Shown in pieces: positions 1 to 64,000 of a stretch of DNA of 64,000 nucleotides. Each line of letters begins with the position of its first letter. Within the stretch, counting starts at the first letter, position 1. The stretch is from Methanoplanus endosymbiosus (lineage in GTDB: Archaea; Halobacteriota; Methanomicrobia; Methanomicrobiales; Methanomicrobiaceae), in NCBI RefSeq assembly GCF_024662215.1, contig NZ_CP096115.1, positions 1,736,001 through 1,800,000 of the forward strand. The letters run 5' to 3'. Below the pieces are notes generated by a model. It worked only from the letters and a program-made list of their open reading frames with translations. It was not told where the DNA came from and ran no database searches. The position numbers were made by a program, and so were the translations under genes.

Positions 1-15
1 AGGAACAATTGTCTC

Positions 16-32
16 AAAAAAGTTTTTAAAAA
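16..32 (-). terminator. T-rich terminator after aglB
   Basis: On the minus strand, runs of five and six T occur within 32 bases after the aglB stop codon. Oligo-T runs without a required hairpin are the usual archaeal intrinsic termination signal. The position fits the end of the aglB transcript. Confidence 0.45.
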
Positions 33-46
33 GGGAATATCAGATT

Positions 47-2644
47 TCAGTTGATATAAAGGCCGTTCATCACAGCATCCTCTGAAACCTTAAATGTCTC
101 TCCGGTATCTATGACTGTATAATCCGAGAGAACCCTGGTTCCGTAATTATCGCCACCGGTAGAATAAGGAACAGTGAATTCACCGTTTACGCTCTCCTGC
201 ATATATGTGAACTTTCTGCCCTGATCTGACTCAAGGTTTACTGCAATTATTCCGTCACCACGGATTATTGCACCGGGCACATACTCAAATGTCTTGACAT
301 ATTTCAGATCGGCTCCACCCTGTCCGCTGAGAACATTTGTCGGCGACTCATGCACAAGCCTGTAATGCTGAAGTGCCGGCACCTTTGTTGAAGGCTGAAT
401 AACATTAGGACTTAGGAGGGCAGCGCCTGCTTTCGCATTATTCCCGTTAAATGCTGCAACCGCAGATTCAGCGGCATCATAAGGCATATACTCAGCCTTT
501 GATATTATCGGCAGTGGTGCGCCGTACATGTCTCCGCTGACATATTCGACATACAGCACCTCAGACGGAATAACAAGTGAACCGTCAAAGTTGTGCAGCT
601 TTGAGATCATTGTCTCAAAATATTCGTCCCTGTACAGTGTGGCCGGGGTGAGTGAGCCGTCCTCCTGGTGCTGGTACAGGTTCATCACATATGGAGACTG
701 CTGAAGCTCCGGATTGAACCATGTTGCCATTGCCCAGAATTTGGCTGTATCCATCTCGACATCGGTTATGACAAACCTTGTGTCAAGGTTGTCAAGCACA
801 AGGTTTGAACCAGCCTCATCTGTCTGAACAAAGAATGCGGCGGAACCGTTTGGACCTGCAACCCCCTCCTGGAAGGGGTTTGCATTAGGCATCCTCTTGG
901 CATTGAAGGTTATCCAGTGGCCGTAGTCCCACCATGACATAACGCCGTAGGCTTCCTCAGGATATTCAAAGGAGTCTTTTTCATATAGTTTGTAGTAATC
1001 AACTCCGGTTTCAGGAGTATTTGCACCCATCCACTCAAGGGATTCCATCCAGTCGCCGTTAATCCCGCCTACATTATTTGATACAGCAAGATCGACATTT
1101 ACTGAGAAATAACTGAAGAGGAGCAGAAAAATTACACCAACAACTGCAATTCCGGCAGGGAATGCTTTTGGCTTTGCTGCATGTGCTTTTTTAACCGGTT
1201 TTTTCTTCTTCGCCGATGAACCCTCAGATTTCTTCTTTTTTCCCGTCTTTTCTTCTTCAGGCATCTCCTCTAAAATTTTATCCTGAGGCTTTATTCCGGC
1301 AAATCCAAGTATATCTTTCAGACCATAATCAAGTGTCCATGATATGAAGTATGCAGACATAAGAGCGATATTTGCACCGAGATAATACTCATACCTCAGC
1401 TGCACAGTTGTAGCATAGAGAATTACCAGCGACCAGACAATGGTGAAGATGAGCTCCGGTTTATGCTCACGGATAAACTGATAGACCATCACAAAGAATG
1501 CAAGGACCATCATTATCAGGCCGAAGTTAAACGCATTCCAGGCATTCTCAAAACTCCAGTGGTTTGCCTCCTGGATTGTTGATAGTGTTGTCTTATAGCC
1601 GAAAAAGCTCCAGAGGCCGTTAACAATTATAGTGTACAGATCAGGCAGAACAACCATAAGCCCAAGCAGACCTGCTATTGCAAGGCCGAATATTGCTCCG
1701 ACATAGTAATATGAAGGTTTCTCTGAGAGATAGGTTGAAAGAGCATAAAGAACCACAGTTCCGGCAATAAGGGCAAGATATGCAAATATATGGCCGACAG
1801 AGTACCTTGCCATATCAAAGCCGTCAAATCTGATGCCGATGAGTGCAGCATAAAGAACTATCGCTGTCAGAAATGCAACCACATTGAAGAGAAGAAGAAA
1901 GTCTGATGTTTTATTCTTGATATGGTCATAAATGAACTGAATTCCGGTATAAATAGCCATAATAAATGCAAATAGAAGCATTGTCGGCATTACAGCAAGG
2001 CCCAGGAAATAGGCAAATCCTGCCCCGGCAGAGATCAGAGCCGGAATTTTGAGTGACTCGGTATTTTTGAGGTCCACCGGGTGATCCCTTACATATGAGA
2101 GGTAGAAGAGAATCACCAGACAGAAGAGCGTACTGAAGAATACCTCTGCCACATGGTGATCCACAAACCCAAAGAGGGACCTGTAAAAGAACTGACCTGA
2201 TACTATTGCAGTAAGGAAAGCAGCAATAAGTCCGGTTTTATAACCGGAAAGACGCTCACCGGCAAAGTACATCACAGGCACCATAGCCGCACCCATAAGT
2301 GCAGGCAGCCAGGACGAGACATACATGATGTCAGTACGGGTTGCCGCACCTGTCACAATGCACATCACAGCCGCAATCAAAGGATACAGCGGCCCCCAGA
2401 AGTTGTTAGTCCCGTACGGATAATTCGTCATCGGGTCATACCACGGGTACTGAAGCGAATCTGAGATCAGAAGCTCAATCTGCCTCAGGTTATACCACGG
2501 ATCATTGCCAAGCAGATTCACTCCGTCCACAGCAACTAAATTTCCGGCAGGAATGAGCCGGATCATTAAGGAGAGAAGTGTAAATACGGCAACAAGTCCC
2601 GCAATAATTAATATTCTCTTATTTTTAAACTGGTTAAAATCCAT
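47..2644 (-). CDS. aglB: AglB/STT3 oligosaccharyltransferase
   Basis: Membrane oligosaccharyltransferase that moves a lipid-linked glycan onto Asn of N-x-S/T sequons on surface proteins. The 865-aa protein starts with a membrane helix, followed by a GNDPWYNLR loop (acidic metal-binding motif, about residues 47-55), a DHHVAE second acidic motif near 163, about a dozen membrane helices, a Lys-rich cytosolic-type linker (about 460-500) and a C-terminal soluble domain carrying the signature WWDYGHW near residues 569-575. An AAAGGAG ribosome site lies just upstream of the ATG. It is divergent from an asparagine-synthetase-like gene, and a GT2 glycosyltransferase lies just beyond, so this may be a small glycosylation locus. 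Length and motifs fit archaeal AglB. The lysine linker is somewhat unusual but its role is unknown. Confidence 0.95.
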   Translation of the reverse strand: MDFNQFKNKRILIIAGLVAVFTLLSLMIRLIPAGNLVAVDGVNLLGNDPWYNLRQIELLISDSLQYPWYDPMTNYPYGTNNFWGPLYPLIAAVMCIVTGAATRTDIMYVSSWLPALMGAAMVPVMYFAGERLSGYKTGLIAAFLTAIVSGQFFYRSLFGFVDHHVAEVFFSTLFCLVILFYLSYVRDHPVDLKNTESLKIPALISAGAGFAYFLGLAVMPTMLLFAFIMAIYTGIQFIYDHIKNKTSDFLLLFNVVAFLTAIVLYAALIGIRFDGFDMARYSVGHIFAYLALIAGTVVLYALSTYLSEKPSYYYVGAIFGLAIAGLLGLMVVLPDLYTIIVNGLWSFFGYKTTLSTIQEANHWSFENAWNAFNFGLIMMVLAFFVMVYQFIREHKPELIFTIVWSLVILYATTVQLRYEYYLGANIALMSAYFISWTLDYGLKDILGFAGIKPQDKILEEMPEEEKTGKKKKSEGSSAKKKKPVKKAHAAKPKAFPAGIAVVGVIFLLLFSYFSVNVDLAVSNNVGGINGDWMESLEWMGANTPETGVDYYKLYEKDSFEYPEEAYGVMSWWDYGHWITFNAKRMPNANPFQEGVAGPNGSAAFFVQTDEAGSNLVLDNLDTRFVITDVEMDTAKFWAMATWFNPELQQSPYVMNLYQHQEDGSLTPATLYRDEYFETMISKLHNFDGSLVIPSEVLYVEYVSGDMYGAPLPIISKAEYMPYDAAESAVAAFNGNNAKAGAALLSPNVIQPSTKVPALQHYRLVHESPTNVLSGQGGADLKYVKTFEYVPGAIIRGDGIIAVNLESDQGRKFTYMQESVNGEFTVPYSTGGDNYGTRVLSDYTVIDTGETFKVSEDAVMNGLYIN

Positions 2645-2756
2645 AAAATCTCCTTTGTCTTACATTTAACTTATGATATTAAAATTATTATTGAATTAAA
2701 AAGAACTTCGCCATAGGAAGAATAATTATTGGAATAAATATACAATATCTAATACA

Positions 2757-4568
2757 ATGTGTGGAATCGCGGGACACTTCAAAATAACAGGAGAAAATAT
2801 CAATAAGGATTATTTAATGCAGATGTCGGAAATTCTGTCACACAGGGGACCCGATGATTCAGGCTTCTTTATTGAAAATGAAATAGGTCTTGCACACCGT
2901 CGCCTCTCAATAATTGACCTCTCAGAAGAGGGCAGGCAGCCAATGACAAATGAGGACGAAAGTATCTGGCTGACATTCAACGGAGAGATATATAATTTCC
3001 ATGAAATACGGGAAGAACTTATTAGTAAAGGACATAAATTTAGATCCAAAACAGACAGTGAAGTTATTATTCACAGTTATGAAGAATGGGGATCTGACTG
3101 TCTATTAAAATTTAATGGAATGTGGGCTTTTGCAATCTGGGATAAAAATAAAAAAGAGCTATTCTGCGCACGCGACAGGTTTGGAATAAAACCACTCTAT
3201 TATACAATACAAAACAACAATTTCATATTCGCTTCTGAGATAAAAGCGCTCTGTTGCTACCCAGATGTCGGTAAAAAGCCAAACGACAGACAGGTGATAA
3301 CCTTCCTTAAATGGGGTCTCTCAGATCATACAAACGAAACAATGTTTGAAGGTATTCTTCAGTTGCCGGCAGGGCATTTTATGAAAATATCAATAAATAA
3401 CCAGCCAGAAATAATAAAATACTACTCTCCCGGCAAAAGTGATGAGATAATATCCGATAGTAATACCGATGAAAGAGATGCAAACGAATTATTGAATCTT
3501 CTTAAAGATTCAACAAAACTCCACCTAAGAAGTGATGTTCCGACAGGAACATGCCTGAGTGGAGGCCTGGATTCATCAACAATTACAGTACTTATTAGTA
3601 AAATATTGAAGGAAAATAGTCCGGATGCCCCAAAACAGAAAACATTTTCAGCCATTTTTGATGAGAAAAAGTTTGATGAAAGTGACTATATCAAAATTAT
3701 TGTTGAATCCACAGATGTGAATGCCCATTACATCAAGCCAAATCCAAAAGAACTATGGAATGACCTTGATCACCTAATCTATTCAAATGATGAACCATTT
3801 ATGCAGCTTACACTTTACTCACAATACTGCATAATGAGGTATTTATCAAAGGATGTAAAAGTTGTTCTTGACGGACAGGGTGCAGATGAAATATTTGCAG
3901 GCTACATTGCTTATTTATACAGCCATATCTCCAGCCTGATTCATAAAAGGCATTATCTTAAAGCCAGCAAAGAACTGACCGGAACGCTGAAGAACCATTC
4001 AGGATTTGTGAAGTATGCAATCAAACAGTTTTTTATTCGTAAAGGCAGAAGAGACCTGATAAATGGATATGAAGAACCACTGGAAAGGTATCAGGGAAAT
4101 CTGAATGAAGCGCTGATAACAGATCTGACAAGCGCCAACCTCCCATATCTACTTCACTGGGAAGACAGAATGTCAATGGCTTTCTCAGTTGAAGCCAGAG
4201 TGCCCTTTTTAGATTATCGGATAGTCGAATACGCCAATAACCTACCCGGTGATAAAAAAATCAGAAAGGGAATTACAAAATATATCCTCAGAAAATCAAT
4301 AAAAGGAATTATCCCTGAAGAAATCAGGTGCAGAATGGATAAAAAAGGATTTTCTACGCCTGAAGAAATATGGATGAAGGAGGAGTTAAAAGATAATATA
4401 ATTGAAGTTATGAAATCCAGTTCGTTTAAAACAAGGAAATACTGGAACTCAGTATTAGTTTACTCAGATTATTGTAGCTTTATCAATGACAAAAAAGAAT
4501 ACTCCTCAGAAATATGGAGGATAGTATGTACAGAATTGTGGCTCAGAAAATTTTTTCCTGAGTCTTAA
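2757..4568 (+). CDS. asnB: Asparagine synthetase (glutamine-hydrolysing)-like amidotransferase
   Basis: Class II glutamine amidotransferase fused to an ATP-dependent synthetase. Cys2 (MCGIAG) is the N-terminal nucleophile after Met removal. RRLSIIDL, NGEIYN and RDRFGIKPLYY mark the glutaminase half, and SGGLDSS (about residue 267) is the ATP pyrophosphatase loop. DGQGADEIFAGY and the EARVPFLDY region complete the synthetase half. At 603 aa it matches the family. No ribosome site precedes the ATG, so a leaderless transcript is likely. It sits between aglB and a glycosyltransferase and has a paralogue at 39374-41197. AsnB homologues in polysaccharide loci amidate sugar carboxylates, so this copy may act on the N-glycan rather than on aspartate. 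That is inference. Confidence 0.9.
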   Translation: MCGIAGHFKITGENINKDYLMQMSEILSHRGPDDSGFFIENEIGLAHRRLSIIDLSEEGRQPMTNEDESIWLTFNGEIYNFHEIREELISKGHKFRSKTDSEVIIHSYEEWGSDCLLKFNGMWAFAIWDKNKKELFCARDRFGIKPLYYTIQNNNFIFASEIKALCCYPDVGKKPNDRQVITFLKWGLSDHTNETMFEGILQLPAGHFMKISINNQPEIIKYYSPGKSDEIISDSNTDERDANELLNLLKDSTKLHLRSDVPTGTCLSGGLDSSTITVLISKILKENSPDAPKQKTFSAIFDEKKFDESDYIKIIVESTDVNAHYIKPNPKELWNDLDHLIYSNDEPFMQLTLYSQYCIMRYLSKDVKVVLDGQGADEIFAGYIAYLYSHISSLIHKRHYLKASKELTGTLKNHSGFVKYAIKQFFIRKGRRDLINGYEEPLERYQGNLNEALITDLTSANLPYLLHWEDRMSMAFSVEARVPFLDYRIVEYANNLPGDKKIRKGITKYILRKSIKGIIPEEIRCRMDKKGFSTPEEIWMKEELKDNIIEVMKSSSFKTRKYWNSVLVYSDYCSFINDKKEYSSEIWRIVCTELWLRKFFPES

Positions 4569-4571
4569 CCC

Positions 4572-5684
4572 CTAAACAGAGGTACTATCCCAGATAGTCA
4601 TATTTTTCCTGATTTTTAATAGCCCGACCAATAGATAGAATTGATTTAGTATAAATGATGATATAAAAGACGATTTTTTTAAACTGATAAAGAGGATGAA
4701 TAAAACAATAATTACTGTCCCGACAAAAACACTATAAACCAATACTGAGATTATAAACAATATCAATCCAGAGAGAAAAAATGCCGGAGAGATAACATAC
4801 ATCATAATTCTGAAAGGGTAAAATCTTATCGAGAAAATTCTCTTCTCTGTAAGTAAGTCCATATTAAACAATGTTGCTTCAATAAGCCTCTTTGCCCTCC
4901 GGACTTTCTGTTTGTACTGTTTATTAATTTCAGGTGGAATTTTTTCATATATTACTGACTCAATCACATAGACAGCCCTGTAGCCACTCCTTATCGCTTC
5001 AAAAGCTGTATTTGCATCATCTGCGCCCCTGTTTTCCTTTATTGAAGATATAATATTCTTTTTAAAGGCAACCAGAGCACCATTGAAATTATATGTTGAA
5101 TCATTTGCAGACTCCCAGTCACACATCCGTCCATAAAAATTCCTGTATATACCTTCCATTCCTCCTAATTTTTGGTTTTTAGATTCTTCAAAAGGCCTGA
5201 CATCAGCACATACAGCCGCAACAGAATCATCAGAAACCAAACGTGAAATCAGAATAACCAGTGTATCTGCTTCAAAAAATTTATTCGCATCAGTTGTGAC
5301 AATGATGTTATTTTTGGCCCTGCTCAAAGCAAAATTATATGACTTGTTTGTGCCCTTCCTTTCATAATTTGAAAATATTCTGTAGTTTATTCCAGAATCC
5401 CTCAACTTAGATTCTGCAAGATATTTGGTGTTATCATCAGAATGATCATCGATAAAAATAAGTTCAAATTTATCTTTAGGATAGCCAGTTTCAGCCAGAT
5501 TATCAATTCTTTCAGAAATAATTTTCTCTTCATTATATGCAGAAATAATTATGCTTATATTGGGAAATTCCTTCAATAAATAAACAGAACAAGTTTTTTT
5601 CCCAAATTTAATTCCAAATAAATAATATATATATGGCAATGCCGAAACTGAGATTAACAGAACAGAAACTACAAAAATAAACAT
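4572..5684 (-). CDS. Family 2 glycosyltransferase, membrane-bound
   Basis: Processive-type GT2 enzyme with a GT-A fold. An N-terminal membrane helix (about 1-20) is followed by SIIISAYNEE (nucleotide-sugar binding), FIDDHSDDN, a TTDANKF acidic motif, a GADDANTAFE acidic region and KVRRAKRL in the position of the QxxRW motif. Two or three C-terminal membrane helices follow (about 285-345). Donor and acceptor are not predictable. A GTG at 5693 would extend the protein by three residues and overlap the tiaS stop (GTGA). The ATG at 5684 has a GGTGAG site five bases upstream and is preferred. Tight linkage to tiaS suggests co-transcription, while function more likely ties it to aglB and asnB nearby. 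Confidence 0.8.
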   Translation of the reverse strand: MFIFVVSVLLISVSALPYIYYLFGIKFGKKTCSVYLLKEFPNISIIISAYNEEKIISERIDNLAETGYPKDKFELIFIDDHSDDNTKYLAESKLRDSGINYRIFSNYERKGTNKSYNFALSRAKNNIIVTTDANKFFEADTLVILISRLVSDDSVAAVCADVRPFEESKNQKLGGMEGIYRNFYGRMCDWESANDSTYNFNGALVAFKKNIISSIKENRGADDANTAFEAIRSGYRAVYVIESVIYEKIPPEINKQYKQKVRRAKRLIEATLFNMDLLTEKRIFSIRFYPFRIMMYVISPAFFLSGLILFIISVLVYSVFVGTVIIVLFILFISLKKSSFISSFILNQFYLLVGLLKIRKNMTIWDSTSV

Positions 5685-5689
5685 TTTAC

Positions 5690-6979
5690 TCACCTATAAA
5701 TCTGATTCGACTTAAACACCTGAAATTTCCCCCGGATGAGCGGCTTTGACAGGTGCCTTCTCGCAACTGGCGGAACCTCATACCAACCAGGGCTTAAGTT
5801 CCTTTCAGTAACGGTAATTTCCGGAACCATACTCTTTTCAGAGCATTTCCGGCATTTATAACCCTTGCCGGAACCCGCGCTGGTCATCCTCTTCCCGCAT
5901 ACGCAGACCGGAGGTTTCTCCTCTGTCAGGAGAGCAGTTTCAGTCACTTCAATCTTTTCAAGGTTTATACTGCCGCCCTTAAAACTGCCGCATACCCTGA
6001 CAAGATCTCCGGGTATCAGTGCCCTGATAATATTCCTGAAATTTTTGGTCGGTTCATACGCCATGCATCTGACAGGAGATCCATCCATTCCTTCCAGCAT
6101 GAAAGATACATGGCCGCCAGGCCCGGATTCAGGGGAGGAGAAGACCTTTCCGGAAATTCTGTAGGATTTTCCATCCTCAATATCTCCGGCATCTGCATCA
6201 GTCAGATGGGCATCAGTCCCCTGATTGGTCCTGAAGAGAGAGCTTCTCTCCGGCATCTGGGATATAATATATGAATCTGCCTTCTGTAGCCATTCCGGGG
6301 ATTCGCCCCTTATGCCATAAATAACAGGATCAGGAGTGTGGGGCACACAGACAACTGCGTTATTGACAGTATCAACTGAGTCCCAGGTATGCGGATATGT
6401 CTTCTCCTCCGCCTCAAAGAGGCTCTCCCTATCCACATACCGCATGCCCTTATCCTCCGGATCTCTGTACACAAGAAGCTCATAGGTGCAGTCGTCAGCG
6501 CATTTATCCGAACAGTCACCCAACTCTGCAGCAACCGAAGCAGAAGCACCAATAAGGCCCCGTTTATTCTTCCAGCCCCTGTATCTCACCTTATCAGCCG
6601 GAATTTTATCCAGCATCCCGACAGTACCGTCAATTGTGCAGAAGTCCCTGAGTGCCCGGAGATAAAACCCGGCACCGGGCCTTGCATCCTCCGCCACTGC
6701 AACAACTCCCGGATTTGTGTTCCCGCAGCCAAAGTCAGCATATTTTTCGACCATAATGCAGGCTGTATCAAAGGCACAGTCCAGATCACCCTCACATATC
6801 AGGCATACAGCGGCATTGCCCCTGGTCTTAAATTTAACATTGGGATTAAGCCTGACAAGAAGCAGTTCCTTAACCGTTATACCCTCACTTCTGAGCTTAT
6901 CCGAGAGGACTGAGGCGAGATAAGTCGTGCACATCCCTTCCGGAGAATCAGTGTCATCAAGTCCGAGTCTGAAAATCAT
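5690..6979 (-). CDS. tiaS: tRNA(Ile2) 2-agmatinylcytidine synthetase TiaS
   Basis: Archaeal enzyme that uses ATP and agmatine to modify C34 of the CAU-anticodon tRNA-Ile so that it reads AUA. Seen in order: GLDDTDSPEGM (TCKD kinase-like domain), FGCGNTNPG, RYRGWKNKRGLIGAS, DPVIYGIRGE, FRTNQGTD, an OB-fold region (YRISGKVFSSPESGPGGHV) and a C-terminal zinc ribbon with CVCGKRM then CRKC. The ATG at 6979 places the DDTDSP motif seven residues from the N-terminus as in the family. A longer frame running to 7021 is not supported. AUA codons are frequent in this window, consistent with need for the enzyme. It is divergent from the XRE regulator across 55 bases, and its stop touches the glycosyltransferase start region. 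Confidence 0.93.
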   Translation of the reverse strand: MIFRLGLDDTDSPEGMCTTYLASVLSDKLRSEGITVKELLLVRLNPNVKFKTRGNAAVCLICEGDLDCAFDTACIMVEKYADFGCGNTNPGVVAVAEDARPGAGFYLRALRDFCTIDGTVGMLDKIPADKVRYRGWKNKRGLIGASASVAAELGDCSDKCADDCTYELLVYRDPEDKGMRYVDRESLFEAEEKTYPHTWDSVDTVNNAVVCVPHTPDPVIYGIRGESPEWLQKADSYIISQMPERSSLFRTNQGTDAHLTDADAGDIEDGKSYRISGKVFSSPESGPGGHVSFMLEGMDGSPVRCMAYEPTKNFRNIIRALIPGDLVRVCGSFKGGSINLEKIEVTETALLTEEKPPVCVCGKRMTSAGSGKGYKCRKCSEKSMVPEITVTERNLSPGWYEVPPVARRHLSKPLIRGKFQVFKSNQIYR

Positions 6980-6991
6980 GGCAAATACAGT

Positions 6992-7031
6992 ATTAATATA
7001 TATCCTCCGGGTACTAATCAACCTATATAGT
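6992..7031. promoter_or_regulatory. Divergent promoter region between tiaS and the XRE regulator
   Basis: Two TATA-like boxes lie in the 55-base gap: TTAATATATAT at about 6992-7002 (suited to the plus-strand regulator, about 33 bases before its ATG) and CTATATAG at 7023-7030 (suited on the minus strand to tiaS). Such a short shared region means polymerase or regulator binding for one gene would affect the other. Confidence 0.45.
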
Positions 7032-7034
7032 GCA

Positions 7035-7952
7035 ATGACGCATGAAAGACTGCTTCAGACCGTAATCAGTGTCCTTCTGATGGCGGGATACAATGTATCA
7101 GAGAGGTGCGGCATACGTCCGAGAAGCTTTGATCTCATCGCGAGAAAGAGTGAGAATATTCTCGTAATAAAAGTTGTGCCGCATATAGACAGCGTAGGCG
7201 AGGATAGTGCAAGCGATCTTCATATTATTGCAACACACCTCAGAGGAAAACCAATAATTGTCGGGGAAAAGGCAAGGGATTCTGACCTTGAGAGGGGAGC
7301 TGTCTATCTCAGATACGGCATCATTGCCACAAATGCAACAACCCTCTATGACTTTTTTGTTGATGAGGTGCCGCCTCTTGTATATGCCCAGCCCGGCGGC
7401 CTTTATGTAAATATTAACGGAAACAGGCTCAGAAATCTGCGTGAAGACCAGAACCTGTCACTGGGAGATCTTGCTGCCATCCTGGGAGTATCAAGACGTA
7501 CTATATCCAAATATGAAGGCGGAATGAGCACAACTCTTGACATTGCCATCAAACTGGAGGAGATGTTTGACAGTGCAATTGTTGAGGCAATAGACCTGCT
7601 CTCACATAAAACTCCGGAAACAAAACATAAGGAGATGCCCTCCAGCGAGAAAATTCCGGCAGACTTCGAGAGGCTCGGACTTGAAACACATATCATGCAG
7701 AGAGCACCATTTGAAGCGCTTGTGGTATTTGAGAAGGAGACCATCCTCACCGGATACGGAACCACACAGAAGACAATCAGGCGCGCTGCACTCATAGGCA
7801 ATATATCCGATATAACAGATTCAAAGGCAGTATGTGTCCTTACCGATTACAAAAAGAAGAAAAAGATAGGTAAAACACTGATTATTGGAGAATCCGAACT
7901 CTCTGACTTAAGTTCCGGAACAGACCTTATTGATATGATCAACCACACGTAA
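7035..7952 (+). CDS. Archaeal XRE-family HTH regulator with endonuclease-like N-domain
   Basis: DNA-binding regulator of about 305 aa. The N-terminal half ([18 protein letters not shown]) resembles a restriction-endonuclase-like fold found in a conserved family of archaeal HTH regulators. A Cro/C1 helix-turn-helix follows at about residues 132-180 ([20 protein letters not shown], then [11 protein letters not shown]). The C-terminal part is an unassigned domain of the same family. The open frame runs upstream to 6927 but overlaps tiaS. The ATG at 7035 begins [15 protein letters not shown], typical of the family. It ends at the base before the thermosome TATA box, so it could influence or simply adjoin thermosome expression. 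Targets are unknown. Confidence 0.8.
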
Positions 7953-7963
7953 GGTATATATAG
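7953..7963 (+). promoter_or_regulatory. Thermosome TATA box
   Basis: GGTATATATAG immediately follows the upstream stop codon. A start site about 25 bases downstream would leave a leader of about 25-30 bases containing TAGGAGA, a good ribosome site, before the ATG at 8008. This is one of the best promoter matches in the window. Confidence 0.65.
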
Positions 7964-8007
7964 AACCACTAACCACATTTTTAGGGACTAATATAGGAGA
8001 TTATACT

Positions 8008-9669
<1,662 letters not shown>

Positions 9670-9714
9670 TAACATCCACCAAAAAACCAACCATATAAAT
9701 TTTAACAAATATTC

Positions 9715-9721
9715 TTTTTTT
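9715..9721 (+). terminator. Oligo-T terminator after thermosome
   Basis: Seven consecutive T about 45 bases after the thermosome stop, in AT-rich sequence, with no gene following for 490 bases. Confidence 0.55.
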
Positions 9722-10207
9722 CTGACAATAACAGAACCGGACTTACCCCGCAGTCCCTGCCTGACATCAAAACCCGGATTGATTTATTCATCAGGATTAT
9801 TCCGGAACAGATCAGTTTTCCAGGATTTCCTCTCAAAAGAGAGGTATCCAGACTGGAACACAATAGCAGTTCAGCATAAAATGAAATCCAATTTGAGCTT
9901 TATTTTGCGATGATACTAAATGCCATAACTTCCCAGATACTTTTCCGGCACAGCCTGCATCTGTCCAATCCAAAAGGATGGGCGGGAAATAGATAATCAG
10001 ACAGGTACAGCAGCTTTTAAAAAAGAAAGCCAACCATCTAATCCGGAAGGATAACAGAGATCCATAATCTGAATGCAGAACAGATATTGTAATGCAGTTA
10101 ATTCACAGACAGACAGACATTTATTGAATTGAGAAAAATTATAATGCAATAAAATATTTACAAAATGTTTTATTTCCGGCAGAAAGGGAATTTCAGAGAG
10201 GAGTTAT
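9722..10207. other. Intergenic stretch before the sensor kinase
   Basis: No convincing gene is seen. A perfect six-base stem with a four-base loop (CCTCTC-AAAA-GAGAGG) lies at 9829-9844. The last 70 bases are AT-rich and should hold the kinase promoter, with a GAGAGGAG ribosome site ending four bases before its ATG. Short open frames on either strand lack family resemblance. Confidence 0.4.
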
Positions 10208-12094
10208 ATGGACATAAAGAAGATGATCAGCAGGGACAGCCATTCATACTCAACGTATATCCTCCTGCTCTGCATTGCAATTATAGTCCCCTTTGTCATA
10301 TGCCTCTCAATAGTACATTACACTCAGCTTTCGGACGATCTTACTTACAACAGCATTCAGCTTCAGGAAAATACCGAAATCAGCATGATAGAACTGACAA
10401 ATGTCATAAATTCAGGTCTTGAAATCTATGACAGCAGCCTTGATGACAGACTGAAATCTGCCTTTGAAATATATCTTGCAGAATACAATTCATCCGGCGG
10501 AGAACTATCCGACAATGATCTTTTAGCCATAAAAAACCGGCTTGGTGACGGATATAATCTGTACATATTCAATGAGAGCAATATCATCACCAAAACAACA
10601 TTTAAACCGGATTTAGGACTGGATTTAGGCAAATTTGAGTATTTCTCAGATTATCTTGACAATATCAGAAATGGTGATTCATACCACGGAGACAGGGTTG
10701 TAACAAGCATTCTGGACAGTTCAATCACAAAAAAATACGGCTATATCCCATCACCGGATCATAATGAAATTCTTGAGATCTCATATGACCTTAAACAAAA
10801 TGATGCCAGAAAAAATTTGAAATACAGTGATACAGCAAATAGAATTCAGAACCTCAGTCCAAATCTCATTGAAATAAGATTCTTTGACATATTCTCCGAT
10901 CCAATAGGGGATTCAGAATATAAATTTCCCGGCGAAGAAGAGATTATAAACCGGATCATCAGGTCCGGAAGTGATTATACCTACGTTGATTCCAAAAACC
11001 TGACAACAGTAAACTACAGGTATATTGACCTTTACAATCCGGATTATGGATCAGATCTCTCACTTGTAGCAGCCTTTGAATATAACGACTCAATACTGAA
11101 TGAACAGCTGAACAGCCTGCTGATCTCACAGATTGCTGCACTTCTGCTCATGCTTTTCCTGATAATCCTCTCAATATATCTGGCAGCAGTGATTGTCACA
11201 CGGCCGGTCAGGGAGATTGTGAAGGATGTTGACGTAATTGCCTCAGGTGATCTTGGACATCAGATCACTGCCAATAACGGAAGCCGGGAATTCGGGCAGC
11301 TTGAGAAGAGTATCAGAAATATGGTTGAAACTCTCAATGAGATGATCTTCCGGCTGAAAAGTTCAGAGGAGATTATAAAAGAGCAGAATGAAAATCTTGA
11401 AAATCTTGTTGGAAAGAGAACAGCTGAACTGAAAGAGGCCAATGAAGAGGCTAACTTCTATCTTGATCTGATGACGCATGACATAAACAATGCAAATATG
11501 GCAGCTCTCGGCTACGCTGAAATGCTTGATGACGGGACAGGAGGCTGCGTACCGGAATTTTCCGGAAAGGTAATAAATGCCGTAAACCAGAGCATCCGGA
11601 TTATAAACAATGTCTCAATGCTAAGAAAGATCAGGGATTATAATAAGGTATTAAAGCCAGTCAGCCTGTCAAAAACCATTGATGAAGCCCTTGACCATAT
11701 ATCCGGTATCAGTCCGGAATATGAAAAGACAGATATCAAAGTCCTTGCAGATGAACTGTTAACCGAAGTATTTGTAAATCTCATAGAAAACTCAAAGAAA
11801 TATGCAGGAGAAGAGTGCAGAATAAAAATCACTGCTGAACCAAAAGGCGGAGAAGTGATTATCTGCATTGAAGACAACGGACCCGGAATGCCCGATCACC
11901 TAAAAGCCAGATGTTTTGAGAGAACTGTCAGGGGTGAAAAGACAGCACGCCTGAAATCCGGAAAAGGCCTTGGTCTGCATATTGTCAGAACCCTCATTGA
12001 AGAAAGATATGGCGGAGAGATTTATGCTGCCGACAGAGTTTCCGGCAGTGAAAAAGATGGCTTAAAGATCTGCTTCACCCTTAAAAAAGCATAA
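10208..12094 (+). CDS. Membrane sensor histidine kinase (extracellular sensor, HAMP)
   Basis: Two-component sensor of 628 aa. A first membrane helix (about 15-38) is followed by an extracytoplasmic sensor of about 260 residues (Cache-like size), a second helix (about 300-330), HAMP (about 330-382) and a coiled coil. A dimerisation helix carries the phospho-acceptor LMTHDINNAN (His near 422), an H-box variant common in methanogen kinases. The ATPase has an N-box (VNLIENSKKY), IEDNGPGMP and GKGLGLHIVRT. The enzyme therefore looks catalytically complete. GAGAGGAG precedes the ATG. No response regulator adjoins it, so partners lie elsewhere. The ligand is unknown. Confidence 0.9.
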   Translation: MDIKKMISRDSHSYSTYILLLCIAIIVPFVICLSIVHYTQLSDDLTYNSIQLQENTEISMIELTNVINSGLEIYDSSLDDRLKSAFEIYLAEYNSSGGELSDNDLLAIKNRLGDGYNLYIFNESNIITKTTFKPDLGLDLGKFEYFSDYLDNIRNGDSYHGDRVVTSILDSSITKKYGYIPSPDHNEILEISYDLKQNDARKNLKYSDTANRIQNLSPNLIEIRFFDIFSDPIGDSEYKFPGEEEIINRIIRSGSDYTYVDSKNLTTVNYRYIDLYNPDYGSDLSLVAAFEYNDSILNEQLNSLLISQIAALLLMLFLIILSIYLAAVIVTRPVREIVKDVDVIASGDLGHQITANNGSREFGQLEKSIRNMVETLNEMIFRLKSSEEIIKEQNENLENLVGKRTAELKEANEEANFYLDLMTHDINNANMAALGYAEMLDDGTGGCVPEFSGKVINAVNQSIRIINNVSMLRKIRDYNKVLKPVSLSKTIDEALDHISGISPEYEKTDIKVLADELLTEVFVNLIENSKKYAGEECRIKITAEPKGGEVIICIEDNGPGMPDHLKARCFERTVRGEKTARLKSGKGLGLHIVRTLIEERYGGEIYAADRVSGSEKDGLKICFTLKKA

Positions 12095-12240
12095 ATTATT
12101 CTGCCTGATAAAAACTCTCCCTCAGACATTCCTGAATACCTCTCCTGCGGGCACTAAGAGCTTAGATATCAACTAATGCCACTCCACGCAGGGATACTTC
12201 ACACCTGACTGAATTAAAATCAGAAAAATAAAATATATAT

Positions 12241-13122
12241 TCAGCGCTTCAGTTCAGATACTTTAAGTCCAAGAATCTCTTTTTTACCGGAGAATACATC
12301 AGATGCAATCATTGAAAGTCCGTCTGATGCCGCCCATTCGTCATATACAAAGACCTCCTCATCCAGCAGGGAAGATATAATATCAGAGACCTCTTCTGCC
12401 ATTGATCCGGCAAGGGCAACAGGTGCATCACGGTTTAACAGTTTAAGCGAGGCACACTCCATTGCTGCAAACATTGCAATGGTATCTCTTCTGTATTCAG
12501 GAGGGACATTCTCATCAGTTCCGGCATGCAGAAATGCCTCGTTTGCTGTCCATTCACCGCTGTCAGTCTTTCTTATGCCATCAACATCAATAGCCCCGTG
12601 CTTAGTTCCGGGGGCGAAGATACAGGCATCAAATGCACCGGTGATATGACCGCCGGTCACAAGAAGACTCACTGTATTTGAGCTGATATCCGAAACTATG
12701 AAATTATCACCGAGATCCCGGTGAACCAGATAGGCAATGCCAATTTTCTCAGGACTTGTCTGGTGGGAATATACCTTAAATCTTGGATCTGTCGGTGAGT
12801 TCCTGTGTATGCCGGGAATTACAACCGCAGGAATGCCGCTTCTTTCAATCTCATCATACACTTTTGTCCCGCCGCCGATATGCTCGCCTGCGCCTTCCTT
12901 TGTGACAATACCCCTGTTTTTAACTTTATCAATGGGGGTGATCTCAGTTATCGCATCTCCCATCGAGTAGCAGACCGCAATGCCCTCTATACAGTCCAGT
13001 GGACAGAGGCGGTTTAAATCTTCATAACTGAAATTAACTGCATCCTTCCTGGAAATTTTAAATTTATCCTCACCTGAGGAGAACCTGATCGCAGATGTAC
13101 CGTGATCAATACCAATATACAT
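12241..13122 (-). CDS. Probable methanogenesis marker protein 12 (sugar kinase/Hsp70 fold)
   Basis: 293-aa protein of the acetate kinase/actin-like superfamily. MYIGIDHGTSAIR is the first phosphate-binding loop, the central SDISSNTVSLL region matches the second, and APGTKHGAIDVDGIR and ALAGSMAEEV the later nucleotide contacts. The sequence agrees with my recollection of a methanogen-restricted family annotated as methanogenesis marker 12 (DUF1464-like). The substrate is not known. It is convergent with the sensor kinase and has its own short upstream region shared divergently with the CPBP protease. Assignment to the exact marker number is from memory and should be checked. Confidence 0.65.
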   Translation of the reverse strand: MYIGIDHGTSAIRFSSGEDKFKISRKDAVNFSYEDLNRLCPLDCIEGIAVCYSMGDAITEITPIDKVKNRGIVTKEGAGEHIGGGTKVYDEIERSGIPAVVIPGIHRNSPTDPRFKVYSHQTSPEKIGIAYLVHRDLGDNFIVSDISSNTVSLLVTGGHITGAFDACIFAPGTKHGAIDVDGIRKTDSGEWTANEAFLHAGTDENVPPEYRRDTIAMFAAMECASLKLLNRDAPVALAGSMAEEVSDIISSLLDEEVFVYDEWAASDGLSMIASDVFSGKKEILGLKVSELKR

Positions 13123-13238
13123 TAAACAACTCCGTCTGATTAATTTGCCCTTAATTATTAAAATAAGAATGACATTGGTTTATCCAAAAAAGATTAAAGA
13201 AAGAAATAAGAGATTAATGTAACATTCCGGATGACCAA

Positions 13239-14393
13239 ATGAACAATAATGAATATTTCAACAAAAAAGGAGTAATTGCGCTTGTACTTTTTTTCGCAGT
13301 ATTCTCCCTCTTCGCAGTGATACAATGGCCCGGAGGTGAGGCAAACGCCTTTGCAACCGCATCACTTGAGGTATCACCCTTTGTCCTTGCAGCAGTACTT
13401 GCATATCTCGCAGATTCCGGCAAAATTCCAAAACTTCTGGCGGCACTGTATATCATCTCCTTAATTGCAGGTATAGCCCTCATATCCGTATTTGTAGGTA
13501 TAATGGGAATAATGCCTGCAAATCTTCTGACAACCGGAAATATCAATACAATAACGGACTCAATGGACACTGAAAAGATCATACAGTCACTTGAGATAAT
13601 TCTCCTCTCATTTCTTGGTTTTATTATATCCTGCCTCTGCTATCTGAGACCGTTACGCAGGTACCTCTCCCACTACATTCCAATTGACCCTGAATCATTC
13701 CTTCATGCATCAGGACTTGTTATTGTCCTGTCAGTGGTACTGATTCTCATAATCCCGGTTACAGTCACAGGTGAACCACCCTTTCTGTCAGATGTAATTT
13801 TAAGCTCAGTAGTATCAGATCCGGAATTTATTTCCGGTACAGTAGGAGCTGATATCTACGGCCTCATATGGATGACAATAGGATCATTTACCGCTGCCGG
13901 ACTCTTCTTAAAAAGAGATCTCAGGGGCATGCTGCGGAGAATCGGGCTTGAAAGGCCAACGGTCAGGCAGGTGCTGACGGCACTGGTAATCGGAGCAGTA
14001 TTTGTTCTCCTCTTCACTGCCCTTGATGAAATAGTGACGGCAATATGGAATTTCTTAGGATGGAATATTACAGACACCGACAAATTTGAATTCCTGCTCT
14101 CACCATACCTCACAATTCCGGGCATAATTGCAGCATCTCTGTCAGCAGGCTTTGGCGAAGAGATTGCAGTCAGGGGAGTTCTTCAGCCAAGATACGGAAT
14201 AATACTCTCGGCCATGTTCTTTGCCGCCCTACATGCCTTTCAGTACAACTGGGATGGCATAATTACGGTTTTCATCGCCGGAATTCTATTCGGGCTCTTA
14301 AGAACGCGCTACAATACAACATTCTGTGCAGTGACCCACAGTACATATGACTTTATCCTGTTCTTACTATTAATGCTTGGAGTACCATTATAG
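13239..14393 (+). CDS. CPBP-family intramembrane metalloprotease
   Basis: Multi-pass membrane protein (384 aa, about nine to ten helices) of the CAAX-protease and bacteriocin-processing family. The catalytic signature is complete: EEIAVRG (EExxxR), then AALHAFQYN, then the HSTYDF motif near the C-terminus. An N-terminal extension of roughly 200 residues of membrane helices precedes the protease core. Substrates of archaeal members are unknown. No ribosome site is evident at the ATG. It lies alone between a divergent marker gene and a gene-free stretch. Confidence 0.85.
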   Translation: MNNNEYFNKKGVIALVLFFAVFSLFAVIQWPGGEANAFATASLEVSPFVLAAVLAYLADSGKIPKLLAALYIISLIAGIALISVFVGIMGIMPANLLTTGNINTITDSMDTEKIIQSLEIILLSFLGFIISCLCYLRPLRRYLSHYIPIDPESFLHASGLVIVLSVVLILIIPVTVTGEPPFLSDVILSSVVSDPEFISGTVGADIYGLIWMTIGSFTAAGLFLKRDLRGMLRRIGLERPTVRQVLTALVIGAVFVLLFTALDEIVTAIWNFLGWNITDTDKFEFLLSPYLTIPGIIAASLSAGFGEEIAVRGVLQPRYGIILSAMFFAALHAFQYNWDGIITVFIAGILFGLLRTRYNTTFCAVTHSTYDFILFLLLMLGVPL

Positions 14394-14963
14394 TAAATAG
14401 ATTTAATTAATTCATTTACCACAAATCATACAAAATTGAGTAAAGTTCATAACACATGACTATGATATTACTATTGTAGAACTGCCCGCCGGACAATTAC
14501 CTGACCCGTCCGGCCGGCAGTCTGCAATACCAAAAGCACCAGAAAGTGAACCTGATTAAGGTATATGACATAGTATCCATTAAAATCAGGGAGAAACAGA
14601 CTCCAGTAACCATAAGTCTGTGTCAGGAGATAAACTAAAGTATTCCGAATCATAATCCGGAATTCACGACCATTCCGGAAAGAAAAATAAACCAGAACAT
14701 CTGTCCATAACATAAACCAGAATATAAGCACGAGACCGGAAAAAATCCTGTAAACTAAAATTTATCCGGTAAAACGGCTTTTATCAGGGAAACTTCGCCA
14801 GTTTAAACGGGCAGAATTCCTACCTGAAAGATTAAAAATCCTTATTTTCTGCATCTTTGACTGATTTATCAGAAAGATCTGGTAGTCAGTAAAAAAATGT
14901 TCATTCTCCTCCGGACTCACTCATTAACATTAAAAAACCAGAAAATATTCAGTTTTGTGAACT
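14394..14963. other. Gene-free stretch, 570 bases
   Basis: AT-rich DNA with several TTCCGG/CCGGAA words but no convincing gene. A minus-strand open frame of 86 codons (14471-14731) encodes a very aromatic hydrophobic peptide without a ribosome site or recognisable family, and I judge it chance. The DUF368 stop lies at the right edge. Confidence 0.4.
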
Positions 14964-15821
14964 TTAAGCACCATATCGCCTTCTGATAAATTCTATCAGA
15001 GCAATGACAAAAATTCCGAGAATAAGGAAGAGATAAATGCCTCCGTCAAAACCACCATCCTCAATGACTTTGCCATACAGCATCCTGGAAGAACCAAGCA
15101 TAAATCCGGTGAGAACTGCCAGCATGAGGGCATGGTAATGACTTATCAGATATTTAAGAGCCTTTGTAAAGAGAAGAATACCAATTACCGCACCACCCAT
15201 AAATGCCGCAATATCAATCACAGAGAGTGTCTTTATCGCATGGAGCATGTACTCATACTGGCTCATTATCATTGTAATGTACGCACCGGAAATTCCGGGA
15301 AGCACCATTGCACATATAGCAAAAGCCCCTGTAATGAAGAGGACGGGCAGGCTGTGACCAGGATCAACGGCACTAAGACCGGATACAGCAAGGCCGATTA
15401 AAATTCCGGCTATAAGCCCTGAGACTGTCTTTACTGAGACAGGGCCTGAACCCGAGAAAATCACAACCGCAGACGCAGCTATCAGACCTAAAAAGAAAGA
15501 ATATGTCTCTGCCGAATAATTATTCAGAAGAACCAGGATGACACGTGACATCAGGATAAAGGACGTACCTATTCCTGCGGCAAGAACAATCAGGAATAAG
15601 AGGTCAATTCTCTTCAGCTCTTCTGAGAATCCGTCCCAGTCCCTCTTCAGGAAAGTTAACAGAAGTTCAGGTTCGATATTGCCGACAGCCCGAATCAGCC
15701 TCTCATAAATCCCGGTTATAAGAGCCATTGTGCCGCCGGATACACCCGGAATTATATCACAGACACCCATAAGTATGCCTTTGATGTACACCGGAAGAAA
15801 GCTTGATAATTTATCATTCAT
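14964..15821 (-). CDS. DUF368 membrane protein (PopT-type polyprenyl-phosphate transporter)
   Basis: 285-aa multi-pass protein. Two related re-entrant-like motifs define the family: DIIPGVSGGTMALITGIYE near the N-terminus and VLPGISGAYITMIMSQYE near residue 180. Bacterial DUF368 members (PopT) were reported to recycle undecaprenyl phosphate across the membrane. The archaeal carrier is dolichyl phosphate, so this protein could return the carrier used by AglB. That role is inference. It is followed after 23 bases by upp and uraA upstream on the same strand. Confidence 0.85.
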   Translation of the reverse strand: MNDKLSSFLPVYIKGILMGVCDIIPGVSGGTMALITGIYERLIRAVGNIEPELLLTFLKRDWDGFSEELKRIDLLFLIVLAAGIGTSFILMSRVILVLLNNYSAETYSFFLGLIAASAVVIFSGSGPVSVKTVSGLIAGILIGLAVSGLSAVDPGHSLPVLFITGAFAICAMVLPGISGAYITMIMSQYEYMLHAIKTLSVIDIAAFMGGAVIGILLFTKALKYLISHYHALMLAVLTGFMLGSSRMLYGKVIEDGGFDGGIYLFLILGIFVIALIEFIRRRYGA

Positions 15822-15844
15822 AATAATCAGAAGTTAAAAAAATA

Positions 15845-16474
15845 TTATTTTGTACCAAAGAGGCGGTCACCCGCATCTCCAAGACCCGGCACGATATACC
15901 CGTTCTCATCCAGTTTAGTGTCAATAACTGCCGGAATTATGACTACATCAGGATGGTCCTTCTCCATCCTCTCAATGCCTTCAGGCGCTGCAATAACACA
16001 GAGCACTTTGATCTTCTGACAGCCTGCCTCTTTTAAGAGTGTACAGACAGCCGAGGTTGTTCCTCCGGTTGCGAGCATTGGATCAAGAATATATACAGTT
16101 CTCTCACTGATCTCATCTGCGAGCTTTGCATAATATTTCATCGGCTGAAGGGTTTCATGGTCCCTGTAATAGCCGATATAGCTGATTCTGGCAGTAGGGA
16201 AAAGATTCATAAATCCCTCCTGCATCCCGATTCCTGCTCTGAAGACAGGAATGATGGAAGGATCTTTCTCCAGATACTTCTCAACCTCAACAGGTTTACC
16301 CTCCCATCCGGTTATGAAATCCTTTGAGAGTTCAAGATCTTTTGTAGCTTCATAGGTAAGAAGCATGGTGAGTTCAGTGACGATATCCCTGAAATCCTTT
16401 GAGTTTGTCTTCATATCCCTCAGAAGGCTGACCTTATGTGTCACAAGAGGGTGCGAAAAAGAGTGAACAGACAT
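15845..16474 (-). CDS. upp: Uracil phosphoribosyltransferase
   Basis: Converts uracil and PRPP to UMP. The 209-aa protein has the PRPP loop DPMLATGGTTSAV (about residues 129-141), the conserved YYRDHETL flexible-loop region and the C-terminal PGLGDAGDRLFGT uracil-binding motif. Its ATG lies two bases after the uraA stop, so import and salvage are co-expressed. Length is normal. Confidence 0.95.
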   Translation of the reverse strand: MSVHSFSHPLVTHKVSLLRDMKTNSKDFRDIVTELTMLLTYEATKDLELSKDFITGWEGKPVEVEKYLEKDPSIIPVFRAGIGMQEGFMNLFPTARISYIGYYRDHETLQPMKYYAKLADEISERTVYILDPMLATGGTTSAVCTLLKEAGCQKIKVLCVIAAPEGIERMEKDHPDVVIIPAVIDTKLDENGYIVPGLGDAGDRLFGTK

Positions 16475-16476
16475 TG

Positions 16477-17724
16477 TTAATTATTCGCCTCCTCACTACT
16501 TTTAACATCCTCCGGAAGTACAAGATTCAGAATTACACCGATTATTGCCGCAAGGCCAATGCCTGCAAGCTTAAATTCACCGATTGGAATAAAGAGTCCT
16601 CCGATTCCTGTGACAAGAATTAACGAAATAATTACAATATTCTTCTGCTTTGAGAGGTCCACCCTGTTTTTAATTAGCTGATCAATTCCAAGGCTTGCAA
16701 TAAGGCCAAAGAGGAGTATCATAACACCACCCATAACCGGGCCGGGAATGCTCTGCAAAAATGCCCCGATCTTTCCGATAAATGAAAATATTATTGCAAT
16801 GATGGCAGCTGCTGTCATGATCCAGGGATTAAATACCTTTGTCAGTGCCACTGCACCGGTAACCTCAGAATATGTAGTATTTGGAGGACCGCCCACAAAT
16901 GACGCGAAGAATGTAGCTACACCATCACCAAGCATTGTTCTGTTCACACCCGGATCTTTGAGGTAGTTCTTACCTGTGACTGATCCAATCGCCAGAATAT
17001 CACCAAAATGCTCAATTGCAGGTGCAATCGCAACCGGGACTATGAATAGTATGGCTGCAAGGTTCCACTCAGGAAAAACGAAATTGGGCAGTCCAATCCA
17101 TACCGCGCTTCCGAGTGATGAAAAGTCAACAAGACCAAACCAGAGGGAAGCCAGATATCCAGTCGTAATGCCAAAGAGAATGGGCACAAGCCTCAGCCAC
17201 CCTTTTGTAAACATAAATATTGCCAGAGTTGTGATGAGGGATATCCCTGCCACAATGAGGGCGGTCTCAACAGGTATTACCTGTAAATCTCCGGATTTTC
17301 CAAGTGCCATCCCGACTGCAACAGGTGCAAGAGAGAGACCAATCACAGAAATGACAGGGCCGACCACAATCGGAGGGAATACCCGGTTTATTACCTCTAC
17401 ACCGAAGATCGTGATGATGACACTTAACAGGACATAGAAGAGACCCGCAGCGGCAAGGCCGCACATGGTTGACGGAATACCCCATGTTGCCACACCGTAT
17501 GTTATCGCCGGAATAAAGGCAAAGGAGGATGCCAGAAAGATTGGGACCTTCATCTTTGTAATCAGCTGAAATATCAGCGTGCCTGCCCCGGCGGTGAAGA
17601 GTGCCACATTGGGGTCAAGGCCGGTAAGAAGGGGAACAAGGACAAGTGCACCGAATGCAACAAAAAGAATCTGAAGTCCCTGAAAGCCTCTCTTAACTAT
17701 ATTTACGGGATTTATTTCTGTCAT
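16477..17724 (-). CDS. uraA: Uracil permease (NCS2 family)
   Basis: Uracil/xanthine-type permease of about 415 aa with roughly 14 membrane segments. GFQGLQILFVAFGALVLVP starts helix 1. The FGDILAIGSVTGKNY and GGPPNTTYSEVTGAVALTKV region corresponds to the substrate-binding core of UraA. The frame extends to a GTG at 17736, but that GTG lies inside a TGAGGTG ribosome site nine bases upstream of the ATG at 17724, which I take as the start. It forms an operon with upp, and possibly DUF368 downstream. Confidence 0.93.
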   Translation of the reverse strand: MTEINPVNIVKRGFQGLQILFVAFGALVLVPLLTGLDPNVALFTAGAGTLIFQLITKMKVPIFLASSFAFIPAITYGVATWGIPSTMCGLAAAGLFYVLLSVIITIFGVEVINRVFPPIVVGPVISVIGLSLAPVAVGMALGKSGDLQVIPVETALIVAGISLITTLAIFMFTKGWLRLVPILFGITTGYLASLWFGLVDFSSLGSAVWIGLPNFVFPEWNLAAILFIVPVAIAPAIEHFGDILAIGSVTGKNYLKDPGVNRTMLGDGVATFFASFVGGPPNTTYSEVTGAVALTKVFNPWIMTAAAIIAIIFSFIGKIGAFLQSIPGPVMGGVMILLFGLIASLGIDQLIKNRVDLSKQKNIVIISLILVTGIGGLFIPIGEFKLAGIGLAAIIGVILNLVLPEDVKSSEEANN

Positions 17725-17736
17725 ATGAGAATACAC

Positions 17737-18095
17737 CTCAGAAATTAAGGGCGGTTTATTGCTAAAACCATATAGAAGCCATTCTGCATCTTAAATGAGC
17801 CAGCAGAATGGAGATTATAATAATTTTGAGGAAACTTTCAGATATAATGATCTTTTTAGCCCCCGGAATGAGTGCCGGACTCAATAATATACCCGATCAA
17901 TCAGACAATATTTAAAACCATTGTAATTAAGTAAAATTAATTTGAACTAATAATTGAATATAGTAATATTTTTAATAACTTATTTCATAACAAACAGAGG
18001 GAGTTCAGACAGGTACGGATTAAAAATTAAATAAATTACTCCTTAAATAAAAATGCCTCTAAAAAAGAAGAAAATAATCTCCGGGAGATTATGAA
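17737..18095. other. Divergent intergenic region between uraA and the gate-domain gene
   Basis: About 360 bases of AT-rich DNA. It should hold promoters for both flanking genes (a TATA-like CTATATGG on the minus strand near 17770). Near the right end, GGGAG at 18083 is followed by a two-codon ATG-AAT-TGA frame whose stop overlaps the TTG start of the next gene. Confidence 0.4.
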
Positions 18096-19052
18096 TTGAT
18101 AGCACTGGATTTTCTTAAGGAGACACTGATACAGTTCCTAAACCTTTCTCTCCAGACGATTCCTTTTATGATTCCGGGAGTAATATTTGCAGAGTTTCTG
18201 ATTGCAAAGAAGATTACCGGAAAGATTGCAAAATGGACAAAACCTCTGACCGGATTTGCAAATCTGAATGATATATGCGGAACCTCATTTCTCCTGGCTT
18301 TTATATCCCCGAAAGCTGCAAACACCATGCTTGTAAATTATAAAGATAAGGAGCTGATCTCAGAAAAAGAGATGATTGTAGCTTCTGTCATGAACTCCTT
18401 TCCAACCGTAGTTATGCACTGGCGTTATCTTCTCCCTGTTTATATCCCACTTCTTGGATTTACAGGGATTCTCTATTTCCTGATACTTATGGCTGTCGGG
18501 TTTGGAAAGACCGGAGTGGTCATGCTGTATGGAAGATTTAAATTCAGGGAGAGGGAGTATATCCCTGAAGAGGAGAGAGGAAGTGTAGAGTTCATAACCT
18601 CGAAAGCTGCGTTAAAAACAGCTATTGAAAGTTCAAAAAAGCCTCTCATAAAAATTCTCTCAATCACCATCCCGACACTGCTTATTGTATCAGTTCTTAT
18701 AAATCTGGGAATATTTGATCAGCTTGGAAACGGAATGAAAAACCTGAGTTTCCTCTTCCCAATACCAACAGCCGCACTTGCGATTATTGCAGCGCAGTTT
18801 GGATCGTTTATCGCAGGCGCAGGTGTTGCTTCTGCTCTCTTAAACGGAGGTGAGTTAACTCCGGCAGAGATTATAACCACGCTGCTCATAGGAAATATAC
18901 TAACGAGTGTTACAAGAAGCATAAAATGGTATGGCTCATCATACGCAGCAATCTTTGGCCCTAAAACCGGGGCTTCTGTTATGATAATCTCAACGGCTCT
19001 GAGAAACGGGATGATGCTCATTGCTGTAATCATACTTCTGACACTTTTCTAA
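18096..19052 (+). CDS. Nucleoside-recognition (Gate) domain membrane protein
   Basis: 318-aa multi-pass protein with two Gate-type membrane modules, related to spore-maturation/FeoB Gate domains. Its N-terminal module includes IPGVIFAEFLIAKKI and SFLLAFISPKAANTMLVNY. The C-terminal module includes AAQFGSFIAGAGVASALL and ILTSVTRSIKW. The transported substrate is unknown, and the name reflects the family rather than proof. It starts with TTG, because the nearby ATG reads into a stop after two codons. GGGAG lies eight bases before the TTG. It is divergent from the uracil genes, which is suggestive but not proof of a nucleobase role. Confidence 0.75.
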   Translation: MIALDFLKETLIQFLNLSLQTIPFMIPGVIFAEFLIAKKITGKIAKWTKPLTGFANLNDICGTSFLLAFISPKAANTMLVNYKDKELISEKEMIVASVMNSFPTVVMHWRYLLPVYIPLLGFTGILYFLILMAVGFGKTGVVMLYGRFKFREREYIPEEERGSVEFITSKAALKTAIESSKKPLIKILSITIPTLLIVSVLINLGIFDQLGNGMKNLSFLFPIPTAALAIIAAQFGSFIAGAGVASALLNGGELTPAEIITTLLIGNILTSVTRSIKWYGSSYAAIFGPKTGASVMIISTALRNGMMLIAVIILLTLF

Positions 19053-19124
19053 GCTCAGCAACAGGTCACTCATCTCCGGCATAAGCAGAAATAAAAAATT
19101 ACAGGCAGCACATATATTCCAGTA

Positions 19125-20072
19125 ATGTATTCAGTAATCACAGGCGGAGCCGGGTTCATAGGATCACACCTTGTGGATGCCCTTGTAAAAAGAGGAGATA
19201 AAATCCTCATAATTGACAATTTAAGCTCAGGAAACCTGGATAATATAACAGAACACATAGAGAGCGGAAAAATTGAGTTCCTGAAGGCCGATCTTCTCTC
19301 AGACGGCTGGCAGGATTCATTTGCCGGCGCTGACAGGATATATCATATTGCCGCTGATCCGGATGTAAGGGCAAGCGCAGTCACTCCGGCACCCATCTTT
19401 GATAACAACGTGGCCGCAACCGAGAATGTCCTTGAGGCCATGAGAATTCATAATGTCCCTGAGATAGTATTCACCTCAACGTCAACAGTGTATGGTGAGG
19501 CGACTGTAATACCCACACCTGAGGATTATTCGCCTATGATACCCATATCAATCTACGGTGCCACCAAGATGGCCTGTGAGGCCATGATAGCCTCCTATGC
19601 CCACTCCTTTAACATGAAGGCATGGGTATTCCGGTTTGCAAACATAATCGGTGAGAGGAACAACCACGGAGTCATATGGGATTTCATACACAAATTAAAG
19701 GAGAACCCAAAAGAACTTGAAATTCTGGGTGACGGAAAGCAGGTAAAATCATACCTCTCAGTAACAGGATGTGTAAATGCAGTGCTTTTTGCGGTTGAGA
19801 ACTCAGATGAGACCTTCAACTTCTACAACATAGGCTCAGAGGACTGGATTAGTGTCACTGAAATAGGAGAGATAATCACCGAAGAGATGAATCTCAAAGG
19901 CGTGCCGTTCTGCTATACCGGCGGAGACCGTGGATGGGTCGGCGATGTCCCGAAGATGCAGCTCTCAGTTGAGAAGATGAAAAGTATAGGCTGGATTCCG
20001 GAAGAGACCTCAAAAGGGGCTGTCAGGGCGGCATGCAAATCCTCGATCAGGGAGATCTGCGGGGAGAACTGA
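19125..20072 (+). CDS. NAD-dependent nucleotide-sugar epimerase/dehydratase
   Basis: Extended short-chain dehydrogenase of 315 aa. TGGAGFIGSH (about 6-15) binds NAD, STSTVYGE carries the active-site Ser/Thr, and Tyr and Lys of YGATK lie near residues 143-147. It resembles UDP-glucose 4-epimerase and related sugar epimerases. It probably supplies a nucleotide sugar for surface glycans, but the exact substrate cannot be read. Its stop is nine bases before apgM, so the two are likely co-transcribed. Confidence 0.85.
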   Translation: MYSVITGGAGFIGSHLVDALVKRGDKILIIDNLSSGNLDNITEHIESGKIEFLKADLLSDGWQDSFAGADRIYHIAADPDVRASAVTPAPIFDNNVAATENVLEAMRIHNVPEIVFTSTSTVYGEATVIPTPEDYSPMIPISIYGATKMACEAMIASYAHSFNMKAWVFRFANIIGERNNHGVIWDFIHKLKENPKELEILGDGKQVKSYLSVTGCVNAVLFAVENSDETFNFYNIGSEDWISVTEIGEIITEEMNLKGVPFCYTGGDRGWVGDVPKMQLSVEKMKSIGWIPEETSKGAVRAACKSSIREICGEN

Positions 20073-20081
20073 GATATAATT

Positions 20082-21245
20082 ATGAAATATATTCTGATAC
20101 TCGGGGACGGAATGGCAGATGAACCCCTTGAAGAACTTGGAGGAAAGACCCCTCTTGAATCTGCAAAAACCCCGAATATGGACCGAATTGCAGAGACAGG
20201 CAGATGCGGCATGCTCAAAACCGTACCTGAGGGCTATGAACCCGGAAGTGACATAGCAAACCTCTCCGTTCTCGGATATAATCCCGGTGAGTGCTATACC
20301 GGGAGAGGCCCCCTTGAGGCGATAAGCATGGGAGTAGAACTTGGAGAGGATGACATCGCCTACAGGTGCAATCTGGTAACCCTCAGAGACGGGATTATGG
20401 AGGACTTCTCAGCCGGACATATATCCGGAGAAGAAGGAAAAGAACTTATCGAATCCTTAAACAAAAAAATCCGGAGAGCAAAGGGATATCCGGGAGTGAG
20501 CTACAGAAACCTGCTTGTGGTTCCGGGCGGAGAAGGGTGCAGCACAACCCCCCCGCATGATATAGTGGACCGGGAGATCGCGCCGTACCTTCCGGAAGGC
20601 AGGGACAGTGAAGTACTTCTGAATTGTATGGAGGAGAGCCGGGAGATCTTTAAGGAACACCCGGTAAATACCAGGCGGCTTAGTGCCGGAAAGAGGGCTG
20701 CAACCTCCATATGGCCGTGGAGCGGCGGGAAAAAACCTGCAATGGAGAACTTTGAGGATAAGTTCGGATTTAAAGGTGCAATGATCTCAGCAGTTGATCT
20801 CCTGAAGGGTATAGCCCTCTGCGCAGGCATGGATACTATTGAAGTTCCGGGCGCGACAGGATATCTCGATACTGACTATATGGCAAAGGCAGAATATGCA
20901 GTCTCCGCGCTCAAAAAATATGATTTCATATACCTTCATATCGAGGCACCCGATGAGGCCGGACATCTTGGCAGCACTGAAGAGAAGATAAAAGCAATTG
21001 AGAGTGTTGATGAAGTCACAGGATATATCCTTGATAATACAGAGGATGCTATTATTGCAGTGCTTCCTGACCATCCGACACCGATCAGGTTAAAGACGCA
21101 CACCTCAGATCCCGTACCATTCGCAGTCCTCGGCAGGGGGCATGACAATGCGGAATGCTACAGTGAAAAGGAAATTGCAGATAAAGGCGGATTCGGCCTG
21201 AGGAATTCTGAAGACCTGATGAAGATAATTTTCGGGAAGATCTGA
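20082..21245 (+). CDS. apgM: Cofactor-independent phosphoglycerate mutase, archaeal type
   Basis: Interconverts 3- and 2-phosphoglycerate in glycolysis and gluconeogenesis. The 387-aa protein begins MKYILILGDGMAD (metal-binding Asp), with the phospho-Ser of EPGSDIANLS at residue 56. Later metal ligands lie in YLHIEAPDEAGH and VLPDHPTP. Length and order fit the archaeal alkaline-phosphatase superfamily enzyme. It follows the epimerase closely and is the last gene before the candidate origin. Confidence 0.93.
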   Translation: MKYILILGDGMADEPLEELGGKTPLESAKTPNMDRIAETGRCGMLKTVPEGYEPGSDIANLSVLGYNPGECYTGRGPLEAISMGVELGEDDIAYRCNLVTLRDGIMEDFSAGHISGEEGKELIESLNKKIRRAKGYPGVSYRNLLVVPGGEGCSTTPPHDIVDREIAPYLPEGRDSEVLLNCMEESREIFKEHPVNTRRLSAGKRAATSIWPWSGGKKPAMENFEDKFGFKGAMISAVDLLKGIALCAGMDTIEVPGATGYLDTDYMAKAEYAVSALKKYDFIYLHIEAPDEAGHLGSTEEKIKAIESVDEVTGYILDNTEDAIIAVLPDHPTPIRLKTHTSDPVPFAVLGRGHDNAECYSEKEIADKGGFGLRNSEDLMKIIFGKI

Positions 21246-21309
21246 GAAGAGGATCAGGATGAAGCTGCGGCATTTCCGGGAGAGAACAGTATTGTCTGTG
21301 AAACCCAAG

Positions 21310-21542
21310 TTTGACACTTGACCTATAAAGGCATTTTAAATCCCAAAATATCCAAAAAAGCCGGAATTGAATTTGACAGTTGACCAAATTTAAGGGTAAA
21401 ATGGGAGTTTTATTTTTAGAATGTTCATGTCACATTAAATCTAAGCTCAAATTAAGGAGATTTTGATAGATTATTCTGCAAAAGTATGTAACTGTCAAAT
21501 TCTTTTTTGCCACAAATAGGTGGAAATACATGAACTGTCAAA
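21310..21542. other. Candidate replication origin with four inverted TTTGACA(G/C)TT elements
   Basis: Copies: 21310-21319 (TTTGACACTT, plus), 21372-21381 (TTTGACAGTT, plus), 21490-21499 and 21533-21542 (AACTGTCAAA, that is, minus). The two pairs face each other across 108 bases of AT-rich DNA. Outer copies are flanked by CCCAAG or its mirror CTTAGGG. The plus copies continue with GACC. The TTTGACACTTGA form resembles the mini-ORB described for Methanothermobacter (TTACACTTGAAA). An orc1/cdc6 gene follows about 1.2 kb downstream. The arrangement matches archaeal origins, where ORB elements flank an AT-rich unwinding region, but function is inferred. Confidence 0.6.
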
Positions 21543-21790
21543 CTTAGGGTGAAAATCTCCTGTTAATTGCTCACATTATGAAAAATAATCAAAAAATGTT
21601 CTCTGAACAGTAATGCCGGCATCAGATCCCTGCTTCTTCATACGAAGATAAACTCCGTCAGTGGGGGTAACTTTCATCATCTGCCGACCTTCAGAGAGAT
21701 CAGTAATTATTATTTCGTCTAAGTAATACAAATAGTACACTATTCAGCCCAAAAATACCATAAAAAAGATCTCCCAAAAGTTACTCACGT

Positions 21791-21852
21791 GCCGGCAGGT
21801 TCTGCCTGCACACATTATAGATGAAACGGTGAAACGGTGCACTGTTTCATGA
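21791..21852. repeat. Dispersed repeat, copy A
   Basis: An ordered set of words (CCGGCA, TTCTGCCTGCA, TTAT, GATGAAAC, then GTTTCATGA) recurs at 27488-27554 with similar spacing. GATGAAAC and GTTTCAT are inverted to each other, so the unit could fold as a hairpin. Here it lies between the candidate origin and the small gene before orc1/cdc6. Confidence 0.5.
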
Positions 21853-22031
21853 TAGTCATACATGAGCCTGCAGGTTCACAGACAGCAGATGAAAAATTGA
21901 AGTTTTTCACAGGAGATATAGTAACAGAGGCTGAAAGATTAAAAAAACAGGTATGTCAGTACCTGAAAACAAAGAGAAATGCAGGCGGAATAAACACAAA
22001 AAAACTTCCGGATATGAAATATGCCAGATAA
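21849..22031 (+). CDS. Small hypothetical protein, uncertain
   Basis: Open frame of about 60 codons that overlaps the next gene by 11 bases, a layout typical of translational coupling. The peptide is hydrophilic (IVTEAERLKKQVCQYLKTK) and matches no family I know. A GTG at 21837 is an alternative start. No clear ribosome site is visible, and the 5' part overlaps the dispersed repeat. It may be chance. Confidence 0.3.
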   Translation: MIVIHEPAGSQTADEKLKFFTGDIVTEAERLKKQVCQYLKTKRNAGGINTKKLPDMKYAR

Positions 22032-22647
22032 AAAGAGCCTCAAAATCGGAGTTACTGTAAACCTTGAGAATTATGAAAATCTCAGGGTAGAGGTAGAAGG
22101 AGAGATCTCAGAGGGATGCGGCCCGGATGAACTTATAAATTATCTTGACATAGTTCTCGAAAAATTCGGCAATAATGATCCGGATACTAAAAAAAGGGTG
22201 GACAGTTACAGAAGAAGAGTAATCCGGCAAAAACCAGAGCAGTCCCTGACATCTACCGGAAAAACAGAAGGGAATAAACAGTCTCTGTCACCCGAAGAAC
22301 CGGACAATACAAAAAAAGAGAATGCAGGCCCGGCATCAAATCCGGATATAACAGCCACATATAATCCCGGCGGGGAAGAGAAAGATAAAAAAACGCATGA
22401 AATAAGATCAGGTACAGATTTAAAAGAAGAGATTACAGAAAAATCCGGAAAAACTGAGAACGACCCGGATAAAGTATCAGACATTCAGGAAGAAATTCTT
22501 CGGTATAAAGAGAATAATAAAATTGTAAATAAGACCACACTCTGTGAAATTTGCGGCTCTGCCGTTACACCGAAGGCAGAGCATGCCTCAAAGGTTATTG
22601 CCGGAAGGGTACTCTGCCGGAAATGCCTCGACAGGATGAAAAGATGA
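22021..22647 (+). CDS. Hypothetical protein with C-terminal four-cysteine zinc finger
   Basis: 208 aa, not assigned to a named family. The N-terminal 65 residues form a compact beta-rich looking domain (KIGVTVNLENYENLRVEVEG) ending in a basic YRRRVIR stretch. The middle (about 70-165) is a low-complexity, charged and probably disordered linker. The last 35 residues hold CEICG and CRKC, a treble-clef or zinc-ribbon style metal site. It lies 50 bases before orc1/cdc6 in the same direction and next to the candidate origin, so a replication or single-strand DNA role is possible. That is positional inference only. Confidence 0.65.
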   Translation: MPDKKSLKIGVTVNLENYENLRVEVEGEISEGCGPDELINYLDIVLEKFGNNDPDTKKRVDSYRRRVIRQKPEQSLTSTGKTEGNKQSLSPEEPDNTKKENAGPASNPDITATYNPGGEEKDKKTHEIRSGTDLKEEITEKSGKTENDPDKVSDIQEEILRYKENNKIVNKTTLCEICGSAVTPKAEHASKVIAGRVLCRKCLDRMKR

Positions 22648-22697
22648 AGGATAGAGATAATATACGAAGCAGAATTTCCGGAGATGAGAGATAAGCC

Positions 22698-23825
22698 ATG
22701 ACAAAAGATCTTCTGATGTGGGATGAGACAATATTCAGGGACCCGGAAGTATTTGAGACAGATTTTATTCCGGAACAGTTCAATTTCAGAGAGAACCAGA
22801 TCAAAGAACTGGCTTTTAAGATCAAACCCGGAATGTCAGGCTCAAGGCCGTTAAATACAATATGCAGAGGTCTGCCCGGAACAGGCAAAACAACGACAAT
22901 AAAAAAGCTTTTTAGCGAGATCGAATCACACACACAGAGGCTTGTTCCGGTGCATATCAACTGCCAGATTGACAATACAAAATTTGCAATTTTTGCCCAG
23001 ATATACCATAAACTTTCAGGAAAGAGTATTCCGGCATCCGGCACATCCTTCAAGACTGTCTTTGAGATGCTCTGCAAAATAATCCTGGACAGAAATATTG
23101 TCCTTTTAGTCTGCCTTGATGATGCAAATTATCTCCTTTATGAAAAAGAGATCAACAAAATTCTCTACACACTTCTCCGCGCCCATGAAGCTGTTAAAGG
23201 GGTAAGAATAGGAATAATTACTGTAATCTCAGATATGGACATCAACCTGATGGAAGAAGTTGACATGAGAGTCTCATCCGTCTTCAGACCTGATGAGATC
23301 TATTTTCCGCCATACACCAGTGATGAAATGAAAGAGATTCTCCTTCAGAGAGTTTACCAGGGATTTTATCCCAATGTTATCAAATCTGCTGTTATTGACA
23401 TTGTTGTGGAACAGACGATGAAAGCCGGAGATCTCAGGGTTGGAATTGACCTCTTAAAGAGAGCGGGTATTAATGCGGAGATGGATGCCAGAAAGACAAT
23501 TGAGATCGACGACATATGCCGCGCATATGAGGTCTCAAAGAATATTCATCTGAAAAATACCTTAAAGACGCTGAAGATTGATGAAATGGATCTGCTAAAG
23601 ATGATCTCAGATCTGGCAGGCGAAAATAATGAGATCACCTCCTCAGATTTATTCATCACAGTAAAGGAGAAACTGAAGATGGGTTATACCAGATTTACCG
23701 AAACAGTAAAAAAACTGGACTCACTCAGAATAATCAATATTAATTATAAAGGTATCAGGGGAAGGTCAAGAATTATCACTCTGAGATACGAGCCGGACCA
23801 GATAAAAGAGAATCTCCGGAAATGA
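22698..23825 (+). CDS. cdc6: Orc1/Cdc6-family origin-recognition protein
   Basis: AAA+ ATPase that marks replication origins and loads MCM. The 375-aa protein has Walker A GLPGTGKTTT (about 58-67), a Walker B variant LVCLDDANYL (about 136-145; Asp-Asp in place of the usual Asp-Glu), a sensor 1 region ISDMDI, and AGDLRVGIDLLKRAG in the sensor 2 position. The C-terminal 90 residues form a winged helix for DNA binding. It is preceded by a GGAGATGAGAG ribosome region. Archaeal origins are commonly next to orc1/cdc6, supporting the inverted elements at 21310-21542. The altered Walker B suggests a paralogue rather than the canonical Orc1-1, which may be encoded elsewhere. Confidence 0.88.
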   Translation: MTKDLLMWDETIFRDPEVFETDFIPEQFNFRENQIKELAFKIKPGMSGSRPLNTICRGLPGTGKTTTIKKLFSEIESHTQRLVPVHINCQIDNTKFAIFAQIYHKLSGKSIPASGTSFKTVFEMLCKIILDRNIVLLVCLDDANYLLYEKEINKILYTLLRAHEAVKGVRIGIITVISDMDINLMEEVDMRVSSVFRPDEIYFPPYTSDEMKEILLQRVYQGFYPNVIKSAVIDIVVEQTMKAGDLRVGIDLLKRAGINAEMDARKTIEIDDICRAYEVSKNIHLKNTLKTLKIDEMDLLKMISDLAGENNEITSSDLFITVKEKLKMGYTRFTETVKKLDSLRIININYKGIRGRSRIITLRYEPDQIKENLRK

Positions 23826-23895
23826 AACCTCCAAATGAATTTGACAAATATTATCTATTTTGTTTGATCAATGTATGAATCAGGAGGTTTAACTC

Positions 23896-24843
23896 TTGAT
23901 TAGTGTAAATGAACTTGCTCTGGACATATTTGAGGGACTCGCAGAGTTTCCGGAAGATTATAACGTTGAATTCCACCAGCTGAACAACGGCGCACGATTT
24001 GTTGACTGTGGAGTAAATACAAAAGGCGGTTACTCAGCAGGGAGAATTTTTACAGAGATCTGCATGGGCGGACTTGGAGAGGTAACTTTCCGCAATGGAC
24101 AGATTAACGGCGTACCAATGCCGTTTATTGACGTAAACACAGATTTCCCTTCAATTTCATGCCTTGGCGCACAGAAGGCAGGGTGGACAGTAAAGTCCGG
24201 AAAATTCTTCGCAATGGGAAGCGGCCCGGCACGTGCACTTTCACTTATGCCAAAGCACACATATGAAGTCATTGAATATGAGGACGAATCAGATTATGCA
24301 GTAATATGCCTTGAATCAGACACACTCCCGGACGAAGCAGTAATGGAGCATATTGCAGAGAAATGCGGTGTTGACGTTACAAATGTATGCGCACTTGTTG
24401 CACCTACTGCATCCATCGTTGGTTCCATTCAGGTCGCAGGACGCTGTGTTGAGACCGCAATCTACAAACTCAATGAACTTGGGTTTGACACAAAGAAGAT
24501 CGAGTCTGCAATGGGCACTGCACCAATTCCACCAGTCAAGAAGGATTCAACAAGGGCAATGGGATGCACCAATGATGCAACCATCTACCACGGCCAGATC
24601 TATCTTACCATGAGAGCACCTGAAATCACTGACTATCTCGAAAAGATTCCATCCAACAAGTCTTCGTCATACGGTGAACCATTCTATGACACATTCAAGA
24701 AGGCAAACTTTGACTTCTACCAGATTGATACATCCCTCTTCTCACCGGCAGAGGTTATCATCAATGAGCTTACCGAAGGGGAGACATACCGCGTGGGTGC
24801 AGTCAATCCTGAAGTCACATTAAAGTCCTTTGGACTTTTATAA
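23896..24843 (+). CDS. mch: Methenyltetrahydromethanopterin cyclohydrolase
   Basis: Third step of CO2 reduction to methane: reversible conversion of formyl- to methenyl-tetrahydromethanopterin. The 315-aa protein is recognisable throughout: VDCGVNTKGGYSAG, DFPSISCLGAQKAGW, FFAMGSGPARAL, LVAPTASIVGSIQVAGR and IPPVKKDSTRAMGCTNDA. It starts with TTG, because no in-frame ATG fits and a perfect GGAGGT ribosome site lies seven bases upstream. It is single-copy and essential in hydrogenotrophic methanogens, which makes it the clearest indicator of lifestyle here. Two oligo-T runs follow. Confidence 0.96.
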   Translation: MISVNELALDIFEGLAEFPEDYNVEFHQLNNGARFVDCGVNTKGGYSAGRIFTEICMGGLGEVTFRNGQINGVPMPFIDVNTDFPSISCLGAQKAGWTVKSGKFFAMGSGPARALSLMPKHTYEVIEYEDESDYAVICLESDTLPDEAVMEHIAEKCGVDVTNVCALVAPTASIVGSIQVAGRCVETAIYKLNELGFDTKKIESAMGTAPIPPVKKDSTRAMGCTNDATIYHGQIYLTMRAPEITDYLEKIPSNKSSSYGEPFYDTFKKANFDFYQIDTSLFSPAEVIINELTEGETYRVGAVNPEVTLKSFGLL

Positions 24844-24908
24844 ACCAAAAATATTTTTGAAATAATTATACAAGCAGAATACCGGCATAATCCGAACTAC
24901 AATTACAG

Positions 24909-24946
24909 TTTTTTTACTGCCGGAATTATCTTTAGACTGTTTTTTT
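24909..24946 (+). terminator. Double oligo-T terminator after mch
   Basis: Two runs of seven T (24909-24915 and 24940-24946) lie 65-105 bases after the mch stop, a pattern expected for efficient archaeal termination of a highly expressed gene. Confidence 0.55.
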
Positions 24947-25053
24947 GGGAATTTTATATTCATACTGAATCCAGATACCGGACCTTACGTCATAACCGGA
25001 TCCCCGGAAGAAAACAGAGAAAAATAGATTGATTCAGGAAAAATCGGGATTTC

Positions 25054-25611
25054 TTACTGGTACTCTGCAAGAACGGATTCAACCTCTTCTGCAAGCTCTT
25101 TTGCCTCAGTAAATGAACCGCCTATGCCTCCAGGGGTCTCAAAATCAACGATGACAACGGCATTGGCTTTTATAACCCCCACCTGTGAGATCCTGCGTTC
25201 GGTCCAGGCATATGCCTCGTCCCCGGCATCAATCTCGACCATTTTAAACCCGGAATACTGCCCTTTCTCAGCATCATAGGCATTCTGAGCCTCAGCTTTA
25301 GTAAGGTAAACGCTTGCTGCAATTACTGCCTTATCACCGTTTTCACTCTCAAGAACTGCCGTGCATGTATTGCCCTCACATGCAACATCAGAGACGGCCC
25401 AGACTTCTGCAATTGCCAGAAGCTTCTCCTCAATCTCCTGAAGCTCAGGATTGTCAGAGACTTTGCCGGATATATCACTGCCGCTGAGATCACTCTCCTG
25501 AACCTTTGATTTCAGATCGCCCCCCCGATCACCAGTACAGCCGGATGACAAAACCAGACAGACACCAAACAGAACGACTGCAACAGCACAAAAAACACTC
25601 GTGAACTTCAT
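25054..25611 (-). CDS. Secreted lipoprotein of unknown function
   Basis: 185 aa. A hydrophobic signal peptide (about 5-22) ends in a lipobox LSSGC, so the mature protein would begin at Cys24 and be lipid-anchored outside the cell. The mature region begins with a polar spacer and then an alpha/beta domain with two cysteines (CEGNTC) that could form a disulphide. I recognise no family. The decayed IS200/IS605 element ends just upstream of its start. Confidence 0.7.
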   Translation of the reverse strand: MKFTSVFCAVAVVLFGVCLVLSSGCTGDRGGDLKSKVQESDLSGSDISGKVSDNPELQEIEEKLLAIAEVWAVSDVACEGNTCTAVLESENGDKAVIAASVYLTKAEAQNAYDAEKGQYSGFKMVEIDAGDEAYAWTERRISQVGVIKANAVVIVDFETPGGIGGSFTEAKELAEEVESVLAEYQ

Positions 25612-25664
25612 AATTTTCTTCAGTCTGAATAACAGATATAATTTTTTAAAAATTTAGCGTAAAT

Positions 25665-25687
25665 CCCCTTGGTCTTTAGCCAAGGGG
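25665..25687. repeat. Left-end hairpin of the IS200/IS605 element
   Basis: Perfect eight-base stem CCCCTTGG/CCAAGGGG around the loop TCTTTAG. The right-end hairpin has the same loop. Subterminal hairpins are the single-strand recognition structures of TnpA. Confidence 0.75.
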
Positions 25688-25699
25688 GTGTAAGCGACA

Positions 25700-26095
25700 T
25701 TATCCTTGTTCTCGTATATATTTCGTAATTGTAGTTTTACTAACATTTCCAATTGTGCAATAGAAATATCCATCGCTCCATAATGTATGTTCTTTCCAAT
25801 AATATAACTTCAAATAATCCCCATGTTGTTTCCACATATTGAACGTGGATTCTTGTTTCAATCGTCTGACTATTGATAAGATACTAATTTCTGGATAACT
25901 TTCAATGAGTAAATGAATATGATCTTTGTCACATTCCATTTCTAGAATATCAAAATCAGATTTGGATGCAATACAATTCAAAATTTGTTTTAGATCGTTT
26001 TCATATCCAATTATTACATTTCATCGATATTTGCATACAAAAATGACATGATACATAAGAAGGAATTTACTGTGATTGCGTTGTTTGTAATCCAT
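25700..26095 (-). pseudogene. tnpA: IS200/IS605 TnpA (Y1 transposase) with premature stop
   Basis: Reading from the ATG at 26095, the frame codes for MDYKQRNHSKFLLMYHVIFV and CKYR, then hits TGA at 26023-26021 (codon 25), and continues in the same frame to 25700. The downstream part keeps the HUH motif (DHIHLLIE) and the catalytic Tyr in TKYIREQ. The uninterrupted length would be 131 aa, normal for TnpA. A single nonsense change therefore inactivates an otherwise full gene. Methanomicrobiales are not known to read TGA as an amino acid. Confidence 0.85.
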
Positions 26096-26139
26096 ATTAA
26101 CAAAAGATATATATGTGGTTATAATCAAGTCAAATATGA

Positions 26140-27253
26140 ATGTTGAGAGCCTACAAATACCGAATCTATCCTAACAAAGAACAGGAGAAAATGTTCTTTC
26201 AGCATTTCGGTGCCTGTAGGTTTATCTACAATTGGGGTCTGGAAAATAAGATCCGAACTTATGAAACAGATGGAAAATCAATATCGAGATTTGCATTACA
26301 AAAAATGCTACCTGATTTGAAATCAGAGCATGATTGGATGAAAGATGTTAATTCGCAATCAATACAGAGTGCATTGTTAAATCTTGAGAATGCATTTACT
26401 CGTTTCTTCCGGGAAAAGAAAGGATTTCCAAAATTCAAATCCCGAAAAAATCCAGTGCAGTCATTTTCAGTTCCACAACATTATATTGTGAATTTTGATA
26501 CTCATAAAATTAAATTACCTAAAATTGGATGGGTTAAAACAAAATTACACAGGAAATATGAAGGAGCCCGGAAAAACTGCAACAGTATCAGTCACCTCAA
26601 CGGGCAAATTTTTTATTAGTATTTTGATAGATGATGGGCAGGAGCAACCTCCTGCACAATGTTTTGATGTAAATACAACTGTGGGTGTTGATGTAGGTAT
26701 CAAAGATTTTGCAATACTTTCCAATGGGGAAAAGATTGAGAATCCCCGATATTTGAAACAGTCAATTCTCCGAATGAAAGTGTTGCAAAAACGATTGAGT
26801 AGAAAACAAAAAGGTTCTAACAACAGAAATAAAGCAAAAAATGCAGTAGCAAAAATTCATGAAAAAATTCACAATCAAAGAAGCGATTTCCAGCACAAAC
26901 TCTCTTTTAGATTAGTATGCGAGAACCAAGCAATTGCTCTGGAAACTTTGAATGTTGAAGGGATGCTAAAAAATCATAAACTGGCACAACATATTGCTGA
27001 TGCATCATGGAGTTCATTTGTTACTCAATTGGAATATAAAGCACAAAAACAAGGTAAAACTATCTTACGGATTGGACAATTTGAACCATCTACAAAAATC
27101 TGTAGTGAATGTGGATATTACAACCGTGACTTGACTTTATCTGATAGAGACTGGATTTGTCTGGATTGTGGGATACATCATGACCGGGATATTAATGCCG
27201 CAATAAATATCAGGAAATTTGCTTTAGATAGACAGAATCTAATTGGAATATAA
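26140..27253 (+). pseudogene. tnpB: TnpB RNA-guided nuclease, frameshifted
   Basis: The first frame (26140 to about 26565) gives the N-terminal part starting MLRAYKYRIYPN. The second frame resumes in the sequence KTATVSVTSTGKFF and runs to 27253. One surplus base near 26563-26575 accounts for the shift, since the total length is 371 codons plus one base. All nuclease features are present after repair: RuvC-I GVDVGIKDF, RuvC-II ALETLNVEG, a zinc finger CSECGYYN with later CLDCG, and RuvC-III HDRDINAAINI. TnpB cuts DNA guided by RNA from the element's right end. Here no full-length protein is expected unless frameshifting occurs. Confidence 0.88.
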
Positions 27254-27350
27254 TATCTTTGCACCCTTGGAACGAGGGGAAGGGCCTGTGGACTTACGAA
27301 CAATGGTTCGGGGTATGAAGCAGGAAGCCTCTGGGTCTTTAGCCCAGAGG
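27254..27350 (+). ncRNA. Probable omega-RNA scaffold at the right end
   Basis: In IS200/IS605 elements the guide RNA for TnpB derives from the 3' end of tnpB and the right end. This region has structured GC-rich sequence (GAACAATGGTTCGGGGTATG, then AAGCAGGAAGCC) and the terminal hairpin. Sequence just outside would be the guide. This follows from known family organisation, and no expression evidence is available. Confidence 0.4.
27328..27350. repeat. Right-end hairpin of the IS200/IS605 element
   Basis: Perfect eight-base stem CCTCTGGG/CCCAGAGG around the loop TCTTTAG, matching the left-end loop exactly while the stems differ but remain self-complementary. Confidence 0.75.
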
Positions 27351-27487
27351 TAGTTCACTTATCCAATATACTGAAATATCCTGTCAGCTGTCACATATCA
27401 TAAGCAAAGATCTGAATTAAGCAAAAAGTCATACATAAACCAGCGATTAGCAGATAAACCGGAAATATTCCAAAAATTCACCCAGTA

Positions 27488-27554
27488 CCGGCATTTCTGC
27501 CTGCATACAGATAATGGATGAAACATCAGGACGTTTGATGATAATGTTTCATGA
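27488..27554. repeat. Dispersed repeat, copy B
   Basis: Same ordered words as at 21791-21852 (CCGGCA, TTCTGCCTGCA, GATGAAAC and inverted GTTTCATGA). It lies just after the TPR gene stop on the minus strand, so it could also serve as a 3' structure of that transcript. Confidence 0.5.
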
Positions 27555-27569
27555 AAAAATGATAATTAT

Positions 27570-28391
27570 TCAGAGATTTTCCAGGATGTCCTGGTAACTG
27601 CTGATACTCTTCTCATAACTGCCCATAATTTTGGCAGCAACCGCCGGATATACAAGGGGATCAATCTCAACAGCCTTCTGATATGCCTCAACCGCCCTTC
27701 TGTGCGACTCAAAAGAGGAGAAATCTATTCTCTTTACCGAATCCCTCTCTGACGGAACCTTACCAAGCTCCTTATACATATCCTTGAGCTGGCCCTTATC
27801 ATAGAGGGACTTGTAGAGATAGGCATCCCCAAGGCCGATCCAGGCCTTTGAGCTGGAAGGATTGATCTCAAGTACTGAATTATAGCAGGCAATTGCCTCA
27901 TCATACCTCTGAAGCTTTACAAGCACTGCTGCTTTCTCATGGTAGGAGGTCTCATCTTCTCCTTCGACTGTGTCCGCACCCATAGATGAGAAATCATACA
28001 TATCAACAACCATCTCATAGGCTTCCACACATTCAGCAAGATCCCCCGACTTTGCACTTAATTCAGCAAGTTTGTACAGATCGCTCTTATCTGCCAGGGC
28101 TCCTTTGTCTGCAATAATAAATTTCTGCATCTCTGATGCCGACTCGTACTCTTCAAGGCCGCAGAGTGCATCAACCTTCATCTCACGTGCCTCAATATTT
28201 GACGAATCCGCTTCCAAAACCCAGTCTGTTGTCATAACCGCAAGATCATACTTATTCTGCTCAATCAGATTTCCCGCAAGTGCATTTCCAATCCCCGATC
28301 TCAGTTCAGTATTTTCAGAGATTGCAGGCGGAATTACAATGCAGGCAAACGCAATTACGGCAATTATAATTAAGATGGTCTTGACTTTCAT
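27570..28391 (-). CDS. Membrane-anchored TPR protein
   Basis: About 273 aa. An N-terminal hydrophobic segment (about 3-25) is either a signal peptide or an anchor, so the repeats probably face outside. Tetratricopeptide repeats follow (for example KYDLAVMTTDWVLEADSSN, then RYDEAIACYNSVLEINPSS and AVEAYQKAVEIDP), implying protein-protein binding. A TTG at 28403 would add four residues. The ATG at 28391 is preferred because the hydrophobic segment starts there. The partner is unknown, and the divergent archaellin-like gene is a candidate neighbour. Confidence 0.75.
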   Translation of the reverse strand: MKVKTILIIIAVIAFACIVIPPAISENTELRSGIGNALAGNLIEQNKYDLAVMTTDWVLEADSSNIEAREMKVDALCGLEEYESASEMQKFIIADKGALADKSDLYKLAELSAKSGDLAECVEAYEMVVDMYDFSSMGADTVEGEDETSYHEKAAVLVKLQRYDEAIACYNSVLEINPSSSKAWIGLGDAYLYKSLYDKGQLKDMYKELGKVPSERDSVKRIDFSSFESHRRAVEAYQKAVEIDPLVYPAVAAKIMGSYEKSISSYQDILENL

Positions 28392-28600
28392 TATATAGCT
28401 CAATGATCTGAATCATATGATATTTAAAAGTTTAGATCACTACTGATAGGCACAAAAATATAGCCTGTAATTCAACATATTTTCTGGAACAAAAGGAATT
28501 GCACCCCTTATTATCAGGGCAGACTGATATTACATTACACCTCTTCAGCAGTAGAGAATATTACATGATCAGAAAACAGAGACCTTCTTTGTCAAATATT

Positions 28601-28610
28601 AAATATATAT
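28601..28610 (+). promoter_or_regulatory. TATA box of the archaellin-like gene
   Basis: AAATATATAT centred about 28 bases before the ATG at 28634. With the usual 25-base spacing to the start site, the transcript would be leaderless, which agrees with the absence of a ribosome site. Confidence 0.6.
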
Positions 28611-28633
28611 CAACCAACTATTAGATTATCAAT

Positions 28634-29275
28634 ATGCACTCTGACTCCGAAGGTATGACTGTACTTGAACTGCTTATCCTTACAGGACTTTTCCTGATAT
28701 TTATCGGCCTCTTCGGCGGCACAATATACAGTGCATTTTTTGGTTCTGATGCACAGATTACAGGCGGAATTGTATCAGGGAGTGTCAGAGGAGAAACTAC
28801 AGTCATCTATACTGAAGGCAGCATCTCCGGTTACGAAGACATATGCGGAACATTTGACGGTGTAGAACTCTATACCGCCAGACCTGACAGCAGAAAACTC
28901 GGAAGCATACTGCTGCCGGTCAAGACAACCATATCCTCATACACAAAAAATCCGGTTGACATCAGAAGTTTTACAGTAATGGTATATTACAGCGGCAGCA
29001 GTGAAACCCTTACCTATTCTGAAAAAAATCCGCTTGAGAAACCTGCATGGACAGTTGCACAGAGATCAGGCTATATCCCGCTTCAGGATGCAGATGATGA
29101 CTATCTGATTGAGTCTAACGAAATATTTGATATACTGGTCTATCCAGGAAGTTCACTACCGCCGGGAGCAAATTTCGGGGTTGAAATTTCATCAGGTACA
29201 GGTATTCCATTGAAGGAAGACCTGACAGTCCCGCCGCAGATAGATTCCAGAGAGGTGGTGATATTAAAACCCTGA
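28634..29275 (+). CDS. Archaellin/type IV pilin-like protein
   Basis: 213 aa. A short charged N-terminus ending in Gly (DSEG) is followed by MTVLELLILTGLFLIFIG, a class III signal peptide with Glu at mature position +5, as in archaellins and pilins. The remaining beta-rich domain contains SGYIPL and DADDDYLIESNEIFDILVY. It ends with a PPGANFGVEISS segment reminiscent of the archaellin C-terminus. No fla/arl motor genes are nearby, so it is an isolated surface-filament subunit or an archaellin-like membrane protein. It is probably processed by the prepilin/pre-archaellin peptidase and expressed from a leaderless transcript. Confidence 0.75.
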   Translation: MHSDSEGMTVLELLILTGLFLIFIGLFGGTIYSAFFGSDAQITGGIVSGSVRGETTVIYTEGSISGYEDICGTFDGVELYTARPDSRKLGSILLPVKTTISSYTKNPVDIRSFTVMVYYSGSSETLTYSEKNPLEKPAWTVAQRSGYIPLQDADDDYLIESNEIFDILVYPGSSLPPGANFGVEISSGTGIPLKEDLTVPPQIDSREVVILKP

Positions 29276-29387
29276 AAACTGATGAAACAGACCATTCTGC
29301 ACATGTATTAACATCAGACCCACCTGCATCAGGGCCGGTTAATTTCCGGAATTTCAGGTTATAAACAGAGAAAATGAGAATATAACC

Positions 29388-29765
29388 ATGTTATTTGAGA
29401 GAGAAGAGAAGACAGCCCTTATAATTCTTGCCGCAGTGATCATTGTCCTTTTTTTGGCACAGTTTGCCATCTCAGGTTATGACAAGTCAGAATTTGCAGA
29501 AATTTATTCAAATGAATCAGAAACAGGCAATTTGGTAATTCTAAAGGGTGAAATTAACACAATAGACAGGACAAAATCCGGCGGGCATATAATCCTCGAT
29601 GTGTCCGGTGTAAAAGTATTCATTCCGGGAGGAGAGGAATACAATCTCTCAGTTCAGAAGAATGATATTGCTGAGATAACAGGAACTGTCGATCTTTATA
29701 ACGGGGAAAGGGAGATAGTTGTGGATAAGAGAGAAGACATCAGAATAACGAAGAAAAAAGGCTGA
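29388..29765 (+). CDS. Membrane-anchored OB-fold protein
   Basis: 125 aa. One membrane helix (about 8-28) is followed by a five-stranded OB-fold-like domain (NLVILKGEINTIDRTKSGGH, HIILDVSGVKVFIPG, then DIAEITGTVDLYNGEREIVV) resembling the tRNA-anticodon/OB family seen in exported archaeal proteins. Topology suggests the domain is outside the cell. It follows the archaellin-like gene in the same direction after 112 bases. Ligand unknown. Confidence 0.65.
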   Translation: MLFEREEKTALIILAAVIIVLFLAQFAISGYDKSEFAEIYSNESETGNLVILKGEINTIDRTKSGGHIILDVSGVKVFIPGGEEYNLSVQKNDIAEITGTVDLYNGEREIVVDKREDIRITKKKG

Positions 29766-29883
29766 TATACCCCTATCCGCTGCACAACCCAGACATATTA
29801 CCCCTGTACAATGCTCCCAGACTGATCAGGGATGTAATATTCCGGAAAAATAAAATATTCAGGTTAAATATTCTGAAAAATGC

Positions 29884-30870
29884 TTAAACACTGAAGAGAT
29901 CATCATCATCTCTCTCAAATATTGATGATCTCTTAACCGTTTTATCCGGTTTGGGTATTTCATCATCATCCCGGTCAGATACTGAAAAACTTTTTACCGG
30001 CTTTGCCTCTTCGGGTTTTTCAGTAACATCTCTGTCAAAGACTGAAGAAGTCATAAACCTCTTTTCCGGCCTGATATCTTCTGCAAAAGACTCCATGATC
30101 GCATCTTTATCAGTTTCCTCTTCCGGGATTATATTCTCAAAAATATCATTGTTATTATGAACAAAATTGATCTCATCCTTTACCTCATTGGAAGTTCTGC
30201 CAGGACTTTCCATTAAATCTTCTCTCCTCTGAGGTTCATTTTCACTCTGCCTGATATTATCATCCTCCCTCTGGTTTGTATATCCAAAACCGGTATAAAA
30301 GGGATCATTCTCAGGACTTTTTTTATTCTTTTTGGATTTGGCAGGTGAATCAATATTCACGTTACCGGAAAAATCACCACTACCACTGCTATTATCCTCC
30401 TCAAAGCCCCCGGATTTTCTGCTACTCCCAGAAGATCTCCCTCCCGACATCTCCTTTGAGCCAAAAGCGTCTGAAAATATATCACCATCTCTCTCTTTTA
30501 CTGATCTATCAGCACAATGCCCTTTTCTACCAGGCCCCGACTCTCCAAAACCTGTATAAAACGGATCCTCAGATTTGATCTTCGAACCTGAGCTCTTTTT
30601 TACCGGAGGTTTGCCGGTACGCCCAAAACCTGCATCCACCAGGTCTTTATCTTCATTATCATGACTTTCTTTTGAGGTTAACTTTCTCCTGTTCTTTCCC
30701 TCAACACCTGCCCCCTCAAGTCCGCCTGATATAAACTTCTCTCTTCTCATATACCTAACAACTATAGAATCCACAGATAATAAGAATAATGTGATTAAGT
30801 AAACCAGAGAGATTATAATTGTAACCGCAATTATAATTATAAAATAATATGGTGAGTATCTGGTGCTCAC
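29884..30870 (-). CDS. Single-helix membrane protein with repetitive, mostly disordered tail
   Basis: 328 aa of unknown function. One N-terminal membrane helix (about 8-33) is followed by a basic MRREKF stretch and a Ser/Asp/Lys-rich tail of about 290 residues. The tail holds four FG modules (DAGFGRTG, DPFYTGFGESG, SDAFGSKE, DPFYTGFGYTN) and three C-terminal repeats (SSVFDRD, FSVSDRD, SSIFERD) ending in an acidic tip. It starts with GTG directly after the transporter stop, so the two are co-transcribed. The short aromatic repeats in a disordered tail suggest multivalent docking of a partner. I know no matching family. Confidence 0.7.
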   Translation of the reverse strand: MSTRYSPYYFIIIIAVTIIISLVYLITLFLLSVDSIVVRYMRREKFISGGLEGAGVEGKNRRKLTSKESHDNEDKDLVDAGFGRTGKPPVKKSSGSKIKSEDPFYTGFGESGPGRKGHCADRSVKERDGDIFSDAFGSKEMSGGRSSGSSRKSGGFEEDNSSGSGDFSGNVNIDSPAKSKKNKKSPENDPFYTGFGYTNQREDDNIRQSENEPQRREDLMESPGRTSNEVKDEINFVHNNNDIFENIIPEEETDKDAIMESFAEDIRPEKRFMTSSVFDRDVTEKPEEAKPVKSFSVSDRDDDEIPKPDKTVKRSSIFERDDDDLFSV

Positions 30871-32397
30871 TCAGACACCGGTCACAGGTTCAAGCCCCCA
30901 GACAGGAATCTCCGGAGTAAGGCCCAGCACCCATGTGATCACAGTGAGCATGAAGATAGTCATAACAAAAATACCGATCAGATTCAGTATCCATCCGGTT
31001 CTCATCATATCACGCATTGTCACATAACCTGAACCGTATGCCACAGCATTCGGAGGGGTTGCAACGGGCAGCATAAATGCCATTGAACATGCAAATGCAG
31101 CGGAAAGCATAAGATAGTACGGATGAACACCCATACTGACCGCAGTAACTGCCATTATCGGCATCATAACTGATGCCATTGCAGTGTTGGATGTGACTTC
31201 AGTCAGCAGCGAGACGATTAAACCAACAACCAGAATTGCAATAATTATATGCAGTCCGTGAAGGAATGTCATATGCTCCATAATAACTCCGGCAAGTCCG
31301 CTCTTAATAAAGGCCTTTGAGAGGCATATACCCCCTCCAAAGAGAATAAGAATGCCCCATGGGATCTTCTTTGCCCACTCCCAGTTCATCGTAAATATAC
31401 CCTCTTCAAGGTTAACCGGCAGAAGGAAGAGCATTAGTGCACCGGCTATAGCAATTGTGGAATCACCCACAAATGGAAGATATGTGCTAATACCCGGAAT
31501 TACAATATCCCCAATATGCTTCTCAGTTCTCATAATCCAGGCAATGGCTGTAGAGACAAAAATAATAAGCGTCCATCTCTCACCCGCACTCATATTACCA
31601 AGGCCCTTTAACTTATCCTGAATAAGGTCTTTCCCGGACGAAATTTTATCAGGCATTTTCCTGTACGGCCCATATACCAGCCACAGCCATGCCAGGGGCA
31701 TCAGCACACATGCCATCGGGAATGCAAACTTCATCCAGGTGAAGAAATCAATCGAAGGTGCATCAGGGAATATTGCATCGAGCTGCGCAACAAATATCCC
31801 GTTTGGCGGGGTTCCGATAATAGTTGCAAGCCCGCCGATCGTTGCCGCATATGCAATTGAGATCACAAGGCATTCTGAAAAATCCCTCTGTGTCTCACTC
31901 ATCTCCTCAAGGCTCAAATCTGACTTAGGAAGTATAGTCGCGATAATTGCAACTGCAATCGGCACCATCATCATCGCAGTGGCAGTATTTGAGATCCACA
32001 TTGACAAAAAACCGGTTGCAAGCATAAAACCAAGAACAAGCATCTTTGGTGAGCTGCCCACCTTACTTATTATATGAAGTGCAATCCGCTCGTGAAGACC
32101 CCACCTCTGCATCGACATTGCAATGATAAAACCGCCCATAAAGAGAAATATTATCTTGTCTGCATAGGGTGCACAGGCCTCTGCCGGGGTTAAAACTCCA
32201 AGAAGAGGAAAAAGCACTATCGGGACCAGGGCAGTCGCCTGAATTGGTATGGCCTCAGTCACCCACCATATCACCATCAGTGTCGTGGCGGCGGCAACAT
32301 ATTTTGCCAGTACCGGAAAGACAGCAGGGTCAACGGGGAATATAAGTATAAGAAGAAAAACTATTACCCCAAGATACCGACCCAATCTCTTTTTCAT
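30871..32397 (-). CDS. DASS/SLC13-family anion transporter
   Basis: 508-aa sodium-coupled carboxylate or sulfate transporter with about 12-14 membrane segments. Both family signatures are present: WISNTATAMMMVPIA near residue 133 and EVTSNTAMASVMMPI near 395, which bind Na+ and the carboxylate. FLFMGGFIIAMSMQRWGLHER is a typical early motif. The substrate (dicarboxylate, phosphate or sulfate) cannot be decided from sequence alone. It is the first gene of a two-gene operon with the repetitive membrane protein. Confidence 0.9.
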   Translation of the reverse strand: MKKRLGRYLGVIVFLLILIFPVDPAVFPVLAKYVAAATTLMVIWWVTEAIPIQATALVPIVLFPLLGVLTPAEACAPYADKIIFLFMGGFIIAMSMQRWGLHERIALHIISKVGSSPKMLVLGFMLATGFLSMWISNTATAMMMVPIAVAIIATILPKSDLSLEEMSETQRDFSECLVISIAYAATIGGLATIIGTPPNGIFVAQLDAIFPDAPSIDFFTWMKFAFPMACVLMPLAWLWLVYGPYRKMPDKISSGKDLIQDKLKGLGNMSAGERWTLIIFVSTAIAWIMRTEKHIGDIVIPGISTYLPFVGDSTIAIAGALMLFLLPVNLEEGIFTMNWEWAKKIPWGILILFGGGICLSKAFIKSGLAGVIMEHMTFLHGLHIIIAILVVGLIVSLLTEVTSNTAMASVMMPIMAVTAVSMGVHPYYLMLSAAFACSMAFMLPVATPPNAVAYGSGYVTMRDMMRTGWILNLIGIFVMTIFMLTVITWVLGLTPEIPVWGLEPVTGV

Positions 32398-32773
32398 AAC
32401 AGAGTGTTTTTGGCATTATTTCTATTTTTAAGTTCCTCTTTTAAAATTCAGCCATATTAAACCCAAATCGCGTAAAAAATGAATTAAACCCAACAAATAC
32501 AAATTCAAGCAAAAATCAGGATTTAAATTTTATATTGAATCCAGAATAGGCCCAAAATAAGAAAAAAAACGGATAAAGTCATTTTTTAAAAAAAATTACA
32601 ATCTGCATACTGAAAATCCGGCATTATGACAATTAATCCATTGCGCAGGAAATATTTATAATAGCACAGAATATGTAAAAATATCTGAATCTGCCACAAT
32701 TTTATTTCATTTTAAAACTAAATCTATTCAGATAATTTATCCCCGGAATAAACTTCAGCAGGTTACAAAAAAT
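32398..32773. other. AT-rich intergenic region, 376 bases
   Basis: Divergent region between the transporter and the methyltransferase. It is very AT-rich, with runs of eight A, several AAACCCAA-type words and a TATA-like ATTTATAAT near 32650. No gene is seen. It should hold promoters for both directions. Confidence 0.4.
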
Positions 32774-33526
32774 ATGAATTTTGAAGAAATTGTAAATATA
32801 TCGCAGGGTCCGCTCGCAGTAATGAACCCTGTGAATCCCGAAAAAATACTGAAATTGTGTACACTTGCAGGTATATCAGAAGATTCCTTTGTACTTGATG
32901 CAGGATGCGGAAACGGTACAGTAATTGCATCAATATCAGCTGCATTCAGTGCCAGGTGCTCAGGTATAGAGATCCGTGAGGAAGGATATTCAAATGCTCT
33001 TTTAGCAATAAAAGATGCAGGACTTGAAGATCTCATAAATATTTACCTTGCAGATGCATCAGAGTACAAACCTGAGCCGGACGAAGAGTACGATCTTGCC
33101 ATAGCCCTTGGCAGTTCACAGATCTGGGGCGGTATTGAAGAGACAGTCTCCGGACTTAACAGTATCATAAAAGAAGACGGCAAAGTAATAATCGGAGAAA
33201 GATACTGGAAGTGCAGCTCCCCCTCTCCGGAATTCTCAAGGGAATGGCCTGAAATACTTACTGAGTATGAAATTCTTCAGATATGCAGAGAGAACGGATA
33301 TGAAATACAGGCAGTTATACATTCATCTGAGAGTGAATGGGATGACTATGAATCCGCCATATGGGGCAACTGCCTGAGATGGCTGTCAGATAATCCCGGA
33401 CATCCCGATGTCGATGAGGTAAAATCCTATTTCAGCAGAATACAGGAGGAATATCTGGCATATGCACGGGAATATATAGGCTGGGCCATGTATCTCCTGA
33501 CTCCGGCACAGAGAAATGAAGAATAA
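32774..33526 (+). CDS. Class I SAM-dependent methyltransferase
   Basis: 250 aa. VLDAGCGNGTVIASI (about 38-52) is motif I for S-adenosylmethionine, GIEIREEG is the acidic motif II, and YDLAIALGSSQIWGG is in the motif IV position, giving a Rossmann-like methyltransferase. The substrate is not predictable. A C-terminal helical extension (about 190-250) may give specificity. The ATG of the next gene lies inside its last codons, so they form a coupled pair with the ACT-MBL protein. Confidence 0.8.
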   Translation: MNFEEIVNISQGPLAVMNPVNPEKILKLCTLAGISEDSFVLDAGCGNGTVIASISAAFSARCSGIEIREEGYSNALLAIKDAGLEDLINIYLADASEYKPEPDEEYDLAIALGSSQIWGGIEETVSGLNSIIKEDGKVIIGERYWKCSSPSPEFSREWPEILTEYEILQICRENGYEIQAVIHSSESEWDDYESAIWGNCLRWLSDNPGHPDVDEVKSYFSRIQEEYLAYAREYIGWAMYLLTPAQRNEE

Positions 33527-35051
33527 ATATAAAGGTGAAATTTTGAACCGCTACTCATTTGTATCCCAGATCAGGGAGGGACCAAAATCACTGAGAATTG
33601 CCGCAGAGATCATCACCGAACTCAACGGAAACATAAACAGAATCCATTATGACCAGCATATTGATCCAAATACCGCCTTCTTTGAAGTTACATGCTCTGA
33701 AGATGAATATGAACAGATAAGGAAGAACCTATCTGATATAGCTTACCTGCGGACATCAATAAAAAGCCTGCCCTATTTATGCTTTGATGTCAAACTGCCG
33801 CACAGAAGCGGAGCGCTGCTCGAATTCCTGGAGCAGACCGGCAGTGAAAGAGCAATGATTGGATCTATTGACTTTGATGACTCCGGAAGCATTCCTGACA
33901 GGGTAACCGTCAGCATGAACCTTGAGGACACAGAAAGGACAGAAATTCTTCTGAATAAACTTAAGGCCCTATACCCGATTGAAATTCTTGAGTACAGTGA
34001 AACAGGGGATGAGCTTGACAGAACAGTCTTTTATGTCAGATTTGCCCATGAAATAAGACAGTATCTTGCAGATGATTCAGATGAACTCCTTATGGAATTC
34101 ATAAAAGATATCAATCACAATGTTCAGGAGTTAAAAAAACATGGTGAAGATCCAGACAAAGTCTTTGAAAATTACCTCAGATGTGGGGAATACTTAAACT
34201 CAACCTCCGGATCAGGTTTTTATGCAGACGTTCAGGAGATTGAGATAGACAGGGATGTAACCCTCTTCTGTTTCCAGCTTCCGGCAGGTGGCAGTATATT
34301 CCTCTTCGACACTACAGATGAGATCGTCATGATAGATACAGGATATGGAATATATGCCGAAGATGCCAGGAAGATGTTTGCATTTTACGGCCTTGACATA
34401 CAAAATAAACTGAAGTACATAATCACAACTCATGCAGATGCAGATCACTGTGGCGCAGGTGGAGCATATAACGTACCGGCATATATGCATCCGGCAACTC
34501 TGAAAATAATTGAATGCGGCAACAGGGCATGGGGATCAAAGAGTGAGAACCGGGTGCTTGAACGAATCTACACCACAATGATTGCCCTCTTCTCAAGATG
34601 GAACCCTCCGGAGAGTAAGAATATTGTACTCTATCCGGAAGGTTCAGAGAAGAAGAGATCTGTCTTTGATATCATCTCAGTCATTGAAATAGGAGGAATC
34701 AGATTTGAAGTGCTTGCGGGCAGGGGAGGACATCAGTACGGCCAGCTGATAATATATTCAGATGAAAAAGGAATCATCTTCACCGCCGATACCCTCATGA
34801 ACTTCTCAAGTCTGTCAGAAGAGAGAAAGAGATACAATTCAATTGCCGACTTCCTGATAACCTCAGTCAATGTTGATAGTGATCTCGCGAAAATTGAGAG
34901 AAAAGCAATCTCTGAGATAGCTGATGATTACTATAAAAGAACAGAAGAGAGATGCATCATATGCGGAGGGCACGGCGCAGTATCATATCCGGATGAAAAC
35001 GGACGCCTGAAGACATATGATAAAACTGAGCATTATACACACAGTGTATAA
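33516..35051 (+). CDS. ACT-domain and metallo-beta-lactamase fusion protein
   Basis: 511 aa. The first 150 residues look like two tandem ACT (amino-acid-binding) domains (RYSFVSQIREGPKSLRIAAE, then FDVKLPHRSGALLEFLEQTG). A helical linker follows, and then a metallo-beta-lactamase fold with the metal motif THADADHCG (about 303-311) and later ligands in GRGGHQYGQL and FTADTLMN. This suggests a hydrolase or oxidoreductase controlled by a small ligand. The ATG at 33516 overlaps the methyltransferase, but a TTG at 33543 has an AGGTGA site close upstream and starts right before the ACT domain, so it is a serious alternative. Substrate unknown. Confidence 0.75.
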   Translation: MKNKYKGEILNRYSFVSQIREGPKSLRIAAEIITELNGNINRIHYDQHIDPNTAFFEVTCSEDEYEQIRKNLSDIAYLRTSIKSLPYLCFDVKLPHRSGALLEFLEQTGSERAMIGSIDFDDSGSIPDRVTVSMNLEDTERTEILLNKLKALYPIEILEYSETGDELDRTVFYVRFAHEIRQYLADDSDELLMEFIKDINHNVQELKKHGEDPDKVFENYLRCGEYLNSTSGSGFYADVQEIEIDRDVTLFCFQLPAGGSIFLFDTTDEIVMIDTGYGIYAEDARKMFAFYGLDIQNKLKYIITTHADADHCGAGGAYNVPAYMHPATLKIIECGNRAWGSKSENRVLERIYTTMIALFSRWNPPESKNIVLYPEGSEKKRSVFDIISVIEIGGIRFEVLAGRGGHQYGQLIIYSDEKGIIFTADTLMNFSSLSEERKRYNSIADFLITSVNVDSDLAKIERKAISEIADDYYKRTEERCIICGGHGAVSYPDENGRLKTYDKTEHYTHSV

Positions 35052-35287
35052 TCATGGACTGCCGTCCGCCTGACTCAGGGAAACAATAAAAAACAGGTTT
35101 CAGAAATCCGGAGATGAACCGGATAAATATCCGGAATTATCATCTACCATATAGTCAACCCTGAATTATCCGGAAAAGCCGTTAAAATAATACATATAAC
35201 TACCCATTATTGGAATAAAAGCTTATTTTTCCCCAAATAATCTGTATCTGCATCAGACATAATGGTCGACTATGCACTACAATAAGA

Positions 35288-36253
35288 CTATTCATCTTTC
35301 AGATTTATCCTCTCAAAACTGAAATTATAATGTTTTATCAGAAATTCCCTTATCTTGGATGATTCAAGCCATTTTCTGTCAAGGTCTGCTACAAGACCGT
35401 CAATAATGCCAGCCTGTCCGAGAATAATCTCCGACTCTTCATGACCCAAAAAATCCGCAGTACCTACAATAATTGCCAGAGGATTTCTTATCTCATCATT
35501 AAGTATTGCAAACTGATTCAGATTATTTTCTATCTGTATAAGGGCTTCTTCATACTGCTTTTTTGCTTCGATCCACTCTGAGAGGTCCCTGCCCACATAC
35601 TGGACTGCATCTGAATTCCCTCCACCATCATCAATAGACGACAGACTGAATTCAATCAATGCCTCTGTATCATCAGATCTGTTAATCCGCAGAAGGAAGG
35701 TCCTGCCCTTCACTCTGTGAATATTATTCACAACATCTATTATTTTATTGCCGGATTCAGGCGAGACAAAAGATAAAAAATCTCTCCCTATAACATCTTC
35801 CGGAGAATATCCGAGAATTTTTTTCACCGCAGGGTTGATATATTCAACATCACGCCCGCCTGATGTAAGCAGAATAAGATCCTGGCTGCTCTCTGCAAGG
35901 CTTCTGAACTTCTCCTCACTATGCCTCAGATCATCTTCAGCAGCTTCTCTTCTTTTAATATGGAGGGAAATCAGAAATCCGCCGATTATACAGAAGATAA
36001 GAAAAATAAGCCTCACAAATATACTGTATGCCGATGCAGTGAAGAGCATTGAATCCACTACAGATTCCGGAACTTCATTTATCATGAAATGAAGATTTGA
36101 CGAAAAGAAGTAATACTGAAAAAAACTGTCCGCAGTCCAGAATAAAACTCCCAGGAGAATAAAATATAAAAATACCTTATTAGAGGTTTTAGAGAGCATA
36201 CCCCCATTATTTTCCGGAATTATAATCTCTTTCTGAAACGGCACTTCACTCAT
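35288..36253 (-). CDS. Membrane PAS sensor with degenerate kinase dimerisation helix
   Basis: About 321 aa. Two membrane helices (about 28-46 and 72-98) enclose a short outer loop. A PAS domain follows (about 112-225, YINPAVKKILGYSPEDVIG). The last part, FAILNDEIRNPLAIIVGTAD, matches the dimerisation helix of methanogen sensor kinases, but the usual phospho-acceptor His is Glu, and no ATPase domain follows. It is thus a non-kinase adaptor or a sensor that works through a partner. A TTG at 36259 is an alternative start. It is next to a receiver-PAS protein on the same strand. Confidence 0.75.
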   Translation of the reverse strand: MSEVPFQKEIIIPENNGGMLSKTSNKVFLYFILLGVLFWTADSFFQYYFFSSNLHFMINEVPESVVDSMLFTASAYSIFVRLIFLIFCIIGGFLISLHIKRREAAEDDLRHSEEKFRSLAESSQDLILLTSGGRDVEYINPAVKKILGYSPEDVIGRDFLSFVSPESGNKIIDVVNNIHRVKGRTFLLRINRSDDTEALIEFSLSSIDDGGGNSDAVQYVGRDLSEWIEAKKQYEEALIQIENNLNQFAILNDEIRNPLAIIVGTADFLGHEESEIILGQAGIIDGLVADLDRKWLESSKIREFLIKHYNFSFERINLKDE

Positions 36254-36330
36254 CCTCAAAAATTATTTCTCACAAATATACTGCAATAGATGAGAAAACC
36301 CCACTCCGCTGTTTTCAATTGTAGGAGACG

Positions 36331-36343
36331 GACTATATATAAT
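36331..36343 (-). promoter_or_regulatory. TATA box upstream of the PAS sensor
   Basis: On the minus strand ATTATATATAGTC lies about 80 bases before the PAS sensor start, consistent with a start site near 36310 and a leader of about 55 bases. Confidence 0.5.
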
Positions 36344-36555
36344 GGTTATTGATAATCCGGAGTTACAGACAATTACAGAATACATAGCCGGTTCATCATT
36401 CCGTAAGGAAAAAACCCATCTCAGCCGGGCCGCGGCACAATAACATTTCAGGATAAATTAAGGTTCAATTTAAGCTTCATTTTACAACAATATTAATGCC
36501 GGAACCTCTCTCATACAGTTCCGGCGCACCAAAATCAAAAAAAGCCCCGAATAAA

Positions 36556-37350
36556 TCAACAGTTCCGCTCCTCTTCAAAGAAAAGACAGTATAATGAATT
36601 ACTATTATCAAGTCTTTTAAATGAGATATTATAGTCCATATCTCCGATGCCGGCATTAAACGGAACTGAAATCTCACAGAGGGTCTGCCGGCCATTTTCA
36701 CCAGATAAAAGAGACAATCTGAGATCATTTTCATCAAAACTCAGAAAGTCCTCAACTTCCATTCCCACGAGATCGTCCGGAGTTCTGCCTGCCATACGGC
36801 AGAATGATTCGTTGACCTCAATTATTCTCTTGCAGTCGCCGCCTTCAATAGCAAATATAAGCAGTGGGATGCTGATATGATTGAATATCTTTCTGTATTT
36901 CTCTTCACTGTCCAGCCTTTCCCTCTCTGCCTTTACAGCCTTATGCTTATTAAGAACAGTCTCAATTGTTGTATATATCTCTCTTGGCCTTGCAGGTTTT
37001 GTGAGATAACCGTAAGGCTTTGTTCCGATGGCCCTCTTTAAGATCTCATCTCCACTGTATGAAGTGAGATAAACAAAAGGAATATCACCAATTTCCCTTA
37101 GCCTCTCAGCGACATCAATACCATCAATCTCATCTTCAAGATTAATATCAATAAGGGCGATATCCGGATGCAACTCCTCTGCAATCCTGATTGCATCAGA
37201 ACCTTTGGTTGCAAGGCCGACTACATCATATCCAAAAGAGCCAAGCGACCTCTCAAGGCTCAATGCAACGATAATCTCATCCTCAACTATGAGAACCCTG
37301 TACGCCGGTATGCTCTCCTCCTCTGTATTACTGATAACCAGAAAGACCAA
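36556..37350 (-). CDS. Response regulator: receiver plus PAS
   Basis: 264 aa. The receiver domain (about 18-135) has acidic pocket EDE, phospho-acceptor Asp in ALIDINL (near 72), Thr in YLTSYSG and Lys in YLTKPARP, so it looks phosphorylatable. A PAS domain follows (about 145-260). No DNA-binding or enzymatic output is present, which is common in methanogen systems. The start is unclear: the only in-frame standard codon is TTG at 37350, directly abutting GGAG, and the receiver begins near residue 18. Likely partner of nearby sensor proteins. Confidence 0.8.
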   Translation of the reverse strand: MVFLVISNTEEESIPAYRVLIVEDEIIVALSLERSLGSFGYDVVGLATKGSDAIRIAEELHPDIALIDINLEDEIDGIDVAERLREIGDIPFVYLTSYSGDEILKRAIGTKPYGYLTKPARPREIYTTIETVLNKHKAVKAERERLDSEEKYRKIFNHISIPLLIFAIEGGDCKRIIEVNESFCRMAGRTPDDLVGMEVEDFLSFDENDLRLSLLSGENGRQTLCEISVPFNAGIGDMDYNISFKRLDNSNSLYCLFFEEERNC

Positions 37351-37543
37351 CTCCTTTTTATATCCAACATGAACTGTTACAATGCAATTTTCTTACTGAA
37401 ACCTGAAAACAGATTTATTGTAATTTATCCAAACCGCACAATCCCCAATCACAGCATCAATATGCAACAATACAAATCCTTAAATTTTAGAATATATAAA
37501 TCATTGAGATTTGATTGCAGAGAAGATGATGAATTTCAGGAAT

Positions 37544-38734
37544 TTAATCGGTGTAAATGACATCAGAAGCTTCAATCAGCCCCGGAGGAACTTCAAATCC
37601 GATCTCTTCAGCGGTTTTCAGGTTAATAATTATTGAACTATCCCTTCTGTATTCAGCACTGAGATTAGAGATCTCACAGCCATTTAATATCCTGGAAAAT
37701 GCATCTGAATAACGTCTTCCGAGATATTCATAATCCGGCTCAGCAAAACTCATCAGAACGCCATATCTGACCAGTTCAGGGTCATCAACGGCAAAAGAGG
37801 GAACTCTGTTCTCTGTTAACGGTTTTAAAAACTCTTCTGCATTTAAAGGACTTACTCCGTTCTGGGTTGTGATGATGAGAGCATCAGTTACAGGTGCGAG
37901 GTATTTATAGGCATCATAAACACTCCTGCGGCTCATTTCAATGTCAGGGTGATCATCCACAGTATAATACTCTATAATCTCAACTCCGTAATCATCAGAA
38001 AATCTCCTTAGATCTTCAATATGGCTGTATGATCTGCTCTCAGGGGTTGAGTTATCATATGCAATGCCTATTGTTTCAAACCGGAAGATGTAGTAATACA
38101 GTCTGAACTGATCGTAGTAGAAATCAGAGTCATAGACAGTATAAATATTACCCGGCAAATAAACCCCCGAATCCGGAACAATCCCTGTAGCAGCGGGATT
38201 TACCGAACCCATGACAATCACCGGAATATCTGCACTCAGACTTTTGCAGTCAGTCCCCGCCCATGTGCCAAGCGCTATTACAAGATCAATCTCTCCATCA
38301 TCTGAAAGACTTTTCAGATCTTTTAAGTTTCCGGCCCTCAGTGTGTTATTCCATTCGGAAGAGAAGTAATGCTCTTTTCTGAAGTTTAAATAATCACTCC
38401 GGCAGTTTTCCGTGATATAATCAAGAACCGCAGGAGTGCTGTTTAAATTAACTGTATCTTCAGTAAAATATCCTTCAATCCACCCGTATTCTGCAATGCC
38501 GGCAGCAAAATTTTTCAGATATACCGGATATGTCTGGTGATGCCCACCCTGTACAACAGCAATATTCCAGGAAGAATTATCTTCTTTTTGTACAGGAGAG
38601 AGATTCACATCCGGACATCCATTCACAGCGTAGAATGGTAAAAATATGAAGATAAAAGCCATAACCATGACTAAAACAGGAATTACAGTCAGTGCCGCAA
38701 TAGTTATTTTTCTGTGGTAATCCGGTACAGCCAT
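37544..38734 (-). CDS. ABC-type substrate-binding-like protein, membrane-anchored
   Basis: About 396 aa. An N-terminal membrane helix (about 10-35) is followed by a periplasmic-binding-like fold of the ABC_sub_bind (TrpX-like) kind. Pointers are AVVQGGHHQTYPVYLKNFA, DLVIALGTWAG, PVIVMGSVNPAATG, GIAYDNSTPE and the closing INLKTAEEIGFEVPPG. Many relatives serve as ligand sensors or import receptors for aromatic or other small molecules. No permease or ATPase adjoins it, so a signalling role next to the PAS proteins is possible. ATG at 38734 has GGAG six bases upstream, and a preceding TTG is less likely. Confidence 0.75.
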   Translation of the reverse strand: MAVPDYHRKITIAALTVIPVLVMVMAFIFIFLPFYAVNGCPDVNLSPVQKEDNSSWNIAVVQGGHHQTYPVYLKNFAAGIAEYGWIEGYFTEDTVNLNSTPAVLDYITENCRSDYLNFRKEHYFSSEWNNTLRAGNLKDLKSLSDDGEIDLVIALGTWAGTDCKSLSADIPVIVMGSVNPAATGIVPDSGVYLPGNIYTVYDSDFYYDQFRLYYYIFRFETIGIAYDNSTPESRSYSHIEDLRRFSDDYGVEIIEYYTVDDHPDIEMSRRSVYDAYKYLAPVTDALIITTQNGVSPLNAEEFLKPLTENRVPSFAVDDPELVRYGVLMSFAEPDYEYLGRRYSDAFSRILNGCEISNLSAEYRRDSSIIINLKTAEEIGFEVPPGLIEASDVIYTD

Positions 38735-38888
38735 CAAAAACTCCGAATATAATATCTGAATAATATGAAGATCTGCACAAAAATAACAATGATCTCCTGA
38801 CTATGAGATTTTAGCCCTGATGATATTCAAATTATGTTATGACAAAACCCTGAAAAACTTTTTTGCATCACGAAACAATCATTCAGTA

Positions 38889-39299
38889 ATGAACAATGAG
38901 ATAAAACCTGACATTCAGATAAAAGATATTCACCTCTCAGGGATTACCACCAGAAAATTTTCACTCTCTGCTGAGCTTGATATAATCAACCCGTTTCCGG
39001 TGGGAGGCAGTGTAAAATCAGTAATATTTGAGATATTTTTTGAAAAAAGCACAGGGGAATCAGTTTATCTGGGCAGAGGCAGGAAAGACGGCATAAAAAT
39101 TGAGAAGAGTGGCACCACAGCAGTTTCAGTTCCTGTTGAGATAGAGAACATCTCCGCAGTAAGCGCCCTTATCACCGCACTGACCGACAGAATTGAGATT
39201 ATCATAAAGGGAAAGGCAGATTTTGACCTCAAAATTACATCATTATCCATACCATTTGAGAGACGGGAGAAGATAAATTCATTAACTGACCTTCTATGA
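38889..39299 (+). CDS. LEA14/WHy-domain protein
   Basis: About 136 aa with a single WHy (water stress and hypersensitive response) beta-sandwich: PDIQIKDIHLSGITTRKFSL, DIINPFPVGGSV, then GTTAVSVPVEIENIS. Archaeal LEA14-like proteins are small and soluble, with proposed protective roles. The open frame runs up to an ATG at 38820, but the domain begins right after the ATG at 38889, so I choose the shorter form. Neither start has a clear ribosome site. Confidence 0.7.
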   Translation: MNNEIKPDIQIKDIHLSGITTRKFSLSAELDIINPFPVGGSVKSVIFEIFFEKSTGESVYLGRGRKDGIKIEKSGTTAVSVPVEIENISAVSALITALTDRIEIIIKGKADFDLKITSLSIPFERREKINSLTDLL

Positions 39300-39373
39300 A
39301 GTATTTTTTTACCATCCAAAAGATGCGAACCGGATAAGATGAATCATCTCAAAAAAATATATTTTTCCGGAGA

Positions 39374-41197
39374 TCACAGCAGTTCACTGCGCCCGTCAAA
39401 AAATATCCTCAGCCACAATTCCGAGCAGAAAACCCTCCAGAAATCCTTAGAATAGCCCGTTTTTCCGGATAGGAAGAGATTATAATCTTTCAGGATTTCA
39501 TTTGCATCCCAGTACTTTCTTGAGGCAAATTCATCCGAATTAAAGACATTACCGACAATGTCAGATATATCCTCACCAAACCAGACCTCATCAGGTGCAA
39601 CAAAACCCATCTTGTCCATCCTGCACCTCACACTCTCCGGAATCAGACCTTTTGCCGCCTTTCTCAGGCAGTATTTTGTAACTCCGCCTCTGATCTTCTG
39701 GTCAAGCGGGAGTGATGCAATATATTCGACAAGCCGGTAATCAAGGAAAGGCACCCTTGACTCAATAGAAAAAGCCATCGAATTTCGGTCCTCATAACGC
39801 AGAAGTGCCTGAAGGTTATTTCCGGACATTTCATTATACAGTACCTCATCAAGTGTGCCTGCATAACGGTCAGTGAAAGGCACTACCCCAAAAAGATATG
39901 ATCTCCTCTTTTTTCCGGACTTAAGCTTAGCCGCCGCATCAATGAAAAATCTCCTGTGGTGCTTCATAATGCCTGCAATCTCCCTTAACAGTGCAGCAGG
40001 AGAGAGAGACAGAGATCTGATATGTGATGCCTGATAGCCAAGGTACCCGGCAAGCTGTTCATCTGCGCCCTGTCCGTCAAGGACAACCTTCACACTCTCA
40101 CCGGCAAGCTTCATAACACAGTACTGTGAATATATCGAGAGTGAGTCAAAAGGCTCCTCCTGCGTGGTTATCAGGCTATAAATATCATCTCTGAGATTAT
40201 GTACATCCGGAAATATTCTGTATCCGGATGCCCCTGTCTTCTCAATTATCTCATCAACAAAAACTCTTTCATCATACCTCTCATCCTCATAGCATGAGGT
40301 AAATGTCTTCTGGCGGTCTCCGACACTCAGGGGATTTTCCTCCCTTATCAGAACGTTTATTATTGCAGTTATTGTGGATGAGTCCAGACCGCCTGAGAGA
40401 CAGGTACCCACGGGGACATCACTTCTGAGCCGCAGTCTTACCGAGTCGCGGAGAAGTTCGTATAAACCGTATGCCGATTTATCATCAGTGATATTTCCGG
40501 CGGAGAAGAGTTCCTTTGATACTGATAAATCCCAGTAACAGACCGGATTTTCAGGTTTACCACCTCTTACAGTCATATAATGTGCAGGCTTTAAACTGCA
40601 TATCCCTTCAAAGAGTGTCCTTTCGTCATTGTCAGTTATACCACACGAGAGATAGAGGAGGAGTTTTTCATCATCAGGAGTTGTTCCTATCTCAGGATTT
40701 TTCAGAAGAGCTTTAATTTCGGATGCGAAATAAAAGGAATTTCCGGATAATGAATAATAAAATGGCTTTATTCCGAATCTGTCCCTTGCACAGAATAAGA
40801 GTTTTTCCACTTTATCATACAGCGCAAAGGCCCACATCCCGTTAAATCTCTTCAGACATTCAAATCCCCATTCCTTATAGGCATGGATGATAACCTCAGT
40901 GTCACTTTCAGAACGGAATGTATGGCCAATTTCTTTCAGTTCGGATTTCAGCTCAATATAGTTGTAAATTTCACCGTTAAAGACTAGAATAATCTCAGAA
41001 CTCTCATCTGCCATCGGCTGTGCGGCATTGTCAGTGATATCAATGATAGAGAGCCTGCGGTGCGCAAGTCCGATATTGTCATCATAATAAAACCCCTCAC
41101 CGTCAGGCCCGCGGTGAGCAAGAGCAGAGGATATGCTGCTGAGCATGTCCCTTCTTACAGCCCCGTCCTGCGCATAAATACCGGCAATTCCGCACAT
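39374..41197 (-). CDS. asnB: Asparagine synthetase (glutamine-hydrolysing), second copy
   Basis: 607-aa paralogue of the gene at 2757-4568 with the same order: MCGIAG nucleophile Cys2, RRLSIID, NGEIYNYIELK, RDRFGIKPFYY, SGGLDSS near residue 267, DGQGADEQLAGY and ESRVPFLDY. The two align over full length with no gaps larger than a few residues by eye. It stands alone here, without glycan genes, so this copy may be the housekeeping asparagine synthetase or both may act in surface chemistry. Confidence 0.9.
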   Translation of the reverse strand: MCGIAGIYAQDGAVRRDMLSSISSALAHRGPDGEGFYYDDNIGLAHRRLSIIDITDNAAQPMADESSEIILVFNGEIYNYIELKSELKEIGHTFRSESDTEVIIHAYKEWGFECLKRFNGMWAFALYDKVEKLLFCARDRFGIKPFYYSLSGNSFYFASEIKALLKNPEIGTTPDDEKLLLYLSCGITDNDERTLFEGICSLKPAHYMTVRGGKPENPVCYWDLSVSKELFSAGNITDDKSAYGLYELLRDSVRLRLRSDVPVGTCLSGGLDSSTITAIINVLIREENPLSVGDRQKTFTSCYEDERYDERVFVDEIIEKTGASGYRIFPDVHNLRDDIYSLITTQEEPFDSLSIYSQYCVMKLAGESVKVVLDGQGADEQLAGYLGYQASHIRSLSLSPAALLREIAGIMKHHRRFFIDAAAKLKSGKKRRSYLFGVVPFTDRYAGTLDEVLYNEMSGNNLQALLRYEDRNSMAFSIESRVPFLDYRLVEYIASLPLDQKIRGGVTKYCLRKAAKGLIPESVRCRMDKMGFVAPDEVWFGEDISDIVGNVFNSDEFASRKYWDANEILKDYNLFLSGKTGYSKDFWRVFCSELWLRIFFDGRSELL

Positions 41198-41360
41198 ATT
41201 ATTACATAAAAATCTGTGCTATTATGATAAATATCAACTTGTCATATCCGGAAAGATTCTCTGCCGTAGAAGATTTCAATACAGCCCCGGATAAGGACTG
41301 GAGAAAGAGAAATAAAAGATCTATCGGTACAAAAAGTATTGTGGATATTTCAGGGAAATA

Positions 41361-43007
41361 TCACCGCTTTTTATCATAAAACAGGAATTTAATAACCATT
41401 GCAATACCAAGCCCAAAGGCTATTACATAAACAATTATCGTGAAATAGACAAGCCATGACGAATATTCTATATCTGCCGAAAATATAACAAGGGATGCAC
41501 CAATTACAAGCGCAGAGGCCACAAGACCGAGAACCATCTTATCTGAGGCCTGTTCAATGGTGCGTGAGAGATCCTTTACATCATTGGCCACAATGTCAAC
41601 ATGGATATTGCCGGTTGAGATGTTGTTCAGCGTCCGGCTGATAATCTTTGGAAGTTTAAGAACCCCGTCTATTCCGTCAAGCATAGATGAAGTGGATCTC
41701 TTCAGCCTCTTTTTAGAGAGATATCTGTGCTCAATAATCTCTCTTAAGTAAGGTCTTGACTCCTCATAGAAGTTAAAGTCAGGAGATAGTTTCACACCAA
41801 TATCAAGCACCATAACAATCACTTTCAGAAGCGACATCAGGGTGTCCGGGATCTTAATATCGTACCTGTTCAGGACTCTTGGAATATTCTCTATTGTGTC
41901 ACCCGGATTCACACTGGAAAGCTCCACACATTCACTGTCAAAGAGGGTATAGTAGATCTCATCCTTGACATCCTCCATATACTCTTCTTTGATGGTAACC
42001 CCAAGTTTCTGGAAGGTCTCAATTAGCATATCGACATCGTTGTCAACAATTGCCAGAAGGAGGCGAATGAAAAGATCACGCCTCTCAGGCCTGACAATCG
42101 CAACAGCACCGAGATCAAGGAAGGAGAGATCACCGTACGGTGTCACCCGGAGATTGCCCGGATGGGGATCGAGATGAAAGAAACCGTCCTCAAATATCAT
42201 CTTGAGGTACGCTGAAAAACCCCTTGAAGCGATCTCCTTTGGTTCATACCCATATATTCTTATACCTTCGGCGTTGTCCACCCTGATACCCTCAATATAC
42301 TCCATTGTGAGCATCTTTGTGCCGGAATACTCCCAGTATATCTTTGGGAATTTGATACCCTTCTTATCCTTAAAATTACGCCGGAATATATCTGCATTCT
42401 TCCCTTCAGAGACATAATCAAGCTCCTTTCTCATCATCTTCGTAAAGTCGCCGACAAGACCGGAAAGGTTGTATGCCCTTGCTGTAGGATTGACCTTCTC
42501 AAGGCGGGATGCCATATTCTCAATGATTACTGTATCTGTGGCAATCTTGTCCTCTATGTCAGGCCTCTGTATCTTAATTGCAACTATTGTCCCGTCATGA
42601 AGAATGGCCCTGTGCACCTGCCCGATTGAAGCCGCAGCTATCGGCTTTTTCTCAAAATAGGCAAAGGCCTCATCAACCGGCCCTGTATAACTCTCTATTA
42701 TCGGGCGGAGTTCTTCAAAGGTGACAGGTTTTACGTGCTCATGGAGTTTTCTAAGCTCCCTGATCATCTCCGGGGGAAGCCTGTCAGTCTGTGATGCAAG
42801 CATCTGCCCGAATTTTACAAATGTCGGGCCAAGTTCTTCAAGCCCGAGTCTGATTCTCTCATAAACGGATCTCTCGTCCGGTCTTGCCCTCTTGAAAAAA
42901 ACCCTCCTCCGCGTTGCTTCCGGGTCAATTTCATCAAGGACAATTCCAAACCCGTAATTCATCATGACATCGGCTATCTGCTTATACCTCGTCAGGCGGG
43001 TTACCAT
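41361..43007 (-). CDS. ABC1/UbiB/AarF-family atypical kinase
   Basis: 548-aa membrane-associated ATPase of the UbiB family. The family-specific AAASIGQVHRA (Ala-rich loop replacing the Gly loop) lies near residue 127, with VAIKIQRP Lys, LDPHPGN and DLGAVAIV catalytic parts following. Two C-terminal membrane helices lie in the last 60 residues. In bacteria and mitochondria it supports quinone synthesis or lipid transport. Methanogens such as this make no ubiquinone, so an isoprenoid-lipid role is more plausible here. That is inference. The gene appears monocistronic. Confidence 0.88.
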   Translation of the reverse strand: MVTRLTRYKQIADVMMNYGFGIVLDEIDPEATRRRVFFKRARPDERSVYERIRLGLEELGPTFVKFGQMLASQTDRLPPEMIRELRKLHEHVKPVTFEELRPIIESYTGPVDEAFAYFEKKPIAAASIGQVHRAILHDGTIVAIKIQRPDIEDKIATDTVIIENMASRLEKVNPTARAYNLSGLVGDFTKMMRKELDYVSEGKNADIFRRNFKDKKGIKFPKIYWEYSGTKMLTMEYIEGIRVDNAEGIRIYGYEPKEIASRGFSAYLKMIFEDGFFHLDPHPGNLRVTPYGDLSFLDLGAVAIVRPERRDLFIRLLLAIVDNDVDMLIETFQKLGVTIKEEYMEDVKDEIYYTLFDSECVELSSVNPGDTIENIPRVLNRYDIKIPDTLMSLLKVIVMVLDIGVKLSPDFNFYEESRPYLREIIEHRYLSKKRLKRSTSSMLDGIDGVLKLPKIISRTLNNISTGNIHVDIVANDVKDLSRTIEQASDKMVLGLVASALVIGASLVIFSADIEYSSWLVYFTIIVYVIAFGLGIAMVIKFLFYDKKR

Positions 43008-43143
43008 AAAGAGAATATTCCAGCTTAATACTAAAAAAAGATATAACCTGAAAACCGGTCAGAGATGGTAATATTCAGGTAAATGTTATCTCCGGACTGG
43101 AAAAAACGGTTAATCAACCGGAAAAAGTTCCGGTCTGACTGCG

Positions 43144-44169
43144 TTACAGTACTCTTCTGCCACATCCCATCCATAGTAGTGACAGAGCTGCCGCAAGAAC
43201 CGGCACTACAACCGAAAACGGAGACTGAGGGGTTTTCTGTCCCATCGGAGTTATAGCTTCTGTTTCTGCTGCCACAGATGTCTGTACCGGGGTCTGCACA
43301 GATGTGGCAGTCTTTTCATTTCCAGCCGGAGACTTCTCCATGACCTCTGTTATTGTTATCGTCATGGTTGTCTTATATGAGCCGTCCGGCCTTCCAATCT
43401 CAAACATATACTCACCTGCGGGGTAATCCGATGCGTCTATTTCAACATTCCACAGATTTAAGGGGTGGGAGCCTGTGACATAAATATTTCCTGATGTGCC
43501 ACCCTCAGGCATGTCTGAATCCTTTGAGGTCGGGCCGAATTCTAGCGGCTGGAGCGAGTAAAACAGTTTTTCACCAGCGGCAAAATTTGTACTGCCGCTC
43601 AGTGATATTACTCCTTTTTCATAGACCTTATCATCTGAATTGTCCTCAATGAGAGGATCTTTGAGGATAAACGAGGTATAGGAGTACATATCATCGATAT
43701 CATTTGAGTCAAGCATACCCATAAGCGCCGCTGCGGCCTGCCGACCCTGAAGGCTGCCCGAACCTCCGATGATAAAAGAAGAACCAGCATCTGAGGTTAC
43801 AATAGTCTGCCCCTGTGCATCTGTTGATGTGTAAACGTCAAACTTCCCGTTGTATCCGGGATGCTGCACAATCACATAATACTGCCCCGCGGCAAGACTG
43901 GATGTTTCAGACGGTGAAAGTTCATAACTATAGTCACCCGAAGATCCCACTGAGATCATATTTCTGTCCCACAAATTATTGCCAAATAACCATACCGCAA
44001 CACCCTGGGACGGACTTCCGGCTGCAAAACCCGATACTGTTACAGTGTCACCTTTTGCATAACTGAGAAGATCATCAGCAGGATCTGAGCCCGATACAAC
44101 ACCTGTGATAAGTACAGGGAGAAGAAAGAGAGCAGATGATAAGATTACAAATATTCTGTATTTATTCAT
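43144..44169 (-). CDS. Exported surface protein with C-terminal anchor segment
   Basis: About 341 aa. A signal peptide (about 4-26) is followed by a beta-sandwich rich region (KGDTVTVSGFAAGSPSQGVA, GQYYVIVQHPGY, YPAGEYMFEIGRPDG), a Thr/Pro-rich spacer (about 290-315) and a C-terminal hydrophobic helix with SPFSVVV before it and GRR after it. This plan matches archaeal S-layer-associated proteins, with a spacer likely to be glycosylated and a membrane anchor. The frame opens at 44229, but the signal peptide starts at the ATG at 44169. Could be a substrate of the AglB pathway. Confidence 0.75.
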   Translation of the reverse strand: MNKYRIFVILSSALFLLPVLITGVVSGSDPADDLLSYAKGDTVTVSGFAAGSPSQGVAVWLFGNNLWDRNMISVGSSGDYSYELSPSETSSLAAGQYYVIVQHPGYNGKFDVYTSTDAQGQTIVTSDAGSSFIIGGSGSLQGRQAAAALMGMLDSNDIDDMYSYTSFILKDPLIEDNSDDKVYEKGVISLSGSTNFAAGEKLFYSLQPLEFGPTSKDSDMPEGGTSGNIYVTGSHPLNLWNVEIDASDYPAGEYMFEIGRPDGSYKTTMTITITEVMEKSPAGNEKTATSVQTPVQTSVAAETEAITPMGQKTPQSPFSVVVPVLAAALSLLWMGCGRRVL

Positions 44170-45633
44170 AGTTTCACAACCAAAAAATTTCTGCGTCGCT
44201 TCATGAAAAGGAGAACATGAACCTTTCACAGGTATTTATACCGGGTTATGTATCTGATATTAGAAAATATTGACTGAAAACTGATCGGGAAAAATAACAG
44301 TGATTTAAACCTGTATTTATCGGTTTCAGAGAGGAAAGATACCTGCATAAACAGGACAGTTCAGGACAGTTCAATGCCGGAATTATCCGTTGCAGCCCTA
44401 TTGGAGGGTATGTCCCTCGCTCCGGGCCGGGTAGATGGCAGTTCAGTCCCGCCTTACCCTTTAAGCGCAGTCTCAGAGGCGGATGAGACCATAGCAGTAA
44501 CATTCCCGTCGTCGTCCTTCAGAAGGGTATTTTGCCATATAACTTCCATCTCTGTTCCGTCCCTTCTCATAAGAGTGCCAATTTTATCCGGTGACGGTAC
44601 AGTTTTTCCGGATATAATATCTTCAAAGGTCTTCTTCGATGCCTTTCTGAGATTTTCAGGGACAAAGAGTGAAAACCAGTCTTTTCCGGAGATCTCACCC
44701 TCTTTGTAACCTGTCATTTCACAGCCTTTTTTATTGAGGCATTCTACTGTTCCGTCTCCTCTGATTACAGCTATCATAACCCCTGCAACATCAAGACAGC
44801 CCTGAGCCATATCCCTCTGCCTGATGGCCTCGCCCTCGGTTTTTCTTAGAGAGGTGATATCATCAGCAATTGTCATTATGTATTCCAGAGTGCTCTCCGG
44901 CCCTTTCACAGGAGATTTCCTGACCCTCAGTACGCGCTCACCTTTTCCAGGCATATTTATCTTTAAATCAGGCATCTCAATTGAATCTCCGGTTCTCACA
45001 ACCTCACTGTCTCCGGATATTAGAGATTCTGTAATTGTATCATGAAACAGTTCACAGCCCATCTTTCCGTTGGCTTTTTTCCGGTCAATGCCAAAAAATT
45101 CCTCGGAAGCACGGTTAAAGAAGATATATCTGCCCTTTTTTGTCTCCTTAACCATAACCATTGATGGTATATTCTCAAATATTGAATTCAGGAATGATTT
45201 CCATCTGAAGAGATCGCGGTATGCCTTCTTTCTCTCAGTTATATCCCTGCATACTATCCTAAATCCTGTAAGATCACCAATTTCATCATACTTTGGACAG
45301 ATGCTTGATTCAAGGCAGACTGGCTTTCCGGCATTATTCAGCACTGAGCATTCAAATAATTCCGAACTTCCGCCATTGGTGCAGATTCCGGAGAAAAACT
45401 CCGCAATAACCTTCCTCTCACCGGCATCCTCTATAAAGTCAAGAAGGGATTTTCCAAGAATTTTACATGAGTCATGTCCCAGGATATGGGAGGTTCTCGG
45501 ACTTGCATATGTGACGTTATAGTCTTCATCAAGATCAAGTATGGCATCATTTATCTCCTCTACAAGGGACCTGTAATTCCTTTCACTTTCCTTTAAAGCT
45601 TCTTCCGCCATCCTCTTACCAGTGATGTCCTCA

Positions 45634-45641
45634 AGAATTAC
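45634..45641. repeat. Target-site duplication, left
   Basis: AGAATTAC, identical to 47543-47550. Eight bases is the duplication length typical for IS66-family elements. Confidence 0.9.
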
Positions 45642-47542
45642 GTATCATATCCATAATGTGAGGTAATGTGATAATGGATAATAATTTGTACTTATAAATT
45701 CAAAATATAGAATACATTATGTCAAATGGTATCTTCAAAGAATTAGAATCCGTAATAACTCCTGATCGGATAGATAATTCTCCGGATAAAGACATAATAT
45801 ATTTGCTCATCTCAGCCTTTGAGGAACTATCTGCAAAATACGATAAATTATATGAAGAGCATCTTCAACTCAGAGATGATTACAATCATCTAATTGGTGA
45901 ACAGGGTAGGCCGGAAGCCGCAAAAAAAGGAAAAAGAAAAGGGGGTTCTGGCAATAAAAATCATTCTACTGAGGAGGAACGCTCAAAAAAAGAGAAATCA
46001 GATCAAAATAATCCAAATAAAGGCAGAGGAAAACGTAATCATAAAATCGAAATCCATGAAGAAAAGATCTGGTACTCTGACAAAAATAAACTTCCGAAAG
46101 ATGCAGTTTTTAAAGGCTTTTCTGAATTAATCATACAGGACATTGAAATTCGTCCGAGAAATACAAAGTTTTTACTTGAAAAATATTATTCCCCTTCAGA
46201 AGGAAGATATCTCTTAACTGATCGACCTCAAGGATATGGTGGAGAATTTGGTCCTGGAATAAAGGCACTTATTATTGAATGCAAAGCAATTTGTGGAATG
46301 AGTGAAAATGGAATTAGAGCCTTTTTAAATAACCATGGTATCTTTATAGCCCAATCTACAATCTCAAGGAAATTAACTGAAAAGAATGAGGTTTTAGATA
46401 AAGAATCGGAAGATATACTAAAAGAAGGAATAAAGTCCTCCGATTACCTCCAGACAGATACAACTGGAGCTAATGTAAATGGCACTCAATATAATACACA
46501 TATCTTTTCAAACCATAATTTCACAGCATTTAGAACTTCTCCAAAAAAGGATAGAATTAGCATAGTTAAGCACATTATGGAAGTTTTAGAACCCAAGTAC
46601 CTATTCAATGAGTTTGCCTTTGAACATTTATCCAATCTTAGAACCGCAAAAAAATGGATCAAAAAACTTAGAGAAAATATTTACAACTCTTGCTTTAGTG
46701 AATTTGAATTAGAAAATAGTTTGGTTGAGTTATTTGGTCAAGAAGGGTTTAAAACGCTTAAAAAGCGAGTTACTGAGGCTGGATTGATTGCTTATTACAG
46801 ATCACAGAAAGATTACCCAGTTCCAAAAATTCTTCTTACAGATGATGCACCCCAATACGACAATATCACTGAAGAACACCAGTTATGTTGGGTTCATGAA
46901 GCCAGACACTATAAAAAATTAAAACCTAAAACTGCTGTAATGAGAAAAGTCCATGAAGATTTCATGGATCGGTTTTGGGCATTTTACAGAGAGATGAGAG
47001 CATATAAAGACAATCCATCTCCAGAGTGGGCATTAAAAATTAGAAAGGACTTTGATGAGTTATTTAACAGCGAGACTGAATATAAAGAGTTGAACCTAAG
47101 AATTGAGAAGACACACCGGAATAAAGACTTCTTACTCACATTCTTAGATCACCCTCACGTCCCTCTTCATAATAATGATGCTGAGCTTGGAGCACGAGCA
47201 CAGGTCAGACATCGTGATATAAGCTTATTTACAAGAAATGAGAAAGGAACAAATGTTGTAGACAGAAATTTAACAATTGTTAAAACTGCTAAGAAGTTGG
47301 ACATAAATCCCTTTGATCATATAGCCGGTTTGATCATAAATGGTCATAGACAAAAATCACTTGCTGAGATAATAGCATGCAAAAACCAGAAAGCAACCTT
47401 GGATGATCTTAAAATAGAGGGTAAAAATTCAGTTGCTGCAAAAGAGGACCTTTCAAATGTACCGGTAGGTCAACACAGATACATTTCATCCAACTTATAA
47501 AAATTCATTTTTAACCTATTTCTCCGATTTTGGATATGATAC
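45642..47542. mobile_element. Complete IS66-family insertion sequence, 1901 bases
   Basis: The left end begins GTATCATATCC and the right end finishes GGATATGATAC, perfect 11-base terminal inverted repeats, flanked by the 8-base duplication AGAATTAC. It carries a single long transposase gene and no accessory tnpA/tnpB, like the reduced ISBst12-type branch of IS66. The intact gene, perfect ends and perfect duplication indicate a recent insertion. It is AT-rich relative to the host gene. Confidence 0.93.
45719..47500 (+). CDS. IS66-family transposase (TnpC-like)
   Basis: 593-aa DDE transposase. An N-terminal coiled coil (about 30-62) leads to a Lys/Asn-rich linker, a zinc-binding-like region replaced here by basic low-complexity sequence, and then the catalytic core. 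The first Asp lies in LQTDTTGANVNG (about 246), the second in ILLTDDAPQYD (about 373) and the Glu in NNDAELGARAQVRHRDIS (about 486). The frame is full-length and uninterrupted. The strand is opposite to the gene it disrupts. Codon use is AT-rich, fitting acquired DNA. Confidence 0.92.
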   Translation: MSNGIFKELESVITPDRIDNSPDKDIIYLLISAFEELSAKYDKLYEEHLQLRDDYNHLIGEQGRPEAAKKGKRKGGSGNKNHSTEEERSKKEKSDQNNPNKGRGKRNHKIEIHEEKIWYSDKNKLPKDAVFKGFSELIIQDIEIRPRNTKFLLEKYYSPSEGRYLLTDRPQGYGGEFGPGIKALIIECKAICGMSENGIRAFLNNHGIFIAQSTISRKLTEKNEVLDKESEDILKEGIKSSDYLQTDTTGANVNGTQYNTHIFSNHNFTAFRTSPKKDRISIVKHIMEVLEPKYLFNEFAFEHLSNLRTAKKWIKKLRENIYNSCFSEFELENSLVELFGQEGFKTLKKRVTEAGLIAYYRSQKDYPVPKILLTDDAPQYDNITEEHQLCWVHEARHYKKLKPKTAVMRKVHEDFMDRFWAFYREMRAYKDNPSPEWALKIRKDFDELFNSETEYKELNLRIEKTHRNKDFLLTFLDHPHVPLHNNDAELGARAQVRHRDISLFTRNEKGTNVVDRNLTIVKTAKKLDINPFDHIAGLIINGHRQKSLAEIIACKNQKATLDDLKIEGKNSVAAKEDLSNVPVGQHRYISSNL

Positions 47543-47550
47543 AGAATTAC
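47543..47550. repeat. Target-site duplication, right
   Basis: AGAATTAC, identical to 45634-45641, directly after the right terminal repeat. Confidence 0.9.
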
Positions 47551-48120
47551 TGTAACTCCCGGAGAGGAATCAGAGAGAACTGTAGGGATTATCCTTATTC
47601 TGTAAAAGTGCTCTTCTCCACCCCTGACTATTCTTATCTCATCCGTTGTTTCCTGCCCTTCAAGAGCAGACTGTATTTTATTGTTAATAAGAGGGTGATC
47701 AAATCCGACAAGTGCAGAATTTCTGATCTCTTCTCCAATCAGATCTTCTTTTGCAATTCCAATCATGTTGCAGAGATGATCATTTGCCTGCACAATTACC
47801 TGACTGCTGTCAAGAACCACAACCATATCCGAAGAAAAATTTATTATTGCTGATATGGGTGCGCGCTGTGATATGAAAAAGACCTTTGCCTTTCCATAAT
47901 TTTTCATATCAACCTGTCCGGAAATTCTGAGCATGTCAAGATATCTTGAGACAGTATTTCTGTTGAGTGATATATGAGCAGCTATATCTGAAACAGACAT
48001 CCCACGTGGACTTGTTTTTAAAACAGCCATTATCTTTTCAAGCTCTTCAGCATAGGAATCCATTCTGATAAGATATGTACTACATCGACTTTACTTATGG
48101 ATTTCGTTGTTGCATGACTC

Positions 48121-48214
48121 AATGCCGCACCCAATGCAAAACTTAATGCCTGGCATTGAAAGATACATTTATATACATCCCCTACAAACATAGTAAATGC
48201 ATACCAGTGGCATT
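48121..48214. promoter_or_regulatory. AATGCC/GGCATT cluster at the HTH-PAS promoter
   Basis: AATGCC or AATGC occurs at 48121, 48133, 48145 and 48196, and GGCATT at 48152 and 48209. AATGCC-T-GGCATT (48145-48157) is a perfect 13-base dyad. On the minus strand a TATA box (TATATAAAT, 48175-48167) predicts transcription start near 48146, inside the dyad, so a bound protein would block initiation. The natural candidate is the HTH protein encoded just downstream (autoregulation), now broken by IS66. Confidence 0.5.
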
Positions 48215-48762
48215 TTTTGAACACTGGAAATCTAATAAAATAGACAAATTTGGCATCCGAGGAATTTTGTCTGCAAAAAATGGTTAAATTCAATCATTTC
48301 AAAGATCTGCCTTCGGCAGGATCCATGACAAACACATAAAATTCCATAACTTAAATTCCATTCGAAAATCCTCCACATACCCGGGAAAGATTTTAAGCTA
48401 CCAGACTGATGGAAAATATAAACGTACCTCTCAAATAAGCAGTACAGGTTCCCAGGATGTCCATATGCCCATAATAACAGCAACACACGTACCAGCAACA
48501 ACCAAATTTCACCATAAACCAACCTTTAACCAAACACAACACTCCTTTTAAATTAACTTTTTTTGTAATCTTAATGCCCGTTTATTGGAAAATAAAGCAT
48601 TTTGAGGATGTTTCCCGCATTAATCAGGAATATTGTATCCAATAAAATGAATGAATTATTGACAAATAAATATTCTAAGACTGCAATTATATCGCCCCGA
48701 AAGCAAAAAATAAAAATCTGAATTTTTTATCCGGAAAAAATCCGGCATCATAACGAAAAAAG
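48215..48762. other. Gene-free stretch upstream of the broken regulator
   Basis: About 550 bases with no convincing gene. Two minus-strand open frames (48030-48293 and 48232-48522) have no ribosome site or family resemblance and run into the promoter region. AT-rich near 48540-48720. The right part receives the end of the beta-propeller gene. Confidence 0.4.
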
Positions 48763-49920
48763 TTACCGGATAACCGGTTCAGGCATCTTATAGATGAATG
48801 ACTCACCCTCTTTTCCATAAGAGCAGTCCTTCTCTGCTATACCTGATATTACCAGCCCGCCGTCTGATGACGGATGAACTGAGGTCAGTTTTGCATCATA
48901 AAATGTATTTTCCCATACAAATTCACCTAGATCGTTCATCTTAACAATCCGGTAGCCGTTCTCCTTAAACAGTCCGAAAGGAGTCAGACCTGACATATAA
49001 TATCCATCAGTGGCCGAATCAGCTACATAATAGACAAATGAAAATTCTGACGCGGCATTCCTTACACCTATGGCAGCACCATTATCATCAAGGAATGCGA
49101 TTCTTGGGATATATACCATCTCAGTGTAGCCGTATTCACTGTTTTTAAGGAATACAGGATTATCTTTTACCGTCAGAAGGGCTGCAACATAGCCTGAATC
49201 CTGTCCCGGTGTTATCGAATAAAAACTGCCTGACAGTAAGCCGAAATACTGGTTTGCCCAGATCATTTCACCATCATCACTGTACTTCATAATAAGGCCT
49301 TTGTCATCATCCGAAGACATAAATGCAGATATCGTTCCGGAAAGAACAAAACCTCCGGATGGATCGTTCTGAACAGATTCAAGGTCAATCATGCCGTTTG
49401 TAACACTACCCATCGTCTTATTCCACTCTTCGTTACCGTCAGAACCAACTTTATACAAAAATGAGTTCAGCCATGACCCGGCAAGCAGGACACCGCCTTC
49501 CGGAGTTACCTCAACTGAGGAGATTACACCAATAGGCTGATGATATCTCCACTCAACTCCGCCTGATTCATTTACCTTAATCAGGTCTTCGCCATCACAG
49601 AATAGAATATATCCACCCAGAGGTGAAGCTTCCACAAACCGCACGCTTCCGTTCTCATCACCGCCAAGATTGTGGGAAGTTTGGACCGTCTGACCTGAAG
49701 CATCAAGGCCAAATATTACGCGACCATATTCATCACTTCCGCCGGCGATATAAGTTCCGTCAGCATTCTGCCAGACGCTGTTAATCTCAGTATCCGTACC
49801 GGAAAAAGTCCTGACCCACTCATCCGGGCTGCATGCGCCTGAAGCCGGGAGCACTGCCAGCACTGCCAGAATTACCAGTACAGCAGAGAATTTAACCCCT
49901 AAAGTCCTGCAAATAACCAT
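48763..49920 (-). CDS. Secreted beta-propeller-like protein
   Basis: 385 aa. A signal peptide (about 8-29, ending in ASGACS) precedes about seven repeats of a blade-like pattern in which a GG(Y/F)(V/I)L or similar strand is followed by a turn (GTYIAGGSDEYG, GGYILFCDGE, GGVLLAGSWL, GGFVLSGTIS, GGLVISGIAE). It is likely an extracellular seven-bladed propeller of the PQQ/WD-like kind, a binding scaffold. The ATG has no evident ribosome site. No enzymatic residues can be named. Confidence 0.75.
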   Translation of the reverse strand: MVICRTLGVKFSAVLVILAVLAVLPASGACSPDEWVRTFSGTDTEINSVWQNADGTYIAGGSDEYGRVIFGLDASGQTVQTSHNLGGDENGSVRFVEASPLGGYILFCDGEDLIKVNESGGVEWRYHQPIGVISSVEVTPEGGVLLAGSWLNSFLYKVGSDGNEEWNKTMGSVTNGMIDLESVQNDPSGGFVLSGTISAFMSSDDDKGLIMKYSDDGEMIWANQYFGLLSGSFYSITPGQDSGYVAALLTVKDNPVFLKNSEYGYTEMVYIPRIAFLDDNGAAIGVRNAASEFSFVYYVADSATDGYYMSGLTPFGLFKENGYRIVKMNDLGEFVWENTFYDAKLTSVHPSSDGGLVISGIAEKDCSYGKEGESFIYKMPEPVIR

Positions 49921-50113
49921 AATTAAAGATATGCTTAATAATTAATAATCCTGTCCGATTGGCAACAGTTCACAGAAAAAAATGTGATAAGACCGGTTAC
50001 AGCAGGGCACAGATTCCAAAATTTTACTGCGGCGTACTCTCCAGACCTGTTTTTTTGACAGATCATATATTAACATACACTGAAAAACCAGGATGTTCAA
50101 AAATTCCGTATGA

Positions 50114-50125
50114 AAATATTTTATC
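50114..50125 (+). promoter_or_regulatory. GAPDH TATA box
   Basis: AAATATTTTATC centred about 25 bases before the ATG at 50144, which would give a leaderless or nearly leaderless transcript. Confidence 0.5.
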
Positions 50126-50143
50126 CTAAGATAACCCTAACAG

Positions 50144-51172
50144 ATGGTAATGATTAAGGTTGCAGTAAACGGCTATGGAACGATCGGCAAGAGGGTTGCC
50201 GATGCTGTTTCAGCTCAGCCGGATATGGAGATTGTGGGAGTATCGAAGACAAGGCCAAGTGCAGAGGCTGTAATTGCCGGAAAAAGAGGTTATCCACTGT
50301 ACATAGCCGACATCTCAAAGAAGGCAGATTTTGAGAGCGCAGGTATAGCTATCGCCGGAAGCGTTGAGGAGATGATACAGGCGGCAGATATTGTTGTTGA
50401 TGCCACACCCGGAGGCATAGGTGCAAAGAACAGGGAGTTATATGAAAAATATGGCAAAATGGCCATCTGGCAGGGCGGAGAGGCTCACGATGTCGCAGGC
50501 TTTTCATTCAGTTCATCATGCAACTTCGATGATGCGAAGGGCAGGACATTCGCAAGGGTTGTCTCCTGCAATACAACAGGCCTTTGCAGAATAATTAAGC
50601 TTGCAGACGATGCCTTCGGTGTTGAAAAAGTCCGTGCGACAATGGTCAGGAGGGGCGCAGATCCAGGAGATTCAAAGAGAGGGCCTGTCGATGCCATTGT
50701 CTTAAATCCTGTGACAATACCGTCGCACCACGGCCCTGATCTCCAGACTGTTCTTCCGGAGATAGACATTGTCACAACCGCCCTTGTGGTTCCGACAACA
50801 TTTATGCACATGCATATCCTCCAGATGGACCTGAAGGAGACCGGAGACCGGGATAAAATTCTTGAAATGATAAAGAACCATTCAAGAATAGGGCTTATCA
50901 AAGGATTTACCGGCATAAAAAGCACAGCCGGACTGAAGGAGTACGCATCTGATCTTGGAAGGCCGAGATCTGATCTATGGGAATCCTGTGTCTTTGAGGA
51001 CTCAGTGTCAATAGTTGACGATAAAGAACTCTACCTCTTCCAGGCAATACACCAGGAGGCAGATGTCGTTGTTGAGAATGTGGACTGCATCCGTGCAATG
51101 GCAGGAGATGACATCACAGCCGCTGAATCAATAGCACTTACAGACAGATCGCTGAATTTTGAAGCGATTTAA
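50144..51172 (+). CDS. gap: Glyceraldehyde-3-phosphate dehydrogenase, archaeal type II
   Basis: NAD(P)-dependent enzyme acting mainly in gluconeogenesis in methanogens. The 342-aa protein has the nucleotide loop VNGYGTIGKRV (about 7-17), catalytic Cys in SCNTTGLCRI (near 140-142), and the archaeal VRRGADPGDSKRGPVDA segment. ATGs at 50144 and 50150 are both possible, and the TATA spacing favours 50144. With apgM at 20082 it covers two steps of the triose pathway in this window. Confidence 0.95.
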   Translation: MVMIKVAVNGYGTIGKRVADAVSAQPDMEIVGVSKTRPSAEAVIAGKRGYPLYIADISKKADFESAGIAIAGSVEEMIQAADIVVDATPGGIGAKNRELYEKYGKMAIWQGGEAHDVAGFSFSSSCNFDDAKGRTFARVVSCNTTGLCRIIKLADDAFGVEKVRATMVRRGADPGDSKRGPVDAIVLNPVTIPSHHGPDLQTVLPEIDIVTTALVVPTTFMHMHILQMDLKETGDRDKILEMIKNHSRIGLIKGFTGIKSTAGLKEYASDLGRPRSDLWESCVFEDSVSIVDDKELYLFQAIHQEADVVVENVDCIRAMAGDDITAAESIALTDRSLNFEAI

Positions 51173-51211
51173 AAATTATCCTATTTTTGAGCTGAAAAAA
51201 ATGAAGGGAGA

Positions 51212-52039
51212 TCACTTACGCCACGATATGAGCGCCTGTTTTGTCGTCTCCTTCAGATAGTAACTGCCTGACGATTCCTCAAGGAGATCGCTGTAGTATT
51301 TTTTTGCATAGATCTTCTCATCGCCGGATATTATCCTGTTCACAACAGCAGAGGATACAGCCTCCTCTATACTGTTATATTTATAGACCCATTCGTTCTC
51401 AATGAGCTTCACATCCGCATATATGCCCATATCATGAAGAACATTTAACAGGCAGATATAATCAGGATAATGAGGCTTTCTGATATATCTTACACCCTTC
51501 TCCTCTGCAATATAGGCCCTTATCCTCTCCTTTATCTGCTCACCTGCAAACCAGAATATATGCACATCCCTTCTGCTGGCTCTGCTCAGTTTGTCAAGCG
51601 CCCACTCGGCATCATAATATCCCATAGAGTAGGCTGAGATCACAACATCGTGGAGATCAAAGTCCTTTTTGAGGCATACGTCCTCCCACCTCTTCTGGAC
51701 ACATCGGGCATTTTTAAGGCCGGCTTTAATCATGTTCTGTCTGAGGTAATAGAGCATTCTCGCAGAAGGATCAACTGCCGTTACAAAACTCACCCTCTCT
51801 GCAACAGGGACTGTAAGCCTGCCTGTACCTGCGCCAACATCAAGGACGGTGTCATCCGGAGAAAGATTCAGGAGCGACAGCTCCCTTAATGTATTGCTGT
51901 AATTGCCTTCAGAGGACTCGACATAGTTGTCCGCCCGCTTATCCCATGCAGAACCCGGATCTGTCTCATCCTCAAAGAATGACGGCCTTCTGCTCACCGA
52001 GAGTTTCCAGAGTTCATTGTAGTCAATGAGCCTCTTCAT
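51212..52039 (-). CDS. Class I SAM-dependent methyltransferase
   Basis: 275 aa. VLDVGAGTGRLTVPVA (about 65-80) is the SAM-binding motif I, AVDPSARM is motif II and DVVISAYSMGYYD is in the motif IV position. The family is often found in methanogens with unknown small-molecule substrates. The N-terminal 55 residues contain AWDKRADNYVE. It is convergent with GAPDH and faces thiM divergently across 260 bases. Confidence 0.8.
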   Translation of the reverse strand: MKRLIDYNELWKLSVSRRPSFFEDETDPGSAWDKRADNYVESSEGNYSNTLRELSLLNLSPDDTVLDVGAGTGRLTVPVAERVSFVTAVDPSARMLYYLRQNMIKAGLKNARCVQKRWEDVCLKKDFDLHDVVISAYSMGYYDAEWALDKLSRASRRDVHIFWFAGEQIKERIRAYIAEEKGVRYIRKPHYPDYICLLNVLHDMGIYADVKLIENEWVYKYNSIEEAVSSAVVNRIISGDEKIYAKKYYSDLLEESSGSYYLKETTKQALISWRK

Positions 52040-52301
52040 AACAGTTCATTATTGTCATATCTTAAAGATAATAATTCTTGAAAAAACCAAGGTTTCAGGG
52101 AGATATAGTGCCCTAAAGAGCAGCCAGGATATGACTGATTTCAGGATAACATTTAAAATATCAAAAATTTACAACCAAAAGACGAAAAAGAGAATAAATC
52201 AGGATTTTAAAAGATCTGCGAAGTGGAAGAGATAATCCGGATAAACGCAGATAAAACAATTCCATTCATTATAGTCAGGGAAGATATTACTATCTGATTT
52301 T

Positions 52302-53102
52302 ATGGATTCTCAGGATATCTTTGGTCTTTTGGATAAAGTGAGGGCAGAAAAGCCCCTCATTCACCATATAACAAATTATGTGACTGTAAACGACTGCGCC
52401 AATATAACAATCTGCGCCGGCGCGTCTCCGGTGATGGCCCACTACCCCGACGATGCAGAGGAGATGGCAGCGATTGCAGGAGCACTTGTTCTTAACATAG
52501 GAACGCTCTCCCCAGAACTTGTGGATGCAATGATTATAGCCGGAAAGAGGGCAAATGAGACAGGAGTACCGGTGATCCTCGATCCGGTCGGGGCCGGCGC
52601 GACAAAAATACGGACAGAGAGCACTTTTAAAATATTAAAAGAGGTCAGAATTTCGGTGATAAAAGGCAATGCAGGTGAAATTTCAGTAATAGCCGGCACA
52701 GGAGGAGTTGTGCGTGGAGTAGATTCAGGAGGGATCTCAGGTGAGCCACTGAAAGCCGCAGAGGCATGCTCCGACCTTACCGGCGCAACTGTGCTTATGA
52801 CAGGCCCAACAGATATTGTAACTGACGGCAGGAGATCATACTCGGTCTCAAACGGACATCCGATGATGGGCAGTCTTTCAGGTACTGGTTGTATGGCAGC
52901 ATCATTATGCGGCTCATTTGCACCGGTTGCTGACGACCTCCTCATCTCATCACTTGCTGCGGCTGTCACATTCGGAATAGCCGGTGAAATCGCAGGCAGT
53001 TCGTGCAGAGGCCCGTACTCCTTCAGGACTGAACTGTTTGATACCCTCTTCCGGATGAAGAGAGAGACAATAGAGAGATATGCAGATTTCAGGACGATAT
53101 AA
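52302..53102 (+). CDS. thiM: Hydroxyethylthiazole kinase
   Basis: Phosphorylates 4-methyl-5-hydroxyethylthiazole for thiamine salvage. The 266-aa protein has LIHHITNYVTVNDCAN near the N-terminus, NIGTLSP, ILDPVGAGATKIRT, VIKGNAGEI and the catalytic loop GSLSGTGCMAAS near 190-201. Its TAA stop overlaps the thiE ATG by one base (TAATG), so translation is coupled. No TPP riboswitch was recognised upstream. Confidence 0.95.
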   Translation: MDSQDIFGLLDKVRAEKPLIHHITNYVTVNDCANITICAGASPVMAHYPDDAEEMAAIAGALVLNIGTLSPELVDAMIIAGKRANETGVPVILDPVGAGATKIRTESTFKILKEVRISVIKGNAGEISVIAGTGGVVRGVDSGGISGEPLKAAEACSDLTGATVLMTGPTDIVTDGRRSYSVSNGHPMMGSLSGTGCMAASLCGSFAPVADDLLISSLAAAVTFGIAGEIAGSSCRGPYSFRTELFDTLFRMKRETIERYADFRTI

Positions 53103-53731
53103 TGTCATATGGCCTGTACGTTGTAACTGACAGAATTATCGGGAGGGGAATGACACATGCCGCTATGGCTGCACTTGCAGCCGAGGGTGGTGCGGATGTT
53201 ATCCAGCTGAGGGACAAGGACATGCCGGCATCAGACCTCATAGCCGAGGCGGTAAATATCAGGAAAATTACAGAAGATTCAGGCACACTCTTCATCGTCA
53301 ATGACAGAATTGATATTGCTCTCGCCTCAGGAGCAGATGGTGTGCATCTTGGACAGTCCGATCTTCCGGCTGAATACGCACGCAGCATAGTTCCGGATGA
53401 CTTTATTATAGGAATATCAGTCTCAACAGCAGATGAGGCGCTGAGAGCCGTAAAGGCGGGCGCGGACTATATATCGCCCGGCCCTGTATTCCCTACCGCA
53501 ACAAAGAGCGATGCAGGGAATGCTCTCGGCCTTGACATGGTCTCTTCCATTTCAGCTGCCATTGATACTCCTGTGGTTCCAATCGGAGGAATATCCGGTT
53601 TAAACGCTGCATCTGTCATCAGTGCAGGGGCTGAAGGTGTTGCAGTAATATCAGCAGTCTTTGGAGGGAAAGATGCAGTATCAGCAGCAGCAGAACTGAA
53701 GGAAATAATACAGAAGGCAAAAAATCTGTAA
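53102..53731 (+). CDS. thiE: Thiamine-phosphate synthase
   Basis: Joins hydroxymethylpyrimidine diphosphate to thiazole phosphate. It is a TIM barrel of 209 aa with YVVTDR, VIQLRDKDM, FIVNDRIDIALASGADGVHL, GQSDLP, ISVSTADEA, YISPGPVFPTATK and PIGGIS. All substrate loops are present. It works directly after ThiM, whose gene it overlaps. Confidence 0.95.
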   Translation: MSYGLYVVTDRIIGRGMTHAAMAALAAEGGADVIQLRDKDMPASDLIAEAVNIRKITEDSGTLFIVNDRIDIALASGADGVHLGQSDLPAEYARSIVPDDFIIGISVSTADEALRAVKAGADYISPGPVFPTATKSDAGNALGLDMVSSISAAIDTPVVPIGGISGLNAASVISAGAEGVAVISAVFGGKDAVSAAAELKEIIQKAKNL

Positions 53732-53811
53732 AATACCATCCTTTCATTGCCGGAGATCTCTCTGCTTAAATCTGAATTTCAGCTTAATTCACCTTAAACA
53801 TCATTTAAAAT

Positions 53812-54570
53812 TCAGAGTGATGAAAAATCAAACTTTTTTTCAGCGATTGCAACCACAACAAGCGCCGCCAGAACTTCTGAAGAGAAGATCATAAACATAA
53901 TTACGAGCTGATACTCCGCAGCCCATATCGGATTCACACCCCCTATTATCATTCCTGCCATTGAACCGGGCAGGACAACAATTCCAAGCGACCTCATTCT
54001 GTCAAGGGAGGGAATGAGCGAGGCCCTGACACTCTGCCGGATATGTGCCGTCAGTGCCTCATTGTCTGATGCACCAAGCGACAGGGCGGTTTCAATTATA
54101 TCTTTATGAGACTTTAACTCAGCTGAATAACGGTTTAAGACAAGTGAACATACAATCATCGTGCCACCTATCGCCATACTCCCCACCGGAATAAGAAATT
54201 CCGGTTTTACGGGTAGAACTCCGAGAACAATAAGTATAAAGATAATAGTTCCGGCACCCGTCCCTATTGCAGGAAAGGTGACTGAGAAGGGATTTGACAT
54301 TCCCGATGCCCTCTCCGCTGAACTTTTTGCAGCAATTACAGCCATAACAATCAGCACAGTAACCGTAAGAGCCGGACTGTCAGCCTCAAATACTGCAACA
54401 ATCACCAGAACAACAGCCATAAGCTGAAAAACGGCCCTGAAAGAGGCAATTATCACATCCTTTTCTACACCAAGCCTTCTCCATGCCGAAAGACCCACAA
54501 CAAGCAGAATAAGTACTACTGAAAGAGCCAGATTAAGCAGTCCGGCAATAGGATCATATGCACCACCAAT
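53812..54570 (-). CDS. fetB: FetB-type ABC permease (UPF0014), unusual start
   Basis: Membrane part of the FetAB transporter (iron export and related roles in bacteria). The first standard start codon in frame is a GTG at 54498, which would remove most of the first membrane helix (LLNLALSVVLILLVVGLSAW). The frame stays open upstream through IGGAYDP to the fetA stop, where CTG (54573) or ATT (54570) follow GAGGAG by five to eight bases. I take initiation at one of these, overlapping the fetA stop. Family signs: KDVIIASFRAVFQLM, IPSLDRMRSLGIVVLPG and MAGMIIGG. About 252 aa with this start. Confidence 0.8.
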   Translation of the reverse strand: MGGAYDPIAGLLNLALSVVLILLVVGLSAWRRLGVEKDVIIASFRAVFQLMAVVLVIVAVFEADSPALTVTVLIVMAVIAAKSSAERASGMSNPFSVTFPAIGTGAGTIIFILIVLGVLPVKPEFLIPVGSMAIGGTMIVCSLVLNRYSAELKSHKDIIETALSLGASDNEALTAHIRQSVRASLIPSLDRMRSLGIVVLPGSMAGMIIGGVNPIWAAEYQLVIMFMIFSSEVLAALVVVAIAEKKFDFSSL

Positions 54571-55250
54571 CAGATTATCTCCTCCAGAACTCCGTTTTCA
54601 AGATGCATATGCCGGTTTCCCATCCTTTTCGCCTGATCTGCATCATGTGTGACAATAATAAAGGTGATCTTCCTCTCACGGTTCAGGGCAGAGATGAGAT
54701 CTTCCATCAGCAGTTTACTGTGCCCGTCAAGGGAGGCTGTAGGCTCATCAAGCAGGAGAACGGAGGGCCTCAGTGCAAGCGCCCTGGCAACTGCCACCCT
54801 CTGCTTTTCCCCTCCGGAAATTTTTGCGGCATCACGATCCAGAATATCTCTCTTCAGCCCGCAGCTCTCTGCAAGAATGCCAAAGTCAGGACTCTCAAGG
54901 TCCCTGTTTGCAGCAAAAGAGAATGGCAGTCTAAGATTATCAAGAACAGTGCCGGGGAAGACAGACGGTGTCTGCCCGACAAGAACTATATTTCTCCGGA
55001 TAACTGTTGCCTCAGGCCGGCTGATATCCCCGCCCCTGAAATAAACTGATCCCTCATCAGGCACAATCAGGCGGTTTAAACACCTTAAAAGCGTGCTCTT
55101 CCCGCTTCCGGATGGCCCGGTTATTATCAGGCATTCACCTTCAAAAAGAGAGAACGAGAGTCCCATAAATATATTGGCATCTCCGTATTTCAGGGATATA
55201 TTATCTGCCTTTATCTCAGGTACAGTCATCCCCTTATTCTGACTCAGCAT
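54570..55250 (-). CDS. fetA: FetA-type ABC transporter ATPase
   Basis: 226-aa ATP-binding subunit. Walker A GPSGSGKST, signature ISGGEKQRVAVARAL, Walker B VLLLDEPTAS and the switch His in VTHDADQA. It starts four bases after the HEAT gene stop and overlaps the fetB start, so HEAT-fetA-fetB is one transcript. An ATG at 55229 preceded by AAGGGG is a possible shorter start. Homologues pair with FetB. The transported ion is not determined by sequence. Confidence 0.9.
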   Translation of the reverse strand: MLSQNKGMTVPEIKADNISLKYGDANIFMGLSFSLFEGECLIITGPSGSGKSTLLRCLNRLIVPDEGSVYFRGGDISRPEATVIRRNIVLVGQTPSVFPGTVLDNLRLPFSFAANRDLESPDFGILAESCGLKRDILDRDAAKISGGEKQRVAVARALALRPSVLLLDEPTASLDGHSKLLMEDLISALNRERKITFIIVTHDADQAKRMGNRHMHLENGVLEEII

Positions 55251-55254
55251 TTTT

Positions 55255-58200
55255 TCAGTCCTGATTATTCTCTGAATTTTTTATCCTCTCAATTAGTAAT
55301 TCAATGACATCTCTGCTGTTGTTATCCTTAAGATCGTCTGCATATCCCTCAAGAACCGGGATTATCTCAGAACCCGACTCTAGAAGAAATCCGGCAGCAG
55401 TCTCAGACACTTCCGGATCAGTGCTCAGGGCAAGGCCGGCAAGCGCCTGCACAGACTCCTCACCACCTATGGAGAATATGCTTTTTACAGCAGAGATCCT
55501 TCCGGGAGCATCCTCCTCACCCACATAGGAGATCAGATATCTGACAGCATAACTGCCTGCCTTCTCAACCTCAGCCCAGTCATTATCAGCTATAAGCTCT
55601 GTAATATTCTCCCTTCTGCTTATAAATTCATATAAATCATTCATCTTCTGCTTTTTCTTTTCATTCTGAACCTTACCGGCTGCCTTCTGAATATATGGAA
55701 GGGACTTTCCCCCGGATCGGATCAGGAATGTACATGCAGTCTCCGAGACAACAGGATCGTCATCAGCACTCTCGACTGACAGTATTGAGAGTGCATCATT
55801 GCCTCCGATATTTCCTATAATCCGGGCCGCCTGCCTTCTGGCATCCGGATTGTGCCCTTTCAGGATAACAATAAGCTCTTTTAAGGCCGGCCTGCCCATT
55901 TCTTCAATCCCATGCCATTTCCCTTCCGAAAAAAGAGAGCGGAATTTCTGCCTGAATTCTGTCTTTCTGATAATCCTGTTTAATCTTTCAGTTTCATCCG
56001 GATCAGATCTCTCTCCTTCAGCACGCCTCAGTGCCGGAAGAAGAACTGCACCTTTCCTGAGAACTGCCTCCTCTGCCCTCGCGGATATTGAATCATCCAC
56101 ATCATACAGTGCATAGACAAGAAGGGAATAAAAGTCCGGGCCGCCTGATGAGATGATAAATTCAAGTGCCTCTTTTCTCCTGCCGGAATATGGGTTCTCC
56201 ATAATATTTTTCATAGCCGGAAGTGCAGCAGAGCCAGATCTTTCCAACTCTTTCCATTCACCCAGGGCCGCAAGGTAATACGACTTATCTGTGAGATCTT
56301 CAGGAATTATGGAGAGATCCCTCATTGCAGATGCAGCAGTCTCTTTTAAAAGATCATTCTCATCACCCTTCAGGGCTGACAACAGTTCAGGCCCGGCTTT
56401 TGAACCGTATTTTTTAAGGGAGATAACGGCAGGCCCGCGAATTTTACTGCTTTTTGAACCAAATAAAGATATAAGAAGCGGTATTGCCCTTTCATCATCA
56501 ATCTTACCGAGAATTTCCACAGCTGCAGAGTTTACCTCCGGGTTGTTATCCTTTAGAGCATGGGTTAGTGCATCCAGGATCTTCCTGTGGCCAAGTTTAT
56601 ACAGGGCATATATCAGGGCCACCCTGACAGGAGTCTCTTTTTCAACAAAAATCCGGTCAAATATCACATTTGAGGCAACTCTGCTTCCCGTCCCCGACAG
56701 CTTTTCTGCCGCCAGTATTTTTATCTCCGGACTGCCATAGTTTAAATACCTCATAAGCCCGCTTATACCGGGTTCACCAAATTCCGGCAGAATTCCGGCA
56801 ATAATCTCACGAAGATCGTCATCGGCACTGATCATTGTATTCAGAAGAGGCTCAACTGCCGGTTCGCCCATCCCGATAATTCTCTCAGAAGTTGCCTTTC
56901 TTCTCTTTTTATCATCACTTTTCAGACCTATTACAAGCCTTGAGATCTCCATTGAGATCTTCTTCTTGAGCTCAAGCTCTTTTCTGATTATATCATCGAT
57001 CTCATTCTGGGTGAGCTGCTTCTTAATATCCTTTGCAGCCTTTTCATCCTTCTCAGATGAGGCATTCTTTATCAGCTCATCGATCTCATCCTGGCTGAGT
57101 CTGTTGCCCAGAAGTTCAGTCGTCTTCTTACTCTCAGCATAAACAGATCTGTGGATCAGTTCATCGATCTCATCCTGACTGAGTTTTTTGCCGAGCAACT
57201 CACCGGTCTTCCCTGACCTATCTGATCCTGCACCCCGGATAAGTTCATCAATCTCATCCTGCCTGAGCTTTCTGTCAAGAATCTTTAAGGCATCCTCATC
57301 ATCAGCACCTAAAAGCTGATCAAGCAGTCTGTCAATCTCACTTACCGACAGTTTTCTTCTGATAAGGCCGGCGGTTTCACGACTCTTCTCCGAAAATTTG
57401 CTCAGTTCACGTTTAATCTCCCTCTGTCTGAATATTTCAAGAATTGTCCCGGCATTCCGCCTGACCTCCTCATCACTGTCCTTTATAAAACCCCTGACAT
57501 ATGATATAACCCTGAGATCGTCTATCTTTGAGAGGACACTGAGCATTCCAAGTTTTTCCATCTTTGTCCCCTGAATGCTCACTCTTCTGACTTCATTCAT
57601 CAGGTAATTGAACATGAAATTGCTGATTCTTAAGAGACCTGCCATTGCCTGATTTCTGACATTTAGCTGCGGATCATTGAGTGACCTGGTAACCGGAAGA
57701 ATCCCCGAAGGATCACTTATGCCGCTGATTGCTTTGAGTGAGCATATTCTTACATTCTCATCAGGGGTAAATATCATATTTTCAAGAAAAGTGAGAGCAT
57801 TGTTACCCATTTTTGCAACCGATTCCGAGCATTCATCCCTTACACCATCATCCGGATCAGCAAAATGCCTTATAAGAATCGGTATTGTCTCCTTCTTTCT
57901 GAGTTTACCAAGGGCATAGGCCGTTGCCCGCCTGACACTTGGGTTCTCATCCTCTATTGTATCAAAGAAAACCGTTATGGCCTCATCTGACTGTAGATCA
58001 CCAAGTGCTTCAACTGCAACAACTTTCACACTGCTTTTATCATCTTTAAGCAGTTTAAGAAGGGCATCAACTGACTTTTTACCATATCTCTTCAGTGATT
58101 CGACAGCCACGATTCTTATTACAGGATCATTACTTGCAAGCGCCTGTGCAATTTTTCTGGAATTGATAACTGAAAAACCACTTTTTTTAAGGAGCTCCTC

Positions 58201-59373
58201 CCAGTATTCCGGAGAATTGAGATCAAGTATCTCAGACTCCTTTTTCAGGAGTTCAAGAGCTTCATTATCTTCGGCCCGTCTGTCCTCTTCATTAAAATAC
58301 CGGACTGCATCCGCCGCCCCTCTTCTGACTTCAGGTTTTCCTGATCTTTTTGCTTCGCCAATGGCCGCATATGCTGGTTTGCCTATTGAATAAAGAGTTT
58401 TAAGAGTATTTTCCTTAATTATCGGGCTTTTATCCCCAAGGAGATCAATGAGGCATGGCAGGGCGTATCTCCCCATCTTTGCAACATCATTGTAACTTCC
58501 CCTGACCATCAGTGATTTGGTTTTTAGGTAACTGTCCGGAGGCCGCCACCCGATCTTCTCCAGTGACCAGGATGCCTCAACTCTGACATCAAATTCAGGG
58601 TCATCAAGTGCCCTGATAATATGTGGTATTAAGGCTGCATCACCCTTATCACAGGCTGATTCAATCGCAGACTGCCTTACAGAAGGATCTTTATCCAGAA
58701 GTAATCTGCACAGCAGAGGTACAGATCCGGCCTCATTTACCTTAGCAAGTGTATGTGCAACCTTCTGCCTGAAATGAGGATCAGGATCTTCTGCTCCAAA
58801 ACTGAGAGCATTGAGAGCAGGCCGGCCCATCTTACCAAGTTCTTCCCAGTTTCCGGCAGAGAGGTGATAAAATGATTTTTCAACCGGATTCTGTGAGTCC
58901 CATCCAATGTTGTCAAGTGATTTGACTGCCCTCTCCCTTACTGATTTATCACTGTCCTTCAGAAGAGAGACCAGCATATTTTTATGGCTCACGTTTGGAT
59001 TTACGAGATACCCAAGGGTTAAAGCTACTCCCTGACGTGCCTTTGGCCTTTTATCGTTTATAATGCCTGAAAGCGGTCCGATAATATCGCCGCCCTCTGC
59101 TGAGATCTGCGCTATTGTTCTGGCTGCGCCGTCCCTTGCATTATCCTGTCCGGTTATAAGGAGACTGACAAAAGTGCCGATATTATCGCCGCTGTAAGAC
59201 CCCAAAACTTCAGCAGCTCCGCTGCGCATAGTCTCACTGCCACTGTTCAACGCCTTTAAAAGAGGAATGGCTCCTTTTTTGCCGATTTCCTTCAGCCTTT
59301 TGATCGCTTTTTTCTTCTCCCCCCTGCTGCCGGAGTCCAGCAGTTCAAGCAATCCCGTAATCTCATCGGACAC
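55255..59373 (-). CDS. Giant HEAT-repeat scaffold protein
   Basis: 1372 aa built almost wholly of HEAT/PBS-lyase-type alpha repeats (for example DPSVRQSAIESACDKGD, NPSVRRATAYALGKLRKKE). At intervals there is a longer module of the form G-x-W-x-E-x-x-x-x-G-x-x-A-L (AGNWEELGKMGRPAL, LGEWKELERSGSAAL, EGKWHGIEEMGRPAL, DNDWAEVEKAGSYAV). The solenoid is interrupted at about residues 674-796 by a charged segment with five SQDEIDEL-type motifs. It starts with GTG at 59373 without a clear ribosome site. Probably a soluble protein-binding scaffold. It is co-transcribed with fetA and fetB. No enzymatic motif is seen. Confidence 0.85.
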   Translation of the reverse strand: MSDEITGLLELLDSGSRGEKKKAIKRLKEIGKKGAIPLLKALNSGSETMRSGAAEVLGSYSGDNIGTFVSLLITGQDNARDGAARTIAQISAEGGDIIGPLSGIINDKRPKARQGVALTLGYLVNPNVSHKNMLVSLLKDSDKSVRERAVKSLDNIGWDSQNPVEKSFYHLSAGNWEELGKMGRPALNALSFGAEDPDPHFRQKVAHTLAKVNEAGSVPLLCRLLLDKDPSVRQSAIESACDKGDAALIPHIIRALDDPEFDVRVEASWSLEKIGWRPPDSYLKTKSLMVRGSYNDVAKMGRYALPCLIDLLGDKSPIIKENTLKTLYSIGKPAYAAIGEAKRSGKPEVRRGAADAVRYFNEEDRRAEDNEALELLKKESEILDLNSPEYWEELLKKSGFSVINSRKIAQALASNDPVIRIVAVESLKRYGKKSVDALLKLLKDDKSSVKVVAVEALGDLQSDEAITVFFDTIEDENPSVRRATAYALGKLRKKETIPILIRHFADPDDGVRDECSESVAKMGNNALTFLENMIFTPDENVRICSLKAISGISDPSGILPVTRSLNDPQLNVRNQAMAGLLRISNFMFNYLMNEVRRVSIQGTKMEKLGMLSVLSKIDDLRVISYVRGFIKDSDEEVRRNAGTILEIFRQREIKRELSKFSEKSRETAGLIRRKLSVSEIDRLLDQLLGADDEDALKILDRKLRQDEIDELIRGAGSDRSGKTGELLGKKLSQDEIDELIHRSVYAESKKTTELLGNRLSQDEIDELIKNASSEKDEKAAKDIKKQLTQNEIDDIIRKELELKKKISMEISRLVIGLKSDDKKRRKATSERIIGMGEPAVEPLLNTMISADDDLREIIAGILPEFGEPGISGLMRYLNYGSPEIKILAAEKLSGTGSRVASNVIFDRIFVEKETPVRVALIYALYKLGHRKILDALTHALKDNNPEVNSAAVEILGKIDDERAIPLLISLFGSKSSKIRGPAVISLKKYGSKAGPELLSALKGDENDLLKETAASAMRDLSIIPEDLTDKSYYLAALGEWKELERSGSAALPAMKNIMENPYSGRRKEALEFIISSGGPDFYSLLVYALYDVDDSISARAEEAVLRKGAVLLPALRRAEGERSDPDETERLNRIIRKTEFRQKFRSLFSEGKWHGIEEMGRPALKELIVILKGHNPDARRQAARIIGNIGGNDALSILSVESADDDPVVSETACTFLIRSGGKSLPYIQKAAGKVQNEKKKQKMNDLYEFISRRENITELIADNDWAEVEKAGSYAVRYLISYVGEEDAPGRISAVKSIFSIGGEESVQALAGLALSTDPEVSETAAGFLLESGSEIIPVLEGYADDLKDNNSRDVIELLIERIKNSENNQD
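56985..57350 (-). repeat. Array of five SQDEIDEL-type motifs inside the HEAT protein
   Basis: In protein order: LSVSEIDRLL, LRQDEIDELI, LSQDEIDELI, LSQDEIDELI and LTQNEIDDII, spaced about 20-30 residues by polar linkers. The corresponding DNA words (CTCATCGATCTCATCCTG and close variants) repeat on the plus strand. The segment likely consists of short helices between disordered linkers. Confidence 0.8.
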
Positions 59374-59744
59374 TTGGATAAATCCGTTAAATTCAGTGAT
59401 TTATTACTATTTGAAAAATTATACCGGCCCCCGAATTATTACCCCGATATTATTATTCAGTAATGTTTCCTTTAACCTGCCCGAATATTAATGGTTCGCA
59501 TAAACGGCATCATGTTCAGTATTATAGCATATTCCATCTTCAGGAAGGCCAAAATCACTCATACCAGGCAATTCAGAGAGAATTAAGCAGAAATATTCCG
59601 GTACTTAAGAGTCCTTCCGGAAATTTCCGGCCCAAAAGTATCCCTGAGACGGAGACATCAAAAGGGGAGAACAATTAGATCCTGATGGAGACTGCTTAAG
59701 TAAACACAATAACTTAATCCTGATTCCTGACCCATTAATATGAA
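59374..59744. other. Divergent intergenic region before tyrS
   Basis: About 370 bases without a convincing gene; a 71-codon open frame at 59463-59678 is hydrophilic, lacks a ribosome site and resembles nothing known. It must hold promoters for the HEAT operon (minus) and tyrS (plus). Confidence 0.4.
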
Positions 59745-60698
59745 ATGGATGAATACGAACTTGCAATAAGAAATACGGTAGAGATTGTCACCGAAGACCA
59801 GTTAAAAGAGCTGATGGCCAGACCGGAAAAATCTGTTTATGCCGGATATGAACCATCAGGAGAGATTCATCTCGGCCACCTCGTCACAATTAACAAATTA
59901 ATGGATCTGAAAGAGGCAGGATTTAAGATCAAAGTTCTGCTTGCCGACCTTCACGCATTTTTAAATCAGAAAGGAACTATGGAAGAGGTCAGGGAGATGG
60001 CTGACTACAACAGAAGATGCTTTGAAGCTGTAGGACTTAAGGGCAAAAATGTTGAGTTTATCCTCGGAACTGATGTTCAGCTGACCCCTGAGTATGAACT
60101 ACAGGTTTTAGAGCTTTCACAGCAGATAACCCTTAACCGTGCAAAGAGAAGCATGGATGAGGTCGGAAGAAATATGGAGGCCCCACGGGTTTCACAGATG
60201 GTCTACCCAATTATGCAGATGGTTGACATTAACACACTGGGTGTCGATATGGCACTCGGCGGCATTGACCAGAGAAAGATCCACATGCTTGCAAGGGAAT
60301 ATCTGCCGACAATCGGCGCAAAAGCGCCTCTCTGTATGCACACTCCGATAATAAACGGATTAAACGGTAAAAAGATGTCATCATCCGAGGGCAATTATAT
60401 CTCAGTTGCCGACTCTGAAGATGCAATTAAGAAGAAGATGAAGAAGGCATTCTGCCCTCCGGAAATCGAGGAAAACCCTGTCCTTCAGGTCCTGAAATAC
60501 CATGTATTCCCAAGAATGGAGACTGTCACACTTAAAAGACCTGATAAATTCGGAGGAAACCGCGAATTCTCATCCTATGAAGAGTGTGAGCAGGCATATG
60601 CAGCCGGGGATGTTCATCCTGCCGATCTGAAAGGTATGACAACTGACGGATTAATTGAAGTCCTCGCAGATGCAAGGGATTACATGAATCAGGATTAA
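59745..60698 (+). CDS. tyrS: Tyrosyl-tRNA synthetase
   Basis: Class I synthetase charging tRNA-Tyr. The 317-aa archaeal form has the HIGH-equivalent GEIHLGHL (about 40-47), the tyrosine-binding YAGYEPSG, QMVYPIMQMVDI, and the KMSKS-equivalent KKMSSSEGN near 208-216. It lacks the bacterial C-terminal S4 domain, as expected in archaea. Confidence 0.95.
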   Translation: MDEYELAIRNTVEIVTEDQLKELMARPEKSVYAGYEPSGEIHLGHLVTINKLMDLKEAGFKIKVLLADLHAFLNQKGTMEEVREMADYNRRCFEAVGLKGKNVEFILGTDVQLTPEYELQVLELSQQITLNRAKRSMDEVGRNMEAPRVSQMVYPIMQMVDINTLGVDMALGGIDQRKIHMLAREYLPTIGAKAPLCMHTPIINGLNGKKMSSSEGNYISVADSEDAIKKKMKKAFCPPEIEENPVLQVLKYHVFPRMETVTLKRPDKFGGNREFSSYEECEQAYAAGDVHPADLKGMTTDGLIEVLADARDYMNQD

Positions 60699-60874
60699 GT
60701 TTTTGGTTTTATAGTGCACTGCATAATGCTTTGGGATAATTAAAGTGAAACGGAGATTTTTCCAAAGCATGCACTTATACTAAGCCGGAGATCTCTTTCC
60801 AGGATTGCTTTTCTGGAATGAAATTCCGAAGATAAACAGATTCCGGCAGAAAATATATCAGATATAAAATTCCG

Positions 60875-61678
60875 GTGGTGAAATTTCAATTGGACAGAGA
60901 CAGAATAATAGAGAAACTTGACCGTGAAGTGAGTAAACTCGGTGTCAGGGTTAAAGATGCTGACAGCATGAAGGTGATGGAGAATGTCTTTGACGACCAG
61001 ACCCTTGTTGCCCTTTATAAGCTTGTAAATAAAGGCAAACTCTCAGTAATAGGTGGATCTATATCCACAGGAAAGGAGGCTAACGTCTTTTATGCTGAGG
61101 ATTCCGAAGGAGCACCGGTAGCGATAAAGATATACCGCATTCAGTCTGCAAACTTCAATACTATGAACCAGTACCTGGTGGGCGATCCAAGGTTTTCATC
61201 AGTCAGAAAATCCAAAAAAGAGGTGATATTTGCCTGGACACGGAAGGAGTACTCAAATCTCAACAGGGCGCACGATGCCGGAATAAGATGTCCGAAGGCG
61301 AGATACTTTGACAGGAATATTCTTCTCATGGATTTCTGCGGCGAGGATGAGATACCATACCCACAGCTCAGACATGCCGGTATTGAAAGAGGAGAGGGTC
61401 AGAGGCATTATGATGCTATTATTCATGATATTAACCGGATGTACAATGATGCCGGGCTTGTCCATGCAGATCTCTCCGAATTTAATATCCTCTATGACGG
61501 ATCTGAGCATATTATAATTGATATGGGACAGGCAGTGACACCCGATCATCCGCGTGCCATAAAGTTTCTCGTCAGGGATATTCTGAATATAAACCGGTTT
61601 TTTGCCCGTTTGTGCGATATCAGGGGTGAAGAGGAGATCTTTAAGGAGATAATCGGTGAGGACAAGATGCAGCCCTGA
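60875..61678 (+). CDS. rio1: RIO1-type protein kinase
   Basis: Atypical Ser kinase/ATPase needed for late small-subunit ribosome maturation. 267 aa, with STGKEANVFYAE (P-loop), VAIKIYR Lys, VRKSKKEVIFAWTRKEYSNL flexible loop, catalytic HADLSEFNIL near 195 and metal loop IIDMGQAV near 214. The start could be GTG at 60875 or 60878, or TTG at 60890. It is followed by the Dim2-like KH gene, a frequent archaeal partnership in ribosome biogenesis. Confidence 0.93.
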   Translation: MVKFQLDRDRIIEKLDREVSKLGVRVKDADSMKVMENVFDDQTLVALYKLVNKGKLSVIGGSISTGKEANVFYAEDSEGAPVAIKIYRIQSANFNTMNQYLVGDPRFSSVRKSKKEVIFAWTRKEYSNLNRAHDAGIRCPKARYFDRNILLMDFCGEDEIPYPQLRHAGIERGEGQRHYDAIIHDINRMYNDAGLVHADLSEFNILYDGSEHIIIDMGQAVTPDHPRAIKFLVRDILNINRFFARLCDIRGEEEIFKEIIGEDKMQP

Positions 61679-61915
61679 GAAGAAGAAATTATTCCCTGTC
61701 AGGTAAGAGAAGAAGTTCTGCCCTGAATGTGTGTAATATTTATTCTGACCGGAATAATTCATTATTATCGAGAAAAATCTTTATTTTACAGTTTTGGCTT
61801 GTGCCTGAGGAGGGCATATATTAGTGCAGGATATATCCACTGTATAAATGCCGCATCCACTACATTATATGAGGCATGAGATTCAATTGATAACTAACTA
61901 TTTGACGTTGGTAAT

Positions 61916-62458
61916 ATGGCAGAACAGGAAATAAAAGTTACACAGAACCGTATTGCTGTAATAATAGGCAAAAACGGGAAAACAAAGAGAACTATTGAGA
62001 AAAAGACAGAGACTTCACTGAGGATTGACAGCGAGGAGGGCCTTGTAACTGTCAGTGGTGAGGATGCTGTAAATGTCTTAAATACGACGCAGGTAATACG
62101 GGCAATAAATCGTGGTTTCTCACCACAGAGGGCACTTACGCTTCTCGAAGATGAGGATATGATGCTGGACATCATTGATCTTACCGCATACTGTAATACC
62201 ACTAAACAGATGGAGAGAATCAGAGGAAGAATAATCGGCAGGGAAGGTAAATCCAGAGAGCAGATTGAGGATATGACCGGAGCCATAATGTCTGTACTTG
62301 GAAAGACAGTCGCAATTATCGGCGAAGTTGAACAGGTCAGAAATTCGAGAACAGCTGTTGAGATGCTCATTGAAGGGCTGCCTCACGAGAGTGTCTTCTC
62401 ATTCCTTGATAAAAAGAATAAAGAAGCAAAGCAGAATATGCTTGAATATTATTATTAA
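61916..62458 (+). CDS. KH-domain RNA-binding protein, Dim2/Pno1-like
   Basis: 180 aa with two KH domains: the first has the GxxG loop IIGKNGKTKR (about 18-27), the second IIGREGKSREQ (about 104-114). This is the archaeal Dim2/Krr1-like family, which binds the 3' end of 16S rRNA during small-subunit assembly alongside Rio1. It lies downstream of rio1 in the same direction. The ATG at 61916 is preceded by TTGGTAAT with only a weak ribosome match. Confidence 0.9.
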   Translation: MAEQEIKVTQNRIAVIIGKNGKTKRTIEKKTETSLRIDSEEGLVTVSGEDAVNVLNTTQVIRAINRGFSPQRALTLLEDEDMMLDIIDLTAYCNTTKQMERIRGRIIGREGKSREQIEDMTGAIMSVLGKTVAIIGEVEQVRNSRTAVEMLIEGLPHESVFSFLDKKNKEAKQNMLEYYY

Positions 62459-62630
62459 GATTATAGGTGGCAGCATTCTGATGCACCGCATTATAGTCCA
62501 GTCTGATAATAAAATATACTTTCCCGGATATGAAGCCAACATTTCCACTCCAGAAAAAACAATTTTTTAAAAGCTTTTTCCTAAATACACCCCCAAATAT
62601 AGGATTTAGACAGGAAATGAGGGGGTCTCT

Positions 62631-64000
62631 TTGAGAATATCCTCATTACCCATAGGTGCTGCTCTTGCTGAGGCATATGAAAAAAGAGGGATCACTGATC
62701 TCTATCCTCCGCAGGAGGAATGTGTCAGCAGCGGACTCTTTGAGGGCGCAAACCTTCTGATCTCTATTCCTACTGCCAGCGGAAAGACTCTCGTTGCCGA
62801 GATGGCAATGCATCATCATATCTCCGGCAATGGAAAATGCCTCTACGTAGTTCCACTCAGAGCACTTGCAAGCGAAAAATTTGACGAATTTTCAGAACGC
62901 GGAGCAAAAATCGGGATTGCAACCGGAGATCTTGACAGAAGGGACGATTATCTCGGAAGAAATGAAATTATTATCGCAACAAGTGAAAAGGTCGATTCAC
63001 TCCTCAGAAATGGTGCGGGGTGGTTAAAATCTGTTTCATGCCTTATTCTTGATGAAGCACATCTCATTGATTCACCTGACAGGGGTGCAACACTTGAGAT
63101 GGTGATAACAAAACTCCGTTATTTAAACCCGGAAATGCAGATTATAGCCCTTACTGCGACTATAGGCAATCCAAAAATTTTTGCAGGATGGCTGAATGCT
63201 ACCCTTGTTAAATCAGAATGGCGGCCGGTTGACCTGAAAGAGGGTATTTTTTACCGGAATTCCATCTTTTTTGGTGAGGAACTAAAAGCGATAACTCCTG
63301 TAACAAAGCATGAGGATGTTAACCTCTGCCTTGACTGTATTAAAGACGGAGGGCAGTGTCTTGTCTTTGTAAATTCAAGGAGAAATGCCGAGAGTTTTGC
63401 AAAGAGAATGGCTCAGGCTCTAAAACCGGAGAAATCTGAACTTCCTGACCTTAAAAAGAAACTTGAAGAGGCTGCTGATACAGAAATGGGTAAAACACTT
63501 GCCGTATGTGCAGGCTATGGCGCGGCTTTTCATCATGCAGGAATGAAGAGGGAACAGAGGGCTATTATTGAGAAAAATTTCCGTAACGGAAATATTAAGG
63601 TTATATCATCAACTCCGACTCTCGCCGCAGGACTTAATCTTCCGGCAAGGCGCGTAGTTATCAGGGATTATCTGAGGTTTAAAGCCGGAGAAGGGATGCA
63701 GGCAATCCCTGTAAGGGAGTACAGGCAGATGGCCGGAAGAGCCGGAAGGCCGCATCTTGATCCTTATGGTGAGGCAGTTTTGATTGCAAAGAGTGAAGAG
63801 GTGGGTGCGGGCCTTTATGAGGAATTTATTGAGGCTCCGGCTGAGGATGTCAAATCAAGGCTTGATGACAATTATATACTCACCGGGCAGGTGCTCTCAC
63901 TCATTGCAACTGGTTTTGTTAAAAATAAGGAGGAACTGGCTGAATTTCTTGACAGGACTTTTTACAGGTATCTTAACAGAAGCATGAAACACCTTGAAGA
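62631..64000 (+). CDS. hel308: Hel308 DNA helicase, 5' part (runs off the window)
   Basis: Superfamily 2 helicase that unwinds lagging strands at stalled forks. About 456 codons are visible. Q-motif LYPPQEE, Walker A PTASGKT (about 47), DEAH (about 141), [31 protein letters not shown] and the QMAGRAGRP motif (about 366) are all intact. It starts with TTG at 62631, because the only nearby ATG (62617) opens a five-codon frame whose TGA overlaps the TTG. A GAGGGGG ribosome site lies just upstream. The winged-helix, ratchet and C-terminal domains lie beyond the window. Confidence 0.93.

Follow-up and report, generated by a model that had tools for sequence, protein, structure and literature searches.

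The window analysed here, a stretch of 64,000 nucleotides from the genome of Methanoplanus endosymbiosus, contains a gene for a large HEAT-repeat scaffold protein (Table 1). HEAT helices repeat over most of the length of this protein, as in an α-solenoid. The Pfam search gave HEAT_2 (E 1.4e-96, 14 stretches) together with HEAT and HEAT_PBS, and only HEAT/Arm-type families scored above the Pfam cut-offs. The top Foldseek matches to the model of the protein were HEAT-like alphaRep proteins. Genes for a UPF0014 permease and an ABC ATPase follow on the same strand (window positions 53812-55250), with a 4 bp gap to the ATPase gene; this arrangement is not conserved in other genera. The neighbours of the HEAT gene vary between genera, no conserved neighbour points to a partner, and the che genes are not near it. 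Elsewhere in the same genome (L079 4261-9708; G000:C1 about 1,214,260-1,219,710), two large HEAT proteins of 1027 and 685 aa are encoded in tandem. Both are similar to the protein described here, and both are without the strip described below.

Within the solenoid we found a strip of five units, one of which reads KTTELLGKKLSQDEIDELIHRS. Each unit carries one copy of a short motif. The copies start at residues 675, 703, 731, 759 and 787, with a period of exactly 28 aa or 84 nt, and they are internal (residues 675-796 of 1372) rather than N-terminal. The first-pass annotation of this DNA had reported five such motifs, and they were indeed present on the minus strand at 56986-57351, one base off the positions given there. 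Its description of an SQDEIDEL-type array stood for the five copies in a broad sense, but the strict pattern L-[ST]-Q-x-EID occurs in copies 3-5 only; copy 2 carries R in place of S, and copy 1 is without the Q. A DNA pattern of two motifs with the 28-aa period matched three times in the window and in none of 100 shuffles of it, and a motif search found no single motif elsewhere in the 3.16-Mb genome. These results ruled out a chance repeat.

Table 1. The strip-bearing HEAT gene, its motif copies, and bacterial FliY proteins that carry arrays of a similar motif (positions are those of the window, except in the last row, where they follow the locus)
Feature	Position	Strand	Basis or remark
HEAT-repeat scaffold protein, 1372 aa, GTG start	55255..59373	(-)	ORF; Pfam; HEAT-like flank model
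Inserted strip, five 28-aa units, about aa 666-796	56986..57378	(-)	84-nt period; absent from paralogues; conservation; AlphaFold
Motif copy 1, LSVSEIDRLL	57322..57351	(-)	Q absent here, as in all orthologues
Motif copy 2, LRQDEIDELI	57238..57267	(-)	Across orthologues, most degenerate among copies 2-5
Motif copy 3, LSQDEIDELI	57154..57183	(-)	Conserved HRS[VA]Y next
Motif copy 4, LSQDEIDELI	57070..57099	(-)	
Motif copy 5, LTQNEIDDII	56986..57015	(-)	Inside AAKDIKKQLTQNEID, invariant bar one A-to-T change
FliY proteins with LSQEEIExLM arrays	L059 259-1629; L064 2-1426; L075 5906-7285; L077 2349-3830; L078 5834-7102		

Three HEAT paralogues, 1027, 1040 and 1059 aa long and including one from this genome, align across the site, where a short linker replaces the strip. 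Judged from these alignments, the strip is an insertion in the HEAT solenoid. The gene with all five copies in register was found in eight Methanomicrobiaceae genomes (this one and seven others) from three genera, and the remaining genomes of the family had only weaker HEAT relatives. The strip of about 130 aa may have been gained, within a HEAT-solenoid scaffold, by the common ancestor of these three genera. In two of the three strip-less paralogues, SEIDEII or SEIDRII starts the next HEAT helix just past the site, and such a helix start could be the raw material for the strip units. The orthologue in genome G013 (L055 6219-10360) is read in two overlapping frames that split just past the strip, a frameshift in either the genome or the assembly. 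A motif scan of 393 genomes of the phylum turned up single motifs sporadically but no other array. These single matches fell in assorted ordinary proteins, so that carrying the motif does not in itself indicate CheY binding.

No other part of the protein is as well conserved as the strip: identity among orthologues is 0.82-0.87 over residues 721-800, compared with mostly 0.5-0.8 elsewhere. Copies within one protein are 69% identical in the motif and 23% identical in the rest of the unit, while the rest of each copy is 65% identical between species. This implied that the duplications are old and that each copy has been retained separately. Changed codons altered the residue in 23% of cases in the motif cores, where changes were mostly synonymous, and in 59% in the HEAT flanks. 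By these comparisons, the strip is under strong selection. The Q is kept in 20 of 20 instances in copies 2-5; over all copies, the E is kept in 24 of 25 and the D in 22 of 25, and the L, I and L/I positions are retained as well. Further conserved positions are T/A at -8 and hydrophobic residues at -5/-4 (L/I at -4), and the period shows almost no indels across orthologues. The first-pass annotation had allowed that conservation might fall on the hydrophobic helix face only; this was not so, with Q, E and D kept too, and the pattern favours more than a bare hydrophobic face.

Over the strip the AlphaFold pLDDT was 28-50, compared with about 75-94 over most of the HEAT flanks; the alignment had just 7 sequences, and these values therefore indicate flexibility only weakly. 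The model placed short separate helices at the motifs, and the strip modelled alone reached a pTM of 0.22. Compared with all other segments of the protein, the strip has the highest charge and the lowest hydropathy, and its linkers contain no proline. The low model confidence, the charged composition and the strip-less paralogues agree with the earlier suggestion of a flexible insert, and, as far as this shallow alignment goes, the strip was not predicted to pack as an ordinary HEAT helix. The modelling favours a flexible string of helices.

The array is conserved, is an insertion and has no confident predicted fold, from which we infer a candidate flexible, multivalent docking module; we rate this reading highest, with an even chance. 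It would consist of five short amphipathic helices with capped N-termini (L-S/T-Q-x-E-I-D-x-L-I), kept at constant 28-residue spacing by charged linkers. Each helix could hold one partner copy, and the solenoid would draw the bound partners together. This reading is independent of a receiver domain as the partner. The proposal of a multivalent docking strip thus survived in part: the strip is inserted, conserved and flexible-looking, and arrays in bacterial FliY are comparable, but its FliM likeness is unspecific and CheY is not obligatory.

A structural helical repeat is the chief alternative, although we consider it the less probable reading. Two short helices per 28-aa unit would then build a mini-solenoid or a coiled extension that bridges the HEAT blocks, and the likeness to FliM would be convergence on a capped helix, possibly from the SEIDxII start of a HEAT A-helix. 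The constant period with almost no indels is near the HEAT_PBS repeat length, and the conserved -8 and -5/-4 positions (T/A at -8, L/I at -4) suggest a second short helix in each unit, which would fit a folded repeat. The SEIDEII and SEIDRII helix starts of the paralogues are consistent with this reading, as are matches to EF-hand and myosin sequences (below), which mark the motif as a generic helix start. However, the same AlphaFold alignment folded the HEAT flanks confidently and not the strip, and no other part of the protein is so charged or so little hydrophobic. The conserved Q at helix position N1 and the conserved D after the I also argue against a purely structural role, neither being required for capping.

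FliM begins with a CheY-binding peptide, LSQ-x-EIDALL, whose complexes with CheY are represented by 1F4V and 4IGA. The profile of the strip units matched a profile of bacterial FliY/FliM-type motifs over 16 columns (hhalign 97%, score 35.1), and an EF-hand helix profile, which served only as a control, gave 95% and a score of 29.1. The 12 matches of the strip in the PDB included 4iga_B (E 1.1), the FliM peptide from a co-crystal with T. maritima CheY; it ranked behind the N-terminus of a myosin essential light chain. A single strip unit matched calmodulin. The FliM likeness is not specific: the resemblance pointed out earlier is real at the profile level, but EF-hand helices and the N-terminus of the myosin light chain show it to about the same degree. 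L-S/T-x-x-E-I is a general helix start that combines an S/T-x-x-E capping box with an L/I hydrophobic staple. It is mainly the invariant Q that distinguishes the strip from a generic capped helix. An EF-hand was ruled out, as no calcium loop follows the motif helix (the residues after the motifs include HRSVYAESKK, KNASSEKDEK and RKELELKKK) and Pfam detected no EF-hand. The statement that FliM is absent was correct for this genome: the FliM domain (PF02154) had no match in it or in the 1372-aa protein, with positive controls in four bacteria. The CheC-like and FliN C-terminal (FliMN_C) domains of FliY were likewise absent from the protein by Pfam, and a FliM or FliY homologue was thereby ruled out.

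A CheY-like receiver domain is, from the FliM/FliY-like sequence, the leading single candidate partner, but it is an unlikely one. Strict FliM-type docking, a special case of the docking strip in which CheY-P or another receiver would bind each motif through its α4-β5-α5 face, is to the same degree improbable. The identity of the motif to LSQ-x-EIDxLL and the profile and FliM-peptide matches speak for it, and T. maritima CheY, which was co-crystallised with the FliM peptide in 4iga, closely matches this genome's CheY (E 6.8e-41). The genome has 43 receiver domains, in keeping with the many receivers mentioned in the earlier annotation. Receivers number 25-46 in the eight genomes with the strip and 5-27 in the other twenty (Mann-Whitney test on receivers per Mb, p 2e-4, without correction for ancestry). 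Genomes of genus g8 have 25-38 receivers with the strip gene and 5 without it, those without the gene being small. This excess cannot be separated from phylogeny and genome reduction, and as evidence for docking of receivers other than CheY the counts tip the balance only slightly. Against FliM-type docking stands the finding that archaeal CheY-P binds CheF through α1 and loops near the phosphorylation site, and not through the FliM groove (PMC9126983). Genomes that lack the strip gene, those of g8 among them, have CheY and CheF just as the strip-bearing ones do, and the α4-β5-α5 face of CheY is practically identical in the two groups. In this comparison the T. maritima CheY row served as a control only and agrees with the PDB alignment. 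CheY is therefore not an obligatory partner, and the distance of the gene from the che genes also speaks against FliM-type docking. Among the single-domain receivers that this genome encodes, none stood out as a partner. The receiver named in the earlier annotation (window positions 36556-37350) is a receiver and PAS protein of 264 aa. That the HEAT scaffold gathers several activated receivers at once on FliM-type peptides, using the FliM/CheY code in a cell without a bacterial flagellum or FliM, is slightly less probable again. Self-association, in which the motif helices would join molecules of the HEAT protein to each other and not to a partner, is quite improbable: basic GKK/KKQ segments lie between the acidic motif helices and would be able to pair with them, but the conserved uncharged Q is left unexplained.

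To our knowledge, the signalling output of non-CheY two-component receivers in methanogens is largely unknown. If receivers did dock, the scaffold, with its several equivalent helices to bind them, would be a concrete, testable output route, and the FliM recognition peptide would be in use outside flagella. Whatever the partner, this lineage-specific, highly conserved candidate docking strip gives a handle on an uncharacterised HEAT protein.

A pattern scan of 84,980 species recovered the strip itself in two Methanomicrobiaceae records and also revealed arrays of the motif in bacteria. Several FliY proteins of Clostridia (Oscillospiraceae/Eubacteriales and Peptostreptococcaceae) carry 2-3 LSQEEIExLM copies in the linker that joins their CheC-like domain to the FliN domain. 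In the array-bearing proteins of Table 1, the linker copies replace one N-terminal copy, and Pfam found both the CheC-like and the FliN C-terminal domains in those of L059 and L075. Genuine flagellar switch proteins thus have FliM-type peptides in tandem within a flexible linker, and by analogy these arrays offer the strip a precedent in bacteria. We found no earlier description of them in the open-access literature, and open-access papers held nothing useful on the motif peptide sequences or on multivalent CheY docking. A multiplied FliM-type peptide, which perhaps raises the local CheY concentration, may be commoner than the single copy in FliM suggests. The scan also gave a Butyrivibrio ORF of 157 aa (L072 2744-3214) that has LSQxEIDxL[IV] four times and in which Pfam found no confident domain, and an Aminicenantes protein (L076 3-971) with three VLSQEEIDKLSG (VLSQEEIDKL) copies and, after them, a membrane segment; the gene of a response regulator is located a few kb from the latter.

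Among known systems, OE2401F is, like the strip protein, an archaeal HEAT protein. It is a HEAT_PBS protein of the Halobacterium che region that is tied to CheD/CheF and needed for switching (PMC2666748). However, OE2401F is encoded beside the che genes in haloarchaea, whereas the strip gene lies in no che cluster. The EF-hand helix of calmodulin (LGEKLT-D-EEVDEMI) starts nearly as the strip helices do, but the strip has no calcium loop afterwards. With the FliM peptide, the strip shares the L-S-Q-x-E-I-D-x-L-L/I core, the short amphipathic helix and the non-globular context. FliM, a C-ring protein with a FliM domain, has one copy, at its N-terminus, in contrast to the five internal copies in a HEAT protein. 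The FliY arrays belong to the flagellar switch, and their linkers are mostly Pro/Ala-rich with varying spacing, whereas the strip has no proline, a fixed period and a HEAT context. What the FliY arrays and the strip have in common is the tandem arrangement of motif copies in a low-complexity or charged linker.
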